DNA of 64,000 bases from Methanococcoides vulcani (GTDB lineage Archaea; Halobacteriota; Methanosarcinia; Methanosarcinales; Methanosarcinaceae): the NCBI RefSeq assembly GCF_900111645.1, contig NZ_FOHQ01000007.1, positions 1 through 64,000 on the forward strand. The letters run 5' to 3'. Made by a program: the position numbers and the translations under genes. This document shows, piece by piece, positions 1 to 64,000 of the stretch. Below the pieces are notes generated by a model, which worked only from the letters and a program-made list of their open reading frames with translations, did not search any database and had not been told where the DNA came from. Position 1 is the first letter of the stretch; every line of letters begins with the position of its first letter.

Positions 1-11
1 CGCAATGTAAA

Positions 12-19
12 GGCTTATA
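12..19 (+). promoter_or_regulatory. TATA-like box upstream of tRNA-Cys
   Basis: A CTTATATG element lies about 35 to 40 bases before the tRNA-Cys gene, the usual distance for an archaeal TATA box with a short 5' trailer. It suggests that tRNA-Cys and 5S rRNA start from their own promoter, but only 54 bases upstream are visible, so read-through from an rRNA operon cannot be excluded. Confidence 0.4.
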
Positions 20-54
20 TGGTTGTGTTGCCTAGTAAAGTCCGCTTAAAAAGT

Positions 55-126
55 GCCAAGGTGGCGGAGCGGCTACGCAATCGCCTGCAGAGCGATTCCA
101 TTCCGGTTCGAATCCGGACCTTGGCT
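55..126 (+). tRNA. tRNA-Cys (GCA)
   Basis: A complete cloverleaf can be folded. The acceptor stem is GCCAAGG/CCTTGGC, the anticodon stem is ATCGC/GCGAT with loop CTGCAGA (anticodon GCA), and the T arm contains GGTTCGAATCC. The discriminator base is U, as is usual for tRNA-Cys. No CCA is encoded and there is no intron. It lies 21 bases before the 5S rRNA gene and is probably in the same transcript. Confidence 0.95.
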
Positions 127-147
127 TTCATCCATTAATATGAGTTA

Positions 148-275
148 GAGTACGGCGGCCATAGCGGCAGGGCAACTCCTGTTCCCATTCCGAACACAGA
201 AGATAAGCCTGCCCACGTTGCTTACTGTACTGAGGTACGAGAGTCCTCGGGAAATCTGCGTCGCTGCTGTGCTCA
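148..275 (+). rRNA. 5S ribosomal RNA
   Basis: The sequence carries the conserved archaeal 5S core CGGCGGCCATAGCGGC near the 5' end, followed by CCCATTCCGAACAC. Helix I pairs GAGTACGGCGGC at the 5' end with GCTGCTGTGCTC at the 3' end. Length is about 128 bases, normal for methanogens. The exact ends are inferred from helix I. It follows tRNA-Cys on the same strand; 16S and 23S genes are not in the window. Confidence 0.93.
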
Positions 276-494
276 CTCTATTACCCTTTTTCTTTAACTG
301 ATCTTAACTCACTAGCTTTGACTTTGCTGTTCTGATATGTTTTTATTCATGATCACAATATTGATATGACTTACTATAGAGATCTTCGTAACGTCTGTTT
401 GCTCTTACTATTCTTTGAAAACTGTGCTCAGATCATATTTACAGTATTTAAATGATGGTATATGTTCTAATTAATTATTTATTCTCAATGCTCA

Positions 495-591
495 CCTGCG
501 CGCCAATATACTGTCCCCTTGAGCGAAGCGAAAGGGACGCGCGCTCCAGAAGCGCTGATCAGGGCAGTTGGTCTGGCTTGGCTTCCGCAGG
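495..591 (+). ncRNA. GC-rich structured island, candidate ncRNA
   Basis: This patch stands out from the AT-rich spacer between the 5S gene and the next coding region. GCGCGC (498-503) pairs with GCGCGC (539-544), and GTCCC (513-517) pairs with GGGAC (534-538), giving an interrupted 11-bp stem with a purine-rich loop. CCTGCG (495-500) can alternatively pair with CGCAGG (586-591). AGCGCT (551-556) is self-complementary. In AT-rich archaeal DNA such islands often mark structured RNA. The ends are not defined and the strand is assumed from the flanking genes. A long 5' leader of the following gene is the alternative. The rest of the 276-627 spacer shows no gene. Confidence 0.4.
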
Positions 592-627
592 ATATATCTA
601 CTTTACTGGATATATTTACGAGTTGTA

Positions 628-1740
628 ATGTCCTGTGAACAGATACTTTCTGGTACGATCATTCTTGGGGATGAACTGGAATCGATTGAAGGTTATATCT
701 GCGTGGAGGATGGATTCATAACTGAAATTGGTGAAGAGTCCACAACAAGCAAGAATATCATTGCTCCATGCTTTGTTAATTCACACACGCATATCGGAGA
801 TTCCATTTGTAAAGACCCTATACTTGGTACATGTGAGAACTTCAGGGTGAAAAAGGACCTTGATTCGTTGGTACGTCCTCCTGATGGCCTAAAACACAGG
901 ATGCTCGAAAAAACGTCCTATTCCGATCTGGTTAATTCCATGAGGTCAAGTATGGAGGATATGTTAGCAACCGGCACCTGTGCTTTTGCAGATTTCAGGG
1001 AGGGCGGGGTTCTCGGTATCCTCGCACTAGAGGAGGCGGTTGATGGTATCATTATTGACAGCATAATTCTCGGTAGGCCGAAAGATACAGATTCTTCGAT
1101 GGATTCAGTATTATCAGATATCAACAGGGTCCTTCGGCATGCAGATGGGCTTGGAATGAGCGGGACAAATGATGTCGATATGGAACTTCTGCGTAGATCT
1201 CGGAAGGCATCAAAAAATAAGAGCAAGATGTTTGCAATCCATGCAGGAGAAAAATCAGACAACGATATCGATAAAGCCCTTTCTCTTGATCCGGATATCC
1301 TGATCCACATGACACAGGCAAAAACATCAGATCTGATGGCAGTTGCAGATGCCAATATCCCGGTAGTAGTATGTCCTCGTTCCAACTTCATAACCGATGT
1401 AGGGATGGCTCCTATATCCGAAATGTTGGAATCGGGAGTTACTGTAGCAGTTGGTACTGACAATGTGATGTTGAATTCAGTTAATATGTTCTCTGAAATG
1501 GAGATACTATCCAAGGTTTTTGGTCTTGAGGATAGACAAGTATTTAAGATGTGCACGCTAAATGGGGCATCTATCCTGGGATTTAATAATACGGGTTCCA
1601 TTAAGGAAGGCAACAAAGCCAATCTTATGATCCTGAATGGCACTTCCAATAACTTGATTGGTGTGAAAGACCCGGTAAGCGGAATAGTCAGAAGGGGCCG
1701 ACCAGATGATATTTTATCCATAATCCATGCAAACGAATGA
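628..1740 (+). CDS. Amidohydrolase family metal-dependent deaminase/hydrolase
   Basis: The 370-residue protein resembles the cytosine deaminase/chlorohydrolase branch of the amidohydrolase superfamily, which uses a metal in a TIM barrel to deaminate or hydrolyse ring substrates. Visible are the strand-1 metal motif NSHTHIGDS, the later metal histidine in AIHAGE, a further histidine in ILIHMTQ, and the catalytic Asp in VGTDNVMLN. The C-terminal part returns to the composite beta-sandwich typical of the family (GSIKEGNKANLMIL). The first upstream ATG (568) would add a poorly conserved tail, so the ATG at 628, before SCEQILSGTI, is preferred. Substrate is unknown; a role in nucleoside or SAM-derived purine salvage is only a possibility. 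The uspA gene follows after 13 bases. Confidence 0.8.
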   Translation: MSCEQILSGTIILGDELESIEGYICVEDGFITEIGEESTTSKNIIAPCFVNSHTHIGDSICKDPILGTCENFRVKKDLDSLVRPPDGLKHRMLEKTSYSDLVNSMRSSMEDMLATGTCAFADFREGGVLGILALEEAVDGIIIDSIILGRPKDTDSSMDSVLSDINRVLRHADGLGMSGTNDVDMELLRRSRKASKNKSKMFAIHAGEKSDNDIDKALSLDPDILIHMTQAKTSDLMAVADANIPVVVCPRSNFITDVGMAPISEMLESGVTVAVGTDNVMLNSVNMFSEMEILSKVFGLEDRQVFKMCTLNGASILGFNNTGSIKEGNKANLMILNGTSNNLIGVKDPVSGIVRRGRPDDILSIIHANE

Positions 1741-1753
1741 TGGCGAGGGTAAT

Positions 1754-2206
1754 ATGACAAGCGAATTATACAAGAAAATATTGATAGCAACCGATGGTTC
1801 TGAAAAGAACAAAAAGGCAATATCTTATGGTATTGAATTTGCAAAATTGAGTGGGGCAAAGTTGTATGTTGTTTATGTAGTGGATACCGCTGCGTTTGCT
1901 TCGATTCCAATGGATGCAGGATGGGAAATGATGTATGAACTTCTGGAAACAGAAGGTAAAGATGCAGCAAAAGGTGTTGAAGAACTCGCAGCAAATGCTG
2001 GTCTTGATTCTGAATCTACTGTTCTTGAAGGTCATCCCAGCCACGAGATTATTGAATTTGCAAAGAACAATGACATTGATCTGATAGTAATGGGTACACT
2101 CGGGAAGACTGGAATTGACAGGTTCCTCCTTGGAAGTGTGGCTGAAAAGATCACTCGCAACTCAGAAGTTCCCGTACTTATTGTACGCAGTGACAAAAAC
2201 GAATGA
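1754..2206 (+). CDS. Universal stress protein, UspA family
   Basis: A single Usp domain covers all 150 residues, the usual length for a one-domain member. The N-terminal strand reads KILIATDGSEKNKKA, and the C-terminal part has the ATP-binding signature of this family, VMGTLGKTGIDRFLLGSVAEK, in which G-x2-G-x9-GS(x) contacts nucleotide. It is therefore likely an ATP-binding cytoplasmic dimer. The start is the ATG at 1754 with GCGAGGGT upstream; an ATG 27 bases earlier lies inside the preceding gene. The CBS-domain gene follows after 24 bases, and the pair may sense adenine nucleotides together, which is inference from family knowledge. Confidence 0.92.
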   Translation: MTSELYKKILIATDGSEKNKKAISYGIEFAKLSGAKLYVVYVVDTAAFASIPMDAGWEMMYELLETEGKDAAKGVEELAANAGLDSESTVLEGHPSHEIIEFAKNNDIDLIVMGTLGKTGIDRFLLGSVAEKITRNSEVPVLIVRSDKNE

Positions 2207-2230
2207 AATCAATATTGAGGTTTAAAAAAC

Positions 2231-3082
2231 ATGCCTAAGGACACACTCGTTAAAGACGTAATGGTAAAGGATGTCGCATCTGTCGCTCTTCCCGGTTCAA
2301 GGGATGAGGTCCTTTCCATTCTGAAAGATAAGCGGGTTTCAGGACTGCCTGTTATCAAAGACAATAAAGTGGTCGGTATTGTAAGTCGATCCAACTTACT
2401 GAAGAATCCCACTGAGGAACAACTGGCACTGTTGATGGCACGTGACCCTGTAACAATAGGTCCTGATGAGGATCTCACAATTGCAGCACGTCTTCTGCTT
2501 AAACATGGTATAAGAAGACTTCCTGTAGTTGAAGACGATAAACTTGTGGGTCTCATCTCGGTTGCCGATGTTGTAGGCGGCATAGTGGATCTGGATGTCA
2601 CCGATCCAATTAGTGAATACCTTAACCATGGTGTTGGTCCTGTCTGGTATCAGACTCCTCTCCCTGTAGTTGCCCGACACATGGAGCTTGCTCACGTAAA
2701 GGCGGTTCCTGTGATCGATTCATCTCTTGATCTCGTAGGTATTATCTCAGACAGAGATATCATAAGTTCAAGTGTTATCGAGGATTCTGTTGAAATGTCT
2801 GACATGTCTGCAGGTTCTGATGACGACGAGTGGACCTGGGAAAGCATGAGGGATACAATGAGCATCTATTATAGTGTCTCAAGGATCAAGGTGCCGGAAG
2901 TTCCTGTAGAAGAAATCATGGTTAAAGATCCTATCACAGCATCAAACAACATGGGTGTAAGTGAATGCGCACTTAAAATGAAGAGGCACAGGATTGACCA
3001 GATGCCTGTTGTGGATGCAAACCAGAAATTTATCGGACTTTTGAGGGATCGCTACCTGTTAAAAGCACTTCTTAAGTACTGA
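2231..3082 (+). CDS. Protein with four CBS domains
   Basis: The 283-residue protein is built of four CBS motifs, roughly residues 8-60, 70-125, 132-190 and 228-283, with the repeated pattern of a V-x-D-VMVKD start and a GIVSRSNLL / GLISVADVV / GIISDRDII / GLLRDRYLL end. An acidic linker (SAGSDDDEWTWE) separates the third and fourth. There is no DNA-binding or enzymatic domain, so it is a stand-alone CBS protein, probably binding adenosine ligands such as AMP, ATP or SAM in the cytoplasm. It follows uspA on the same strand and ends at a strong hairpin. The regulated partner is unknown. Confidence 0.9.
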   Translation: MPKDTLVKDVMVKDVASVALPGSRDEVLSILKDKRVSGLPVIKDNKVVGIVSRSNLLKNPTEEQLALLMARDPVTIGPDEDLTIAARLLLKHGIRRLPVVEDDKLVGLISVADVVGGIVDLDVTDPISEYLNHGVGPVWYQTPLPVVARHMELAHVKAVPVIDSSLDLVGIISDRDIISSSVIEDSVEMSDMSAGSDDDEWTWESMRDTMSIYYSVSRIKVPEVPVEEIMVKDPITASNNMGVSECALKMKRHRIDQMPVVDANQKFIGLLRDRYLLKALLKY

Positions 3083-3090
3083 TTCTGAAA

Positions 3091-3133
3091 AACCGGCAGT
3101 TATATTGATTTTCTGTCGGTTCATTTTATTTTT
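3091..3133 (+). terminator. Hairpin plus T-rich tail after CBS gene
   Basis: AACCGGCAG (3091-3099) pairs with CTGTCGGTT (3113-3121), nine pairs including one G-U, and is followed by CATTTTATTTTT. It lies just after the CBS gene stop codon and is a likely transcription terminator. Confidence 0.6.
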
Positions 3134-3151
3134 CCATAGGTGTTGTTTGTT

Positions 3152-3835
3152 ATGGATATGCCATTTACTTTTATCAATTCCGCAATGTCTGCTGATGGTA
3201 AGATCTCCACAAAGGAACGAAAGCAGGTCCGTATCTCTGGTGATGTGGACTTTGACCGAATGGATGATCTTCGTGCAACTTCTGATGCAGTCATGGTTGG
3301 TATCGGTACGATTCTTGCAGATGATTCAAGTCTTACAGTTAAGTCTGAAGCACGACGTTCTTCTCGTAAGAGTAAAGGTTATGATGAAAATCCAATCCGC
3401 ATTGTAATTGATAGTAAAGCCAGAACTCCTCTGGATGCTGATATTTTCATAAAAGGTGAGGGTAAGCGTATCATTGCAGTTTCAGGTTCAGCTCCTGCAG
3501 ATAAGGTTGAGATGCTTCAGCAGAAAGCATTGGTCATAAAAACAGGATATGAACAGGTAGATCTATGTGCATTGATGAAAGAACTGAGCTCCATGGGTAT
3601 ACGGCGTTTAATGGTGGAGGGCGGTGCAACTCTTAATTGGGCTATGCTTTCAAGTGGTCTTGTGGATGAAGTGTATTCATTTGTAGGCAACCTGTTGATA
3701 GGTGGCACCAGTGCTCCGACTCTTGTAGGTGGTGTGGGGTTTGTTGAAAATGATATCTTACCATTGAAGCTCATGAGTTTGGAAAAGATGGATGAAGGTG
3801 TCCTGTTGAAATGGGCCGTTATTAATGATGTTTGA
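3152..3835 (+). CDS. 2,5-diamino-6-ribosylamino-pyrimidinone 5'-phosphate reductase
   Basis: The 227-residue protein matches the RibD C-terminal (dihydrofolate-reductase-like) family in its archaeal stand-alone form, which reduces the ribosylamino side chain to ribitylamino on the way to riboflavin, FAD and the deazaflavin F420. Features are the N-terminal FINSAMSADGKIS, the NADPH-binding VGIGTILADDSSLTV, and the C-terminal VEGGATLNWAMLSSGLVDE. Length is normal. ATG 3152 is chosen because AGGTG lies 9 bases upstream; a GTG at 3140 in the same frame has no ribosome-binding site. The gene stands alone between a terminator and a 190-base AT-rich spacer. Confidence 0.9.
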   Translation: MDMPFTFINSAMSADGKISTKERKQVRISGDVDFDRMDDLRATSDAVMVGIGTILADDSSLTVKSEARRSSRKSKGYDENPIRIVIDSKARTPLDADIFIKGEGKRIIAVSGSAPADKVEMLQQKALVIKTGYEQVDLCALMKELSSMGIRRLMVEGGATLNWAMLSSGLVDEVYSFVGNLLIGGTSAPTLVGGVGFVENDILPLKLMSLEKMDEGVLLKWAVINDV

Positions 3836-4025
3836 TTATTAATTAGCTCAGTTTAATTTTGATCAGTTTTGTTATATTCTCTTCAATTTATTATTGCCAA
3901 AACAGGTTTTGCTATTCTATGTCAAAATCGTGCATAACCTTTAAATTGAAATAATACCACTTTCATTCACTTACTGAATAATCTTTGCTTAAATAGGATT
4001 ATATCATAATTAGAGTGGTGATGAC

Positions 4026-4523
4026 ATGAGATCAAAAATCTACCTTCTCGGATTGATCACTGTTGCAGTCTTAATTGCAGGATGTGTTACAGAGGTAACT
4101 CCTGTGGATAATGCTGGATCGGAGGAACGGGTGGCTATCCTTGTTACTGAGCAACAGCAAATAGATGATGCACTTGAAAAAGGTCCTGTTCTTCTCAAAG
4201 CAGGTGCAGACTGGTGTTCTCCGTGCAGGCAACTGGACCCGGTCATCGATGAACTTGCAAAGGATTATGAAGGCAGGGCAACAGCTATGTATATTGACAT
4301 CACACTCTCTCCCGAACTTGCCAGCAAGTTCAATGTGTATTCTATACCTGATACAACTGTGATCGTTGACATTGAAGACGGAAATTACATGTTCATGAGA
4401 TATGATGGTGTCAAAGAACAGGATCGTAATAAAGCCAGAGTGCTCGGGTATGTAGACAAAGGGATTTTCGAGACAATTCTTGATCATGCTATTGAATATA
4501 GGGGGACTGTTTCTGAGGATTAA
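4026..4523 (+). CDS. Thioredoxin-fold lipoprotein
   Basis: The protein begins with a short signal sequence ending in a lipobox (VLIAGC, residues 15-20), so the mature protein is probably lipid-anchored outside the membrane. The rest is a thioredoxin fold with the redox motif WCSPC and the cis-proline strand (YSIPDTTVIV). Length is 165 residues. The CcdA gene follows after 43 bases, and CcdA proteins pass reducing equivalents from cytoplasmic thioredoxin to such extracytoplasmic partners. The pair therefore likely keeps extracellular cysteines reduced, perhaps for cytochrome c maturation; this role is inferred. Confidence 0.87.
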   Translation: MRSKIYLLGLITVAVLIAGCVTEVTPVDNAGSEERVAILVTEQQQIDDALEKGPVLLKAGADWCSPCRQLDPVIDELAKDYEGRATAMYIDITLSPELASKFNVYSIPDTTVIVDIEDGNYMFMRYDGVKEQDRNKARVLGYVDKGIFETILDHAIEYRGTVSED

Positions 4524-4566
4524 CGGCCTTTGAATATGCCCTATATTTTAACATCAGGTGGTAATA

Positions 4567-5211
4567 GTGGAATTCGGGGTGGTGACACCGGTAGCAGCCT
4601 TTGTAGCAGGGATGATCAGTATATTCTCTCCCTGTGTCCTTCCACTACTGCCTGCAATATTTGTTTATTCAACGTCTAAAGGACCTTTGAGGCCACTTGC
4701 AATAGTCCTTGGCCTTACAATATCCTTCACAATTATGGGCGTTATAACGTCTGCATTTGGTTCGCTTTTCCAGCAATATCTTCTGTATCTTAGCTTCTTT
4801 GCAGGTCTTATCATCATACTTTTTGGAGTCACATTACTTTTCGATCTCGGGACCTTCAATATATTTGGTGGTTTTTCCGGAATGGATGTGAAAGAAAAAG
4901 GTCTGCTTGGTGGCTTACTTTTTGGTATGTCCCTCGGGATCATATGGATTCCCTGTGTGGGTCCGATATTAGCATCCATTCTTACACTGGTGGCTATTGA
5001 AGGTGACATTACCTATGGTGCTTTTTTGCTTTTCATATATTCCATGGGGCTTGGAATTCCAATACTTGTGATCGCATATTCTGCTAATGTTTCTTCTTCA
5101 GTTCTTAGCAGTATAGCGAAATATGATATGTATCTAAAAAAAGGTGCAGGTGTGGTATTGATCCTTGTAGGATTGTGGATGCTTTACAGTAATGTCCTGG
5201 TAAGGCTATAA
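4567..5211 (+). CDS. ccdA: Cytochrome c biogenesis protein CcdA (DsbD-type membrane transporter)
   Basis: The 214-residue integral membrane protein has about six hydrophobic helices and the two conserved cysteines of the family, one in FSPCVLPLLPA near the N-terminus and one in IWIPCVGPILAS in the second half, which mirrors the internal repeat of CcdA. It carries electrons across the membrane by disulfide exchange. The preferred start is GTG 4567, because GGTGG lies five bases upstream; a GTG at 4558 overlaps this site. It forms an operon with the thioredoxin lipoprotein and would serve maturation of c-type cytochromes such as the one at 20.9 kb. Confidence 0.9.
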   Translation: MEFGVVTPVAAFVAGMISIFSPCVLPLLPAIFVYSTSKGPLRPLAIVLGLTISFTIMGVITSAFGSLFQQYLLYLSFFAGLIIILFGVTLLFDLGTFNIFGGFSGMDVKEKGLLGGLLFGMSLGIIWIPCVGPILASILTLVAIEGDITYGAFLLFIYSMGLGIPILVIAYSANVSSSVLSSIAKYDMYLKKGAGVVLILVGLWMLYSNVLVRL

Positions 5212-5312
5212 TGTATCATATATGTTTGTTAATGATACGATCTCAATAAAAGCAGTTTCTAAGTTAGTAAAGGATAAAAAAAGATTGAAGAAAAGATCGA
5301 TGTGTATATCTA

Positions 5313-6035
5313 TTAACACTCGTCCTTTTCTTTTGCAATGGCAACAAGTTCATTAACACAGGCAACTGCCATTGGTGTCCCACCGCGTGTTCCGACGCAG
5401 GTGATAGATGGTACATCCATATTTCTTACCTCTTCCTTAGATTCAGCAGAGTTGACGAATCCAACAGGAGTTCCTACTATAAGTGCCGGTTTGATGCCGT
5501 GCTCGATCATTCTGCATACTGCAAGTGCTGCAGATGGTGCATTACCAATAGCTACAATAGAACCTTCAAGCCTGTCCCTTGCCATAAGGAAACCAGCAGC
5601 TGTCCTTGTGATGCCGTATTTTTGAGCAACTTCTGCATCTTTGTCCTCATCGAGTACACAGATAACTTCGCAGTTGTGTCCTTTCTTTGTTATTCCTGCT
5701 TTGACCATGTTGATGTCCACAAAGATCGGAGCACCGTTCTTGATAGCATTGACACCTGCTTCAACAGGATTGTTCACATAGCGCATAATATCTGCGATGG
5801 TTGGATCTCCTGTGGAGATAACGCAACGCTGTGTGATACGATCTTCTTTCGTTTCATCGCCCACAAGTTTACGTGCAATGTTGCGGCTTGTCATGTATAT
5901 CGCCTTTGCTTCGTCGGTCTGGGCGCCTGAGTCTGAGCAGAGCTTGACAAGTTCCGGATCGATATCTGTTGTCATCTCTACCAGTTCTTCCAGTTCAGGA
6001 AGGTTCTCTTTTTGATTGGTGGATTCAGTAGTCAT
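5313..6035 (-). CDS. cbiC: Cobalt-precorrin-8 methylmutase CbiC
   Basis: CbiC moves the methyl group from C11 to C12 of cobalt-precorrin-8 to give cobyrinate. The 240-residue product has the family core ISTGDPTIADIMRY, the region PIFVDINMVKAGI, and the active-site-type segment IGNAPSAALAVCRMI followed by GTPVGFVNSAESKE. Start ATG 6033-6035 overlaps the end of cbiH by 11 bases, so translation is probably coupled; an in-frame upstream ATG would lie deep in cbiH. It is the last gene of the minus-strand cbi operon. Confidence 0.95.
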   Translation of the reverse strand: MTTESTNQKENLPELEELVEMTTDIDPELVKLCSDSGAQTDEAKAIYMTSRNIARKLVGDETKEDRITQRCVISTGDPTIADIMRYVNNPVEAGVNAIKNGAPIFVDINMVKAGITKKGHNCEVICVLDEDKDAEVAQKYGITRTAAGFLMARDRLEGSIVAIGNAPSAALAVCRMIEHGIKPALIVGTPVGFVNSAESKEEVRNMDVPSITCVGTRGGTPMAVACVNELVAIAKEKDEC

Positions 6036-6825
6036 ATTTTCTCTGATACCCCCTGGGTGTAATGATTCTTTCTCCTGTCTTACTATTCCAAACACGTGAT
6101 TCGCTGTTAGTGATCAATATCATAGTGCTCATGTCGACCCAATCATTATGATCAAGTACTTCTCCAAGAGTGGTCACTATGTAATCCTGACTGTCTCCGC
6201 GAAGTGCATTCTTGACAAGTCCAACAGGAACTGACGCGTCCTTGTGTCTCCTGATGATCTCAATAGCTCTTGAGAAGTTGGAGTGGCGCTGTCTGCTCTT
6301 TGGATTGTATAGGGAGATCACGAAGTCGCCCGCTGCTGCAGCATCAAGGCGTTTCTCGATAACTTCCCATGGTGTTAACAGGTCACTGAGACTTATAACT
6401 GCAAAATCATTGACTATTGGTGCTCCAAGTACGCTGGCTCCTGCTGTGATGGCAGTTACTCCGGGAAGCACTTCAATATCGACATCAAGATCTTCATGTT
6501 CAGCAACTTCCAGGACAAGGCCGGCCATTCCATAAACATTTGCATCTCCTCCGCTGATCATGGACACAACGTTCTCTTTTGCAAGATGCACTGCCTTTTT
6601 GGCACGGTCTACTTCTTTGCCCATGGCGCTGCGCACGATCTCCTGCTTGTCCAGCAGACTATCCATCTGATCGAGATAGGTGCCGTTTCCTACAATATAA
6701 TCTGAATTAAGTATAACATCTCTGGCACGGACAGTAAGCTGCTCAACAGAGCCGGGTCCGATGCCGATGATGAATAATTTCCCATTTTGGTTTTCATTCT
6801 GCGATTGCAATTGTGATCCTTCCAT
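6025..6825 (-). CDS. cbiH: Cobalt-precorrin-3 C17-methyltransferase CbiH
   Basis: A SAM-dependent tetrapyrrole methylase that methylates C17 and contracts the ring in the anaerobic cobalamin route. The 266-residue protein shows the N-terminal IIGIGPGSVEQLT, the VGNGTYLDQM stretch typical of CbiH/CobJ, the ISGGDANVYGMAG loop and VLPGVTAITAGASVLGAP, then SLYNPKSRQR, which is diagnostic for this member. The first 16 residues (rich in Q and N) are not conserved, and an in-frame TTG five codons in is an alternative start. The gene overlaps the upstream cbiG C-terminal gene by 32 bases. Confidence 0.94.
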   Translation of the reverse strand: MEGSQLQSQNENQNGKLFIIGIGPGSVEQLTVRARDVILNSDYIVGNGTYLDQMDSLLDKQEIVRSAMGKEVDRAKKAVHLAKENVVSMISGGDANVYGMAGLVLEVAEHEDLDVDIEVLPGVTAITAGASVLGAPIVNDFAVISLSDLLTPWEVIEKRLDAAAAGDFVISLYNPKSRQRHSNFSRAIEIIRRHKDASVPVGLVKNALRGDSQDYIVTTLGEVLDHNDWVDMSTMILITNSESRVWNSKTGERIITPRGYQRKYDY

Positions 6826-7147
6826 AGACTTTCTTTTTCAGTATCAATTTCTTATTATCAGATAAGGCTAATGCTGCCGGTTCGGCAACACCTTTAAGGC
6901 CGAAACGGCTGGCCTGTGAATCCGAAGGCACTTCAAATCCGTTGAGAACATCATCCGGTAGGAACTTAATCTCAAATCCAAGTTCCCGGGAAGCTTCAAT
7001 AAGGCCAGTTTCATTCTCTTTAAGGGTGGATGATGCAAGCATTCGAATGTCTTTTTTATCCCTTCCGACCTCTTCCAATGCAGCTTCAATAGCATTGAGG
7101 ACTTCCTGGGCTGACACTCCTCTGCGGGCACCGATTCCAAAGTACAT
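6794..7147 (-). CDS. cbiG: Cobalt-precorrin-5A hydrolase, C-terminal domain (split CbiG)
   Basis: This 117-residue product equals only the CbiG C-terminal domain (GIGARRGVSAQEVLNAIEAA, then the helix-strand repeat ending in VAEPAALALSDNKKLI). CbiG opens the delta-lactone ring of cobalt-precorrin-5A and releases acetaldehyde. The rest of CbiG is the preceding gene; the two meet in a TAATG overlap at 7145-7149, so the second cistron is probably translated by reinitiation. The two polypeptides presumably associate. A single-base sequence error that would fuse them is the main alternative, but both reading frames are intact to the overlap. Confidence 0.88.
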   Translation of the reverse strand: MYFGIGARRGVSAQEVLNAIEAALEEVGRDKKDIRMLASSTLKENETGLIEASRELGFEIKFLPDDVLNGFEVPSDSQASRFGLKGVAEPAALALSDNKKLILKKKVYGRITIAIAE

Positions 7148-7683
7148 TATTCGTCCGCCCTTTCTTTTTTCAGGACTGATACATCGTTCTCAACGATGAT
7201 TATTTTTGGTCCCTTTATTTCCAGCACTTCCACGTCCTGGTCAAGCAGAGCACAGTTCACATCCCTTGTGGATTCCTTGTTAACGATGTCGTATCCCAAC
7301 TTTGCTGCAATACCTTCTACAGAGTTGCGATTGTGTACTTCAGTAGCTGTAGTTATAACAGGAACTACGCCCATCTCAGATATCCTGCGCACAAGTTCAT
7401 TTGCACCATGATGTCCTCCGAGCAGTGATATAGCGAAGTTCAGGTTGGAATCGACTACCACTACAGCAGGGTCGTCCCATTTATCGACTACCAGAGGTGC
7501 GATCTCACGCACGACTATCCCTGTTGCAAAGACTGCAACTAATGCCTGGTAGTCTTTGAAGATTTCCTCAAATATTCCTTTTTTGTAAATAATAACATCT
7601 GCATCGATGTGATCTGCGAGTTTGTTAGCCACATCGAGATTACGTTCAAATGTTATTACAGCGGTTTTTGTGCTACTCCGTAT
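7147..7683 (-). CDS. cbiG: Cobalt-precorrin-5A hydrolase, N-terminal/middle domains (split CbiG)
   Basis: The product matches the CbiG N-terminal and middle domains: [21 protein letters not shown], the [16 protein letters not shown] segment, and [10 protein letters not shown]. The only ordinary start in frame is GTG at 7632, but that would remove the first beta strand, [12 protein letters not shown], which is encoded in frame just upstream. Within the frame a perfect GGAGGT (7696-7691) sits seven bases before ATA (7683-7681), so ATA is proposed as the start, giving 178 residues and a 28-base overlap with cbiF. If ATA is not used, the protein begins at GTG 7632 and is truncated. The 3' end overlaps the C-terminal gene as TAATG. 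Confidence 0.8.
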
Positions 7684-8387
7684 AAGTGTGACCTCCTGTA
7701 ATCGACAGGGTCTACTACACCGCCGATAAGGATCATTGCGGAACGTATGATGCCTTCATCCTTTACCTTCTGTGCAATGTCCGCGACTGTGCCATAAACG
7801 ATCTTCTGGTCGGGCCAGGATGCGTGGAATACAACAGCCACTGGAGTATCATCTGAATACTCGACCTTTTCCATTATCTCTTCTATTTTCTGGGTACCAA
7901 GGAACACTGCCATGGTGGCATTGTGCTTTGAAAGACCTTTCAGATCATCCTCTTCCAGTGTCTTTCCTGCAGGACGTGTGATGATGAGTGTGTCGGAAAC
8001 ACCATTGAGTGTAAGCTGGGTGTCAAGTGCTGCAGCGGTTGCAAATACTGATGATACTCCAGGCACACGTTCTACTGTAATATCGTACTTCTTCAGCTCT
8101 TCCATTTGCTCAACGACGTTACCGTAGAGGGATGGATCCCCACTGTGCAGGCGTACGACCTTCTTTCCTTCCTTAATGGCATCTGCCATCTTCTTCGTGA
8201 TCTCGTCAAGGGTCAGGCCATAACTGTCGACCTTTTCTCCACTGCAGTAGTTGACGACTTCAGGGTTTACAAGTGAACCTGCGTAGACAACAAGATCTGC
8301 TTCTTCCAGTTTCTCGCGTCCAAGAAGTGTGATAAGTTTTGGGTTTCCCGGTCCGGCACCCACAAAAGTAATTACATTATCTGTCAT
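7656..8387 (-). CDS. cbiF: Cobalt-precorrin-4 C11-methyltransferase CbiF
   Basis: A SAM-dependent methylase acting at C11 of cobalt-precorrin-4. The 243-residue protein has the canonical N-terminal [16 protein letters not shown], the [11 protein letters not shown] motif specific to CbiF/Cob[15 protein letters not shown], the [14 protein letters not shown] substrate loop and a C-terminal RRSHLYG. Length is normal. It is in the minus-strand cbi operon, 14 bases after cbiL, and its last codons overlap the proposed start of cbiG. Confidence 0.96.
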
Positions 8388-8401
8388 TTAAGATGACCTC
8401 T

Positions 8402-9013
8402 TTAGTCCTTTTTCGCATACACGATGCTGAAGTAGTTTCCTTTCTCAGGGATCTCTTCTGAATTCTTGATAATAACTTCCCTGTCAGAGAAGAGTCTCTC
8501 TGCAAAGACAAATTCGTTATAGCCTTCCTTTCTAAAGTCATCCATGATCTCTTTTGGATGGACTGCCTTGAGCCTGATCTTGTGCTTCTTTTCAGATCCA
8601 TCACTGACTTCGAAGGAGCTGTCAACTTCTGCATCAGCTCTTGCAGCAAAAGATGTTATTGAACTTATCCCTGGTACCGTTGAAGTTTCAACATCAGGGT
8701 AATGCTTTTTCATAACACGCTTCAGGTGTGTGAAAGTGGAAAAGAAATTAGGATCTCCGATAAGACCGAAAGCAACAGTTCCGTTCCTTGATTCTTCCGC
8801 AATGATGTCAGCATTCTTCTTCCATACCTCGTTGAGAACATCATAATCCCTCAACATGGGGAAATCCAGTATCTCTGGTGTTACATATGGTTCTACTAGT
8901 TTTGCTGCCATATCTCCAGGTACATACACTTTATCACTGTTCTTGAGAATTTCCACAGCTTTAAGTGTAAGAAGTTTCGGGTCACCTGGGCCAAGTCCTA
9001 CTCCTATCAACAT
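8402..9013 (-). CDS. cbiL: Cobalt-precorrin-2 C20-methyltransferase CbiL
   Basis: CbiL adds the C20 methyl group to cobalt-precorrin-2 using SAM. The 203-residue protein starts with LIGVGLGPGDPKLLTLKAVE and has the family loops FGLIGDPNFFSTFTH and VPGISSITSFAARA. ATG 9013-9011 is chosen because GGAGAT lies six bases upstream; an ATG eleven codons earlier has no such site. It is the second gene of the cbi operon and follows cbiT by about 50 bases. Confidence 0.93.
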   Translation of the reverse strand: MLIGVGLGPGDPKLLTLKAVEILKNSDKVYVPGDMAAKLVEPYVTPEILDFPMLRDYDVLNEVWKKNADIIAEESRNGTVAFGLIGDPNFFSTFTHLKRVMKKHYPDVETSTVPGISSITSFAARADAEVDSSFEVSDGSEKKHKIRLKAVHPKEIMDDFRKEGYNEFVFAERLFSDREVIIKNSEEIPEKGNYFSIVYAKKD

Positions 9014-9066
9014 ATTTCTATCTCCATAATTAAATATAAATGTCACTTATAATGTCAGTTCAGTTT

Positions 9067-9624
9067 TCATTCATTCTGCAGTTTACCTACTACAATATAG
9101 ACCGGGTTCTCTGGTTTGAACATGGTTTCGCCTGTAAGCTCATAACCTCTGGTAATAGTGACGTGGATAACCTCTGAGAATATTCCCAGTTCTTTCATCT
9201 TATTCATCACACTGACCACGGTTTCGATCCTTACCGCGTTAACAACAATTTTTCTTGCCTTTTTCTTATAGAGCACATCCAGTACCTTGGATATGTTCTT
9301 TGTCCCGCCTACAAATGCACAGTCAATGGTTCCTATCTCAGCGTTCTGATCAATAGATTCGGAAGATTCACCACTAATTAGTGTAACGTCCTCAACGCCG
9401 AAGTTCCTGAAGTTCTGTCTTGCAACATCGATAGCTTTTTCTCTCGCATCGATGGCAACTACCTTAAGGCCACGTGCTATCTTTGATGCTTCAATAGAAA
9501 CAGCACCTGTTCCACATCCTACATCATAGAATGTGATCCCATCTTTCAGGTCCATTTTTGATAGTGATATCGCAATGACCTCTGGCTTTGTTGGCCCTCC
9601 GCTTATGTGCAATAGATCTGACAT
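9067..9624 (-). CDS. cbiT: Cobalt-precorrin-7 C15-methyltransferase (decarboxylating) CbiT
   Basis: CbiT methylates C15 and decarboxylates the C12 acetate of cobalt-precorrin-7. The 185-residue protein begins with the diagnostic HISGGPTKPEVIAISLSKM and has a class I methyltransferase SAM site, FYDVGCGTGAVSIEAS, followed by VVAIDAREKAIDVARQNF and DCAFVGGT. It is first in the minus-strand cbi operon, divergent from cbiP. The partner methylase CbiE is not in the window and must be encoded elsewhere, if CbiT works in the usual pair. Confidence 0.95.
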   Translation of the reverse strand: MSDLLHISGGPTKPEVIAISLSKMDLKDGITFYDVGCGTGAVSIEASKIARGLKVVAIDAREKAIDVARQNFRNFGVEDVTLISGESSESIDQNAEIGTIDCAFVGGTKNISKVLDVLYKKKARKIVVNAVRIETVVSVMNKMKELGIFSEVIHVTITRGYELTGETMFKPENPVYIVVGKLQNE

Positions 9625-9700
9625 TTTTCACCTAACTAAAGTAAATTGGAGTTAATTAGATATAGCATAATAAACCTTGTCACATAAAAGGTTGTTGTGA

Positions 9701-11176
9701 ATGAATACTAAAAAACATTTGTTAATACTGGGTACTGCATCTCATGTTGGCAAGAGTGCAATTGTGACTGGTCTTTGTCGCATACTTTCAGCTAACCATA
9801 AGGTTGCTCCCTTCAAAGCACAGAACATGAGTCTTAACTCCTGGATCACACAGGACGGGAAAGAGATCGGCATCGCTCAGGCAATACAGGCGATGGCAGC
9901 AGGTATTGAGCCGACTGCAGACATGAATCCTGTACTGCTTAAGCCCAAAGGGGATCGTGTCTCACAGGTAATACTCCTGGGAGAACCTTATGCTGACAAA
10001 AGTGCAGGCTCATATTATGATTCTATAGAGGACACTCATGAGGTTCTAAGGGGTGCACTTCAACGGCTTGCAGACGAGTATGATCTCATTGTTATGGAAG
10101 GTGCCGGCGGCGCTGCTGAGATCAACCTCTATGAGCGCGATATTGTTAATATCGGAACTGCAAGGCTGACCAATGCGCCTATCATTCTCGTAGGGGATAT
10201 CGAAAGAGGCGGTGTTTTTGCAAGTCTTTATGGTACTATTGAACTCCTGCCTGAGGATGTGCGTAAGAATGTCCGTGGTTTTATCATAAACAAGTTCAGA
10301 GGTGATCCTACTATACTCGAGTCAGGTCTTACTGAAATCGAAGAGCGCACGGGTATTCCTGTTCTTGGTGTTCTTCCACATTTCAAGCTGCGTATTCCAT
10401 CGGAGGACTCTGTATCGATCGGGGACAAGTCTTCGGATGATGCTGGAGTTCATGATATTGATATTGCGGTTATTCACCTTCCCAGAATCTCTAACTTCAC
10501 GGATTTCGAACCTTTGGAGCGTATGGCAAAGGTCCGTTATGTGGACCTGTCCGATGATCTTGGAACACCGGATGCTATCATAATTCCTGGTACAAAGAAT
10601 ACGACCAGTGATCTGCATGATCTCATGGAAAGTGGGATGGGCGAAAAAATAAGGTCCTTTAATGGTAAGATCCCGATACTTGGTATCTGTGGTGGTTACC
10701 AGATGCTTGGAAATTCAATTGTCGATTCCGGAATTGAAGGCGGCGAAACTGCTCGCTATGAGGGTCTTGGGTTGCTGGACATTGAGACCGTGTTCGATGC
10801 ATATGAGAAACGTACCGTTCAGGTAACGAAAACCATTAACGAGTGTGGTCCTATTCTCGGAAGCATAAATGGTGAGGATGTAAAGGGATATGAGATCCAT
10901 ATGGGCATGTCAACATCAAATAGACCTGTTTTCGGAGATGATGGTTGCGCTGATGAAAGTGGTCTTGTGATCGGCACATATCTTCATGGATTATTTGAGA
11001 ACCAGAATATCAGGCATGCTCTTATAAGATATCTGGCTGAAAAGAAAGGTCTGGCCTTTGAAGATGAGGATATTCCTGAGAAGGATCCGTATGACGAACT
11101 TGCTGATGTTATGCGCGAGCGTCTGGACATGCCTCGTATCTATGAAATGCTTGGATTGGATTCTGAAGGTTTCTGA
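9701..11176 (+). CDS. cbiP: Cobyric acid synthase CbiP/CobQ
   Basis: The enzyme amidates side chains b, d, e and g of adenosylcobyrinate diamide using glutamine and ATP. The 491-residue protein joins an N-terminal dethiobiotin-synthetase-like ATPase (ILGTASHVGKSAIVTGLCRI, KAQNMSLNSW, MEGAGGAAEINL) to a C-terminal class I glutamine amidotransferase with the nucleophile in ILGICGGYQMLG and the histidine in GTYLHGLFEN. Length is normal. It is divergent from the cbiT operon; the 76-base spacer is AT rich and must hold promoters for both directions. Confidence 0.96.
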   Translation: MNTKKHLLILGTASHVGKSAIVTGLCRILSANHKVAPFKAQNMSLNSWITQDGKEIGIAQAIQAMAAGIEPTADMNPVLLKPKGDRVSQVILLGEPYADKSAGSYYDSIEDTHEVLRGALQRLADEYDLIVMEGAGGAAEINLYERDIVNIGTARLTNAPIILVGDIERGGVFASLYGTIELLPEDVRKNVRGFIINKFRGDPTILESGLTEIEERTGIPVLGVLPHFKLRIPSEDSVSIGDKSSDDAGVHDIDIAVIHLPRISNFTDFEPLERMAKVRYVDLSDDLGTPDAIIIPGTKNTTSDLHDLMESGMGEKIRSFNGKIPILGICGGYQMLGNSIVDSGIEGGETARYEGLGLLDIETVFDAYEKRTVQVTKTINECGPILGSINGEDVKGYEIHMGMSTSNRPVFGDDGCADESGLVIGTYLHGLFENQNIRHALIRYLAEKKGLAFEDEDIPEKDPYDELADVMRERLDMPRIYEMLGLDSEGF

Positions 11177-11362
11177 TCAGTATTTTTTACTTTCTTTTTT
11201 CGTTTTCTTTCGATTCAGGGTTTAAGTTATAATTCTTCTCCTTTTGTTTTCTGCTGATGTATCCATATTATCAGGTTCAGCAGCGGCTGTGCTATATGTG
11301 TGGGGCCTGATGCGCGATTTGTCTTCTTCATTTAGTTTTGTCTGTATGTAAATTGAATAAAG

Positions 11363-11415
11363 TTTATATACAAAGACATTTGTTATACATTATTGTACAC
11401 AATTATACATTAATG
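11363..11415 (+). promoter_or_regulatory. trp operon promoter with operator-like repeats
   Basis: A TATA box TTTATATA lies at 11363-11370. Downstream, the sequence TTATACATTA occurs twice (11383-11392 and 11403-11412), exactly 20 bases apart, that is two helical turns, and TGTACA lies between them at 11394-11399, close to the expected start of transcription. TGTACA is the known core of TrpY-bound boxes in Methanothermobacter. The arrangement would let a tryptophan-sensing repressor block initiation. The regulator itself is not in the window. Confidence 0.55.
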
Positions 11416-11430
11416 CAAGAAGGTGTCAAT

Positions 11431-12492
11431 ATGAAATATTATCTCCAAAAATTAGTTGATGGTTATGATCTGACAATGGCCGAGGCAGAAGCAGCCATGG
11501 AGCAGATATTTGAGAGTGCAACAGACACACAGATCGGTGCATTTGTAATGGCCATGAAGATGAAGGGTGAAACCCCGGATGAGATCGCAGGGTTTGCAAA
11601 GGCTATGCTAAAAGTGGCCAACATGATATCTCCTGAAGTGCAGGGCACTCTTGTGGATACCTGTGGTACCGGCGGTGATCGTCATAATACTATTAATATT
11701 TCAACAACTGCTGCCATCGTTGCAGCCGCTGCAGGGGTCACTGTAGCAAAACACGGAAATTATTCATTCACATCTCTTTCAGGAAGTGCTGATGTGCTCA
11801 AAGAGCTCGGTATAAAGATCGACCTTGAGCCGGAATATGTGAAAAGGTCAATTGAGGACATTGGCATTGGTTTCATGCTGGCCCCGAAGTTCCATCCTGC
11901 AATGAAAAGGATGGTAGGTCCCAGAAAAGAGCTTGGGATAAGGACAATGTTCAATATCCTCGGTCCACTGACAAATCCTACTGGTGCAAAGTCACAGGTC
12001 ATTGGTGTTTTTGACAGGAAACTTTGCAAGCTTATGGCGGAAGTTCTCTGTAAACTTGGTAAAGAACATGTATTGGTACTCCATGGTGATGGGATGGATG
12101 AGATCAGCACTCTTTCTGAAACATATGTTGCTGAACTCAAAGATGGTGCTGTGACCACATATACAATAAGTCCTGAGGACCTGGGCATCCCAAGAGCTAA
12201 AGCCACAGATATCGTAGGTGGTACTCCGGAAGAGAATGCCGGTGATATCCTTTATATCTTCAATGGCGAAAAAGGTCCTAAAAGGGATATTGTTGTTGTC
12301 AATGCAGCAGCAGCGATCTATGTTTCAGGCATGGCAAATTCCATAAAGGAAGCTATTCCAATTGCAGAAGAGGCAATTGATAGCAAGAAAGCATTATACA
12401 AACTTAAGGAATTCATAGAATTCACATCAGGTAAAAAGGTGGAAAATGCATCACTCAACGCGTGTCAAGGTATGCGGCATGAAGTCTGTTGA
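11431..12492 (+). CDS. trpD: Anthranilate phosphoribosyltransferase TrpD
   Basis: TrpD joins anthranilate to PRPP in tryptophan synthesis. The 353-residue protein has the glycine-rich PRPP loop DTCGTGGDRHNTINIS, the KHGNYSFTSLSGSADVL anthranilate/PRPP site, and FNILGPLTNP. The ATG at 11431 is preceded by AAGGTG; an earlier in-frame ATG at 11338 lies upstream of the TATA box and is rejected. Some 46 bases at the 3' end overlap trpF. It is the first gene of trpDFEG. Confidence 0.96.
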   Translation: MKYYLQKLVDGYDLTMAEAEAAMEQIFESATDTQIGAFVMAMKMKGETPDEIAGFAKAMLKVANMISPEVQGTLVDTCGTGGDRHNTINISTTAAIVAAAAGVTVAKHGNYSFTSLSGSADVLKELGIKIDLEPEYVKRSIEDIGIGFMLAPKFHPAMKRMVGPRKELGIRTMFNILGPLTNPTGAKSQVIGVFDRKLCKLMAEVLCKLGKEHVLVLHGDGMDEISTLSETYVAELKDGAVTTYTISPEDLGIPRAKATDIVGGTPEENAGDILYIFNGEKGPKRDIVVVNAAAAIYVSGMANSIKEAIPIAEEAIDSKKALYKLKEFIEFTSGKKVENASLNACQGMRHEVC

Positions 12493-13120
12493 AGACATAG
12501 ATCTTGCAGTAAGCTCAGGTGCAGATGCTGTTGGTTTCATAACCGATGTTCCTGTGGAGACTCCAAGGAAGATCGATCTCAAGAAGGCAGAAGAACTTGT
12601 TTCTCATGTGCCTTTTTTTGTGGATTCTGTATTGGTTATCATGCCGGAATCTGCCAGTGATGCAATTGACATGATTAATTGCATAGGGCCTGATGTGGTA
12701 CAGATACACAGCACTCTTGATATTGATAACATGAGGTCTGTTCGTGATAATACAGATGTTAAGTTAATTCGTACATTTCATGTTCCTTCCGGGGGCAATG
12801 TACTGGTTAATGAACTTGTTGATGAGGTCAATTCACTTTCATCTGAAGATATTGTCGATGGGATACTGCTGGATTCTTATGTTTCCGGTAAGGTCGGTGG
12901 TACAGGGCAACTCCATGATCTTTCCATAAGCAGGGAGGTTGTAAAACTCGTGGATGTGCCTGTGATCCTTGCAGGTGGTTTGAATGCTGATAATGTTGCA
13001 GATTGCGTAAAGCAGGTCTCTCCTTTTGCTGTGGATACAGCTTCAGGTGTTGAAACTGATGGGAAGAAGGATGCTGAAAAGATAAGGCGTTTTGTAAAAG
13101 AAGTTAGGTGTGCCAGATGA
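12446..13120 (+). CDS. trpF: Phosphoribosylanthranilate isomerase TrpF
   Basis: A TIM-barrel isomerase that performs the Amadori rearrangement in tryptophan synthesis. The 224-residue protein carries the catalytic-cysteine motif VKVCGMKSVEDIDLA, the GADAVGFI strand, the catalytic aspartate in LLDSYVSGKVGGTGQLHD and ILAGGLNADNV. The ATG at 12446, preceded by AAGGTGG, starts within trpD. The gene ends in an ATGA overlap with trpE. Confidence 0.95.
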   Translation: MHHSTRVKVCGMKSVEDIDLAVSSGADAVGFITDVPVETPRKIDLKKAEELVSHVPFFVDSVLVIMPESASDAIDMINCIGPDVVQIHSTLDIDNMRSVRDNTDVKLIRTFHVPSGGNVLVNELVDEVNSLSSEDIVDGILLDSYVSGKVGGTGQLHDLSISREVVKLVDVPVILAGGLNADNVADCVKQVSPFAVDTASGVETDGKKDAEKIRRFVKEVRCAR

Positions 13121-14688
13121 TATCGTTCGATCTTACAAAAGATGAATTCACAGAACTCGTGAATACTTCGGAAAAACCTGCACTTGTGCAGCTTATGGCG
13201 AAAGTTAGGTCGGATTGCACTCCATTGCAGCTATATACTACGTTCCAGAATGAAAATTACTCTTACATGCTGGAATCTGTGGAAAAGGAAAAAAGGCATG
13301 CACGGTTTTCGTTCGTTGGTGCTTATCCTGATATTGTGGTTAAGATCAGTGGACGTAGGCTTACTCTTGAGTATAATATGAACTCTGTACTTATTGACAA
13401 CATCCGTTCAAAGCTGGCTTTTGAATGTGAGAACATTGTGGATGATGGTTCTATTCTGATGGCTGACATAAAGGATGGGTATGATGTGGTGGATGCAATG
13501 CGTGCAGTGTTCCCTACAGCCGATGGAACGATTCTTCTGAATGAAAAAAGGTTTGACAGGCAGACCTTCCTTGGAGGTGCCATCGGGTACAATGGTTATG
13601 ATATGGTGTATGACTGCTGGTTAGACATTGAAAGGGCACACCAGTCAGATGTACCTGATATGCAGTTCATTCTCACAACAAAGACATTCGTTTTTGATCA
13701 CCTGACAGATGAAACCTACATGGTGCTTACTCCGTTTGCAGGTGTGGGTAGTGATCCCGGAAATTTGTATGATAATGCGTTGAATGAAGCGGAAAAAATG
13801 TGCAGATGTCTCCGTGTTGCAGCTGATGTCAGGCTGGGGGAACTTCCTCAGTTGTCTGGCTCATCAGAAGCGGTTTGCAATATGGAAAAGGATGCTTTTG
13901 AAGACGCGGTCAGAGCAGCCAAGCAGCATATCCTGGATGGTGATATCTTTCAGGTGGTACTTTCCAGACGTTATTCAATGGAAATTGAACAAACTCCTCT
14001 GGAACTTTATCGTACTCTCAGGGAGATCAACCCCAGTCCATATATGTATCTGTTCAGTTTCCGCGATCTGAACATTGTGGGTGCAAGCCCGGAGACTCTT
14101 ATGACCGTCCATAAGCGCAAGGTCATAACAAACCCAATTGCAGGCACATGTCCCCGAGGGAAAGATGAAGCCGAGGATGATGAATATGCTGCCAGAATGA
14201 TGTCTGATAAGAAAGAGCGTGCTGAGCATGTTATGCTTGTTGATCTTGGAAGGAACGATGTCCGCATGGTTTCAATGTCTGGTTCGGTCAAGGTCAGGGA
14301 TTTCATGAATGTTGTGAAATATTCTCACGTACAACACATAGAGAGTACTGTTTGTGGGGAGCTTCGACCTGAATGTGACCAGTTCGATGCCACACGTGCC
14401 ATCTTCCCGGCAGGAACTCTCTCAGGTGCTCCAAAAATAAGGGCTATGGAAATAATTGATGAGTTCGAGCCATCGGCAAGAGGGATCTATGGTGGAGGAG
14501 TTGGATATTATTCCTGGAACGGCGATGTGGATACTGCCATTGTCATAAGAACTGTGATCATAAAAGACGGGGTTGCGAATGTGCAGGCAGGGGCTGGTAT
14601 CGTTGCAGATTCCGATCCGACGTATGAATATGAGGAAACAGAACGCAAGATGGCTGCTATGATAGCTGCTATGGGAGGGAAACGATGA
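13117..14688 (+). CDS. trpE: Anthranilate synthase component I TrpE
   Basis: The chorismate-binding enzyme that makes anthranilate with ammonia supplied by TrpG. The 523-residue protein has the N-terminal regulatory region with LLESVEKEKRHARFSF-like sequence (read here as MLESVEKEKRHARFSFVG), then the catalytic half with GDIFQVVLSRRYSM, SPETLM, PIAGTCPRG, DLGRNDVRMV and AGTLSGAPKIRAMEIIDE. The N-terminal LESVE element matches the tryptophan feedback site of the family. ATG 13117 overlaps the trpF stop as ATGA and has AGGTG seven bases upstream; GTG 13108 is too close to that site. Confidence 0.96.
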   Translation: MISFDLTKDEFTELVNTSEKPALVQLMAKVRSDCTPLQLYTTFQNENYSYMLESVEKEKRHARFSFVGAYPDIVVKISGRRLTLEYNMNSVLIDNIRSKLAFECENIVDDGSILMADIKDGYDVVDAMRAVFPTADGTILLNEKRFDRQTFLGGAIGYNGYDMVYDCWLDIERAHQSDVPDMQFILTTKTFVFDHLTDETYMVLTPFAGVGSDPGNLYDNALNEAEKMCRCLRVAADVRLGELPQLSGSSEAVCNMEKDAFEDAVRAAKQHILDGDIFQVVLSRRYSMEIEQTPLELYRTLREINPSPYMYLFSFRDLNIVGASPETLMTVHKRKVITNPIAGTCPRGKDEAEDDEYAARMMSDKKERAEHVMLVDLGRNDVRMVSMSGSVKVRDFMNVVKYSHVQHIESTVCGELRPECDQFDATRAIFPAGTLSGAPKIRAMEIIDEFEPSARGIYGGGVGYYSWNGDVDTAIVIRTVIIKDGVANVQAGAGIVADSDPTYEYEETERKMAAMIAAMGGKR

Positions 14689-15275
14689 AGGTACTTTTCG
14701 TTAACAACAGAGATTCCTTTGTCTGGAATCTTGTGGACTATGTTTCCATGTTCGAATCTGATACTCTGGTCGTTCCGAACACTATTTCTGTAGATGAGGT
14801 CCGGGAAATATCTCCTGATGCAATAGTCATATCCCCAGGTCCGGGAAACCCTGGAAACAGTCGTGATGTCGGAAGTTGCATTGAGATCATCCATGAATTT
14901 GGTGATTCTATTCCGATACTTGGAGTTTGTTTCGGACATCAGGCTATAAATGCTGCTTTTGGTGGAACCATTAATCATTCAAAGGGTGGTCCGGTTCATG
15001 GCAAGGCTTCAATGGTAATACATAATACCTCATCAATGTTCGATGGGATCTCGACCTCATTCTATGCAGGCAGGTATCATTCACTTTCAGTTGACAGGAT
15101 GGCAGATGATCTGGAAATAACCGCACAGGATGAGAATGGTCTTATCATGGGAATAAAGCATAAGGAATATCCGATCTATGGTGTCCAGTTCCATCCGGAG
15201 TCAGTACTGACACCTGAAGGTTTGAAGCTCATTGAAAATTTTCTGAAAATTGCAGGCATGGGGACGAAGGATTAA
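14685..15275 (+). CDS. trpG: Anthranilate synthase component II TrpG
   Basis: The glutamine amidotransferase subunit of anthranilate synthase. The 196-residue protein shows NNRDSFVWNLVDYVS at the N-terminus, the oxyanion strand ISPGPGNPGNS, the nucleophile elbow LGVCFGHQAI, and the catalytic His-Glu pair in GVQFHPESVLTPEG. It starts in an ATGA overlap with trpE. It is the last trp gene here; trpC, trpB and trpA do not follow. Confidence 0.96.
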   Translation: MKVLFVNNRDSFVWNLVDYVSMFESDTLVVPNTISVDEVREISPDAIVISPGPGNPGNSRDVGSCIEIIHEFGDSIPILGVCFGHQAINAAFGGTINHSKGGPVHGKASMVIHNTSSMFDGISTSFYAGRYHSLSVDRMADDLEITAQDENGLIMGIKHKEYPIYGVQFHPESVLTPEGLKLIENFLKIAGMGTKD

Positions 15276-15301
15276 TGTCCATTGGCAGCATGTGAATATG
15301 C

Positions 15302-15847
15302 ATGATCATCGGACTTACTGGAACTCCTGGCACAGGAAAAACCTCTGTTTGCAGGATACTTGAGGGTCGTGGGTATCGTGTTATACACATGAACGACCTT
15401 ATCAAGAATGAACATCTTTACAGTGAGGTCGACGAGGAACGGGATACCGTTGTAGCTGATATGGACAGGGTGCTCTCTCGTGTCTGTGAACTTGTGGGTG
15501 ATGATGAATCTGTGACCATACTTGACAGCCACATGTCCCACTACATCGCTGACATCGTGATCGTGTTGCGTACTGCTCCTTCTGAGCTTAAGAAACGTCT
15601 GGAAGCTCGTAATTATTCTGATCCCAAGGTGCAGGAGAATGTTGAAGCCGAGTGTCTGGATGTGATCCTTGTGGAATCTGTTGAATGGTGTCAGCTAGTC
15701 TATGAAGTGGATACTACTGGCAGAGGTGCTGATGATGTAGCGGAGGATGTTGAACGGATCATCTCCGGTGTTCTTTCAGGAGATGATACTCTTGTTTATT
15801 CCCAATACAAGCCTGGTTCGTTTGACTGGAGTGAAGAGATCTTTTAA
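15302..15847 (+). CDS. Fap7/hCINAP-type adenylate kinase-like NTPase
   Basis: The 181-residue protein has a P-loop at the very N-terminus (GLTGTPGTGKTSVC) and the short helical layout of the archaeal AdK6/Fap7 family, whose members assist small-subunit ribosome maturation and have weak adenylate kinase activity. Other family features are the segment ILDSHMSHYIADIVIVLR, corresponding to the strand before the lid, and LKKRLEARNYSDPKVQENVEAE. The C-terminal GSFDWSEE tail is also typical. It lies 26 bases after trpG and may be read through from it, although a functional link is not evident. Confidence 0.85.
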   Translation: MIIGLTGTPGTGKTSVCRILEGRGYRVIHMNDLIKNEHLYSEVDEERDTVVADMDRVLSRVCELVGDDESVTILDSHMSHYIADIVIVLRTAPSELKKRLEARNYSDPKVQENVEAECLDVILVESVEWCQLVYEVDTTGRGADDVAEDVERIISGVLSGDDTLVYSQYKPGSFDWSEEIF

Positions 15848-16056
15848 AAACGGTATGCTTTATTTTGGATTGGCTTGTCAGGTGTAACTCCATAATATTC
15901 GGTTCTGGCTTTTCCCCATATACATCCATTTTTACCAACGATCTTTAATTCAAGGTTTTGGAGTGCTTTTCCTATGCCATTTCCTGCTCTTGCAGCTCTG
16001 CAAACAGGGCAGTATTTTTCACAGAATATTGGAGCTTTTCCTTTTGATGCTGTCAT
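15844..16056 (-). CDS. Small conserved Cys-containing protein
   Basis: A 70-residue product with three or four cysteines: FCEKYCPVCRAARAG near the N-terminus and NGCIWGKARTEYYG later, followed by VTPDKP. The composition and the CPVC motif suggest a metal- or iron-sulfur-binding mini-protein, but no family function is known to me. It is convergent with the Fap7 gene, overlapping it by four bases, and is preceded by a 200-base AT-rich spacer that would contain its promoter. The motif density makes a chance reading frame unlikely. Confidence 0.6.
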   Translation of the reverse strand: MTASKGKAPIFCEKYCPVCRAARAGNGIGKALQNLELKIVGKNGCIWGKARTEYYGVTPDKPIQNKAYRF

Positions 16057-16259
16057 TTTGCTTCCTCTTTTAGTCCGTTTGATGAAAATTGTGATTTTTT
16101 CATCATCAAAAATTATATGTTACTGTCAGCTAATATATTTGACTGTCATGAATATATACAAAACCGAATGTGATGCATTAATATAACTCTCTTTTTGAAG
16201 ACAAAATTTGATATACTTTTCAATCATTTTAGTTGTAATTATCATAAGGGAGTATTTTT

Positions 16260-16718
16260 ATGAAATTTGCAAAGATAGGAATGGTTTTACTTTTAATTGC
16301 CGTATTGGTGGTGTCGGGTTGTTCTGATTCAGAAGAAAGTCCGGAAGAAGTTTCAGAGATAGCTGAAGACCTGGGTGTGGATGTTATGAGCACATCATTT
16401 GATGATTTTGGTGTGGTTTTCTGTGATCCTGAAACTTCGCAGGATGAAATTGCAGCTCTTGTCGATGAAGAATATAAAGGCAACTTTGTCCAGTGGACAG
16501 GTACTATATCTGCAATTACTGACAATGGTAATTCATATACTGCACAGATCAAACATTGTCCTGATTCGATTTCTGATGCAGGTGTTACGTTCAAGCCAGA
16601 CCAAAATGAAGCTGCATCCCAGCTTATAAAAGGTCAGGAGATCACCTATCTCGGAAGGGTAACACGTTATCAGAAAGGTGTTGGTTTCTGGGTAGAAGAA
16701 GCTTCTATTGTATCCTGA
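16260..16718 (+). CDS. Lipoprotein with OB-fold-like domain
   Basis: The 152-residue protein starts with a lipoprotein signal ending in VVSGC (about residues 17-21), then a short acidic linker SDSEESPEEVSE. The remainder (WTGTISAITDNGNSYTAQIK and ITYLGRVTRYQKGVGFWVEEA) looks like a small beta-barrel of the nucleic-acid-binding OB or tRNA_anti-like type, known in uncharacterised exported proteins. It is probably anchored on the outer face of the membrane. Start ATG has AAGGGAG upstream. Function is unknown. A bidirectional hairpin separates it from nadM. Confidence 0.75.
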   Translation: MKFAKIGMVLLLIAVLVVSGCSDSEESPEEVSEIAEDLGVDVMSTSFDDFGVVFCDPETSQDEIAALVDEEYKGNFVQWTGTISAITDNGNSYTAQIKHCPDSISDAGVTFKPDQNEAASQLIKGQEITYLGRVTRYQKGVGFWVEEASIVS

Positions 16719-16746
16719 GTAACTTAAAAAGTGTTAAACTTATCAT

Positions 16747-16781
16747 GATGGTGGCATTGTGTCACCATCTGTCTGTTTTTT
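16747..16781. terminator. Hairpin between convergent genes
   Basis: GATGGTG (16747-16753) pairs with CACCATC (16763-16769), followed by TGTCTGTTTTTT. It lies between the convergent lipoprotein and nadM genes and can serve the plus strand as a terminator; the minus strand has a weaker T tract. Confidence 0.6.
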
Positions 16782-16809
16782 AATCAAACAACAACAAGTC
16801 TCTTTTTTA

Positions 16810-17346
<537 letters not shown>

Positions 17347-18374
17347 TCAGCGGAATCCGCCATCCTCAAAGGAGAATTTCTCACAGACCTCGAGATAGTG
17401 AGCAGAGTTGTTGTCATGTTTCATCTTTGCAAGTTTCTCGATAAGTCCCATTCCTGGCTTTGGATCTTCCATGAACTCAAGTTCACTTTCGACCATCTTG
17501 AAGTACTTCTCACCGGCATCGGTGCGTATCAATACACAGTTCCAGCCATCGGGGGTACCTACTGAACCTACTGAGATGTCAGCAAAGACTGATGTGTAGT
17601 CATTGCAGTGGTGGCATGGGTTCCTTGCGTGTGGAGCGATCTTTGAGATCGGTACGTTGTGTTCCTCACCGTCTTTGGTGTATGCCCAGAACTTACCCTT
17701 TCCGAAGTCCATCTTTTTGACATCTTCGATGTTGACTCCCATAATCTCCGGGATGATCTTCTCGGTCATGACATCGTGGTGGAAGCTCTCCATACAGAGC
17801 AGACCTACGATAAGGACGATCTTGTCGTTGACATTCTCAGAGATGAGCCTTGCAGCGTGTGCCTGGCATGGTACGCCGATCACAGCGATCTTTTCGTACT
17901 GGTTGAATGGATCTCTCAGTATGGAAAGAACGGAATCGTATGTGTATTTTGTACCTTTTGCCTTCTCTACATCTTCGGGGTCAGTAAAGACTACAAGCTC
18001 TGTTTCCCATTTTTCGTTCATAGTGATACCGACAACACAGTCGATCTCACCCTGTCTAAGGAGTGACCGTGCAATAGCTGAGGTAACACCGCCGTCCTGA
18101 CCGGCAATGTTGCTCTTTGCAGCAAGGAAGCTTCTGACATTTGCGAACTCATCCTCAAGGTAACCATCCACTACAGGACAGATCCTGCTGCATGTAAGAC
18201 ATCCCTCACATACATTAGGGGCAGCACCGTGTGAGTAAAGTTCAAGGTTGTCAGGGTCGCGGATCTCCGCAGCCTTGCCCATTGTTATTGCACCGGCAGG
18301 ACATGCTGATACGCATGCCCCACAAGCAGTACAGACGTCAAACTCGATGACGTCCATAATTTTTGGATGAACCA

Positions 18375-18375
<1 letters not shown>
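17347..18375 (-). CDS. fpoF: F420H2 dehydrogenase subunit FpoF (FrhB-type)
   Basis: The 342-residue protein has two 4Fe-4S ferredoxin motifs near the N-terminus, CTACGACVSACPAG and CEGCLTCSRICPV, followed by the F420-hydrogenase beta-subunit domain (QDGGVTSAIARSLL, GVPCQAHAARL, HARNPCHHCNDYTSVFADISVG) which binds FAD and F420H2. In Methanosarcina the F420H2-oxidising subunit of the Fpo complex is encoded away from the other fpo genes and directly beside mer, and the same arrangement is seen here, so FpoF rather than hydrogenase is the better call. It overlaps the mer stop as TGATG. Confidence 0.88.
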
Positions 18376-19361
<986 letters not shown>

Positions 19362-19402
19362 TTAAATCCTCCAATTTAATAATGCTATTCAGGATTACAT
19401 GC

Positions 19403-19415
19403 ATATATTAAAACC
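19403..19415 (-). promoter_or_regulatory. mer promoter TATA box
   Basis: On the minus strand an AAGG BRE-like sequence precedes TTTTAATATATG. Transcription would begin near 19382, giving a leader of about 20 bases that contains GGAGG before the mer start codon. Confidence 0.6.
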
Positions 19416-19419
19416 TTAT

Positions 19420-19869
19420 TGGTTTATCTCGGACGTCTGGTTATTATTATGCTATGCTTATATCTGTTTGTACGATCTTATCTCAAAATTGTAGGAAAAT
19501 TATAGAAATAGTTTTATATTTTTGCGAAAGATTATCTTTACATGGCCTTTTCTTTTGCCTGTAGCTTTCTGGCAGTCCTTTGTGCAAATACCGATATGCA
19601 TAAATATTGATCTAACCTATTTTTAAGAGTAAGGACGAATCCATAATATATGTGATTCCAGGGACTTTCCGGGGTTATCTTTCAATACATTTGGGAATTG
19701 TGTTGATGGGATGTATTTTCAGGCAACTGTCAAAATATTTCCTTTTATTGTGCTCATAAATCATTATCAGGGCATGTATTGCTGATGCCTTTCGGGAAAA
19801 TATCCTGTGCAGTATAGATGTTGAGTAATATTGGAAAAGCACTTTTTCGAAAAAGAATCAGGTGATCGA
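19420..19869. other. Intergenic stretch without a recognised gene
   Basis: About 450 bases separate the divergent mer and DUF2180 genes. The sequence is AT rich, has several TATA-like words (for example GTTTTATATTT near 19510 and GCATAAATATT near 19600) that could serve the plus-strand genes, and contains no reading frame with coding character or clear strong hairpin. Confidence 0.6.
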
Positions 19870-20124
19870 ATGAAATGCTATGAATGTGCAAAGAACGGAA
19901 AAGACTCAGATGCCGTAGGTATCTGCATCGTATGTGGCAGAGGGGTTTGTAAAGACCATCTTGTGCGTGAGAAGATTCCTGAATGGGATGGTGAATTTGA
20001 CATCAGGCTCAGGTGCATGGGTGATTCCTGTAAACTAAAGGACATGCAGCCACTGCTTAAGATATTGTGCACTCCATGCCACGATGCCTTAGTGGAAAAC
20101 CCTAGTGGAAAACAAGTGAGGTGA
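19870..20124 (+). CDS. DUF2180 zinc-finger-like protein, copy 1
   Basis: An 84-residue cysteine-rich protein: MKCYECAKNG at the start, then ICIVCGRGVCKDHL, two more cysteines around LRCMGDSC and a final LCTPCH pair. The CxxC spacing suggests two treble-clef or B-box-like zinc sites. This matches the archaeal DUF2180 family, whose function is unknown. ATG 19870 is preceded by CAGGTGA; an ATG at 19831 in frame is rejected because the family begins MKCY. It is followed by a second copy starting five bases after its stop codon. Confidence 0.85.
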   Translation: MKCYECAKNGKDSDAVGICIVCGRGVCKDHLVREKIPEWDGEFDIRLRCMGDSCKLKDMQPLLKILCTPCHDALVENPSGKQVR

Positions 20125-20129
20125 GTATC

Positions 20130-20348
20130 ATGATGAAATGTTATGACTGTATGGAAGAGGGCAAAGACACTGAAGCTGTAGCTGTTTGTATCGTATGTGG
20201 AAAAGGTCTTTGCATGGATCATTCGAAAGAACTTATACTTCCTGTTTCTGTTGGAAAACCACCTGAGGTCACACGCTTGCACAATGCTCTTCCGAGGATC
20301 ATGTGCAACTACTGTCTGAGCAATACAATAGTTGATGCATTCGATTGA
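20130..20348 (+). CDS. DUF2180 zinc-finger-like protein, copy 2
   Basis: A 72-residue paralogue of the preceding gene with MKCYDCMEEGKDTEAVAVC, IVCGKGLCMDH and a C-terminal CNYC pair. It lacks the extra cysteines of copy 1 around LRCMGDSC. GAGGTG overlaps the stop of copy 1 and points to ATG 20130 or the adjacent ATG 20133. The tandem pair suggests recent duplication or a heterodimer. It lies just before the AhpD-like gene. Confidence 0.83.
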   Translation: MMKCYDCMEEGKDTEAVAVCIVCGKGLCMDHSKELILPVSVGKPPEVTRLHNALPRIMCNYCLSNTIVDAFD

Positions 20349-20392
20349 TATTCATTATGGGGTACTTATCATTTTAAAGGGAGTGATCAGAC

Positions 20393-20740
20393 ATGAGTGA
20401 AAGCAGGGAAGTAATAGAAAGTATCGGGGAAAAGATGGGCTTTACGCCACAAATCCTTGAAACACTGGAGGCCATAGATCCTCATTTTGTCAGGAAATAT
20501 AGCAGATGTGACCACAATATACTATCCGACGGTGCCCTTCCGGCAAAAGTAAAGATCTTGATGGCTCTTGCTGTTGTGGCATCCAAGCAATGTGAATCAT
20601 GTACTGTGGCACAGATGAAGAGCGCATTAAAGCACGGTGCAACAAAAGAAGAGATAATGGAAACAATGGAAGTGATCTCCATCACATCAGGGGCACCTGC
20701 TATTGCAGCATGCCGCGATGCACTGAAGTTGTTAAAATAA
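20393..20740 (+). CDS. AhpD/carboxymuconolactone decarboxylase-like protein
   Basis: A 115-residue all-helical protein with the redox pair and histidine-like active-site region of the AhpD family: [35 protein letters not shown]. The CxxC (CESC) followed by a helix is the peroxidase/disulfide site; the histidine of the classical CxxCxxxH motif is replaced by a glutamine/methionine segment, and a histidine lies nine residues further on. A role in peroxide or disulfide metabolism is inferred from family and from its neighbours. A hairpin follows it. Confidence 0.8.
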
Positions 20741-20747
20741 CCTATCC

Positions 20748-20766
20748 TTCCACTTTTCTAGTGGAA
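20748..20766 (+). terminator. Hairpin after AhpD-like gene
   Basis: TTCCAC (20748-20753) pairs with GTGGAA (20761-20766) seven bases apart, eight bases after the AhpD-like stop. There is no strong T tract directly behind it, so it may be a processing site rather than a terminator. Confidence 0.4.
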
Positions 20767-20888
20767 CAAAAGGTACAATCCATAAAGGATCGCATTTTTT
20801 CCTGCGTTCCTCTTTTTTTAAGGATTGTCCCTCTTTCAATTATTTCTTTCAATTATATATCGCTACAATCTATCGAGGGGGATTTCGC

Positions 20889-22283
20889 ATAAGGTCTATT
20901 CACTATTGTTTTATCCTGTTACTTTTCGCATCGTTCGTCCTGCTGGTCACAGGTACTGCTACTGCAGCAGAACCTACCTCTGTTGGTGAACTTGATTCGG
21001 ATGACTTCGTAAGCCAGTCAAAGTGTGCCAACTGTCATGCTATAATACGTAGTCAATGGCAGGGGAGTATGCATGCTTACGCCTACACTGATCCACTTTA
21101 TCAGGCAGAATTGCTAATGGCAAGTGAAGAGACCGGTGGCCAGACGGATGAATTCTGTTCACGCTGCCACACACCTATAGGTGTATTGGCTGGTGAAGTT
21201 CCTCCAATCGATGGTTCTATGGCAAGTGATGTGGCGTTAGAAGGTGTTCAATGTGATCTCTGTCATACTGTCCCTGAAGGTGCAGGTATCGGTGACGGTG
21301 CATTTGTTTCAAGTCCCGGTGATGTAAAGTGGGGACCACTTGATGATGCACCTTCGGCCTTCCACGAGTCGGAGTTCAATGAGTTCTACACAGAAGCTGA
21401 ATATTGTGGAATGTGTCACAATGTGAACAGTCCTTTCAATGGTCTGCCTCTTGATGACACCTACACATCCTGGGCAGACAGCCAGTATGCTGAGGAGGAA
21501 GTTACCTGTCAGGATTGCCACATGACTCCTGGAATAACACAATTTGAGGCAAACCCCGGAAGATCTGCATCCAGTGCTCCGAAGAGGGAGCATATCTCCA
21601 TACATGAAATAGTTGGGGGAAATGTCTTCATGCTGGAGGTCCTTAGCGATGGTCTATATGGTGAAAAGGCCGAGGAGAGGCTCCAGAAGGCTGCAATAAT
21701 TGAAGTATCTGTGCCGGAAGATGCAAGTTCGGGTGAAGATATCACCATTGATGTCTCAATAACCAATTCCGGAGCCGGACATAAGCTTCCAACAGGTATT
21801 GCTGAGGTTAGGCAGATGTGGCTGGAGGTTTCTGTTACCGATGCTGAAGGAAAACAGTTGTATGGTTCAGGACGGCTCGATGCGGAAGGCAACATCGAAG
21901 ATGCGGTCATATATCATACTGTCCTTGCTGATCCTGACGGGCAGATTACTACAAAATTGTGGGAAGCTGAATCCATTGTTTCTGATAACAGGATCCTTCC
22001 GAAAGAAACTGAAGTTGAATCCCATTCTTTCGTCATGCCCGAAGATGCGGTGGATCCGATACTTGTTGAAGCAAAGTTATTATATCGTTCTGCACCGCAG
22101 GATATGGTAGACGAACTATTTGGTGAAGGTACTTACGATGTTCCTGTGATCGATATGGCTAATGCCTATGGCTCTATCAATGGTGAGGCTGATATTCCAT
22201 CTGAACCGACGCCTGGTTTTGGTGCACTCTTGCTTGTAATGTCCCTGATCGCAGTGGTTTGTATCTGCAGGACCAAAAAATAA
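20889..22283 (+). CDS. Pentaheme c-type cytochrome with PGF-CTERM anchor
   Basis: Read from the proposed ATA at 20889 (ribosome-binding site GAGGGGG at 20875-20881), the 464-residue protein has a signal peptide (residues 1-27), five CxxCH heme sites (CANCH 46-50, CSRCH 90-94, CDLCH 122-126, CGMCH 173-177, CQDCH 207-211), a beta-rich domain from about 235 (GHKLPTGIAEVRQMWLEV) and a C-terminal PGF followed by a membrane helix and RTKK, the PGF-CTERM signal for archaeosortase processing and lipid attachment. The first ordinary start, ATG 21069, would delete the signal peptide and first heme. It is thus a cell-surface electron carrier of the cytochrome c554-like type. Partners may be the flavoproteins encoded next. 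The heme-attachment system is not in the window apart from CcdA. Confidence 0.88.
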   Translation: MRSIHYCFILLLFASFVLLVTGTATAAEPTSVGELDSDDFVSQSKCANCHAIIRSQWQGSMHAYAYTDPLYQAELLMASEETGGQTDEFCSRCHTPIGVLAGEVPPIDGSMASDVALEGVQCDLCHTVPEGAGIGDGAFVSSPGDVKWGPLDDAPSAFHESEFNEFYTEAEYCGMCHNVNSPFNGLPLDDTYTSWADSQYAEEEVTCQDCHMTPGITQFEANPGRSASSAPKREHISIHEIVGGNVFMLEVLSDGLYGEKAEERLQKAAIIEVSVPEDASSGEDITIDVSITNSGAGHKLPTGIAEVRQMWLEVSVTDAEGKQLYGSGRLDAEGNIEDAVIYHTVLADPDGQITTKLWEAESIVSDNRILPKETEVESHSFVMPEDAVDPILVEAKLLYRSAPQDMVDELFGEGTYDVPVIDMANAYGSINGEADIPSEPTPGFGALLLVMSLIAVVCICRTKK

Positions 22284-22299
22284 CGTTGGAGGAATTAAC

Positions 22300-22929
22300 A
22301 TACCTGGTAATGTAATAAAACTGCTTGGAATATCCGGGAGCCCTCGAAAGAAGGCAACAGATCACATGGTCAGGGCGGCTTTGGAATTTGCTGAGGAGAA
22401 ATATGATGTGGAAACTGAATATTTCTCTGCAAAAGGAAAGGACCTGAAGTTCTGTATCCATTGTGATCATTGCATCCGGACCAAACAGGGTTGCATACAT
22501 AAGGATGACATGCTGGAACTCTATGATAAGATGCAATGGGCAGATGCCTGGATAATCGGCACTCCCGTCTACCAGGGAACGCTTAGCGGGCAGACGAAAG
22601 TTATGATGGACAGGTGCCGCGCTGTGGTTGCCCGTGATCCGAAAGTTTTTATGAACAAAGTTGGAGCAGGTATGGCTGATGGTGGTGATCGCATAGGTGG
22701 GCAGGAGCCGGCTTTGCAGACCATTCACAATTTTTATATCATAAATGAGATGCTCCCCGTGTCCGGCGGTTCCTTTGGTTCAAATCTTGGAGGTACTTTC
22801 TGGTCACAGGACAAAGGTGCTGAGGGTGTGGATGCAGATGAGGAAGGTTTGAGGAGTATGCGAAAGACCGTCCGCAAGCTGATTCAGACTGCTCAGATGG
22901 TAAAAAACGCATCTATGGGGGGCAAGTAA
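22300..22929 (+). CDS. Flavodoxin-like NADPH-dependent FMN reductase family protein
   Basis: The protein has the FMN-phosphate loop ISGSPRKKATDHM at its N-terminus, then a cysteine pair region (CIHCDHCIRTKQGC) typical of iron-sulfur flavoprotein relatives, and ADAWIIGTPVYQGTLSGQ, which holds the flavin ring. The FMN loop lies upstream of the first ATG (22366), so the start must be earlier. GGAGGA (22288-22293) precedes ATA (22300) by six bases, in frame, giving 209 residues starting PGNVIKLLG. The short cysteine cluster could bind a 4Fe-4S centre as in Isf, although spacing is not identical. It abuts the next gene with no gap, so the two are one operon with the cytochrome. Confidence 0.86.
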   Translation: MPGNVIKLLGISGSPRKKATDHMVRAALEFAEEKYDVETEYFSAKGKDLKFCIHCDHCIRTKQGCIHKDDMLELYDKMQWADAWIIGTPVYQGTLSGQTKVMMDRCRAVVARDPKVFMNKVGAGMADGGDRIGGQEPALQTIHNFYIINEMLPVSGGSFGSNLGGTFWSQDKGAEGVDADEEGLRSMRKTVRKLIQTAQMVKNASMGGK

Positions 22930-23628
22930 ATGGAATTTAAAGCACCTCTGTCTGAGATAATACGACAAACTCACGATGTTAAAAGCTTCAGGTTCGAAAG
23001 GCCTGAAGACTTCGGGTATAAAGCGGGACAGTATTTCTTTGTCAGTATTCCTGTAAACGGAGAGGTCCAGCGCAAGCCTTTCACAATATCGAGCAGTCCG
23101 ACTGAAAAGGGCTTTCTGGAATTTACCAAGAAGCTCACAGGGCATGAGTTCTCTAATGAGTTTGATGCTATGGATGTAGGTGATGTTGTAGTCATAAACG
23201 GTCCATATGGAAGGTTCACGTTCGAAGGTGAGTTCGATAAGATCGCTCTTATCAGTGGTGGTATCGGTATCACTCCTATGGTCAGCATCTGCAGGTATTG
23301 CAGTGACACAAGGTCAGGCACGAATATCATTATTCTGAGCAGTAATAAAACAGCTGAAGATATTGCATTCAGGGATGAACTGGGGGAAATGGAAAATAAA
23401 AATGCCAACCTCAAGATTGTGCATACCCTGACGCGGGCGGGAGACGACTGGTTGGGTTGTACGGGACGTATATGTGATACTATTATTATGGATTATATCC
23501 CTGATCTCATGGAACGTGTTATCTACGTATGTGGTCCTTCGGCGATGATGAAAGCAACGGAAGAATTGCTACTTAACATGGGTGTGCCTAAAAAACAGAT
23601 CAAGAAGGAAGCATTTGTGGGATTCTGA
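22930..23628 (+). CDS. Ferredoxin-NADP reductase-like FAD/NAD(P) oxidoreductase
   Basis: A 232-residue member of the FNR family without a 2Fe-2S domain. The FAD domain (residues 1-100) has the flavin motif RKPFTISSSP and GPYGRFTF; the nucleotide domain has GGIGITPMVSICRYC and the C-terminal VYVCGPSAMMKATEELL (read as IYVCGPSAMM). It would pass electrons between a reduced pyridine nucleotide or F420-type donor and a flavodoxin or iron-sulfur partner; the adjacent flavodoxin-like protein is the obvious candidate. The start follows the previous stop codon directly. Confidence 0.88.
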   Translation: MEFKAPLSEIIRQTHDVKSFRFERPEDFGYKAGQYFFVSIPVNGEVQRKPFTISSSPTEKGFLEFTKKLTGHEFSNEFDAMDVGDVVVINGPYGRFTFEGEFDKIALISGGIGITPMVSICRYCSDTRSGTNIIILSSNKTAEDIAFRDELGEMENKNANLKIVHTLTRAGDDWLGCTGRICDTIIMDYIPDLMERVIYVCGPSAMMKATEELLLNMGVPKKQIKKEAFVGF

Positions 23629-23678
23629 GAAGTATTTATTAACAATTGTTCGATTTATAATAAAATGAGGTGGATTAT

Positions 23679-24251
23679 ATGGAACTAAAAGGAACTGAAA
23701 CCGAAAAGAACCTGTTGAAGGCCTTTGCAGGTGAATCACAGGCAAGGAACCGGTATACCTACTTTGCATCAGTTGCAAGAAAGGCAGGATACCAGCAGAT
23801 ATCTGCCATCTTTGCTGAAACTGCTGACAATGAGAAAGAGCATGCAAAAAGACTCTTCAAGTTCCTCGAAGGCGGTATGGTGGAAATAACAGCTTCCTAT
23901 CCAGCAGGCATCATCTCCGATACAAGAACCAACCTTGAATCTGCTGCTGAAGGCGAGAACTACGAACACACAACAATGTATCCGGAGTTTGCAGAAGTGG
24001 CTGAAAAGGAAGGCTTCCTCGAGATCGCAGATGTGTTCCGTCACATAGCTATCGCAGAGAAAGGCCATGAAGAGCGCTACCGCAAACTTGCTGCTAACAT
24101 AGACCATGAAATGGTCTTCAGGAAAGATGGTACTGTTGCATGGAGATGCCGCAATTGCGGATACATTCATGAAGGTCCGCAACCTCCTGAAGAATGTCCT
24201 GCATGTGCACATCCACAGGGCTATTTCGAGGTAATGGCTGAGAACTATTGA
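23679..24251 (+). CDS. rbr: Rubrerythrin
   Basis: A diiron peroxidase of anaerobes. The 190-residue protein has a ferritin-like four-helix domain with the two iron-binding EX2H-type motifs ([27 protein letters not shown] and [15 protein letters not shown]) and a C-terminal rubredoxin domain with [10 protein letters not shown] and [15 protein letters not shown] 23679 has GAGGTGG five bases upstream; a GTG at 23670 is inside that site. It lies 50 bases after the FNR-like gene and 15 before afpA, in an oxidative-stress group. Confidence 0.96.
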
Positions 24252-24266
24252 TCGTGAGGTTGTAAC

Positions 24267-24812
24267 ATGAAACGTATAGCATGGGGTATTACAGGTTCAG
24301 GCGACCAGATCGCTGAAACTTATGAAGTAATGCGTGATATTAAAGAACGCACCGATGTCGAGTTCATGGTTTTCCTTTCAAAGGAAGGGGAGACCATAAT
24401 GAAATGGTATCGGATGTGGGATGCCATTCAAAGGGATTTCCCTAACTTTAAGACTGATGCCGGTCCGAACTCCCCGTTTATTGCCGGTCCTCTTCAGGTA
24501 GGTCATTATGATGCTCTTATCATTGCACCGGCTACAGCGAACAGTGTTGCCAAGATCGTCTATGGTATTGCCGACTCGCTGGTAACAAATGTAGTTGCCC
24601 AGACTGCCAAGGGCGATACTCCAATTTATATTCTGGCAGTTGACCAGAAAAGAGGAACTGTGGATACGTCTGCACCAAACGGCAGGAAGATGACACTTAA
24701 GATGCGTGAGGTGGATGTGTCCAATTCGGAAAAACTTGCACAGATGGAGAATATCACATTGCTTGAGAAACCCGAAGACCTCTATGCTCTTGTGGGTCTG
24801 GATCAAGAATAA
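24267..24812 (+). CDS. Archaeoflavoprotein AfpA / dihydromethanopterin reductase-like (DmrX)
   Basis: A 181-residue flavoprotein of the Dfp/phosphopantothenoylcysteine decarboxylase fold with RIAWGITGSGDQIAETYEV at the N-terminus, the FMN region GPLQVGHYDALIIAPATANSVAKIVYGIADSL, and the C-terminal DTSAPNGRKMTLKMREVD. AfpA proteins accept electrons from ferredoxin-type donors, and the Methanosarcina homologue DmrX reduces dihydromethanopterin to the tetrahydro form. Placement after rubrerythrin suggests either repair of oxidised pterin after oxygen exposure or electron supply to rubrerythrin. Which applies cannot be told from sequence. Confidence 0.85.
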   Translation: MKRIAWGITGSGDQIAETYEVMRDIKERTDVEFMVFLSKEGETIMKWYRMWDAIQRDFPNFKTDAGPNSPFIAGPLQVGHYDALIIAPATANSVAKIVYGIADSLVTNVVAQTAKGDTPIYILAVDQKRGTVDTSAPNGRKMTLKMREVDVSNSEKLAQMENITLLEKPEDLYALVGLDQE

Positions 24813-24833
24813 GTTATCTGTCGGGTTCATGTC

Positions 24834-24863
24834 GGAGGATCTAGTCCTCCTCTTGTTCTTTTT
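24834..24863 (+). terminator. Terminator after afpA
   Basis: GGAGGA (24834-24839) pairs with TCCTCC (24845-24850) around a five-base loop and is followed by TCTTGTTCTTTTTG. It ends the redox transcript. Confidence 0.65.
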
Positions 24864-24929
24864 GCTAATTATTTTGTTAATCGGATTTGATATTGTCTTT
24901 CTTTAATCAGATATTTCTTTAGCTTATCC

Positions 24930-25757
24930 TTAGTCGCAGATCATTCCTTCTGAAATGTATTCTTCTGCTAAGTGTATATCAGTTGCCATCTCCTGCAATG
25001 CACGATAGGATGCATATGCTGCAATTATGCTATCAAGGGCATCACCTTCTGTATCCTCAAGAGCCGCTTTCATGACTTCCTCTTCAAGTTCTATTTTCCA
25101 TTTCTTTATAGCGGATAGTATCATGCGGCGGTTTTCCAGTTCCCTGTTGTTCTTTCCTTTGTAGGGTACATAAATACCATTTCTCTTGAGTGTACAGGCA
25201 GGGCAGATCTCTGCTACGGAAGCCTTATGCTGCAGTGGTGTCTGCATTGGTATTATACGGGCACCTTTTTTCTTTAGCAATGGTTCCAGTATGTATCTGA
25301 TGCCATAGTATGTCTGTCTGTAAAGCCTCAGGTTGTAAACACAAAAAGGAGCTTTTTTCTGACGGTCAGTTGTACGCTTTATCTCCTTGTTGCCCGTTCT
25401 ATTACGGCATTTGGCACGAAAGTCATCAGGAGATTCATATTTGGTCGAAAAATTCAGTATTGAACTTTCCCAATCCTGGCCGTTGAGTATTGCTTCAGGC
25501 AGTCCGAATGGGAAATCAAGGCCGAAGATAGCCTCTGTTTCAGTTGAAATAAGGTCCTGGAGAAAAGCAAGGCAGTTATCCCTGTCCTTCCTGATGCTTT
25601 CGGGCATCAGGTCGGATATTGGGCAACAACTGCTGATATGAAGTGTTCTTTTATGTATCGTGCCCCTGCTGACCCATATTTTCTTACATGCAGTCTTTGA
25701 ACCGCTGAAGTCTACCCCATAAACAAGGGTTTTCGGGTTGGCAGGGGATGAGAGCAT
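24930..25757 (-). CDS. DUF429 family protein (RNase H-like predicted nuclease)
   Basis: The 275-residue protein has the DUF429 signatures: GVDFSGSKTACKK near the N-terminus (first acidic strand), IFGLDFPFGLPEAIL in the middle, RTTDRQKKAPFCVYNLRLYRQT, and near the end EGDALDSIIAAYASYRAL. The acidic residues at these positions correspond to an RNase H-like fold. Biochemical function is unknown. It starts eight bases after the inositol-phosphate synthase gene on the same strand, probably in one operon. Confidence 0.82.
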   Translation of the reverse strand: MLSSPANPKTLVYGVDFSGSKTACKKIWVSRGTIHKRTLHISSCCPISDLMPESIRKDRDNCLAFLQDLISTETEAIFGLDFPFGLPEAILNGQDWESSILNFSTKYESPDDFRAKCRNRTGNKEIKRTTDRQKKAPFCVYNLRLYRQTYYGIRYILEPLLKKKGARIIPMQTPLQHKASVAEICPACTLKRNGIYVPYKGKNNRELENRRMILSAIKKWKIELEEEVMKAALEDTEGDALDSIIAAYASYRALQEMATDIHLAEEYISEGMICD

Positions 25758-25765
25758 CGGGAGCT

Positions 25766-26869
25766 TTAATTTTCTCTTTTACCTTCGATAAATTCGTTTG
25801 TCATGCGATATGCATCATCGTCAGGGAACTGTTTTGGTGGGTGCTTCATGAAATATGATGCTGGGGAGTAAAGTATTCCACCTGTTCCTCTGTCCAATGC
25901 TATCTTGCAGCAGCGGATTGCATCGATGACCACGCCTGCGGAATTTGGTGAATCTTCCACTGAAAGGCGGAGTTCGAGGTTCATTGGCACATCGCCGAAA
26001 AGCTTACCTTCCATCCTCAGGAAGCATAGCTTGTTGTCCTGCTGCCATGGGACGTAATCACTTGGTCCGACGTGGATGTTGTGGTCATCAAGTCTTTCGG
26101 CAAGTACTGACTGCACCGCTTCTGTCTTTGATGTCTTCTTGGAAGAAAGCCTGCTTCTGTTGAGCATGTTGAGGAAGTCTGTGTTACCGCCTGTGTTAAG
26201 CTGGTATGTCCTTTCAACTTTAACTCCTCTCTTCCTGAAAAGATCTGCAAGGGTGCGGTGTGTGATGGTAGCTCCAAGTTGTGCTTTAATATCATCCCCT
26301 ATGATCGGGATTCCTTTTTCTTCGAACTTTTGTGCCCATTCAGGATTACTGGCAATGAATATTGGCATGTTATTGATAAAAGCAACACCTGCATCCAGTG
26401 AACACTGTGCATAGAAACGTGTTGCAATTTCAGAACCCACCGGAAGGAAGTTCAAAAGGATCTCTGCGCCGGAATCCTTTAATACGGATACGATCTCCTC
26501 ATCTGTGGCTTCCTTCTCGGTGGAAGGGACGAACCTGTATTCATCTTCATAGTCCGCCATATGTTCGGAGACGCCGTCCTTGATGTTTCCCATCGTGACC
26601 TTTACGCCGGTCTTTGGTACGTCGGGACAAAAGACTGTTGTGCAGTTAGGGGGTGCGAAAATAGCATCTGCAACATCTTTTCCGACCTTTCTCTCATCGA
26701 TGTCGAATGCTGCTACTACTTCAATATCAAAAGGTCTGTACCCGCCGACATCCCAATGCATCAGTCCTATCGCATCTTTTTCCGCTTTGTCTTTGTAGTA
26801 CTCAAGGCCCTGGATCAGTGAACTGGCGCAGTTACCGAGTCCTGCGATTGCGATTTTTATTTTGTCCAT
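25766..26869 (-). CDS. myo-Inositol-1-phosphate synthase
   Basis: Converts glucose 6-phosphate to inositol 1-phosphate with NAD, the first step to archaetidylinositol and related polar lipids. The 367-residue protein shows the NAD-binding IAIAGLGNCASSLIQGLEYY, FLPVGSEIATRFYAQ, PIIGDDIKAQLGATITHRTL, TYQLNTGGNTDFLNM and the C-terminal VSDSPNSAGVVIDAIRCCK-type segment (VEDSPNSAGVVIDAIR). Length matches the short prokaryotic family. A TATA element, TTATATATTTTATAT, lies upstream on the minus strand near 26905-26925. Confidence 0.95.
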   Translation of the reverse strand: MDKIKIAIAGLGNCASSLIQGLEYYKDKAEKDAIGLMHWDVGGYRPFDIEVVAAFDIDERKVGKDVADAIFAPPNCTTVFCPDVPKTGVKVTMGNIKDGVSEHMADYEDEYRFVPSTEKEATDEEIVSVLKDSGAEILLNFLPVGSEIATRFYAQCSLDAGVAFINNMPIFIASNPEWAQKFEEKGIPIIGDDIKAQLGATITHRTLADLFRKRGVKVERTYQLNTGGNTDFLNMLNRSRLSSKKTSKTEAVQSVLAERLDDHNIHVGPSDYVPWQQDNKLCFLRMEGKLFGDVPMNLELRLSVEDSPNSAGVVIDAIRCCKIALDRGTGGILYSPASYFMKHPPKQFPDDDAYRMTNEFIEGKREN

Positions 26870-27149
26870 AACACTTCCTCTTAATTAAAGTGAACAATAT
26901 TGACGATATAAAATATATAATCGTTATGCAATGTCCTAATGTTTACAGTCAAATAAAAAGGTTTCTAACAAAGACGGCTTCCTGGAAGTACATGTGGCTT
27001 TATGTTTCCTGCTTTCAGAAAGGTTTTTAAGTCGTGAAAGCCGTTTCTTTTTTGGGGAAGTTCATTTCTGTACTGATGGGGAAACAAACGCAGGTATCAA
27101 GTTATGCCTGTTATTTCTTTGGCAATATACAATAAAAGGAGATGGTATT

Positions 27150-27638
27150 ATTCAGGATGTATCAAACGAATTATCTGATGTGGGAAATATCGGTTCCGTT
27201 GAAGATGCTGTGAAGCTGGGAATCTCTTTTGAGGACCAGGGCAGGGATTTCTATCTGGAGTTTGCAGAATCTGCCACAGATCCTGCTGCCAAAGACATGT
27301 TCCTGTACCTTGCAGAAGAAGAAAAGAAACATGCTAAATATCTGCAAAGTTATCTGGAAGGTGAAGATCTTTCCATTGAGGAGGACACAGATATGCCTGA
27401 TTTCAGGGAAGCATTCGCTTCAGAGTTCACTGGTGAGGATCTTGGTGAGGTTGGTGTGATGCTGGCTGCCATGCGGCTTGAGCGAAAGACCGAAGACCTT
27501 TACCTGATGCTTTCAAGTGTATCTTCTGATTCCGGACAACGCGAATTCTTTGAAAAGCTTGCTGCAGTTGAAAGGGATCACTACGACCTGATCGACGGAT
27601 TGCTTGCATCAGTTACAGGTTTTAGGATGCAGACCTGA
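27150..27638 (+). CDS. Ferritin-like/rubrerythrin-domain protein
   Basis: A four-helix diiron protein: SVEDAVKLGISFEDQGRDFYLEFAE and YLAEEEKKHAKYLQSYLEG give the first E and ExxH ligands, and MRLERKTEDLYLM with VERDHYDLIDGLL the second pair. There is no rubredoxin domain. The frame is open to 26994, but residues before about 27147 lack coding character. GGAG at 27138-27141 points to ATT 27150 or 27147; GTG 27180 is the first ordinary start and has no ribosome-binding site. With ATT the length is 162. It likely removes peroxide or stores iron, next to FprA. Confidence 0.75.
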   Translation: MQDVSNELSDVGNIGSVEDAVKLGISFEDQGRDFYLEFAESATDPAAKDMFLYLAEEEKKHAKYLQSYLEGEDLSIEEDTDMPDFREAFASEFTGEDLGEVGVMLAAMRLERKTEDLYLMLSSVSSDSGQREFFEKLAAVERDHYDLIDGLLASVTGFRMQT

Positions 27639-27656
27639 TCCTTTGAGGTATATTTT

Positions 27657-28871
27657 ATGGGTCCAAAAGATGAAAATCTTGAGATTGCAAAAGGCATTTA
27701 CTGGGTAGGGGTTGTTGACTGGAACCTGCGCGACTTCCATGGCTATGCAACTCCTAAAGGTGGTACATATAACGCTTATCTTATCGTCGACGAAAAGATA
27801 ACACTTATAGATACTGTGAAAGCGGAATTTGCTCCTGAGATGATCGAGAGGATACGCAGGATCGTTAATCCGTCTAAGATCGATTATGTGATCTCAAACC
27901 ATGTGGAGATGGACCATTCAAGTGGTCTGCCTGCGATCATGGAACTGGCAAAGGATGCTAAGGTTTTCTGCACAAAGCATGGTAAGACCGGTTTGAATGA
28001 ACATTATGGGGCAGGTGGCTGCAGGAACTGGGATTTTGAGGTTGTGGATACTGGATATGAACTTGATATTGGTTCCCGTACCTTGATGTTCATTGAAACT
28101 CCAATGCTGCATTGGCCGGATAGTATGCAGACCTACCTGAAAGGAGATAAGATACTGTTCTCCAACGATGCCTTCGGACAGCATCTTGCTACCTCCGTAA
28201 GGTTCGAGGATGAAGTGGAGGGCGGTGCTATTGAGGATGCTGCTATTTACTATGCTAATATCCTGATGCCATTTGGGTCAAAGGTCCTAAAGTATGCTGA
28301 GAAGATCGCAGATCTTGGTCTTGAATTTGATATGATCGCACCAGCGCATGGTGTAATCTGGAGGGAGGACCCTTCCTGTATCGTAGAAGCTTATCTGAGG
28401 TGGGCAAAAAGGGAAGTAATTCCAAAAGTACTGGTCATTTATGATACTATGTGGAATAGTACTGAGATCATGGCAAAGGAAATTCTCGAGGGCGTCCGTG
28501 AGGGCGGCGTCGAAGCTAAGCTTTTCCATTTGCGTAAGAATGACTGGAGCATGATGTTAAAGGAGCTGATGTTCTCTCCTGTAATTGCTCTTGGATCTCC
28601 TACTATGCATGGTACTATGTTCTTTACAGTATCGGGTTTCCTGACATATCTAAAGGGGCTTCGTCCTAAAGATAAAAGTGCTGTTGCATTTGGTTCATAT
28701 GGCTGGGGCGGCGGTGCGGTAAAGGGCGTGGAGGAAATGCTAAAGTCATCTGGTTTTGACATCACGGAACCCGGCCTGCAGGTTAAGTACAGGCCTTATG
28801 AAGATGATCTTAAGGCTTGCAGGGATCTTGGTATAAGACTTGCAGAACTTGCATTGAATAAAGCTAATTGA
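27657..28871 (+). CDS. fprA: F420H2 oxidase, FprA-type flavodiiron protein
   Basis: FprA reduces oxygen to water with F420H2. The 404-residue protein has an N-terminal metallo-beta-lactamase-like diiron domain with NHVEMDHSSG, the ligand His in ETPMLHWPDS, the ligand Asp in FSNDAFGQH and the histidine in IAPAHGVIW, followed by a flavodoxin domain from about 255 with VIYDTMWNSTEIMA and GSPTMHGTMFF, SYGWGGGA. Length is typical. It starts 18 bases after the ferritin-like gene and is followed by the FTR gene, so the three form an oxygen-detoxification group. Confidence 0.95.
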   Translation: MGPKDENLEIAKGIYWVGVVDWNLRDFHGYATPKGGTYNAYLIVDEKITLIDTVKAEFAPEMIERIRRIVNPSKIDYVISNHVEMDHSSGLPAIMELAKDAKVFCTKHGKTGLNEHYGAGGCRNWDFEVVDTGYELDIGSRTLMFIETPMLHWPDSMQTYLKGDKILFSNDAFGQHLATSVRFEDEVEGGAIEDAAIYYANILMPFGSKVLKYAEKIADLGLEFDMIAPAHGVIWREDPSCIVEAYLRWAKREVIPKVLVIYDTMWNSTEIMAKEILEGVREGGVEAKLFHLRKNDWSMMLKELMFSPVIALGSPTMHGTMFFTVSGFLTYLKGLRPKDKSAVAFGSYGWGGGAVKGVEEMLKSSGFDITEPGLQVKYRPYEDDLKACRDLGIRLAELALNKAN

Positions 28872-28891
28872 ATATAAGGAAGTGATTGAAA

Positions 28892-29167
28892 ATGAAATTT
28901 GAAGGCGAACTTGAGGAAGAATTCTATCAAAGCTCAAAGAAAAATGCAGAAGCAACCGGATATAAACTGAATCCGGATTATGATATCATCACCACTGCTG
29001 TAAAGGGTATTTGTAACAACAAGCGTGAATTTGGTGAATGGTATTGTTTCTGTCAGAAGAGGACCGGGGATGCGGAAAAGGACAAGAAGATCATCTGTCC
29101 ATGTGCTGCTCGCAGCCGTGATGTGGAGACACGCGGTTCATGCCGCTGTGGTCTGTACATCAAATAA
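28892..29167 (+). CDS. Ferredoxin-thioredoxin reductase catalytic subunit
   Basis: A 91-residue protein with the three cysteine pairs that define FTR beta: YCFCQ, CPCAARS and CRCG, with the usual spacing of a CxC-(about 16)-CPC-(8-11)-CxC pattern; these hold one 4Fe-4S cluster and an active-site disulfide. It transfers electrons from ferredoxin to thioredoxin-like partners. ATG 28892 has AAGGAAG upstream; an in-frame TTG at 28886 is discounted. No separate variable subunit is seen, as usual for methanogens. Confidence 0.92.
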   Translation: MKFEGELEEEFYQSSKKNAEATGYKLNPDYDIITTAVKGICNNKREFGEWYCFCQKRTGDAEKDKKIICPCAARSRDVETRGSCRCGLYIK

Positions 29168-29196
29168 AGGGCCTTATGGTCCTTTCAAACTTTATT
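29166..29196 (+). terminator. Terminator after FTR gene
   Basis: AAAGGGCC (29166-29173) pairs with GGTCCTTT (29178-29185), including one G-U, around TTAT, then CAAACTTTATTT follows. It overlaps the FTR stop codon. Confidence 0.55.
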
Positions 29197-29292
29197 TAGT
29201 CTCATCTTTTTTGAATGGGGATCATGTTATCGCAATGATCCCTGTTCAATTGTTCTATAGAATAGTTAGCTATATTTAGAAGGATGTGTTTT

Positions 29293-29400
29293 ATGATAGA
29301 TGAAGGGCACAGTTTATCATTATTGGACAGACATAAACAGTCGTTAGTGTCCATATTAATATCACAGATCATTGATCATATCCGGAGATACAAAAAATGA
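29293..29400 (+). CDS. Possible leader peptide upstream of serA
   Basis: A 35-codon frame begins at ATG 29293 with AAGGA about nine bases upstream and ends in TGA that overlaps the serA start as ATGA (29397-29400). Five of its 35 codons encode serine (AGT, TCA, TCG, TCC, TCA). The ATGA junction and the serine content are compatible with a translated leader coupled to serA, the first enzyme of serine synthesis. No similarity to a known peptide is recognised, and chance occurrence is possible. Confidence 0.35.
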   Translation: MIDEGHSLSLLDRHKQSLVSILISQIIDHIRRYKK

Positions 29401-30968
29401 AAGTATTGGTAAGTGATTCATTATCAGAGGAAGGAGTTTCAAAACTTCAGGAGCATTTTGACGTCGATGTTTCAACAGGTCTTTCAGAGGATGAGCTTGT
29501 AGAGAAGATCGTTGATTTCGATGCTCTTGTGATCCGCAGCGGTACCCAGGTAACAAGCAGGGTCATCGAAGCTGCAGACAATCTTAAGATCGTCGGAAGG
29601 GCCGGCGTTGGTGTGGATAATATTGATATTGATGCTGCAACTGAAAAAGGGATCATTGTTGTTAATGCACCTGAAGGTAACATGCTTTCAGCAGCAGAGC
29701 ACACTATTGCTATGATGATGTCCATGGCAAGGAACATTCCTCAGGCAAATGCTTCTCTTAAAGCAAAGAAATGGGAGCGTAAGAACTTCATGGGTGTCGA
29801 GGTAAATGGCAAGACACTTGGAGTTATTGGTCTTGGACGCATTGGTGCTGAAGTTGCAAAACGTGCACAGGGTCTTGAGATGGATATTCTTGCGTATGAT
29901 CCTTTCATTACAGAAGAACGTGCAAAGGCTATGGGTGTCGAGCTTACCACTGTTGATGATATTGCAAAGAGGGCGGACTTCATTACTGTTCACACACCGC
30001 TCACAAAAGAGACGCGTAATATCCTTGATGCAGCTCAGTTCGACCTGATGAAGAGCTCTGCAAGGGTGATCAATTGTGCCCGTGGCGGTATCATAAACGA
30101 AGAGGCTCTTGCCGATGCACTTAAAGCAGGTAAGATCACAGGCGCTGCTATTGATGTTTTCACCAGCGAACCACCATTTGACTGTCCTTTCATTGGCCTT
30201 GACAATGTGGTCGTGACACCTCATCTGGGTGCTTCTACTGAGGAAGCTCAGGTAAATGTTGCAGTTTCTGTTGCTGAAGAGGTTATATCTGTCCTCAACG
30301 GCGGTTCTGCTCGTAATACTATTAATATTCCTGCTGTCAAACCTGAGGTCATGGCTGTACTGGCTCCATACATAGGCCTTGCTGAAACTCTGGGAAGTGC
30401 AGCAGCACAGCTTCTGGATGCGAATTATGACAAGATCGGGATCTCCTACAAAGGTGAGATCTCAGAAAAGGACACAAGAGCTGTGACAGTTGCAGCTATT
30501 AAGGGTGTTCTTGAGGTTGCATTAGGCTCTGCTGTGAACTATGTTAATGCACCGGCTCTCGCAAAGTCAAGGGATATTGAAGTTGTGGAAAGCAAGTCTG
30601 AGACATCGGATGAGTATGCTTCTACTATTAGTATCGAGCTTTTCCAGGATTCTAATTCCAGGTCTGTTACAGGTGCTGTGGTGGGAAGTGAACCAAAGAT
30701 CATAACGATCAACGGTCAGCATGTAGATCTGGTTCCGAAAGGTTACATGATCGTTTCGAACCACATTAACCGCCCGAATGTTATCGGACCATGCTGCATG
30801 ACACTTGGTGCTAACAACATTAACATTTCCGGTATGCAGGTCGGACGTGTAGAGGTTGGTGGACAGACTATAATGGCACTTAATGTGGATGTTGAGGTTT
30901 CGGAGAAGATCCTTGATGAGATCCGTGGAATTGACGGCATACTTGATGCAACACTTGTGACACTTTAA
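29397..30968 (+). CDS. serA: D-3-phosphoglycerate dehydrogenase SerA
   Basis: Catalyses the first step of serine synthesis. The 523-residue protein has the D-isomer dehydrogenase catalytic domain ([36 protein letters not shown]), the NAD site [17 protein letters not shown], the catalytic residues in [14 protein letters not shown] and [14 protein letters not shown], then an intervening domain (about 320-445) and a C-terminal ACT domain with [14 protein letters not shown] that likely binds serine for feedback. Length fits the long form. GGAG lies nine bases before the ATG. Confidence 0.96.
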
Positions 30969-31042
30969 TTTATATGTCACCAATGCATGGGTTAATACGC
31001 CCATGTTATTATTTTCGGATCAAATGGGAGTATTGATCACAT

Positions 31043-31525
31043 ATGATGAGAAAGCGCGTATACCACCGATTCCCTCACAGGGAGGTCCAGTTCGAGCAGA
31101 AGCACCGTTACTATTCCGACCTGCCTTTTTTTGTAAAGGTCATGGCAGGCATGGATGGTAAATTCGGAATGTTCGTGACAGAATCCACGACCAAGAAAGG
31201 GCATCGTATTCAGGCAAAAAGGGAGATCGGTGTTGAGGTCGCGATGAACAGTATGGATTTTGCTCCTCTTAACTACGAGACCGTAGATTCTGTGATCGAT
31301 ACGATCGAACCTGAAGGTATCATTGATTTCAGGATGACTCTCACCTATAGTTATCTTGATGGGAAGTATAATCGGGTACCTATAAGGGGCGATGTGTATC
31401 TTGTGCGTGCTATCCTTGAGTCTGAGGTACTTACCTTGAGGGTCAACCACATAGATGGTCAGGAGCGCACTGAATGTGGCCGGGTGGCAGACACGATCAT
31501 AGATGAACTTCGACGTGGTGCATGA
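31043..31525 (+). CDS. Conserved archaeal protein of unknown function
   Basis: A 160-residue protein without recognised domain. It starts with two methionines and a basic stretch (MMRKRVYHRFPHREVQFEQ), then has two predicted beta-rich halves (FGMFVTESTTKKGHRIQAKREIG and IDFRMTLTYSYLDGKYNRVP) and a C-terminal charged helix. No signal peptide or membrane segment. It overlaps the DUF2240 gene as ATGATG/TGA, so the two proteins are made together and may act together. Confidence 0.7.
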   Translation: MMRKRVYHRFPHREVQFEQKHRYYSDLPFFVKVMAGMDGKFGMFVTESTTKKGHRIQAKREIGVEVAMNSMDFAPLNYETVDSVIDTIEPEGIIDFRMTLTYSYLDGKYNRVPIRGDVYLVRAILESEVLTLRVNHIDGQERTECGRVADTIIDELRRGA

Positions 31526-31998
31526 TGGATGAACTTAGCCTGGTAGTGGCTTCACCTTTCAAGAAGAATGCCACATCTTCTCTTTCTATAAAGGATTTTG
31601 AATTTGCTTTGTCCTTTGACCTTAAATGGATGTCTCCGGCACAGGCATCAAAGGTCAGGGACCAGGCTATCATGTCTTCTATCCTGAAATTTGAAAATGG
31701 TGAACTTGTCCTGAATATGGATGCTGATGCAGTGGATATTCCTGCAGGGTTCAAACCATCTGAAGATCTCTTTCGGGAAAAAGGCAATATTGAGAAGATA
31801 ATGGACCTTCTCATCACAAATAGCGGTATGAGCAAAAAAGAGGTTGCTTCACGCATAAATATTAAACAGGATTCTCTGGCAGGTCTTATTGATGCGGAAG
31901 TGGCAGCTTTGCTGGTGGCTCATGACATAGGATGTGATGCCGGGGACCTTTTCGATGAGGTCTATCAAAGGGTATCAGGTATTTCTGATCAACACTAA
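31522..31998 (+). CDS. DUF2240 family protein
   Basis: The 158-residue protein matches the archaeal DUF2240 family: an N-terminal helix-rich part with SPFKKNATSSLSIKDFEFALSF and the WMSPAQASKVRDQAI segment, and a C-terminal helix-turn-helix-like stretch, NSGMSKKEVASRINIKQDSL, suggesting nucleic-acid binding. The middle strand pair (LKFENGELVLNMDADAVDIPAGFKP) is also characteristic. It overlaps the previous gene by four bases. Its position just before the ribosomal protein operon may imply a role in translation or DNA processing, but this is only contextual. Confidence 0.78.
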   Translation: MMDELSLVVASPFKKNATSSLSIKDFEFALSFDLKWMSPAQASKVRDQAIMSSILKFENGELVLNMDADAVDIPAGFKPSEDLFREKGNIEKIMDLLITNSGMSKKEVASRINIKQDSLAGLIDAEVAALLVAHDIGCDAGDLFDEVYQRVSGISDQH

Positions 31999-32029
31999 CA
32001 TTCGTATTTCGCATAATCTTTATGTACTA

Positions 32030-32132
32030 TTAATATAATTATGTGCAACTCCAGTTAATTATTAACTGATACATCTTCAAAGATGTTCGAACGCAGAAAT
32101 GCGTGAGTAAGAAAATCTTGCGGAGGGACATT
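32030..32132 (+). promoter_or_regulatory. Promoter and structured leader of the L18e operon
   Basis: A TATA-like TTAATATAAT lies at 32030-32039. The leader can form two competing structures: CATCT (32072-32076) with AGATG (32081-32085), or AAGAT (32080-32084) with ATCTT (32115-32119), which encloses the GAAA-capped hairpin ACGCA/TGCGT (32091-32104) and ends next to the ribosome-binding site CGGAGGG (32121-32127). Such switching is what a ribosomal-protein autoregulatory leader would look like; it is not proven. Confidence 0.4.
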
Positions 32133-32513
32133 ATGGGAAAAAAAACACAAGCTAAAATCTCAAGGAAAACCAATCCAAGGATTCCATCGTTAATCGCAGT
32201 GCTGAAAGACTCAGCACGTGACAACGACGCACCTATCTGGAAAGATATGGCAAAGAGGCTCGAGAAACCTAACAGGAACTATGCTGAGGTAAATCTGAGC
32301 AAGATCAACAGGTATGCAGCAGAAAATGAACTGGTAATGATTCCTGGTAAAGTACTGGGTGCCGGTGTACTGGGACACGCTGTAACTGTTGCAGCATTGG
32401 GTTTCAGCACAACTGCTGTTGATAAGATCACAAGTGCAGGCGGAAAGTGCATTACCATTGAACAGGTTCTGGAAGAAAATCCAGCAGGTTCTGGTATCAA
32501 GATCTTGAAGTGA
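32133..32513 (+). CDS. rpl18e: 50S ribosomal protein L18e
   Basis: A 126-residue protein with the L18e/L15 family pattern: [40 protein letters not shown], and [25 protein letters not shown] 32133 is preceded by GCGGAGGG; the GTG at 32103 is within the leader. It is first in the conserved archaeal order L18e-L13-S9-RpoN-RpoK-S2. Confidence 0.96.
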
Positions 32514-32523
32514 GGTGTTTCAA

Positions 32524-32943
32524 ATGACGGTAATCGATGCAAATGGTTTAATTATGGGCAGACTTGCAAGTAACGTTGCAAAGAGACTGCTTGCAGGTGA
32601 GAAGATCGCAATTGTAAATGCTGAGAATGCTGTGATCTCCGGTTCAAAGGTAACAACCTTTGAAGAGTATGAAGAGATCAGGAACATGGGCACACGTGAA
32701 TTCGGTCCTTACTTCCCAAAAAGACCAGACAGGATCCTCAAGAGGACTGTCAGGGGAATGCTTCCATACAAGCGCGCAAGGGGCAAGGAAGCAATGGCTA
32801 ACCTTAAGATCTATGTAGGAATTCCTACTGAGTTCGAGGAAGCAGAACTTACAACTGTTGATGGAGCAAACATGACACGTTTAAGTTCTAACAAGTATTT
32901 GACCATTGGTGATGTAAGCCGCAAATTAGGTGCTAAATTCTAA
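32524..32943 (+). CDS. rpl13: 50S ribosomal protein L13
   Basis: A 139-residue archaeal L13 with [42 protein letters not shown] and the basic [22 protein letters not shown] 32524 lies behind GAGGTG, which overlaps the L18e stop codon; a GTG at 32515 lies inside that site. Confidence 0.96.
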
Positions 32944-32956
32944 GGGAGATTTATTC

Positions 32957-33361
32957 ATGTCTACTAAAGTTGTCAATTCATCAGGTAAAAACAAGACTGC
33001 AATTGCACGTGCAACAGTTTCTGCAGGTACAGGTAAGGCAAGGGTCAACAAGAAACCTGTTGAGATCTATGAACCTGAATTTGCAAAACTTAAGATAATC
33101 GAACCTCTTATGCTGGCAGGGGATGCAGTTTCCGGCCTTGACATTGATGTTAAGGTAAGTGGCGGCGGCATCATTGGCCAGGCAAATGCGATCAGAACTG
33201 CTATCGCAAGAGGTATTGTTGAGTGGACCAACGACACCGACCTAAGGGATGCTTTTATGGCATACGACAGGAACCTTCTGGTCAACGACTCCAGACAGAA
33301 GGAGACCAAGAAGTTCGGTGGACCTGGCGCTCGCGCTAAATATCAGAAATCTTACAGGTAA
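32957..33361 (+). CDS. rps9: 30S ribosomal protein S9
   Basis: A 134-residue S9 with the N-terminal [40 protein letters not shown] and the basic tail ending [11 protein letters not shown] that reaches the decoding centre. ATG 32957 is preceded by AAGGGAG. An in-frame ATG at 32930 lies within L13 and is rejected. Confidence 0.97.
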
Positions 33362-33375
33362 GGTAGGTAGTTACA

Positions 33376-33564
33376 ATGATTCCAGTTCGCTGTTTCACAT
33401 GTGGAAAAGTAATTGCAGGAAGCTGGGAAGAGTATACCAGGCGTGTAAAGGATGGAGAAGATCCTGCTGCGGTACTTGATGATCTTAACTTCACAAGATA
33501 CTGCTGCAGGCGTATGTTCCTTGCACACGTCAACCTTGTGGATATAATGGCTCCGTATCAGTGA
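33376..33564 (+). CDS. rpoN: DNA-directed RNA polymerase subunit N
   Basis: A 62-residue zinc-binding subunit of archaeal RNA polymerase with [17 protein letters not shown] and the second cysteine pair in [12 protein letters not shown]. Length is exactly normal for RpoN/Rpb10. It starts 14 bases after S9. The tRNA-Pro gene begins two bases after its stop codon. Confidence 0.97.
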
Positions 33565-33566
33565 AA

Positions 33567-33672
33567 GGGACCGTAGGGTAGCCTGGACCATCCTTCGGCG
33601 TTCGGGACATGGTTCTTCTTTCAAGTCTGTGCGAACCACGCCGGTACCTGAGTTCAAATCTCAGCGGTCCCA
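33567..33672 (+). tRNA. tRNA-Pro (CGG) with intron
   Basis: The acceptor stem GGGACCG/CGGTCCC, T arm CTGAG-TTCAAAT-CTCAG and discriminator A are clear. The anticodon stem is CGGCG (33596-33600) and CGCCG (33639-33643). The loop reads TTCGGG then A33638, with anticodon CGG at 33603-33605. A 31-base intron (33607-33637) sits at the canonical position after base 37; TGGTTC and GAACCA within or near it pair to help form a bulge-helix-bulge. The gene begins two bases after the rpoN stop, so it must be cut out of the ribosomal operon mRNA. Confidence 0.9.
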
Positions 33673-33723
33673 TGATTCCCTTTACAGGGATGACCGATAG
33701 GCAGCAGAGATTGTATATGACCA

Positions 33724-33744
33724 TATTCGGAGGGATTCCGAATA
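33724..33744 (+). terminator. Hairpin between tRNA-Pro and rpoK
   Basis: TATTCGGA (33724-33731) and TCCGAATA (33737-33744) form an eight-pair stem with a five-base loop. No long T run follows, so attenuation or processing is as likely as full termination. A TATA-like TTAATATATAAT at 33811-33822 could start a second transcript for rpoK. Confidence 0.45.
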
Positions 33745-33882
33745 CCATTTCATATTTAACAGACCAAACTAACAAATGAATAAAACTACTTTTGGTTCAT
33801 GGTTATTTGTTAATATATAATATCACTTATCGATATATCCAAATCGTTCTTTCTAATGACGGACTTTTTATAAGGTGATCAG

Positions 33883-34056
33883 TTGAGCAAAGAGAAGTTT
33901 ACTAGATATGAGCGTGCAAGGATCATCGGTGCAAGATCACTTCAGATAGCAATGGAAGCTCCAATACTGATCGAAGATGATAGCACTGATTCGCTGCACA
34001 TAGCCACATTGGAATTTGAGAAAGGTGTTATACCAGTTACAGTGAAGAGAAATTAA
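33883..34056 (+). CDS. rpoK: DNA-directed RNA polymerase subunit K
   Basis: A 57-residue subunit equivalent to eukaryotic Rpb6/bacterial omega. It starts at TTG 33883 with AAGGTGATC upstream and reads [20 protein letters not shown], then APILIEDD and [15 protein letters not shown], all diagnostic. It helps assemble and stabilise the polymerase clamp. It lies 20 bases before rps2. No enolase gene intervenes, unlike the order in some other euryarchaea. Confidence 0.95.
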
Positions 34057-34075
34057 GAATAATTGAGGTGAATTT

Positions 34076-34720
34076 ATGGAATCTACAGAAAATATTGAAG
34101 TTAATGCTGAAGAAAGCGCAGCAGCACAGGAAGCAAACGAATCAACATCATTAGTGCCTATCGATGAGTATCTGGCAGCAGGTGTACACATTGGTACACA
34201 GCAGAAGACCCAGAACATGATGAAGTTCGTCTACCGTGTAAGGACAGATGGCCTTTACGTGCTTGACATCCAGTCAACCGATGAGAGGATCAGATCAATT
34301 GCACATTTCCTTTCAAAATATGACCCCTCCAGAATACTTGTTGTATCCGCACGTCAGTACGGTCAGTATCCTGCAACCATGTTCTCCAAGGCAATAGGCG
34401 CAGTTTCAAGAGTTGGAAGGTTCATCCCCGGTACTCTTACAAACCCTGTTCAGGAAGGCTTCTATGAGCCAGATGCAATTATTGTGACAGACCCTGCAGG
34501 AGATGCACAGGTAATTAAGGAAGCTGTCAGCGTAGGTATTCCTGTAGTTGCATTCTGTGATACCAATAACATGACATCCAATGTCGATCTTGTTATCCCA
34601 ACCAACAACAAGGGTAGGAAAGCACTTTCTCTTGTGTACTGGCTTCTTGCAAGGGAAGTTGCAAACGAAAGGGGCATTCCTTTCAACTACGAGTCAACCG
34701 ATTTTGAAACAGGTCTTTAA
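34076..34720 (+). CDS. rps2: 30S ribosomal protein S2
   Basis: A 214-residue archaeal S2 (Sa family) with an acidic N-terminal extension (about residues 1-25), then [40 protein letters not shown] and [20 protein letters not shown]. The start has GAGGTG upstream. It precedes the Memo gene in the same operon. Confidence 0.96.
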
Positions 34721-34799
34721 ACGACCTGTTCTCATTTTTCGTTGCACCATTACTCATACAGTAGATGTTCCATTGGGGGGCGTAAGAGGTGACAATAGT

Positions 34800-35594
34800 A
34801 TGAGACAACCAACTGTTGCAGGTCAGTTCTATCCGTTAAGTCCGAAGACCCTTAAAAAAGAGGTTTCCAGGTGTTTTAATGACATTGAGATCACTTCTCG
34901 TGATGTGATCGGAGCAGTGGTCCCTCATGCAGGATATGTGTATTCGGGGTCAGTTGCAGCAAATGTTTATGCAAGCTTACCTAAAGCTGATACGTACATC
35001 TTTTTTGGACCGAACCATACAGGTTATGGGTCCCCTGTGGCAATGTCACAGGATACGTGGAAGACCCCACTTGGGGAGATCGAGACCGACAAAGATATTG
35101 GCACACTTCTTGCAGGTACCATTATCGATATGGATGAGATCGCCCACAGGTACGAGCATTCCATAGAGGTACAGATACCTTTCCTTCAGCACAGGTTCGG
35201 GAATGATTTCAAGATCCTGCCTATATGCATGGGTTTGCAGGATGAGGAAACTGCTGTGGAAGTAGGTCAGGAAGTTGCACGTGCAGCCAAAGAGTCCGGA
35301 ATGAAGGTAGTTTTCATTGCATCAAGTGATATGTCACATTATGTTTCGGCAGAGCATGCTGAGCGTGTAGACCATTACCTGATAGAAGCTATTCTGGATA
35401 TGGATGTGCCTGAAGTTTATCGCAGAAGATCAGAGGAGAACATCACAGCCTGTGGATATGGTCCGATCTCAGCAATGTTGAGCGCTGCAAAGGAATATGG
35501 TGCAAAGAGCACCAAATTGGTCAAATACGCCACAAGCGGAGAGGTTTCAGGCGATCCTATGGTTGTAGGATATGCTGGCATCATTGTGGAATGA
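34800..35594 (+). CDS. amrB: AmmeMemoRadiSam system protein B (Memo family)
   Basis: A 264-residue Memo-family protein, a dioxygenase-like fold that in eukaryotes binds copper or iron. Visible motifs are RQPTVAGQFYPLSPKTL, VVPHAGYVYSGSVAANVY, FFGPNHTGYGS, the second metal region HRYEHSIEVQIPFLQH and IASSDMSHYVSAEHA, and the cysteine in TACGYGPISAML. ATG 34800 has AGAGGTGA upstream. In prokaryotes Memo co-occurs with AMMECR1 and a radical SAM enzyme; the latter is 5.4 kb downstream. The reaction is unknown. Confidence 0.92.
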   Translation: MRQPTVAGQFYPLSPKTLKKEVSRCFNDIEITSRDVIGAVVPHAGYVYSGSVAANVYASLPKADTYIFFGPNHTGYGSPVAMSQDTWKTPLGEIETDKDIGTLLAGTIIDMDEIAHRYEHSIEVQIPFLQHRFGNDFKILPICMGLQDEETAVEVGQEVARAAKESGMKVVFIASSDMSHYVSAEHAERVDHYLIEAILDMDVPEVYRRRSEENITACGYGPISAMLSAAKEYGAKSTKLVKYATSGEVSGDPMVVGYAGIIVE

Positions 35595-35619
35595 TATTCT
35601 GTACAAAGGGGCTTTGAAG

Positions 35620-36531
35620 ATGATCATATGTTCCGCACCGGGGAAAGTCTATCTTTTCGGTGAACATGCCGTAGTTTACGGTGAACCCGCTATCTGTTGT
35701 GCAGTGGATATACGCACACGTGTAAGTGTTGCCCCTGCAGATTCCATTACTATTAGTTCCAGCCTCGGGACTACAGGCATTGACTTTGAAACCCACCCTT
35801 ATGTTTCAGCGGTTGTAGAGCGTTTCCAGGATATATCATCTCTTGAAGGTGTAAGCATCAGCATCGAGTCCGAGATACCCGTTGGTTCCGGACTTGGATC
35901 GTCTGCTGCTGTTACTATAGCAACAATAAAGGCATTGGATGCTTTGCTTGGCACTGATCTTGAGCTTGATGATGTCGCACGAACGGGACATGAGGTCGAG
36001 CAGAGGATACAGGGTGCTGCAAGTCAGACAGATACATATGTCTGCACCATGGGTGGTGTTGTCATGATACCCCAACGCAAGGGACTTGATCTTATTGACT
36101 GTGGCATCGTTATCGGTAACACCAATATTTTCTCTTCCACAAAGGAGCTTGTGGCAAATGTTGCAGAACTTAACGAGAGCTTCCCTGACGTTATCGGTCC
36201 TGTTCTGTCATCCATTGGGAAGATGTCAGTTACAGGCGAGGAGCTTGTGAACGCAAAGGATTATGTTTCCGTAGGCAAGCTCATGAATATAAATCAGGGC
36301 CTTCTGGATGCTATTGGTGTGGGTTGTTCTGAATTAAGCTCATTTACATATGCTGCCCGTAACAGTGGTGCATATGGTGCAAAGATAACCGGTGCCGGAG
36401 GCGGTGGTTGTATGGTGGCGATCGCTCCGCATGAACGTGTGGATGGTGTAGCTGCTGCCATTGCTATTGCAGGCGGGGAAGTTGTTGTGACAAAAGCAAC
36501 GGATATTGGTGTAAGGGTGGAATCCCTGTGA
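35620..36531 (+). CDS. mvk: Mevalonate kinase
   Basis: The GHMP kinase that phosphorylates mevalonate for archaeal isoprenoid lipids. The 303-residue protein has SAPGKVYLFGEHAVVYGEPA, the ATP loop PVGSGLGSSAAVTIATIKAL, GHEVEQRIQGAASQTDTYVC and the C-terminal KITGAGGGGCMVAIAP. ATG 35620 is chosen because AAGGGG lies about ten bases upstream and the family starts MIxxSAPGK. It overlaps ipk by four bases. Confidence 0.96.
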   Translation: MIICSAPGKVYLFGEHAVVYGEPAICCAVDIRTRVSVAPADSITISSSLGTTGIDFETHPYVSAVVERFQDISSLEGVSISIESEIPVGSGLGSSAAVTIATIKALDALLGTDLELDDVARTGHEVEQRIQGAASQTDTYVCTMGGVVMIPQRKGLDLIDCGIVIGNTNIFSSTKELVANVAELNESFPDVIGPVLSSIGKMSVTGEELVNAKDYVSVGKLMNINQGLLDAIGVGCSELSSFTYAARNSGAYGAKITGAGGGGCMVAIAPHERVDGVAAAIAIAGGEVVVTKATDIGVRVESL

Positions 36532-37301
36532 GTTCAACAAACGATATCACAATATTGAAAATTGGCGGGAGCGTCATCACCGACAAGAATTCGAAGGATG
36601 GTCTTGCCTGGGAAGAGGAGATAGTCCGCATTGCGCGCGAGATCTCAGGATTTGAAGGGAAACTTATCATTGTGCATGGGGCTGGTTCATTTGGTCATCC
36701 TCAGGCGAAGAGGTATGCACTTACCGAAAGGTTCCATGCAGAGGGTGCTGTTGTCACCCACAAGGCTGTAAAATCTTTGAACAGGATCGTCGTGGACATC
36801 CTGGATGAAGAAGGTGTCAATGCGATCGCAGTGCATCCAATGGGTTGCACTGTCGCAAAGGATGGGAGGATCTCAGAGATGTATCTGGGAAGTATTCGTT
36901 TGATGCTTGAAAAGGGTCTTGTGCCGGTATTACATGGTGATGTAGTAATGGATACTGAAAAAGGCGTATCTATCGTATCAGGTGATCAGGTAATACCTTA
37001 TCTTGCAACGGCACTTGGTGCTTCCCGCATCGGTGTTGGCAGTGCTGCAAATGGTGTCCTTGACGATAAAGGCAACACTATTCCTGTGATTACTTCGGGA
37101 AATTTCGAAGATGTGAAAAGGTATATCGGCGGCTCTGCAGGTACGGATGTGACCGGTGGCATGCTTGGGAAAGTGCTTGAGATGCTGGAGCTTGGAAAAG
37201 CATCAAGTATAACTTCATATATATTCAATGCAACAGTTGCAGGGAATGTTTCGAGTTTTCTGAATGGTGAAAATATCGGGACTGCAATTAAAGATTCATA
37301 A
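36528..37301 (+). CDS. ipk: Isopentenyl phosphate kinase
   Basis: Phosphorylates isopentenyl phosphate to the diphosphate in the archaeal mevalonate pathway. The 257-residue amino-acid-kinase-fold protein has ILKIGGSVITDKNSKDGL, the catalytic histidine in VHGAGSFGHPQAKRY, and VSGDQVIPYLATALGASRIG. It starts at GTG 36528 as GTGA overlapping the mvk stop. It is followed by fni, forming mvk-ipk-fni. Confidence 0.95.
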   Translation: MSSTNDITILKIGGSVITDKNSKDGLAWEEEIVRIAREISGFEGKLIIVHGAGSFGHPQAKRYALTERFHAEGAVVTHKAVKSLNRIVVDILDEEGVNAIAVHPMGCTVAKDGRISEMYLGSIRLMLEKGLVPVLHGDVVMDTEKGVSIVSGDQVIPYLATALGASRIGVGSAANGVLDDKGNTIPVITSGNFEDVKRYIGGSAGTDVTGGMLGKVLEMLELGKASSITSYIFNATVAGNVSSFLNGENIGTAIKDS

Positions 37302-37325
37302 TATACATTTACAGGTTTGATAAAT

Positions 37326-38396
37326 TTGAGTACATCCAAGAGAAAGATAGAACATCTCGAGCTTTGTGCGCAGCGTCCGGTAGAATCAAGGGATGTCACA
37401 TCAGGATTCGATGATGTGATGCTTGTACACAAAGCACTGCCTCAGATCAATATGGACGAGATCGATCTATCCACCAAATTCCTTGGACGGGAACTGAAGG
37501 CACCTTTTTTGATAGCATCCATAACCGGTGGCCACCCGGATACCAAGCCGGTAAATGCAGCACTTGCAGAAGCTGCTGAAGAAATGGGTGTTGGTATTGG
37601 CGTGGGTAGCCAGAGGGCTGCCATAGAGGACCCTGAGCAGGAAGATTCATTCAGTGTCGTCCGCGATGTGGCACCAGATGCATTTATCTATGGAAATATC
37701 GGGGCAGCCCAGCTCAGGGAATATGATCTGGAAGCCATTGAAAGGCTTGTGGAAATGCTGGATGCGGACGCAATGGCAGTTCATCTTAATTTCCTACAGG
37801 AGGCTATACAGCCTGAAGGTGACAGGGATGCTACCGGTGTGCTTGAAGCTATAGAAGAAGTATGCTCATTGAAGGTCCCGATTATTGCAAAGGAAACAGG
37901 TGCAGGTGTCTCCAAAGAAGATGCACAAATGCTTAAAAGAGCAGGTGTCAGTGCAATAGACGTTGGAGGAGTTGGCGGAACCAGCTGGTCCGGCGTGGAA
38001 GTCTATCGGGCAAATGAAAGCGGTGATACCGTATCCGAACATCTGGGAAACCTATACTGGGATTTTGGTATTCCTACGGTTTCCAGTGTGCTTGAATGCA
38101 GAAGTTCACTTCCTGTGATAGCCACAGGTGGTGTCAGGACAGGTCTTGATATTGCAAAATCCCTCTCTCTGGGAGCATATGCTGCAAGTGCAGCGCTTCC
38201 TTTTGTTGGGCCTGCACTAATTGGGAAAGATGCGGTGGTAGAAAGTTTGTCAGGCATGCTCAATGAACTGAGAGTTGCAATGTTCCTTTGCGGATGTGGA
38301 ACTGTCAGTGAACTTCGCACTGATTCGAAGACCGTGGTCACAGGCTGGACAAAGGAATACATAACACAGCGTGGTTTTGACATAAATGAACTTTAA
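37326..38396 (+). CDS. fni: Type 2 isopentenyl-diphosphate isomerase
   Basis: The FMN-dependent isomerase that converts IPP to DMAPP. The 356-residue protein shows the family-specific TSKRKIEHLELCAQRPVES, APFLIASITGGHPDT, GVGSQRAAIEDPEQ, MAVHLNFLQEAIQPEGDRD with the catalytic-region Gln, and VGGVGGTSWSGVEVYRA. TTG 37326 is preferred to TTG 37317 on spacing from AGGT. It lies downstream of ipk. Confidence 0.95.
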   Translation: MSTSKRKIEHLELCAQRPVESRDVTSGFDDVMLVHKALPQINMDEIDLSTKFLGRELKAPFLIASITGGHPDTKPVNAALAEAAEEMGVGIGVGSQRAAIEDPEQEDSFSVVRDVAPDAFIYGNIGAAQLREYDLEAIERLVEMLDADAMAVHLNFLQEAIQPEGDRDATGVLEAIEEVCSLKVPIIAKETGAGVSKEDAQMLKRAGVSAIDVGGVGGTSWSGVEVYRANESGDTVSEHLGNLYWDFGIPTVSSVLECRSSLPVIATGGVRTGLDIAKSLSLGAYAASAALPFVGPALIGKDAVVESLSGMLNELRVAMFLCGCGTVSELRTDSKTVVTGWTKEYITQRGFDINEL

Positions 38397-38459
38397 GTAA
38401 GGTCGTATCTGTAAAAGAGCGATCCGGATCAAAACGACAACAACAATTCACATTCATTT

Positions 38460-38477
38460 TTTGGTCAAGGGACCAAA
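38460..38477 (+). promoter_or_regulatory. Hairpin in the RNase J leader
   Basis: TTTGGTC (38460-38466) and GACCAAA (38471-38477) form a perfect seven-pair stem with a four-base loop, 45 bases before the RNase J start. As no T run follows, it is more likely a leader element or processing site than a terminator. Confidence 0.4.
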
Positions 38478-38522
38478 GGAATAATTTGTATTGAAAGTAA
38501 CCAAAATTTATTGGAGGAAAAT

Positions 38523-39866
38523 ATGACAGATATTGGAATAATAGCAGTTGGCGGATATAATGAAATGGGCCGCAACATGACTGCTATAAGGGTTGACGAA
38601 GACATCATTATCGTAGATATGGGTCTTAGATTGGATAGGGTCCAGATCCATGAGGATGTGGAAATTGATAAGATGCATTCTCTTGAACTGATCGAAATGG
38701 GTGCTATACCTGATGATACTATCATGAAGCAGGTCAACGGCAACGTTGCTGCTATCGTTTGTACACACGGGCACCTTGATCACATTGGTGCTATCTCAAA
38801 GCTTGCACACAGGTACACTGCACCGATCATTGGTACTCCGTACACCGTTGCTCTTGTTAAGCAGCAGATAGACTCTGAGCGCAAGTTCGGTGTAAAGAAC
38901 AGGATCATCCCTGTTGAAGCAGGTGGTATCTACCAGGTCAATGATGATGTATCTATTGAGCTGATACGTGTCCAGCACAGTATAATCGACGCTGTGTTCG
39001 TAGCAGTCCACACACCAGCTGGTGCTATACTTTATGCTTGTGATTTCAAGCTTGACCGTACACCTACGCTGGGTGAGCAGCCGGACTTTGACAGGCTCAG
39101 GGAACTCGGACAGGAAGGCGTTATCTGTATGATGGTAGAGAGTACCAACGCAAACCGTGCAGGAAAAACACCTTCTGAGAGAATTGCTCATGACATGGTT
39201 CGTGATGTACTTCTTGGTACGGAGGAATCCGATGTTGGGATGATCGTAACGACATTTGCTTCCCATATAGCCCGTATTAACTCGATCATCCAGTTCGCTG
39301 AAGAGATGGGTCGTATTCCTGTATTGATGGGTCGTTCCATGGACAAGTATGTAGTAACTGCAAAGAATATGGGATACATTGATTTCCCTGATAATGTAGA
39401 GATCTACGGTAAGAGGAAGGATATCGATAAGGCGTTCAAGAAGATCATGAAAGAAGGGAAGGAAAAATACCTGCCTATTGTAACTGGTCATCAGGGTGAA
39501 CCTGGTGCTATTCTTTCACGAGTTGCAAATGGTAACACTCCTTATGAGGTTGAGTCCGGAGATCGTATAATCTTCTCTGCAAATGTGATCCCAAGTCCAA
39601 TGACCCAGGCAAACCGTTATGCACTGGAGACCAAGCTTCGAATGAGGGGTGGCCGTATCTATGATAACGTGCACGTTTCAGGACATGCCTATCGTGAAGA
39701 TCACTGGGAGCTTCTGAGGTTGATCAATCCGGAACACGTCATTCCTGCACATGGCACTATCGAGATGCACAGTGCTTATATTGAGATGGCAGAAGATGCC
39801 GGATACGTTCTGGGCGATACCGTACACCTGTTGAGAAATGGTGAAGAACTATATATTGAAGAATGA
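38523..39866 (+). CDS. Archaeal ribonuclease J (beta-CASP)
   Basis: A 447-residue metallo-beta-lactamase/beta-CASP ribonuclease that degrades RNA from the 5' end. It has IIAVGGYNEMGRNMTAIRV, the metal motif VCTHGHLDHIGAISKL, later ligands in RVQHSIIDAV and ACDFKLDRTP, the beta-CASP insertion with VTTFASHIARINSIIQFAEE, and C-terminal VSGHAYREDHWELLRL and VIPAHGTIEMH. Archaeal-type RNase J lacks the bacterial C-terminal domain, as here. ATG 38523 lies behind GGAGG. It overlaps idsA's upstream region. Confidence 0.93.
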   Translation: MTDIGIIAVGGYNEMGRNMTAIRVDEDIIIVDMGLRLDRVQIHEDVEIDKMHSLELIEMGAIPDDTIMKQVNGNVAAIVCTHGHLDHIGAISKLAHRYTAPIIGTPYTVALVKQQIDSERKFGVKNRIIPVEAGGIYQVNDDVSIELIRVQHSIIDAVFVAVHTPAGAILYACDFKLDRTPTLGEQPDFDRLRELGQEGVICMMVESTNANRAGKTPSERIAHDMVRDVLLGTEESDVGMIVTTFASHIARINSIIQFAEEMGRIPVLMGRSMDKYVVTAKNMGYIDFPDNVEIYGKRKDIDKAFKKIMKEGKEKYLPIVTGHQGEPGAILSRVANGNTPYEVESGDRIIFSANVIPSPMTQANRYALETKLRMRGGRIYDNVHVSGHAYREDHWELLRLINPEHVIPAHGTIEMHSAYIEMAEDAGYVLGDTVHLLRNGEELYIEE

Positions 39867-39897
39867 TCATTTGAATTGTAACATGGTCGTGGTTAGT

Positions 39898-40866
39898 ATG
39901 GATCTTATGGATGAAATTAAAAAACGAAGTGTGCATGTCGATATGGGTATAGAGGAACTGCTCCCGATCGAGCATCCTGAAGAGCTTTACAGAGCATCAA
40001 GATACTTGCCGGACGCAGGTGGAAAACGCCTCCGTCCTGCAGTCCTTATGCTTGCAACTGAGGCTGTGGGTGGCGACCCCATGTCAGTTGTTCCGGCAGC
40101 AGTGGCTCTGGAACTGGTTCACAATTTCACCCTTGTACATGATGACATAATGGACAATGATGATGTCAGGCGCGGAATGCCTGCTGTTCATGTAAAATGG
40201 GGTAGTGCAGGTGCTATCCTCGCAGGAGATACTCTCTATTCCAAGGCTTTTGAGATAATCTCATCTATGGAGAAGGATCCTGAACGCATACTGAAGTGTG
40301 TCGCTCTTCTCTCAAAGACATGTACTGAAATATGCGAAGGCCAGTGGATGGATGTTGATTTCGAGACCCGCGATACTGTTTCAGAAGAAGAATATCTTGA
40401 GATGGTGGAGAAGAAAACATCTGTTCTCTATGGCGCAGCAGCAAAGGTCGGTGCCCTGCTCGGCGGAGCTTCCGATGAGGTTGCAGATGCACTTTATGAG
40501 TTTGGTCGTCTTGTAGGTATCAGTTTCCAGATACAGGATGATGTCATCGACATGGTGACCCCTGAAGAGATCCTCGGCAAGGTCCGTGGAAGTGACCTTA
40601 TAGAAGGCAAGAGGACACTGATAGCTATTCATGCTCTCAACAATGGCGTTGAGCTTGATATATTCGGAAAAGGTGGAACTGCTACCCCAGAGCAGATCGA
40701 TGAGGCAGTTGCCATACTTGAGAGATCCGGTTCTATTGGGTATGCACAGGAACTTTCTGCATCTTACCTTGAAAATGGTAAAAAGATGCTCGATATTCTT
40801 GAGAACTCTGAAGCAAAGGACCTTCTGCTTGCTATCGCAGACTACATGGTGACCAGAAACTATTGA
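39898..40866 (+). CDS. idsA: Bifunctional farnesyl/geranylgeranyl diphosphate synthase
   Basis: Makes the C15/C20 isoprenoid chains for archaeal lipids. The 322-residue trans-prenyltransferase has RYLPDAGGKRLRPAVLMLAT, the first Asp-rich motif LVHDDIMDNDDVRRGMP and the second IQDDVIDMVTPEEILGK, GSDLIEGKRTL. ATG 39898 gives the expected family N-terminus (MDLMDEIKKRS); earlier in-frame ATGs lie in the RNase J tail. No good ribosome-binding site is seen. It ends the isoprenoid group and is followed by a hairpin. Confidence 0.93.
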   Translation: MDLMDEIKKRSVHVDMGIEELLPIEHPEELYRASRYLPDAGGKRLRPAVLMLATEAVGGDPMSVVPAAVALELVHNFTLVHDDIMDNDDVRRGMPAVHVKWGSAGAILAGDTLYSKAFEIISSMEKDPERILKCVALLSKTCTEICEGQWMDVDFETRDTVSEEEYLEMVEKKTSVLYGAAAKVGALLGGASDEVADALYEFGRLVGISFQIQDDVIDMVTPEEILGKVRGSDLIEGKRTLIAIHALNNGVELDIFGKGGTATPEQIDEAVAILERSGSIGYAQELSASYLENGKKMLDILENSEAKDLLLAIADYMVTRNY

Positions 40867-40875
40867 TCTTTTTCT

Positions 40876-40908
40876 TTCCCCTCACTGGGGGGACATTTCT
40901 TCTTTTTT
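40876..40908 (+). terminator. Terminator after idsA
   Basis: TTCCCC (40876-40881) pairs with GGGGGGA (40887-40893) around a short loop, followed by CATTTCTTCTTTTTT. It ends the long ribosomal-isoprenoid operon. Confidence 0.6.
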
Positions 40909-40989
40909 ATCTTTTTTGCTTCAATTTTCTATTTTATGCAAAAGAAGGTTTTTTAAGCATCTATGATAATGTTGTTCTGGGGAATTCTA

Positions 40990-42015
40990 ATGCTTAAAGA
41001 GGCAATGTTCTATGAAAAGTTGGATAAGGGGAAAGTACGATGCAACCTTTGCAATCACAGGTGCAAGATATCTTCCGGTAAAAGAGGCATCTGCGGGGTA
41101 AGGGAGAACCGCGATGGTACGCTTTATTCCCTGATCTACAACACAGTTTCCAGTGAGGCAGTTGATCCGATAGAGAAGAAACCATTGTTCCACTTTAAAC
41201 CGGGTTCAAAGGCTTATTCCCTGGGTACCATCGGATGCAATTTTAGGTGCAAGCACTGCCAGAACTGGACCATTTCCCAGGTCAAGCTGGATGAGGCTGT
41301 ATCCGTGGAGATCACTCCTGAGGAAGCAGTGGACAGGGCCATTGCGACAGGTTCCGGCTCCATTGCCTGGACCTACAACGAGCCAACCATCTGGTATGAG
41401 TACACTTATGATTCTGCAAAGCTGGCAAAAGAAGCTGGACTGGGAACGGTATATGTGACCAATGGTTACATCACTCCGGAAGCGCTGCGGCACATCGCAC
41501 CTTATCTTGATGCTTTCAGGGTGGACATCAAGGCATTCACGGAAGAGTTCTACAAGGAGACCGTCGGTGCAAAGCTTGCACCTGTGCTGGAATCTGCAAA
41601 ACTGGCAAAGGAACTTGGAATGCATGTGGAGGTCATAAATCTCATCATCCCGACACTGAACGATTCCGAGGATGAGTTACGGCAACTCTCCACCTGGGTA
41701 TATGAAAATCTGGGTGCCGATACTCCTATACACTTTACTCGCTTCCAGCCACATTATAAAATGAAGCACCTGCCTCCGACACCGGTGGAAACGCTTGAGG
41801 TGGCTCATGGTATTGCATTGGATGAAGGCCTGAAGTACGTTTACATTGGAAACGTATTCGGTCACCAGTATGAGAGCACATATTGCCCTTCCTGTGGTGA
41901 ACTGCTGATAAAGCGTGGGCTCTTCGATGTGAGCGAGTATAATATGACTCCGGAGCACAAGTGCCGCAATTGTGGGGAACCTATCAACATCTATGGCGAA
42001 TACGGCGGTCTTTGA
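40990..42015 (+). CDS. amrS: AmmeMemoRadiSam system radical SAM enzyme
   Basis: A 341-residue radical SAM protein. After an N-terminal cysteine-rich part (CNLCNHRCKISSGKRGICGVREN) comes the SAM/4Fe-4S motif GCNFRCKHCQNW, then SIAWTYNEPTIWYEYTYD and FRVDIKAFTEEFYKE, close to the pyruvate-formate-lyase-activating type. The C-terminus has two further CxxC pairs (CPSCGELL and CRNCGEPINIYGEYGG). This matches the radical SAM member of the AMMECR1-Memo-radical SAM trio. ATG 40990 fits the family start. Substrate unknown. Confidence 0.92.
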   Translation: MLKEAMFYEKLDKGKVRCNLCNHRCKISSGKRGICGVRENRDGTLYSLIYNTVSSEAVDPIEKKPLFHFKPGSKAYSLGTIGCNFRCKHCQNWTISQVKLDEAVSVEITPEEAVDRAIATGSGSIAWTYNEPTIWYEYTYDSAKLAKEAGLGTVYVTNGYITPEALRHIAPYLDAFRVDIKAFTEEFYKETVGAKLAPVLESAKLAKELGMHVEVINLIIPTLNDSEDELRQLSTWVYENLGADTPIHFTRFQPHYKMKHLPPTPVETLEVAHGIALDEGLKYVYIGNVFGHQYESTYCPSCGELLIKRGLFDVSEYNMTPEHKCRNCGEPINIYGEYGGL

Positions 42016-42150
42016 AGGGTATTTTGAGGTGGTACCATGGCTCAAAATTGCTAAATTTCCTGCTTGTTGCGGGCTTTTTGCGTTTTCGAACAAAAGGTTT
42101 AAGTTCCATAACTGCATTAGGAGGACTCGTGCGTTGAAGCGCAATCAAGT

Positions 42151-42223
42151 GCCGCTATAACTCAGCTGGTAGAGTGTCTGGCTGTTAACCAGAATGTCGC
42201 AGGTTCGAGCCCTGTTGGCGGCG
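42151..42223 (+). tRNA. tRNA-Asn (GTT)
   Basis: Acceptor stem GCCGCTA/TGGCGGC, D arm with AGCTGGTAGAG, anticodon stem TCTGG/CCAGA with loop CTGTTAA (anticodon GTT), T arm GCAGGTTCGAGCCCTG, and discriminator G. No intron and no encoded CCA. The second tRNA follows after 22 bases. Confidence 0.94.
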
Positions 42224-42245
42224 TTTTCTACTTATTCTTTTTTGA

Positions 42246-42320
42246 GGGCCTATAGCTTAGTCAGGTTAGAGCGCCCGGCTCATAACCGGGCGATCACCGG
42301 TTCAAATCCGGTTAGGCCCA
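42246..42320 (+). tRNA. tRNA with CAT anticodon (Ile2 or elongator Met)
   Basis: Acceptor stem GGGCCTA/TAGGCCC, anticodon stem GCCCGG/CCGGGC region with loop reading CTCATAA (anticodon CAT), T arm CCGGTTCAAATCCGG and discriminator A. The G1-G2-G3-C4-C5 acceptor start resembles archaeal isoleucine tRNAs, so this could be the AUA-reading tRNA-Ile whose C34 becomes agmatidine; elongator tRNA-Met is the alternative. It is not the initiator, which has a different acceptor and GGG/CCC anticodon stem in another context. Confidence 0.85.
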
Positions 42321-42509
42321 TCTCAAGTTTTTTTAGTAGTTCTATATCAATGGGTCATATTTGTTTTTTGTAGATTTACTCAACATTGAGTGTTATTTTT
42401 AATATCTTTCTTTCCATTCAATTGATGGAAGACTAAGGAAAGATAGGTATAGGATTCATTTACAGCAGATTGGTGACGCTAGCTAAGGAGACATTGTCTT
42501 GATAACTGA

Positions 42510-42743
42510 TATTATTGGGGAACACACAACAATATCAAAGAAATTGTCACGTTAGCAAAGATGATCAAGAAATATTCACATGGAATTTTTGAATCGATTA
42601 CAGCAAACATCAGTAATGGTGCGGAAGGGGGATTGGAAAATAAGACCAAAGCAGCTTTTAAAAGATCATATGGTTTGAAGACCGGGAAATGTGGGAATAC
42701 AATGATTTTCTTAATGGCAGGAAAACTGGGTTTGGCCACCTGA
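42510..42743 (+). pseudogene. ISL3-type transposase remnant (C-terminal end)
   Basis: A frame without start codon reads IKEIVTLAKMIKKYSHGIFE followed by SITANISNGAEGGLENKTKA, then RSYGLKTGKCGNTMIFLMAG. This resembles the last 70 residues of ISL3-family transposases, including the final catalytic Glu context (N-x-x-x-E-G-x-N-N-K) in altered form. The upstream two thirds are missing and no terminal repeats are visible. The remaining sequence from 42321 to 42510 shows no gene. It lies just behind two tRNA genes, a common insertion site. Confidence 0.5.
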
Positions 42744-42822
42744 TGTTAAAGAGTACTTAACTATTCACATTTAGTATGAAGAACAGTAATATTAATATAA
42801 CTGGTGGATAATAGGAAATGTG

Positions 42823-43581
42823 ATGAATACAAAGGAGATCATTGCTGACTACTGGGACCACAGGAGCAGTTCGTACAAGAACGGGGTGAATGGGTTTGAT
42901 GAAGAGGAACGCTCCCTCTGGAGAACGATCCTCCGCAACCATACAGGTGATAGGACAGGATTGAAGATTCTGGACATCGGGACAGGGGCTGGGTTTCTCG
43001 CATTGCTGCTTGCAGAGATGGGGCATGAGGTGACAGCCATAGATATCTCAAGATCCATGCTGGAGAAGGCAGGTCAGAATGCAAAGTCACTGGGGCTGGA
43101 TATCAATTTTTGCCATGGGGATGCAGAGGATCTGCCGTTTGAGGATGATCATTTCGACATCGTTGTGAGCAAATACCTTCTCTGGACACTCCCACATCCC
43201 GACAGGACCGTGCAGGAATGGAAACGGGTATTAAAGATAAATGGCAGGATACTTGCCATCGATGGGAACTGGTTTGACTCCCGATTGGATAAACGTATCA
43301 AACGCGGTTTTTCCAAGATTATGACCCTGCTCGTTGAAAAAGGATATTATTGTCATCTATTCCAACGATGTTACGGACCTATCCGCAGGTATCTCCCACT
43401 GTACGAGGACATAAATCCCCACAACGTCTCTGCTCTCTTTGACAGAGCAGGGTTCACGAGCACGACCATAGACCCTCTGAGGGAGGTCCACAAGTATCAA
43501 AAGAGTCAGTTACCACTTTCAAGAAAGTTCATCTATACCAGTTCCATATTCCTTATTATGGGAGAAAAAGAAGGTAGATGA
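42823..43581 (+). CDS. Class I SAM-dependent methyltransferase
   Basis: A 252-residue methyltransferase with motif I LDIGTGAGFLALLLAEMG, the acidic strand end VTAIDISRSML, and GDAEDLPFEDDHFDIVVSKY followed by HPDRTVQEWKRVLKING. A C-terminal region rich in aromatic and basic residues differs from UbiE-type enzymes. ATG 42823 follows a GTG by three bases. It is convergent with nicotianamine synthase, 20 bases apart. Such methyltransferases often neighbour metal-uptake genes in methanogens, so action on a metallophore is possible but unproven. Confidence 0.82.
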   Translation: MNTKEIIADYWDHRSSSYKNGVNGFDEEERSLWRTILRNHTGDRTGLKILDIGTGAGFLALLLAEMGHEVTAIDISRSMLEKAGQNAKSLGLDINFCHGDAEDLPFEDDHFDIVVSKYLLWTLPHPDRTVQEWKRVLKINGRILAIDGNWFDSRLDKRIKRGFSKIMTLLVEKGYYCHLFQRCYGPIRRYLPLYEDINPHNVSALFDRAGFTSTTIDPLREVHKYQKSQLPLSRKFIYTSSIFLIMGEKEGR

Positions 43582-43601
43582 TCTCTGCATAATTTACGAA
43601 G

Positions 43602-44465
43602 TTACGGTCTCTCAGGTGCAGCCGCTGATGATCTGACTGCGAACACAACGGTATTGTAAACCGGGGGTAGAGGGTGGATCCTGCGGCATTCCTTAAACTC
43701 ATGGGCTAATTTCGCAGGAAGGCCAACAAGGATGCTCCTGTCCAGTAATCTCCTGAGTCCCTTTTCATAGATCCTGCAGGATATCTTAGTCCCTGCTGGC
43801 AGTGCCTTTGCCAGCTGCTCGACGATCTCTTTTTTAGGTTGGGCCTGAGCAGCTATCATGATAAGGTCTGCCCCCTCACTTAAAGGCAATTGGAAATGGT
43901 TGCCATGGATTATCTCGATGGCATTGGAAAGTCCCAGTTTATCCACCACCTTTCTTGAAAGTTCAGCCCTCTGCTCATCCTGTTCGATACCAATCCCCTT
44001 CAATCCGTGCTGATGGCACATGAGTATCAGGGTCACAGGCAAGGGTCCACTTCCAAGGAACACGACCGTATCATTGGCTTTAAGTCCGGCTCCTTGATAT
44101 TCAGTTCGTACCAGCTGACAATAATTCGGATAAAATGAATAATTTTTCAGCATTTCCCATGGTTCATTACTTGTGAGTATGGAATTTGCATATTCGGTCT
44201 CAAGTCTTATGGTATAAAGATATATGAACCTGATAATGGTATCAAGTGCCTGATCGAACCCATGACCATTGAGGATGGCTTCTGCAGCTTCATAATCAAT
44301 GGGTAGTGTGATCAGGTCATCCAATCTCTGATAAACGTTTTTAAGATGATCCGAAGTATCCTGAAGTATCTCTTCATCTTCAAGATCCTTGATGGATGAA
44401 TAGATCTTTAATATCTCTTCGATTATTGATTCTGATGAATGGTCCGTGATGCTACACACCTCCAC
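43602..44465 (-). CDS. Nicotianamine synthase family protein
   Basis: The protein makes a nicotianamine-like metal chelator by transferring aminobutyryl groups from SAM. It has NAS features: a helical N-terminal domain (about 1-120), PNYCQLVRTEYQGAGL, the SAM site VVFLGSGPLPVTLILMCHQH, GIGIEQDEQRAELSRKVV, and the strand ADLIMIAAQAQPKKEIVEQ. Length (287) fits archaeal members. The GTG at 44465 is the only ordinary start, but it overlaps GGAGGTG (44463-44457), which would instead serve ATC 44450 six bases further on; the family core is unaffected. It lies 33 bases behind an ECF ATPase gene, so the product may be used in nickel or cobalt capture. Confidence 0.85.
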   Translation of the reverse strand: MEVCSITDHSSESIIEEILKIYSSIKDLEDEEILQDTSDHLKNVYQRLDDLITLPIDYEAAEAILNGHGFDQALDTIIRFIYLYTIRLETEYANSILTSNEPWEMLKNYSFYPNYCQLVRTEYQGAGLKANDTVVFLGSGPLPVTLILMCHQHGLKGIGIEQDEQRAELSRKVVDKLGLSNAIEIIHGNHFQLPLSEGADLIMIAAQAQPKKEIVEQLAKALPAGTKISCRIYEKGLRRLLDRSILVGLPAKLAHEFKECRRIHPLPPVYNTVVFAVRSSAAAPERP

Positions 44466-44498
44466 ATGCTAATATGTTATTGGGCAGGATATAAAGTT

Positions 44499-45407
44499 TT
44501 AATGGTGATCGTGGCTGTGCAGGAACTTCCGGACCTCCTCATGCGTATGCTCGTGGATATGGAGGTGGATGTGTCCACTGCCGCTTTCTATCGTCCTGGT
44601 GAGAAACTCTACAGCCTCATCGATCGACATGGGCAGGCTATCGCAGTCGTACCCGAAATATGTCAGTACCTTGAACATCTTGAACACGTCTGGTGCTTCT
44701 AGATGATTCATTTCCAGAAGTTCTGAATTGGAGAATATCTCCCGCGGCGTTCCCTCAGCGACGATCTTTCTGTTCAGCACATAGACGCGGTCTGATAGGG
44801 TCGGGAGGGCGTTCACATCGTGCATGGCGATCACCGTGGTAATCCCGTCCTTATTCAAGCCACTGATCACCTGTATCAGGTCTGCCCTGCTCTTTGGATC
44901 AAGGTTGGCTGTTGGTTCGTCCAGGATCAGTATCCGTGGTTCCATGGACAATACAGCCGCGAGTGCTGCTCTTTTCTTCTGCCCATAGCTCAGGTTGTGC
45001 GGAACCCTGTCCTCAAATCCCTCAAGTCCGACACGGGACAGAGCTTTTTTCACCCGTTTCTTCACTTCCGCTTCATCCAGTCCCATGTTGATGGGACCAA
45101 ATGCCACATCATCGAAGATTGTGGGCATGAACAGCTGGTCGTCAGGGTCCTGGAACACGATTCCCACCTCTTTGATCCTCTCTTCGACTTTCATATCGCC
45201 TAGATTCTTTCCAAAGATCATGACCGTGTTATCTTTGCTCTTGAGAGTACCATTGAGGTGAAGGAAAAGGGTGGTTTTTCCGGCACCATTGGGTCCGACG
45301 ATCACGATCTTCTCACCTTCATGGATGACGATATCGATATCCTTTAGGGCTTTTGTCCCATCCGGATATGAATAGCTCAAACTGTTGACTGATATCGCTT
45401 CTTTCAT
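44499..45407 (-). CDS. cbiO: Energy-coupling factor ABC ATPase CbiO (nickel/cobalt type) with His-rich tail
   Basis: A 302-residue ATPase with Walker A GPNGAGKTTLFLHL, Q loop GIVFQDPDDQLFMP, signature NLSYGQKKRAALAAVL, and Walker B RILILDEPTANLDP, ending in H-loop AMHDVN. The last 25 residues hold ten histidines (HIHLHIHEHTHEE and HSHDHH), which suggests nickel or cobalt binding. It powers an ECF transporter whose S and T components would be CbiM and CbiQ; cbiQ beside it is broken and cbiM is absent. It overlaps the cbiQ remnant by four bases and precedes nicotianamine synthase. Confidence 0.92.
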   Translation of the reverse strand: MKEAISVNSLSYSYPDGTKALKDIDIVIHEGEKIVIVGPNGAGKTTLFLHLNGTLKSKDNTVMIFGKNLGDMKVEERIKEVGIVFQDPDDQLFMPTIFDDVAFGPINMGLDEAEVKKRVKKALSRVGLEGFEDRVPHNLSYGQKKRAALAAVLSMEPRILILDEPTANLDPKSRADLIQVISGLNKDGITTVIAMHDVNALPTLSDRVYVLNRKIVAEGTPREIFSNSELLEMNHLEAPDVFKMFKVLTYFGYDCDSLPMSIDEAVEFLTRTIESGSGHIHLHIHEHTHEEVRKFLHSHDHH

Positions 45408-45708
45408 AGGGACACCCGTTGATCAATGTACAATAGGATTGCAACCAGTATCAAAGCTAGGCTTAATAGATATTCCTTTGCCTGGAGGTTGAACCTCGTC
45501 AATGTTTTTGGATTGCCGGTATATCCTTTTACCACCATTGCCTGATACGCCCTCTGCGCCCGATCATCGCTTTTGATGAGCAACATCCTTATGATGTTTC
45601 CTGGTATGGAAAGGCCGTAAGACTTGTCTTCAGTTCAAAGCCCTTAGAGCCCATTGCCCGCCACATACGCTGGAACTCGTCTATATAAAGATACAGTGGA
45701 ATAAATAC
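45404..45708 (-). pseudogene. Broken cbiQ (ECF transporter T component) remnant
   Basis: Minus-strand translation shows the end of a CbiQ protein in two frames. One reads DEFQRMWRAMGSKGFELKTS; the next reads GLSIPGNIIRMLLIKSDD and continues to AYQAMVVKGYTG and a last helix. Restoring one T in the CTTACGGC region (45615-45622) would join them as KTSLYGLSIPGN. Upstream, an in-frame stop (45709-45711) cuts it, so about two thirds of the N-terminal membrane part is missing. The stop overlaps cbiO, as in intact operons. The gene is inactivated by truncation plus a frameshift. Confidence 0.75.
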
Positions 45709-45711
45709 TTA

Positions 45712-45880
45712 AATTTTATCGATACAGCCATGCAAGTAGCGGGAAGTTCTCAGTTTTCACTTTACAGTTGTAAATACTCAAAATGAACATGCACACAACA
45801 TCAATTGCTGACCTTGATCTTGTTAAAATTTTGATCTATTCTATTTGTTGATCTAAAAAATAAGAGGAGCACTCAAAGGT
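45712..45880. other. Intergenic stretch between broken cbiQ and arsR
   Basis: The 169 bases hold no gene. Residual similarity to a cbiQ N-terminus or cbiM cannot be recognised in either strand, so the lost part was deleted rather than decayed in place. Confidence 0.5.
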
Positions 45881-46213
45881 TCATGGTTCCACTTTGTACT
45901 TCCTGCCCTCTTCTGTTGGATGATAGATTATCCAGTTGCCACTTTTCTCTCGATGAATAAGTCCATTGTCCACAAGGATCGAAAGGTGGTAGGAAAGTTT
46001 TGAATCGGGCATATTTGTGATCTCCTTGATCAGGCAGACACACAGGGGCTGTACCAGTACAAGGTTGAGTATCTTCAGGCGGATAGAGGATGATAGTGCA
46101 TGATGTATGCCACTTTGCCTGGCAAGCTTCTCATCATCTGCGATCCTCAGTGCAATGCCTTCAGTTCCCCCAAGCATCTTCACTTCATTTTCGATCGGTT
46201 CAGGAATTATCAT
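45881..46213 (-). CDS. ArsR-family winged helix regulator with CVC motif
   Basis: A 110-residue protein with an N-terminal extension (1-40), then HALSSSIRLKILNLVLVQPL, CVCLIKEITNMPDSKLSYHLSIL with the recognition helix, and a wing RKSGNWIIYHPTEEG-like segment (EKSGNWIIYHPTEEG). The CVC at the start of the first HTH helix occupies the alpha-3 metal site of ArsR/CmtR-type sensors, suggesting a thiol-bound metal or metalloid ligand. GGTG lies eight bases before the ATG. Its position upstream of the cbiQ-cbiO-NAS group suggests it once or still regulates it. Confidence 0.8.
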   Translation of the reverse strand: MIIPEPIENEVKMLGGTEGIALRIADDEKLARQSGIHHALSSSIRLKILNLVLVQPLCVCLIKEITNMPDSKLSYHLSILVDNGLIHREKSGNWIIYHPTEEGRKYKVEP

Positions 46214-46296
46214 TTAATGCACCCATTGGAAATAGTATTGAGTAAACGTTGTTATCCTTATGGTATCAGGAGTGAAATAGCTTTTGTAGCGTAAGA

Positions 46297-47427
46297 TCAT
46301 TGCATGTATCTGGATTCCATCATCCTTGTAATGGCAGATGGTCCGTTAAGCTCGTTGGAGAGGTTGTGTAGTTCCTTACTTTTTTCAAGCAACTTCCCGT
46401 CATTTGTGATCTCATATATGTATTCAAGGAGTTGTTCGGGGGATAAGGAATAGTTCAGCCTCCTTCCACATCCGTCTTCTTCCAGTGCAGTAGCGTTGTT
46501 CTCCTGTTCGTTGTGTCCAATATCCGGGAAAGATAGCATCGGGATACCAAATGAAAGTGCTTCCATCATCGTACTGTGACCGCCAGGCGCAATGACAAGG
46601 TCGGAACTTTTTATGTATGGGAACTGGTCCTCAATGAATCTGAGTATGGTCACGTTCTCCGGCAGGTCAATGAAGTCATCGGGATCAACGCTTGGCCCGG
46701 ACAGGAGCGTATAACTGATCGTAGGATCAAGTCTTGCTGTTTCTATAACCTTTTGAAATATGGGTTTACGATATCCGAAACCACCAACTGTGGAAAGCAC
46801 ATGTGGTCTGCTAAGGTCAGCTTCGATCACTTCTTCATACTTTTTTCCGACAAGAGGTCCGCTGTAGAACACAGCGTCTTCCGTTTCATCCTCAAGATCT
46901 AGGTTCAGGCGACAGATGGTATCCGGCATGGGATAATCCGGTATGATGATCCCGTCAACTTTCCTGAATATCGCATTATAGAATCTCTTTGTGATCCTTC
47001 CAATGAGCTTCATGAAAAATCCTTTATTGTAGAAGAATTCCTCCATGTTGGACTGGTTTATCATAAGGTGCACAGGGATCTTCTTGAACATCGCAGCAAG
47101 GGTTGCAGTGTAATAACTGTCTGATACAACTACCTGAGGGTTGAATTCGTTCAGTTGCCTGCTGACCTTTTTGATCCCGAGCAATTGACCACTTTTGATG
47201 GTAGCAATGACTGATCGCTTAAGATCAAGGCTTCCGGCATCACCCACAAGCTGGATCTCCGGTGGGATCTCTATGGTTTGCAGTCCCTTCTTTTCAATAA
47301 GTTCCCTGGAATATCCATAGGCACCGATCATCACATCATGGCCTGCTGCTTGCATTTGTTGTGCAAGTGGGATGCAGCGGCTGGTATGTCCAAGGCCTTC
47401 CCCGCAAACAAAGAGCATTATTTTCAT
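46297..47427 (-). CDS. MurG-like UDP-glycosyltransferase, MJ1255 family
   Basis: A 376-residue GT-B fold glycosyltransferase with LFVCGEGLGHTSRCIPLAQQ at the N-terminus and, in the C-terminal half, DLVIAPGGHSTMMEALSFGIP, the typical nucleotide-sugar binding loop. No membrane segment or signal is visible, so it acts at the inner membrane face. Start ATG 47427 has AAGGGAAGG upstream. It follows the PAP2 gene on the same strand; a role in glycolipid or polyprenol-linked glycan formation is inferred. Confidence 0.85.
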   Translation of the reverse strand: MKIMLFVCGEGLGHTSRCIPLAQQMQAAGHDVMIGAYGYSRELIEKKGLQTIEIPPEIQLVGDAGSLDLKRSVIATIKSGQLLGIKKVSRQLNEFNPQVVVSDSYYTATLAAMFKKIPVHLMINQSNMEEFFYNKGFFMKLIGRITKRFYNAIFRKVDGIIIPDYPMPDTICRLNLDLEDETEDAVFYSGPLVGKKYEEVIEADLSRPHVLSTVGGFGYRKPIFQKVIETARLDPTISYTLLSGPSVDPDDFIDLPENVTILRFIEDQFPYIKSSDLVIAPGGHSTMMEALSFGIPMLSFPDIGHNEQENNATALEEDGCGRRLNYSLSPEQLLEYIYEITNDGKLLEKSKELHNLSNELNGPSAITRMMESRYMQ

Positions 47428-47450
47428 TGTGATATCCTTCCCTTACTCTC

Positions 47451-48233
47451 TCACTCTTTTTTTCTGATTTCCTGTTCATCTTTCCATACGATCCTTTCGG
47501 AAAATCCTACTATATTTTCACGATATCTTGTTGCAATATAGTAACTTGTAAATGCCAGCATTATACCTCCGATCATATCAGTGATCCAGTGTATTCCCAG
47601 GTACAATATCGTGAACTGGATGGCAATGGTAATTGTAACTGCAATTGTCTTAAACCCTATGTGTTCTGCTCTGGATATAATGAGTAACATTGCCATAAGG
47701 GAAAGTGCTGCATGAAGGCTTGGGAAGCAATTGTCAAGTGTCGGGTCACAGATGCGTACAAAATGTATTATGGATGGATCAAGTGTGTAAAGCAGTGGTG
47801 CCATATTGGGTAACGTCTTACTGGTTACATCCACAGGGAACAATATGTAGAACGGGTATGCTATCAGGTAGATGAGTGTAAATGCTATAGAGAACTCCTG
47901 CAGGCTTTTTTCATCCTTTTTATATGCGAATACGAGGAATGTACCAATCAGGAGGCCGGAGAATCCGATAAGGTATACAAAGGCTGAAATGTATGTAAGC
48001 CACGGTGTGGCAAAATCCTGTAGGTGAGTTACGGCACCGCCTTCTATCATGACCATGAACCTTGCATAATTCAATGTCGGGTTAAGCTTTAGCAGATGTT
48101 CAATGTCTAGCTGCAGCAGCATCAGACCAAATACAAGGGTTGCAGCAAATGCATAAGGAAGGAAATTGGACATAAGATTCGGTTTGTTGTTTGATCCTGT
48201 TCCTTTTCCTCTAATTTCCGCATCTTTCTGCAT
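47451..48233 (-). CDS. PAP2-superfamily membrane phosphatase/transferase
   Basis: A 260-residue membrane protein with about six helices and PAP2 active-site motifs: CFPSLHAALSLMAML and LGIHWITDMIGGIML, with a histidine in each. The subgroup resembles the inositol-phosphorylceramide synthase type, which transfers head groups between lipids. N-terminal 20 residues are polar and cytoplasmic. Start ATG 48233 has GGAAGT upstream. With the downstream glycosyltransferase and divergent flippase-like protein, it suggests an envelope lipid group. Confidence 0.83.
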   Translation of the reverse strand: MQKDAEIRGKGTGSNNKPNLMSNFLPYAFAATLVFGLMLLQLDIEHLLKLNPTLNYARFMVMIEGGAVTHLQDFATPWLTYISAFVYLIGFSGLLIGTFLVFAYKKDEKSLQEFSIAFTLIYLIAYPFYILFPVDVTSKTLPNMAPLLYTLDPSIIHFVRICDPTLDNCFPSLHAALSLMAMLLIISRAEHIGFKTIAVTITIAIQFTILYLGIHWITDMIGGIMLAFTSYYIATRYRENIVGFSERIVWKDEQEIRKKE

Positions 48234-48408
48234 TTTTTACTTCCATCATCTTTTTTACTTAGGATGAATTAGAATGCATCATATTTATGCATTATGTATA
48301 TAGTCAGACGAGTCGATATATCGAAACAAATCTGTTATATGGGACTACAGATATATTCAGTAATATTGTTTCAACTGAAAAACCCCGTTAGCTATAGGAA
48401 TGATCTAT

Positions 48409-49437
48409 GTGAACAAGTTAAGAAAATGGCTGTCAGTTTCGCTTCTCATAAGTGCCATTTCCATTGTTCTTGTTATGTTCTATACAATAGATCCACAAAC
48501 ACTGGAGCTTATCCATGATATCAGGCCGGAGTTCCTTCTGGCTGCCGTATTTCTTCACTTGAGTTCCTACGTGGTCTGGGGCTTGCGGACAAAGACAATG
48601 TGCAACTCACTTGGTTTCAGGGTGGGCTTATCCAGATCGATCGAGATCGTTACTTCAAGCACTTTCCTTGCATCCGTCACTCCATCATCAATTGGTGGAG
48701 AGCCTTTGAGAGTACATCTGCTCAATCAGGACAATGTACCTGTGGGAAAGGCTACTGCAGTAGTTCTTGGAGAGCGATTACTTGACGGCATCCTGATCAT
48801 GATGTCAGCCCCGCTTGCCCTTCACCTGTTCCGCAGGATCATATCTTCATCCGGACTGGACATTGTAATAATGGCTGGCGAGTTGTTTCTGGTACTTGTG
48901 TTTGTAATGGTGATCTATGCAGTCTGGCATCCTCGCCATACAAAGAAAGCGCTTTACTTCATACTTCATCGGGTCGCAGGATCTATGGGTAAAGGAAATG
49001 ATCCCCGCCTTGACAGGGTTCTGGAAAAGATCGATCTGATCATTGAGGATTTCCATGACAGCATGGCCTTCTTTGTGACAAAAGGTCGTAAAGGACTGCT
49101 ATTTGGTAGTGTTTACACTATCCTTTTCTGGTTGGTTGAATTTGCCATGGTCCCGGTGATCCTCATGGGATTGAACCAGCCACCGTCTGTCATTATCTCA
49201 TTTGCTGCACAGGTCCTGCTAATGATCCTTTTGGTCATCCCGGTCACTCCTGGTTCAAGTGGTGTGGCCGAGCTTGGTGCAACTTCCCTGTTCTCGGTGT
49301 TCGTTCCGGCTTACATGGTTGGTATAGTTGTTATTGCATGGCGTGTTTTCACACTTTATATGAACCTCATTGTAGGTGGCTTTGTAAGCTTCAAAATACT
49401 CAAGGATGCAGATTATATCCGGAACCTTATGAAATGA
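48409..49437 (+). CDS. UPF0104/LPG synthase-like transmembrane protein
   Basis: A 342-residue integral membrane protein of the lysylphosphatidylglycerol-synthase TM family with about eight helices. Conserved segments are SYVVWGLRTKTMCNSLGF, FLASVTPSSIGGEPLRVHLL, VGKATAVVLGERLLDGIL and VIPVTPGSSGVAELGATSLF. The soluble transferase domain of bacterial MprF is absent, so it may act as a lipid flippase. GTG 48409 is nine bases from AGGA; ATG 48400 directly abuts that site and is less likely. It is divergent from the PAP2 gene. Confidence 0.85.
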   Translation: MNKLRKWLSVSLLISAISIVLVMFYTIDPQTLELIHDIRPEFLLAAVFLHLSSYVVWGLRTKTMCNSLGFRVGLSRSIEIVTSSTFLASVTPSSIGGEPLRVHLLNQDNVPVGKATAVVLGERLLDGILIMMSAPLALHLFRRIISSSGLDIVIMAGELFLVLVFVMVIYAVWHPRHTKKALYFILHRVAGSMGKGNDPRLDRVLEKIDLIIEDFHDSMAFFVTKGRKGLLFGSVYTILFWLVEFAMVPVILMGLNQPPSVIISFAAQVLLMILLVIPVTPGSSGVAELGATSLFSVFVPAYMVGIVVIAWRVFTLYMNLIVGGFVSFKILKDADYIRNLMK

Positions 49438-49550
49438 TGTTCTCGATACCTGAACGAATGACTTTACAAATAGCTGAACTGGAATCTCTGTATGAACAAT
49501 GACCGGGACCGATACTTGAATTAATGAACAATGCCTATGCGAGTAATAGA

Positions 49551-49976
<426 letters not shown>

Positions 49977-50061
49977 CCACCGATCCATTCATCAATTGGT
50001 CTATCTCTTTATCGATAAACATCGGACAGCGTATCCGCATAATCCAATTCAAGGGTGTACT

Positions 50062-51309
50062 ATGAAAAAAACCATTGTTGTCCAACGAAATGATCCGAAT
50101 GCTGATGATGCCTCAAATGAGCGGAAGCTGGCAGAGCTCAAGGAGCTGGCGCATGCCGCTGATTATGTGGTTGTTGGCGTATTGGTGCAATCAAGGTATC
50201 CTGACAGGAAGTACCAGATAGGTCGTGGCAAGGTAGATGAACTCGCAGAACTTGTAGAGGCTCTGGACGCTGAGAAAGTAATTTTCAACAACCAGCTTTC
50301 AACGACGCAGATCTATAATATCTCCGAGACCTGCAAATGTGAAGTAATGGACAGGTTTCAGCTTATCCTTGAGATATTTGCTGCAAGAGCTACCACAAGG
50401 CGTGCAAAGCTGCAGGTGGAGCTTGCAAAATTACATTATGAGCTTCCTAAAGCAAGGTCCATCGTTTCCTTGCTGAAGAAAGAGGAACGACCGGGGTTTA
50501 TGGGTCTGGGAGGCTATGAAGATTCTTATGAACAGGATATTAAGAAAAGGATCGTGAGGATCAGGGCCGAACTTCTGCATTCATGCAAGGGAAGTGAGTC
50601 ACTTCGCAGTTTCAGGCATGAGAGGGGGTTTTCTCTTGTAGCTCTGGCAGGTTATACGAATGCAGGAAAAAGCACCCTTTTCCAGTCACTTGTGAAGGAA
50701 GGAACAATAGTTGAGGACATGCTCTTTACCACACTATCTCCTACAACACGTTCTCTCACGATCAATAAAAGAAGAATGCTTCTGACAGATACTGTGGGAT
50801 TTATCGAAGACCTCCCATACTGGATGGTGGATGCTTTCAGGTCAACGCTTGATGAGATCTTCCTGGCTGATATCATTCTTCTTGTGGTGGATATGAGTGA
50901 TCCTGTGGATGTTATCAGACAAAAGCTGGCAGTAAGCCATGATATATTCTGGAAGAGAACAGAGGGTGCTGTGATAGTTACTGCTCTTAACAAGACAGAC
51001 CTGCTTCCGGAAGAAGATCTGCAGGAGAAACTAGATGTTATTAGCTATCTTGCTCCACATCCGGTTATGATATCTGCAATATCGGACAAAGGTACTGATG
51101 AACTTAAGCAGCTTCTATATGAGAACCTGCCAAAATGGGAACATTCCAGGATCTCCATTCCGATGTCCGAGGAGGGGATGTCCACGGTCTCATGGCTTTA
51201 TGATGAAGGTATTGTGCACACTATCGAGTACGGGGATTCCATTCTCATGGAAATCGAAGCGAGGGACGAGATCATTCAAAAGGTGAAACCTTTCGTCATC
51301 TCTTCTTAA
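50062..51309 (+). CDS. hflX: GTPase HflX
   Basis: A 415-residue ribosome-associated GTPase. The N-terminal HflX domain includes YPDRKYQIGRGKVDELAELV, IFNNQLSTTQIYNISE and RRAKLQVELAKLHYELP, and the GLGGYEDSYEQDIKKR linker; the G domain has LAGYTNAGKSTLFQSLV, LLTDTVGFIEDLPYWMVDAF and TALNKTD. ATG 50062 has AAGGGTG upstream; a start at 49972 lies in the repeat region and is rejected. HflX splits stalled 70S ribosomes under stress in bacteria; archaeal members bind the large subunit. Confidence 0.95.
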   Translation: MKKTIVVQRNDPNADDASNERKLAELKELAHAADYVVVGVLVQSRYPDRKYQIGRGKVDELAELVEALDAEKVIFNNQLSTTQIYNISETCKCEVMDRFQLILEIFAARATTRRAKLQVELAKLHYELPKARSIVSLLKKEERPGFMGLGGYEDSYEQDIKKRIVRIRAELLHSCKGSESLRSFRHERGFSLVALAGYTNAGKSTLFQSLVKEGTIVEDMLFTTLSPTTRSLTINKRRMLLTDTVGFIEDLPYWMVDAFRSTLDEIFLADIILLVVDMSDPVDVIRQKLAVSHDIFWKRTEGAVIVTALNKTDLLPEEDLQEKLDVISYLAPHPVMISAISDKGTDELKQLLYENLPKWEHSRISIPMSEEGMSTVSWLYDEGIVHTIEYGDSILMEIEARDEIIQKVKPFVISS

Positions 51310-51335
51310 TAATATTAAAAGAAGCTTAATAATCG

Positions 51336-51362
51336 TTCGTATTTATACGAAAGGTTTATATA
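51336..51362 (+). promoter_or_regulatory. Palindrome and TATA box of the candidate sRNA
   Basis: TTCGTAT and ATACGAA (51336-51342 and 51345-51351) form a 16-base palindrome directly before the TATA box TTTATATA (51355-51362). The predicted start near 51384 coincides with the foot of the RNA stem at 51385. The palindrome is well placed for an activator, or alternatively may be the hflX terminator hairpin. Confidence 0.6.
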
Positions 51363-51384
51363 TGTTCGGGTCGTTTGTACAATT

Positions 51385-51463
51385 GCGAACGGGTTTCTTC
51401 ATACATCCCCTAAGTACTACACCACAAATCCCCTATGTAATCGACTTGATTCACCCCGTTCGC
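51385..51463 (+). ncRNA. Candidate small RNA with terminal stem and CCCCT repeats
   Basis: GCGAACGGG (51385-51393) pairs perfectly with CCCGTTCGC (51455-51463), which is followed by TTTTTATCC. The 60 bases between are AT rich with few helices and contain two copies of ATCCCCTA(A/T)GTA (51405-51416 and 51428-51439). The promoter fits the 5' end to the base. No reading frame of note is present. The exposed CCCCT repeats could pair with GGGG or AGGGG in mRNA ribosome-binding sites. The rest of the 51310-51548 spacer shows no gene. Confidence 0.65.
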
Positions 51464-51548
51464 TTTTTATCCTCCATTTTTATTTTTTGACCAATTATGC
51501 AAGGCATTCTTCAAAAACTTTATAACCGGAAAGCACAGCATTGTCTAT

Positions 51549-52223
51549 ATGCGTATTGATCTTCATGTCCACTCCTGTTTTTCAAAGGATAGCAACGCTG
51601 AAATAGATTCTATTCTTAAATTTGCAAAAAAAAATGGTCTTGACGGTGTTGCAATATGTGATCATGATACCCGAGAGGGCGGCCTTGCCTGTGCCAGAAG
51701 AGCAAAGGAGTTAGGTTCTGATATGATTGTGATCCCTGGCATTGAGGTCACCTCTTCTAAAGGACATATCCTGGTGCTTGCTCCTGATGGGGACATCGAA
51801 TCAGGAATGACCCCTGAGAAGACCATAGAACGTGCAAGGGAGCTTGAAGGTGTTGTGATAATCCCTCATCCTTTCAAGATGACATCTCATGGTATCGGGT
51901 ACGTTGAAGGGCTTGATATTGATGCTGTGGAGGTCCTGAATTCCAGGTGTGTGACCGGTGGTTCCAATAACAAGGCAAAAAAGGTGGCTAAAGAGCTTAG
52001 TCTCGCACAGGTAGGTGGAAGTGATTCACACGAAGCGAAGATGGTTGGTTGTTCCTACACTGAGGTAGATGCCTCGGAAAGGACATTGGAATCCGTACTT
52101 CAGGCTATACGTGATGGGAAAGTAACTTCCGGAGGACGAAGAACTCCTGTTTCCTATGTTGTGAAACAAATGATCGTGGGAACCGGAAAAAAGATAAAGC
52201 GTGCTTTCGGTATGCGCACATGA
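51549..52223 (+). CDS. PHP-domain phosphoesterase
   Basis: A 224-residue protein with metal motifs of the PHP superfamily: IDLHVHSCFSKDS, GVAICDHDTREGG, IPGIEVTSSKGHILVL, VIIPHPF and GGSDSHEAKMVG. These give a trinuclear metal site for phosphoester hydrolysis, as in bacterial RNase AM/YciV-like 3',5'-bisnucleotide phosphatase and related enzymes. The last 25 residues are basic. No ribosome-binding site is apparent before the ATG; a leaderless mRNA from the TATA box at about 51518-51526 (AACTTTATAAC) is likely. Confidence 0.87.
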   Translation: MRIDLHVHSCFSKDSNAEIDSILKFAKKNGLDGVAICDHDTREGGLACARRAKELGSDMIVIPGIEVTSSKGHILVLAPDGDIESGMTPEKTIERARELEGVVIIPHPFKMTSHGIGYVEGLDIDAVEVLNSRCVTGGSNNKAKKVAKELSLAQVGGSDSHEAKMVGCSYTEVDASERTLESVLQAIRDGKVTSGGRRTPVSYVVKQMIVGTGKKIKRAFGMRT

Positions 52224-52275
52224 TGTGGTTTTTGTATTGATATATCTATCTTTCAAAGATATCATCTATTAGATA

Positions 52276-53298
52276 TCATTCCTGAAGATATTCTTCATTG
52301 AACATCTTCAATACCAAAAGGAATGTTGAGATCAATAATGGTCCTACTACGATACCTATGATCCCGAAGAGATAGATACCCACAAATATTCCGAGCAGGG
52401 ATACGAAGGGGTGCATTGCTCCTACTTTTTTCTGAATTAAAGGTCTTAGGACATTATCGATATTGCTGATAATAATGCCCATTACAAGTATTGCAATACC
52501 TGCAACATAGTTCTTCAATGCAAATTGTATGATGGCTGCAGGGATCCATACAAGGGGGGCACCGACCACAGGCAAAAAAGACAGGATAGCAGTGACAGCT
52601 CCCCAGAGTGTTGCTCCTTGTATTCCTACCGCATAGAAGGTCAGGCCAATGAGAGCTCCCTGAAGGAGTGCTATCAACAGTGTGGCAATGAGGGTGGATT
52701 GTATGACGTTCTTGAGCTCTCTTAGAAGTATTTCAGTGTTCCTGTTGTTGAACGGGACAAATTCCCTGAGCTTATTATCAAACCCTGTGTTAGTGGATGT
52801 GAACAGGTAGTATAGCAAAAAGAACATGATGGTGAGGGAGATGATCTGTCCGCTGATGTTCTGCAGTGCTGATAAGAGGTACCTGCTCGTGTATGAACCT
52901 ACAGTGGATGCGATGTTGACCACTTTTTCCTGGATGTTCAGGTCAGGTGCAATTTCATTCAGGTAGTTTATGTTCTCTGTGATGTCAACATAGCTAATGT
53001 TGGTGGCAATGCTGCTGATAACAATTTCGAGCTCTCCTACGATAGAAACGAACAGGAAGTAAAGTGGTATGAGCACCAGTATTATTGACATCATCATCAC
53101 GGAAAGTGCAGATGCATCCTTCCGCAGTTTAAATCGTTCTGTAAGCAGGCAATATACCGGTTTGAATATTACATAAAGGATGAAAGCTCCCAGAAAAGCA
53201 TTAATGTAGGGTAGCAGTGCGTAGCTTAGCACGATCGCAAGTATGATTATACATAGGAGTGCTAAAACCATCTTTACAGATCGTTCTTTTCTCATCAC
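52276..53298 (-). CDS. AI-2E family transporter (UPF0118 permease)
   Basis: A 340-residue membrane protein with about eight helices in the family arrangement: two N-terminal helix pairs, a large soluble loop (about 120-190) and the conserved LLIALLQGALIGLTFYAVGI, ILSFLPVVGAPLVWIPAAI and IISNIDNVLRPLIQKK, HPFVSLLGIFVGIYLFGIIG. Members export small molecules or act as Na+/H+ antiporters; substrate here is unknown. The start is ambiguous between ATG 53298 and the following ATG. Confidence 0.9.
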   Translation of the reverse strand: MMRKERSVKMVLALLCIIILAIVLSYALLPYINAFLGAFILYVIFKPVYCLLTERFKLRKDASALSVMMMSIILVLIPLYFLFVSIVGELEIVISSIATNISYVDITENINYLNEIAPDLNIQEKVVNIASTVGSYTSRYLLSALQNISGQIISLTIMFFLLYYLFTSTNTGFDNKLREFVPFNNRNTEILLRELKNVIQSTLIATLLIALLQGALIGLTFYAVGIQGATLWGAVTAILSFLPVVGAPLVWIPAAIIQFALKNYVAGIAILVMGIIISNIDNVLRPLIQKKVGAMHPFVSLLGIFVGIYLFGIIGIVVGPLLISTFLLVLKMFNEEYLQE

Positions 53299-53372
53299 AA
53301 TTCATCCAGTCTGATTATATTTATAGTGTTCGAACAGAAAAAAAGAGCATTAAGGGATAAAAAGATACGGGA

Positions 53373-54890
53373 TCAAACAGGCAGCATAATTGTGAATGTT
53401 GTGCCAACTCCGACCTCACTTTCCACAAAGATCTCTCCCATGTGTGCTTCAATGATCTTCTTACAAATATGCAATCCGACACCAGTGCCTCCATATTTTC
53501 TTCGGGTCGATCCGTCTACCTGATAGAAACTGCTGAAGATGTTAGGTAAAAGCTCCTCAGGGATGCCGATGCCTGTATCTTTTATCTTTATTTCTAAAGT
53601 ATCGTCGTAGGTGGAGGCAGAAACTGTGATCTTCCCTTTGGAAGGTGTAAACTTTATTGCATTATCCAGAAGGTGGGTAAACATCCTTTCCAGATGTTCG
53701 ATGTCTCCAAGGATAGCAGGAAGGTTTTTCGGCACATGACTTTCAACTGTCAGTTCCTTCTTTTCTACATATAGGGCTCGATCCTCGAGGATATCCTCAA
53801 TAAGTCTTGCCGGATAAAGTGGTATTATATTGTACTTGATGTTCTGGTTGCGTTCTCCGCTTACGTAAAGAAGTGAATCGATAAGATGTCGAAGCCTTTC
53901 AGAATTCCTGAGGACCGCATCCAGTGCATTTTTTTGTGAATCGTTTACTGTCCCCAGCTTCTCTTCCATTAATAGTTCACAAAAACCTTTTATGGATATC
54001 AGTGGTGTCCTGAGTTCATAATTAAGATTTGTCAGGAACTGGTCCTTTATATTATCGAGTAACTTAAGTTCCGTGTTCGCCTCTTCCATTGCGTTCTCTG
54101 CAAGTTTTCTCTCCGTGATATCATCACCGGAACTAATAGTTCCCACAATGTTCATTTCATCGTCCCGGAGTATGACGTCGTGCCAGAGTACCCATCTTTC
54201 GTCTTTATTTTTGGTAATGATAGGCTTCTCTGAGAACTCCGGAGGTTCAATAGTACCATTAATGACCCCTAAATACCCTTTCTTTATATCATCTCTGATG
54301 TATTCCGGTACAAAAACATCGAACCAGTTCTTTCCCATAACCTCTTCTTTTGAGTAACCAAGAACATCACAGGCTTTCTGGTTCACGAGGGTAACTCTGA
54401 AGTCCCTATCAACAACTCCGATAATCGAACCTGCGACATCAATATATCTTTGTACCTGATCCCTTTCTTTGACAAGCTCCTCGTGCAGATGACGCATACG
54501 AAGAAGTGAACGTACTCTTGTGGTAAGTTCCAGTTCATCGACAGGTTCTATGAGGATCTCATCTGCATTTGCCTTAATAGCATCTGTCTTTTCTTCACTT
54601 TCGAGGAGGGAAGTAACCACTATTACAGGCAATAGCTTGTTCCGGAGTTTTTTCTTTATTGTCTTGCAGACATCGTACCTTTCCATATCAGACAGGTCGC
54701 TGCCAAGAAGAATAAGTTCGGGATTTTCTTTTTCGACTAGTTCAAGGGCTTCATTGCCTTTAGTAGCCCTTATTATATCGTAGTCGGCTGAAAGAACAAG
54801 GCTCAAGCTTTCAACATCAGGATCATTTGCTTCTACAACAAGGATCTTTGATCTCTTGTTTCCGTTATGTTCCCTGGTACTCGTCTTCAT
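53373..54890 (-). CDS. Degenerate REC-PAS-histidine kinase-like protein
   Basis: A 505-residue cytoplasmic protein: receiver-like domain (14-130), PAS domain (145-265), dimerisation helix region and an HATPase_c domain (385-505). The ATPase boxes are intact: HLLDNAIKF with N409, DTGIGIPEE and GGTGVGLHI. However, the H box reads NLNYELRTPL, with Y291 in place of the phospho-accepting His. The receiver has ILLGSDLSDM with G63 at the usual Asp, and ILIEPVD in place of the usual lysine-proline. Either it is a pseudokinase sensing a ligand through PAS, or it modulates another kinase. It starts leftward at 54890; no response-regulator gene is adjacent. Confidence 0.85.
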   Translation of the reverse strand: MKTSTREHNGNKRSKILVVEANDPDVESLSLVLSADYDIIRATKGNEALELVEKENPELILLGSDLSDMERYDVCKTIKKKLRNKLLPVIVVTSLLESEEKTDAIKANADEILIEPVDELELTTRVRSLLRMRHLHEELVKERDQVQRYIDVAGSIIGVVDRDFRVTLVNQKACDVLGYSKEEVMGKNWFDVFVPEYIRDDIKKGYLGVINGTIEPPEFSEKPIITKNKDERWVLWHDVILRDDEMNIVGTISSGDDITERKLAENAMEEANTELKLLDNIKDQFLTNLNYELRTPLISIKGFCELLMEEKLGTVNDSQKNALDAVLRNSERLRHLIDSLLYVSGERNQNIKYNIIPLYPARLIEDILEDRALYVEKKELTVESHVPKNLPAILGDIEHLERMFTHLLDNAIKFTPSKGKITVSASTYDDTLEIKIKDTGIGIPEELLPNIFSSFYQVDGSTRRKYGGTGVGLHICKKIIEAHMGEIFVESEVGVGTTFTIMLPV

Positions 54891-55016
54891 TAATGCTCCT
54901 GTAGTATTCCATCAATAGGATGGTATTACAGTAAATAAAAATGTATAATAAGGTTATGGTCGTTCTTTTGTTTTGAAAGAACTATTATCTGGAAAATCTG
55001 ATAAATACGACACTTA

Positions 55017-56153
55017 TTACTTGAGAAGTCCTATATTCTCTTTCTTGATCACGTGGTCATAGTTCTTATATCCGAGGATATCTGCTATCACATTCGTCTG
55101 TTTACCTTTGATGGCTTCAAGTTCTTCGGATGTGTAGTCTGTGATACCTTTTCCAAATACTTCTCCATCACATTCCAGTTTTACTATGTCGCCTCTGTCA
55201 AAGCTGCCGATGACCTCGACAACACCGGATGGGAGCAGACTCATACTGTTGGAGATGGCCTCTTTTGCTCCAGGATCGACTATGACGGTTCCGGATGCTT
55301 TCCCAAGTATTATCCAGCGTATCCTGTTCTTGTGAACGTACTGGTTTGCAAGGAAGAGTGTTCCGATGGTTTCTCCGGCAAGTATCCTGGTGATGCTATT
55401 ATCCACATTGCTATTGGCAATGACCATGTAGCAGCCGGCCATATTGCATATCTTTGCAGCTGCTATTTTAGTGCGCATGCCTCCAACACCTTTCATGCTG
55501 GTAGGGCTTCCGCCATAGCTTTCGATGGTAGGTGTGATCTCTTCCACGGTATTCAATAGTACAGCGTCATCATGCCTTTTTGGGTTCTTATTGAACAGGC
55601 CGTCTATATCGGTCAGCAGTATCAATAGGTCTGCTTCAGTCTTACTTGCAACCATTGCTGAAAGCTTGTCATTATCACCAAGTGTTGCCTCGATCTCATG
55701 AACACAGGTTGGGTCATTCTCATTGATGATCGGGATAACGCCGTAGCTTAAAAGTGTGGAGATACTGTTCCTGAGGTTCAGGTATGTTAACCTGTTAGTG
55801 AAAGAATCGTATGTCAGGAGTATCTGTGCCACGTTAAGGTCATGTTTGCTGAAAGCTTCCATCCAGTGCTGCATCAATACACCCTGTCCGACAGCGGCAG
55901 CTGCCTGGCGTACGGGTATCTCTTTTGGGCGGCAGTTCAGTTTCAGGATCTCTATACCAATTCCAATTGAACCGGAACTGACCAGTATTACCTTCTTCCC
56001 GGCATTGTGCAGCTCAGAGACCTGTGCTGCAACCTTTTCCATAAATTCAGTATTAAGGCTTCCATCTTCCCTGCTGATCGAAGTTGTACCTAACTTGATG
56101 ACAATTTTCTTAGCATCACTCAGTATCTGTTGCCTGTTGATCAAAGTGGACAC
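55017..56153 (-). CDS. proB: Glutamate 5-kinase ProB
   Basis: First enzyme of proline synthesis. The 378-residue protein has an amino-acid-kinase domain (IVIKLGTTSISREDGSLN, ILVSSGSIGIGIEIL, INENDPTCVHEIEATLGDND, LLTDIDGLFNKNPK, GVGGMRTKIAAAKIC) and a C-terminal PUA domain from about residue 275. Length is normal. It lies 13 bases after proA on the same strand. Proline synthesis from proBA is uncommon in methanogens, so gain from bacteria is possible. Confidence 0.95.
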   Translation of the reverse strand: MSTLINRQQILSDAKKIVIKLGTTSISREDGSLNTEFMEKVAAQVSELHNAGKKVILVSSGSIGIGIEILKLNCRPKEIPVRQAAAAVGQGVLMQHWMEAFSKHDLNVAQILLTYDSFTNRLTYLNLRNSISTLLSYGVIPIINENDPTCVHEIEATLGDNDKLSAMVASKTEADLLILLTDIDGLFNKNPKRHDDAVLLNTVEEITPTIESYGGSPTSMKGVGGMRTKIAAAKICNMAGCYMVIANSNVDNSITRILAGETIGTLFLANQYVHKNRIRWIILGKASGTVIVDPGAKEAISNSMSLLPSGVVEVIGSFDRGDIVKLECDGEVFGKGITDYTSEELEAIKGKQTNVIADILGYKNYDHVIKKENIGLLK

Positions 56154-56166
56154 CTTTTTGTTATTA

Positions 56167-57516
56167 TCAGTTGTTCAAAGCATCGGATAGTTTTCTATCG
56201 ATTACCCTGTGAGTAAATGGCTTTGGCTCATCTCCGGCATAATCGGAGACCTTGTCCCCATTACCCAACAATACATATTTGTAAATGACAAGTCCTTCCA
56301 TTCCTACCGGGCCACGTGAATGTATCTTGTTAGTGCTAATGCCAACTTCTGCACCTTTGCCATAGCGGAACCCATCTGCAAATCTGGTGGAAGCGTTTAC
56401 CATGACACTTGACGAGTCCACAAGATCGATGAACTGCTTTCGTTTTGCTGCATCTTCTGTGATGATCGCATCTGTATGGTGGGATCCATAGCTGTTGATA
56501 TGGTCGATCGCCTGCTTAATGGAGTCAACGAGCTTTACTGAAAGGATCAGTTCATTGTATTCTGTTTTCCAATCTTCATCGGTTGCCTTTTTGATGTTCT
56601 TCAGGCCAAGATTTTCTGCAATAACGTATGAATCCTCATCAAAACGAAGCTCAACTCCTGCTTCATCATACCTTTTCATCATTTCGGGCATGAAGTCCTC
56701 AGCTATTTCCTTGTTTATGAGCAGGGTTTCCATGGCGTTGCATACTGCAGGGTACTGTACTTTAGAGTCGAAGCATACATCATACGCTTTGTTCATATCA
56801 GCACTGTTGTCCACATAAACGTGACATATCCCATCTGCGTGGCCGAGTACCGATATCTTTGTATTGTCCTGTATATACTTCACGAATTCGTTAGATCCGC
56901 GTGGGATCAGGAGGTCAATATAATCATCAAGTGCGAGGAGGTCCATGACCTCTTCCCTTGTTTCCATGAGCTGGAACGCACCTTTTGGTATCCCTTCTGT
57001 ATTTTCCATTGCCTTGACAAGTATATCGAATATTGTACGGTTGGAGTTCAATGCTTCGCTACCACCTTTGAATATGGTGGCGTTTCCACTCTTGAGGCAA
57101 AGTGACATGATCTGTGGGACAACATCCGGACGGGATTCGAAAATAACTCCTATAAGTCCGATAGGGCAGCTTACCTGATAAAGGTCCAGACCAGTGTCAA
57201 GTTCAAGCGTTTTCATTGTTCTACCGGAAGGGTCCTCAAGTTTGATAACATCACGAATGCCGCTGATCATTCCGTCGATCTTCGAATTGCTGACCTTAAG
57301 GCGGTCCACAAGTGCCTGTGAGAGTTTACCTTCAGCCTTCATTCTCCCGGCTTCTTCGAGGTCAGCGTTATTTGCTTCTATTATTCTGTTGCGGTTTTCG
57401 TCAAGTGCTCTGGCCATGGCTTCAAGAGCCTTGTCCTTTGTCTGAGTGTCTACACTTGCAAGTGTAATGGATGCCATTTTTGCTTCCATTACTTTCTTTT
57501 CTATCTCTGTAGCCAT
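56167..57516 (-). CDS. proA: Gamma-glutamyl phosphate reductase ProA
   Basis: Reduces gamma-glutamyl phosphate to the semialdehyde. The 449-residue aldehyde-dehydrogenase-fold protein has the NADPH segment CPIGLIGVIFESRPDVV, GNATIFKGGSEALNSN, the catalytic cysteine in KVQYPAVCNAMETLL, and near the end FADGFRYGKGAEVGISTNKIHSRGPVG split here into shorter recognisable parts, followed by GLVIYKYVLLG. It is first in the proA-proB pair; proC is not in the window. Confidence 0.95.
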   Translation of the reverse strand: MATEIEKKVMEAKMASITLASVDTQTKDKALEAMARALDENRNRIIEANNADLEEAGRMKAEGKLSQALVDRLKVSNSKIDGMISGIRDVIKLEDPSGRTMKTLELDTGLDLYQVSCPIGLIGVIFESRPDVVPQIMSLCLKSGNATIFKGGSEALNSNRTIFDILVKAMENTEGIPKGAFQLMETREEVMDLLALDDYIDLLIPRGSNEFVKYIQDNTKISVLGHADGICHVYVDNSADMNKAYDVCFDSKVQYPAVCNAMETLLINKEIAEDFMPEMMKRYDEAGVELRFDEDSYVIAENLGLKNIKKATDEDWKTEYNELILSVKLVDSIKQAIDHINSYGSHHTDAIITEDAAKRKQFIDLVDSSSVMVNASTRFADGFRYGKGAEVGISTNKIHSRGPVGMEGLVIYKYVLLGNGDKVSDYAGDEPKPFTHRVIDRKLSDALNN

Positions 57517-57770
57517 GAAGTGATCCCCTTGTAAAAAGATAATATAGTAATTTGTTCGAAGTTTTGTTTTTCAGGTCCGGCTTGAATGCTTTTGATGATG
57601 ATTACTTCCCTGATATAATTATCGATTTACCTGCTTTCTTTTCATATTTGTAATATCCTGAAGGTGTCTCTGGTAAAACGGTTTCCATCAAACAAAGCTT
57701 TCGCTCATGAAAAAAATGTTATATCAAAATAAAAAAAGCGGACGATTATGTCCAGGTCAAAAAAAGATAG

Positions 57771-57791
57771 AAAAAAGCAGGCAAAGCCTGC
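57771..57791 (-). terminator. mcr operon terminator
   Basis: On the minus strand GCAGGC and GCCTGC (57791-57786 and 57782-57777) form a six-pair hairpin with a three-base loop, followed by six T residues (57776-57771), 17 bases after the mcrA stop. It is a clear intrinsic-type terminator. Confidence 0.75.
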
Positions 57792-57807
57792 CTTTTCAAA
57801 TTTATGT

Positions 57808-59526
57808 TTATTTTGCTGGGATGATGAGTGATCTCTCACCAGCTGGCTCGAACTCTCTGATTGCGCCTCTTCCAAACTCTTTCCTTGGTGCGGTAAAGTC
57901 GAATGGGAGAAGTTCATCTGCGAAGCAGACCTTGATCAGTGGGTTGACTGCCCATGCATCTCCACGTCCTGCGTGTGCTGCTGAAGTGATTGCGGCGTAA
58001 CCACCCTGGTGACCTACATTCATTGCGTAGTTAGGGTAGTTTGGACCACGGAGCTCAAGAGGCAGACCTTCGTCGGACTGGAAGGAGAATACGTTTGTAG
58101 CACCACACTGGTCCTGCAGGTCGAAACCGAAGAAACCAAGACGTCCGAGTGCTTCCTTGTGCAGGTACATTGAAAGGTACCATGCGGAAAGACCAGCGTT
58201 TCCGTTTCCGGTTGCGAGTGCTGTTGCACTACCTGCTGCTGCGGAAAGTACTGTTGCTCTCTGGGAACCACCGAAGTGGTCTTCGAGTGCGGTTGGGTAC
58301 TTCTCGTAGTTCTCGATACCATATATCGTGGACTCTGTTGCGATGTCCTTGACAACATCCATTGTTGCCTTTACCTTGTTGTCGGTACCCTTGTTTGCTG
58401 CACCATCGTACTTGTCGTTGATGTAGTCAACGTTGTAGTAGATGTTGTCATCAAGGATGTTGTTGGTGTATGCAGCGGTTGCATACTGTGTGAATCCGAC
58501 ACCACCAGACATGTAGGAACCAAGCCAGATCTGATCGTAGAGCATACATCCTGCACCGACTACCTCAAGGGCTACGTGTGCTGGGTCTTCTGCGTCAACA
58601 CGGCTTGTCTGTATGATATCTGCCATGTGACCGAAGGAAATTCCACCAGGCTCGTTTGGACCACGTGCACGTCTTGCTGGAAGCATATCTCCCATTGAGA
58701 TAACACCAGCGTGCTTTGCTGCGTATGAAAGATCAGCTACTGCTGCTTCACCAGCACACATGTTGTATGCTGCGATGAAGGACATACCGACCTGCATTGC
58801 CATCCACCTTGAGGTCTGTGCACCATCTGTTGTTCTGCTTACAACGGTTGGGATGTGTGCTGCCTGCCAGGTTGTCTTTCCGATAGCTGCTTTGAGTGCT
58901 TCTGCCTGCTCTTCTGGGAACTGCTTGTTGATGTCAATGAGGAACTGGTCATCGATCTCATCTGCAAGCTCGTCGTCACCGGTGAAGATCTTACAGTAAC
59001 AGTCATCTACAAGAGCTGGGTGTGTTTCGACCATGTGCTCCTGAACAACTGCTCCGCCAGGGAGTGCGTGGTTGAGCACTTCAAGGTAGTGGTTGATCGT
59101 TTCTGGTGTGACTTCTATACCGAGACGCTTCTCGAGTGTCTCGTGAGCCATGTCCATGCCGACGATGGTGGTTCTTCTGATGTCATCCCACATCTGCTGC
59201 ATTGCAGCGTTGTTGACGTAGTGGAGGTCATCGGACTCGACCATGATGTCAGTGCCGGAAATGAATGATGGGGTAAGTGCTCTCTGACCGAGTGGGATAC
59301 CACCGCAGTGCATCATTGGGTTGTAACCAACGAGTCCCCTCGCAGCTGCCATTTCCTGACCTGCTTTCTTCATCTCGACTTTTCTTGGGTTCTGGTCAAC
59401 ACCAAGACGGTAGTATGTCACTTTCTTGTCAGTGATCTCTCCGCCTTCCATCTTGTTGTCGCCGTGTTCTTTTGTGAATTTGACTTCCAATTCTTTCTGG
59501 AATAATCTCTTTCTATCATCTGCCAT
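57808..59526 (-). CDS. mcrA: Methyl-coenzyme M reductase subunit alpha McrA
   Basis: The catalytic subunit that forms methane from methyl-coenzyme M and coenzyme B using F430. The 572-residue protein has the known landmarks: [40 protein letters not shown] with the N-methylated His (272) and the Arg (285) methylated by Mmp10, and [19 protein letters not shown] with the thioglycine position (G467) and the S-methyl-Cys position (C474). Start ATG 59526 is preceded by GAGGTGAG. It is the last gene of mcrBDCGA. Confidence 0.98.
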
Positions 59527-59540
59527 TTATCTCACCTCGA

Positions 59541-60287
59541 TTACTCTGGCTTGAATCCATATGCGGTTCTCTTCTCAAATACTGTGTGGACCCATTCGAT
59601 GACCTCTGCGTCATCTCTGAATGCAACATTGTCCACACGGTAGATTGTGGTTCTCTTGGCAGCCTCGTCCTCGGACATTGCTTTTCCAAAGTCGACCTTC
59701 TTGTCGATTGCCCTTCCTACCTGGTCCTTGTGCATGATAACTACGCCGTTCTCGAGGCGGCATCTGTCAAGCATGTCAAACATGATTCCATCTTCTGGGA
59801 GACGGAGTGAGTGACCGTGGACAGTTGCGCCACGAAGGCTTGCAAGTGCTGGACAGGTCATTTCTGTCTCGAGCTGGAACTTTGCAATCTCTTCCATGTC
59901 TCTCTCACGAGCTTCAACGACCTGACGACCGGAAAGTGTACCTGGATCGACACCTCTGTAGTTGATCGCTGCTGCGTAGGACCTGAAGTATGGTGTTGAT
60001 GGTGCGTTGTACATTGAGTCGACGAACTGAACGTACCTTACCCTGTCACCAGCTTTTGCGCCTGGTGTTGGTTCGACCATTTCTCTGACTGAGCATTCTG
60101 GTTCACCCATCTCAGCGAGTGGTGGGTGTGTGCTTGGGTAGTCACTACCTGGTGCACGGTGTCCGAGTACTAATGTAAGGTCGTCGTCAGAGACTTCCCT
60201 GAGCTTTTCGACGTTTCCGGACATGTGCTTTCTTCTGTTTTCTGCAACGGATGTTGCACCTGGATAATATTGTGCTTCGTATGCCAT
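59541..60287 (-). CDS. mcrG: Methyl-coenzyme M reductase subunit gamma McrG
   Basis: A 248-residue gamma subunit starting AYEAQYYPGATSVAENRRKH, with VLGHRAPGSDYPSTHPPLAE and LRGATVHGHSLRLPEDGIMF, which lie near the F430 pocket. ATG 60287 has GGAGTG nine bases upstream; a GTG at 60296 in frame overlaps that site and is rejected. It lies between mcrC and mcrA. Confidence 0.97.
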   Translation of the reverse strand: MAYEAQYYPGATSVAENRRKHMSGNVEKLREVSDDDLTLVLGHRAPGSDYPSTHPPLAEMGEPECSVREMVEPTPGAKAGDRVRYVQFVDSMYNAPSTPYFRSYAAAINYRGVDPGTLSGRQVVEARERDMEEIAKFQLETEMTCPALASLRGATVHGHSLRLPEDGIMFDMLDRCRLENGVVIMHKDQVGRAIDKKVDFGKAMSEDEAAKRTTIYRVDNVAFRDDAEVIEWVHTVFEKRTAYGFKPE

Positions 60288-60299
60288 ATTATACACTCC

Positions 60300-60902
60300 T
60301 TAGTTATCAATAGATCTCATTGTGTTCTTTACGGATTTCACGAGTTCGTTCAACTTGTCTCTTGGACATGATTCCCCTCTTGTGACTCCTGACACAATAT
60401 CCATAACTTTTCCTTTTGTTAGGGTCTCGTTATTTTTAGGCTTCACAAATTTGGTCTTAATTCCTCCCTTGGCAAAATCTTCAAAGTCGACATTTGTCTG
60501 ACAGACGATTATTGCCGGGACCTCTGCATCCTTTAGAATTTCCCTTACTTTTTTTACCACATGGTCTCGTATGTTCCCTGTATGGATAACTGCCAGTTTA
60601 TGCCTTGATATCTGCGCAACTTCTTCAGGTGTTATCCCGAATGCGCCTGATCTCATTGGTGTATCAGGTATACCTGATCCTGAGTTCAATACCAGAACAC
60701 TGACCTGTATATCCTCCCTGCGCATGCCGTATGTGAGTTCACATATCGGTTTTGTGATGTGACGTCTGCCGGGACTCATTGCGACTGTGATGACATCAGG
60801 GCGTCCGGTTTCGGAAAGAGTGCCGCGTTGTGCAAGCCCTCCACCGCGTCCCAGGCCCATTCCATGCCTGCAGTCCACAACTTGTGTTTCCCGGTCAAAC
60901 AT
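60300..60902 (-). CDS. mcrC: Methyl-coenzyme M reductase operon protein C (McrC)
   Basis: A 200-residue protein of the McrC family, a component of the methyl-coenzyme M reductase activation complex. It has DCRHGMGLGRGGGLAQRGTL, ITKPICELTYGMRREDIQV, VLNSGSGIPDTPMRSGAFG and VIVCQTNVDFEDFAKGGI-type sequence (AIIVCQTNVDFEDFAKGGI). It starts six bases after mcrD. It is not part of the final enzyme. Confidence 0.95.
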   Translation of the reverse strand: MFDRETQVVDCRHGMGLGRGGGLAQRGTLSETGRPDVITVAMSPGRRHITKPICELTYGMRREDIQVSVLVLNSGSGIPDTPMRSGAFGITPEEVAQISRHKLAVIHTGNIRDHVVKKVREILKDAEVPAIIVCQTNVDFEDFAKGGIKTKFVKPKNNETLTKGKVMDIVSGVTRGESCPRDKLNELVKSVKNTMRSIDN

Positions 60903-60908
60903 TTAACA

Positions 60909-61397
60909 TCATTCCGCTGGATTTAAGGTACAAATACGATTACCCACTTTGCCTTTTGGATCTGCCAGTCCGAGGACTGTTGGATCTGCTCCAGGACCAC
61001 GTTTTGCATAGTCGGAGACGGTCTGCTTGTTTTGTAAGAAAAGTCCTTCTCTGAACTCGAGTCCCATCGGGAGTATCCGCTCACAAATTTCCCTGATGTT
61101 GTCTCTTATTTCTGAGTTGAGGACTTCCAGCCTTATGCGGCCAACGATCACAGCCAAGTTAATGTCCGTTTCACCGATACTGATCGTGTCACTGAACTTA
61201 TGGTTGACATCCTGTCCTGTCGCAGGACCATATGGTACGGTCACTGGAAGTCTTGGGCCCTGTACGAATGCCCTTGTGATGCCTTCTATTTTGCTCAGTT
61301 CGACGAGTAGTTCCTGTGCGGTTTCCGGGCTGAGTAACCTTCGTGGAAATATCTCGATCTGTATGAGGTTCTCTGTGTTTGATGCAGAATCGACCAT
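60909..61397 (-). CDS. mcrD: Methyl-coenzyme M reductase operon protein D (McrD)
   Basis: A 162-residue assembly factor that associates with immature reductase. It has IQIEIFPRRLLSPETAQELL, the conserved VQGPRLPVTVPYGPATG and MGLEFREGLFLQNKQTVSDY, with GADPTVLGLADP near the end. It begins 36 bases after mcrB. Confidence 0.95.
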   Translation of the reverse strand: MVDSASNTENLIQIEIFPRRLLSPETAQELLVELSKIEGITRAFVQGPRLPVTVPYGPATGQDVNHKFSDTISIGETDINLAVIVGRIRLEVLNSEIRDNIREICERILPMGLEFREGLFLQNKQTVSDYAKRGPGADPTVLGLADPKGKVGNRICTLNPAE

Positions 61398-61433
61398 TAT
61401 TGATTACCTTCAAGATCTGTTAGAGCTCTTGTA

Positions 61434-62738
61434 TTAGAGTGCCCCTGCAACTGCTTTGATTGGCTCTCTGAATTCTTCGATTGAACCGAACACATTTCCA
61501 ACAAGTCCTGATGTCTTCTCGATGGTAATCATCTGAGTACCTGCATCGAGTGAACATGCAGCGGATACACAAGGAATTGCGAATCCTCTGGAGTGTCTTG
61601 TTACAACGTGGTTACCATTGAAGATACCTGGTCCACCGCCACCATAGATTGAGTGGCTGAAGAAAGAGAATCCGACTCCAGTACCCTGTGCTCTACCCAT
61701 GTCACAGCCTGGAAGACCTGTTTCCTTCTCGAGTATATCGTTGAAGTACAGGATGGTTGATGATACGTTCTGAGCTGCTCTGCCTGCTCCACAGTTTACG
61801 AGTGTAGCTGCGAGCTGACCTGCTGCTGCGTATGCGTTCCACATGGAAACGTCATTTGCCTTGTAGAAGTTGTATCCGGATGGTGCCTTGTGGTCGACCT
61901 CGATGATACCTGCTTCGATTGCCTTGTCGACAACTGTATTGATGACTGTACCGACTGTACCGGTCTTGCCGTTCTCTTTGACCATTTCGTAGACAAGGTT
62001 GTTAGCGTTAAGACCCTGGTATGCGAATCCGAGTAACTGGTGTCTCTCGAATGAACCTACTGCATTACCCATCTCGTACATACCTGCCTGCTCGTATATT
62101 GAGGAGAGTGCAGCAGCGTTGAGTGCCTTTCTGCCTGTGATAGCAGCGACGTGGTTGGTCATGATGTTCCTCAAGGAGAAACCGAGACCTTCATTCTGCT
62201 GTGGTATGCTGAGAATTGATGCAACGTTACCGCCGCTCATGTCCATGGTTTGTGGATAGCTACCCCAGACAGCACCCTTTACGAGTGGTGCATCGAACAT
62301 GTCGGTGTTGTATGTGTCAATGATGGTCTGTACAACAGCTGCTGCACTTACTGTACTTCCTGAAACGAAGTCAGCACCAGCGTCTGTTCTTGAGCTTGGG
62401 ACCTGCACAAGAAGCTGTTTTCCGCCACCGATCACTTTTACGTTTGTGTCGTCATCATCGCTTACCTTTACAAAGTTTGCAACAGACTCTGCGATAGCAT
62501 CTGCGTTCCCTACGATATCATATTCAAGACCACGTCCGAGAATCTGACGTCCTTTACCACCATACTTACCGGTTGCGAGACCTTTCTCGATACCTGCAAG
62601 ATTGATAGCAACAGTTCTCTTTGTGTCTTTGATGATCTTTCCGATTGCTGCATTTGTTGTTGGGGCGAGTGCCATTATGTCGACGCCGCTTTCCAACAGT
62701 GTACCTCTGTCGTCATATATGTCTATTTTGTCAGACAC
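61434..62738 (-). CDS. mcrB: Methyl-coenzyme M reductase subunit beta McrB
   Basis: A 434-residue beta subunit starting at GTG 62738, which reads [20 protein letters not shown], with GGAGG eight bases upstream; a frame open to 62801 is unconserved. Other landmarks are [18 protein letters not shown] in slightly altered form, [20 protein letters not shown] near the coenzyme B channel, and [18 protein letters not shown]. It is the first gene of the operon and is transcribed leftward from a region of about 420 bases shared with mmp10. Confidence 0.97.
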
Positions 62739-63158
62739 GATATTTCCTCCTAATTTTATTCCAGAAATCCCTATGGAAACCACAAATTTGAGCGTTGGCA
62801 CAGAAGTTTCCTACTGGTGCCGGGTATGTGTTTAATGATGTTCCCATTTGGTCTTTCTTCTAATTGATTCAAATTTGGAACGTTGTTTTCAGGTTTAAAG
62901 CTTTTGGATTTGGCGTGAGGTCGCTATAGTTAATCATTATTAATCATTAAGATATATGCCTCTGATGCGGTTTAGTTTGAATTATTCAAATAAATTAACA
63001 TACGATATGCATACGTATGTATAGGTTTGTGTGAAACAACCGTTCATCCTTATCTTCCTAAATTAATTCTGTATGGAATAATAATCAATGTCTGTCCTCT
63101 CCCGTTTTTTGCACCACAAAGGTTTAGTACTACATACATTAAGGTACCCACGATCGAT
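62739..63158. promoter_or_regulatory. mcr/mmp10 divergent control region
   Basis: Three structures are visible. (a) A leader hairpin on the mcr side pairs GGCACAG-type sequence at 62797-62803 with CTGGTGCC at 62814-62821. (b) TTAATCATTA is repeated in tandem at 62930-62939 and 62940-62949. (c) ACATACG (62998-63004) and CGTATGT (63014-63020) form an inverted repeat with a nine-base centre; the inner CATACGTATG is itself a palindrome. AT-rich TATA-like words occur for both directions, but the start points cannot be fixed. No reading frame of note lies here. Confidence 0.55.
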
Positions 63159-64000
63159 ATGGAAATAGTCGCAGATGTCGGTGGAAATCCCGGCGTAGAT
63201 TGTCGCGGGTTTTGCAAGTACTGTTACTTTAAGAAAGTAAAAGACGTACCTGCTTTTGGGTGTAAGCATTGTTTCCCTTTTTCAAAGGGATGTGACTATT
63301 GCACACGCGGTGTTAAAGAACTCTACTCCGGCTTCAAACCTGCTCAATATGTAATGGGTGAAGTTTCACAAGCCCTGCATTTTGGTTCAGGGGAAGCTGA
63401 TAAGTTTACCATAAGTGGTGGCGGTGACATCAGTTGTTATCCAGAACTAAAGGAGCTGGTCTCTTTCTTATCACAGTTCAAAAAACCGATACATCTGGGG
63501 TATACCAGTGGCAAAGGATTTACTTCTGAAGATGATGCTGCCTTCTTCATTGAGAACGGTGTTACCGAGGTATCATTTACCGTATTTGCAACAGATCCGG
63601 AAATTCGTGGAAAATATATGAACGATCCCGAGCCGGAAGCATCCCTTGCTGTACTTCGTGATTTCTGTGCACATTGTGAGGTCTATGCTGCAATTGTTAT
63701 CATTCCAGGTGCCAATGACGGTGAAGTTCTTGAGAACACACTTACAGATCTGGAAGCGATGGGTGCCTCAGGTGCGATACTCATGCGCTTTGCTAACTCA
63801 AGGGAAGAAGGCCTGATACTTGAGAATGCCCCTATTATGGACGGTATAGAGTCTCATACTGTTGAAGAGTTCACTCAGATAGTACGTGATGCTGCTAAAA
63901 ATCACAGTTTCAGGGTTACCGGCACACCTCTGGAAGATCCTCTCTTTGGATCCCCGTTCGCGATCAGGTTGCATGAGGATCTGCTCGAAAAGTTGCCTGA
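63159..64000 (+). CDS. mmp10: Mmp10, radical SAM McrA arginine C-methyltransferase (partial)
   Basis: The gene runs off the window end after about 280 codons. The protein starts [20 protein letters not shown] with the methanogenesis marker 10 cysteine cluster (CKYC, CKHC, CDYC), then [20 protein letters not shown] and [22 protein letters not shown]-like sequence ([17 protein letters not shown]). Mmp10 is a cobalamin-dependent radical SAM enzyme that methylates C5 of an arginine in McrA. It is divergent from mcrBDCGA, which encodes its substrate, and depends on the cobalamin made by the cbi genes. ATG 63159 is clear though its ribosome-binding site (AAGG) is weak. Confidence 0.95.

Follow-up and report, generated by a model that had tools for sequence, protein, structure and literature searches.

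The window analyzed here, a 64,000-nucleotide stretch of the Methanococcoides vulcani genome (contig NZ_FOHQ01000007.1, positions 1 to 64,000), contains on its plus strand a cluster of redox genes, two of which appear to begin at ATA codons. The upstream member of the pair encodes a pentaheme c-type cytochrome (20889..22283, plus strand) that matches PF13435 in a profile search (39.4 bits against a cut-off of 20.8), and its five CXXCH motifs are invariant in an alignment of nine sequences. When the translation was inspected by eye, its N-terminus resembled a signal peptide, with a charged and then a hydrophobic stretch ending in AXA, and a second hydrophobic segment is located at the C-terminus. 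The reading frame is open from 20736 to 22283 and contains no ATG, GTG or TTG until the ATG at 21069, which lies past the first CXXCH motif. The putative start codon is an in-frame ATA (20889..20891) that is positioned 7 nt past a Shine-Dalgarno (SD)-like GAGGGGG (20875..20881), and an SD site is retained ahead of the start in 10 of 10 Methanococcoides genomes.

The downstream member of the pair encodes an FMN reductase-family flavoprotein (22300..22929, plus strand), which matches PF03358 over residues 6-161, including the N-terminal FMN loop (112.3 bits against a cut-off of 24), and contains a Cys-rich stretch that by eye resembles those of iron-sulfur flavoproteins. Its frame is open from 22249 to 22929, and the first canonical codon within it, the ATG at 22366, is located inside the FMN-binding N-terminus. 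Here the putative start is the ATA at 22300..22302, 6 nt past an SD-like GGAGGA (22288..22293) that is identical in six Methanococcoides genomes. An earlier note on this DNA had pointed out that both genes lack an in-frame canonical codon ahead of their conserved parts and that a good ribosome-binding site lies six or seven bases before each ATA, and both statements hold with exact coordinates. Its warning that automated gene callers would truncate the two proteins is reasonable.

The gene directly after the flavoprotein, which encodes a FAD/NAD-binding oxidoreductase (22930..23628, plus strand; PF00970 and PF00175), has an ordinary ATG start and serves as the control gene of the cluster. It is followed by a rubrerythrin-like gene (23670-24251, translation read by eye), whose presence would be in keeping with a cluster concerned with redox or oxidative stress. 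Upstream of the cluster is a carboxymuconolactone decarboxylase-family gene (20393-20740), itself preceded by two small Cys-rich proteins encoded in tandem (19831-20348).

Start codons of orthologous genes

Aligning the N-termini of homologues from related genomes, a check suggested in the earlier note, strongly supports ATA as the start of both genes. Six Methanococcoides genomes share the flavoprotein ATA and its leader, GTTGGAGGAATTAACATA, without a single difference, and between the upstream stop and the 22nd codon past the ATA they contain no in-frame canonical codon. Two other Methanococcoides genomes (G045 and G059) have ATG at exactly this column, and in other genera ATG, GTG or TTG is found near it. 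In the cytochrome, the start column of the ten Methanococcoides genomes is occupied by ATA in nine and by ATT in one; their leaders retain the SD site while the remainder has diverged. The cytochrome orthologue of Methanococcoides seepicolus (L065 / L110) contains one in-frame TAG, which might encode pyrrolysine, result from an error or mark a broken gene.

Beyond Methanococcoides, near-cognate cytochrome starts (AUA, AUU, AUC or ACG) were counted at 27 of 72 Methanosarcinaceae loci, a figure obtained by inspecting printed leaders and leaving out two ambiguous loci (L083 and L089). ATT occurs in Methanomethylovorans (4 loci) and in genus g3 (4 loci), ATT or ATC in five Methanolobus-group genomes, ATT/ATC in two Methanohalobium, and ATC in one genome that is presumably Methanosalsum-like; in a single g11 genome, ACG aligns with the ATG of a Methanosarcina. 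Close relatives carry ATG at the very column of a near-cognate start. The other loci in the set of 72 have mainly ATG (Methanolobus) or GTG (Methanohalophilus and Methanosarcina), and most readable orthologues outside the family (ANME-1 and others) have ATG. The eight Methanomethylovorans and g3 loci are less clean than the other near-cognate loci: in the four from Methanomethylovorans, a TTG or ATG lies three codons further on, at a distance of ~17 nt from the SD site, and two of those in g3 have a TTG two codons upstream, just 2 nt from it.

The cytochrome orthologue in the 5,751,492-bp genome G087 is one that we take to be M. acetivorans MA3739. MA3739 is reported to be a five-heme cytochrome with no predicted transmembrane helix that is 4.1-fold up in AQDS-reducing cells (PMC6703419). 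It belongs to the same gene family as the cytochrome studied here and both contain five hemes; however, the Methanosarcina copies examined mostly start with GTG, whereas the Methanococcoides gene starts with AUA or AUU.

Probable near-cognate starts in other genes

Comparison of the window with five syntenic Methanococcoides regions revealed a third case, cbiG (7147..7683, minus strand), which encodes the N-terminal part of a cobalt-precorrin 5A hydrolase (PF11760, 111.8 bits; NF004465, 1.1e-67). Its probable start codon, based on a comparison across 12 genera, is the ATA at 7681..7683 (minus strand), which is preceded by an SD site, GGAGG (7692..7696, minus strand), that is conserved in Methanosarcinaceae. 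ATA behind GGAGGT was found at 46 of 49 readable cbiG starts in these 12 genera, M. acetivorans among them; the remaining three loci, from the small-genome genera g9 and g10, have an ATG close by. The start of cbiG is overlapped by the end of cbiF (7656..8387, minus strand; TIGR01465, 266.8 bits), with the final 27 nt of cbiF before its stop, and the stop itself, making up the overlap (window 7656-7683, minus strand). The ATA sits over the cbiF codons TTA TAC (Leu-Tyr), such that an ATG would alter a cbiF tyrosine. Because this overlap may be what preserves the ATA as well as the SD-like sequence, cbiG is weaker evidence for selection on the start codon. As evidence for a non-AUG start it still counts: the 29 loci examined contain no nearby in-frame canonical codon, the one exception being found in one genome, at a distance of 45 codons upstream.

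In total, our survey covered 864 kb of the 2.31-Mb M. vulcani genome, comprising the window and two 400-kb stretches, the first of which lies on another contig and was compared with genomes G002 and G052. The first stretch yielded mtbC, which encodes a dimethylamine corrinoid protein (NF041607); ACG is found in 21 Methanococcoides copies that form two paralogue groups, as well as in three Methanohalophilus copies, giving 24 ACG copies in all. Upstream in-frame canonical codons are absent from 14 of the 23 copies checked, and in the others they lie 12 or more codons away. At the same N-terminal position, homologues have ATT in four genomes (g2, g7 and g11) and ATG in most others. At some mtbC and cytochrome loci a canonical codon lies a few codons off, without a well-placed SD site. 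Separately, the NCBIfam model NF041607 begins at residue 10 of the mtbC product (L218:1121-1759; G000 C5:201121), a late start that would fit family members whose N-termini were lost in annotation.

The exosome gene csl4, likewise from the first stretch, has ATT in 11 genomes of Methanococcoides and 12 of Methanolobus, and its exact start is less certain because the N-terminal extension is charged. The second 400-kb stretch, for which the M. vulcani genome alone was used, yielded the candidates radB (ATA) and an mtrA-like gene (ATA), and a second mtbC; the radB frame opens one codon before the ATA in M. vulcani, and its open length is the same in five other Methanococcoides. A phosphoribosyltransferase in the first stretch has a candidate ATA start in a single genome, and the ATT of ORF2169 (C5:34331) is uncertain as a start because there is a TTG or GTG six codons further along. 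Several other candidates were dropped, three as they likely use a downstream ATG (the ATC at C8:47006 and the ATTs at C8:71786 and C8:335290) and two as likely internal sites (C8:153253 and C8:96199).

Codon specificity was assessed with a codon-blind scan across 800 kb of the M. vulcani genome (758 predicted genes), in which a site was accepted when a strong SD lay 5-9 nt upstream, the coding signal rose, and no canonical start occurred between the upstream stop and at least 8 codons downstream. Ten sites passed: three ATA, two ACG, and one each of ATT, AGA, TTC, GAG and AAA. ATA, ATT, ATC or ACG thus account for 6 of 10 sites, compared to 0.87 expected from codon usage (binomial p ~7e-5), a p-value that is indicative since the thresholds were chosen after some of the genes were already known from the comparison. 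Six of 758 genes corresponds to ~0.8%, which would scale to some 15-20 genes per genome. The estimate is a rough minimum, as the scan misses genes that happen to have a canonical codon close to the start. The proposal that the two adjacent redox genes start at AUA is strongly supported for both of them, while the property is not special to the pair, as it is found in several unrelated genes and in most Methanosarcinaceae genera.

Discussion

The absence of canonical starts, the placement of the SD sites, the conservation between genomes and the replacement by AUG at one and the same column of the alignment are all directly visible in the genomes compared. They are best explained, with high probability, if both genes are translated from AUA through SD-assisted near-cognate initiation, a family-wide practice that would involve ~1% of Methanococcoides genes. 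A strong SD interaction would place the AUA codon in the P site, where the initiator Met-tRNA (anticodon CAU) could accept it with one mismatch, and the resulting protein should begin with methionine. AUA, AUU, AUC and ACG are each one base from AUG and would all be used behind good SD sites, and other Methanosarcinaceae would begin several of these genes at such codons too. Several points count against this reading, among them the nearby canonical codons at some cytochrome and mtbC loci and the cbiF frame, which may keep the cbiG ATA. AUA, AUU and AUC are synonymous isoleucine codons, so their exchange within the cytochrome alone could reflect a conserved isoleucine. In addition, archaeal aIF1 destabilizes initiation complexes on non-AUG mRNA (PMC6237735; PMC8211752) and should act against such starts. 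The same work contradicts the reason offered in the earlier note, namely that archaea tolerate near-cognate starts for want of strict discrimination. Because of aIF1, near-cognate starts are expected to be weak, and a reduced translation rate and sensitivity to aIF1 would presumably accompany them.

One alternative is that translation starts at the first downstream canonical codons, ATG 21069 and ATG 22366, yielding shorter proteins. These are standard start codons and the choice expected of automated callers, but a start at 21069 would cost the cytochrome its putative export signal and its invariant first heme, and a start at 22366 would remove the beginning of the FMN-reductase domain, which is matched from residue 6. 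The skipped sequence is moreover conserved as protein in all relatives, two of which have ATG at the flavoprotein ATA column, so we consider this alternative very improbable. The chance that the flavoprotein is instead an extension of the cytochrome, produced when ribosomes shift frame in the A-rich final stretch of the cytochrome gene, is remote. In the window the cytochrome stop does not interrupt the flavoprotein frame, and the cytochrome has AAAAAATAA at its end; however, in G028 and G052 the A-run reads AAAGAA and the open flavoprotein frame extends only a short way upstream. We reject such a fusion, since neither the slippery run nor the open frame is conserved, G045 and G059 have ATG in the flavoprotein, and it accounts for neither the cytochrome nor the other near-cognate genes. 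It is almost inconceivable that the ATAs stem from an error of sequencing or assembly, or that this strain alone has lost its start codons. A single base change would give back ATG, but the same codon is present in independent assemblies of other species, six for the flavoprotein and nine for the cytochrome, in which the genes are intact, and error is rejected on these grounds, barring an identical mistake in every assembly. The prospect that the codon is edited to AUG in the RNA, or read by a special initiator tRNA, is slight indeed: one edit of a known kind would suffice for ACG (to AUG) or for AUA (to AUI), but AUA, AUU, AUC and ACG cannot all be accounted for by any one edit or anticodon. 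Among the best 30 of 48 tRNA loci in the genome, which include Met (CAU) copies, the anticodons are ordinary and no special initiator was seen.

Near-cognate initiation could also be real and, beyond that, regulatory, with selection keeping the starts weak and aIF1-dependent stringency or growth state tuning the set. In its broadest form, the Methanosarcinaceae near-cognate genes (redox, cobamide/corrinoid, exosome and recombination) would be co-tuned by aIF1 stringency, as an archaeal counterpart of the bacterial IF3-infC and sigR systems. We judge both forms rather unlikely. In their favor are the long persistence of the Methanococcoides starts in the cytochrome and in the two mtbC paralogue groups, without reversion to AUG, and bacterial precedents for regulatory weak starts in infC and sigR (PMC5472188). 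Against them, many relatives have ATG or GTG for the same genes, and the cbiG ATA may be held by the cbiF overlap. In a neutrality check of the cytochrome start column (fourfold-site tree length ~4.3), G is likewise absent from 14 of 24 fourfold columns with an A majority, a result that does not decide in favor of selection for a weak start. Folding of the leader mRNA was not clearly stronger than in shuffles at any of the starts, and no extra aIF1 copies were found, with one SUI1-family gene per genome.

Near-cognate initiation, if used as we propose, would correct the N-termini of proteins such as the predicted exported multiheme cytochrome, which otherwise loses its targeting sequence. Standard gene finders likely misplace the starts of proteins begun at AUA, AUU, AUC or ACG, and start-codon statistics based on annotation would undercount them. 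As the family has genetically tractable members, the set would also supply natural substrates for studying aIF1 fidelity in vivo. A 2020 review of archaeal initiation considers AUG, GUG and UUG only as start codons (PMC7531240), Ribo-seq of M. mazei small ORFs revealed ATG, TTG, GTG and CTG starts (PMC11456600), and an analysis of how start codons evolved across 36 groups of genomes counted one AUG-to-AUU and two AUG-to-CUG switches among 61,358 ancestral AUG starts (PMC5622118). The open literature, to which our search was confined with subscription papers outside it, yielded no report of conserved archaeal AUA, AUU, AUC or ACG starts, and the set described here is probably novel.

The closest known systems share some of these features. 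The infC gene, which encodes IF3, has a conserved start other than AUG, GUG or UUG that is opposed by a fidelity factor, AUU in E. coli and AUC in Streptomyces (PMC5472188); it is bacterial, and the factor autoregulates its own synthesis, whereas the present genes are archaeal, several in number and unrelated. Streptomyces sigR starts with GTC in 32 of 34 species and with GTT in the other two, is preceded by a strong conserved ribosome-binding site, AGGAGGTG, and is misannotated in genomes (PMC5472188). That system comprises one gene with proven IF3 control, whereas ours, recognized by sequence comparison, would comprise ~1% of genes with AUA, AUU, AUC or ACG starts. A third parallel is near-cognate initiation controlled by eIF1/aIF1, in which archaeal aIF1 disfavors non-AUG complexes (PMC6237735). 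This control is known in vitro and in eukaryotic cells, whereas the searchable literature yielded no natural archaeal gene set.
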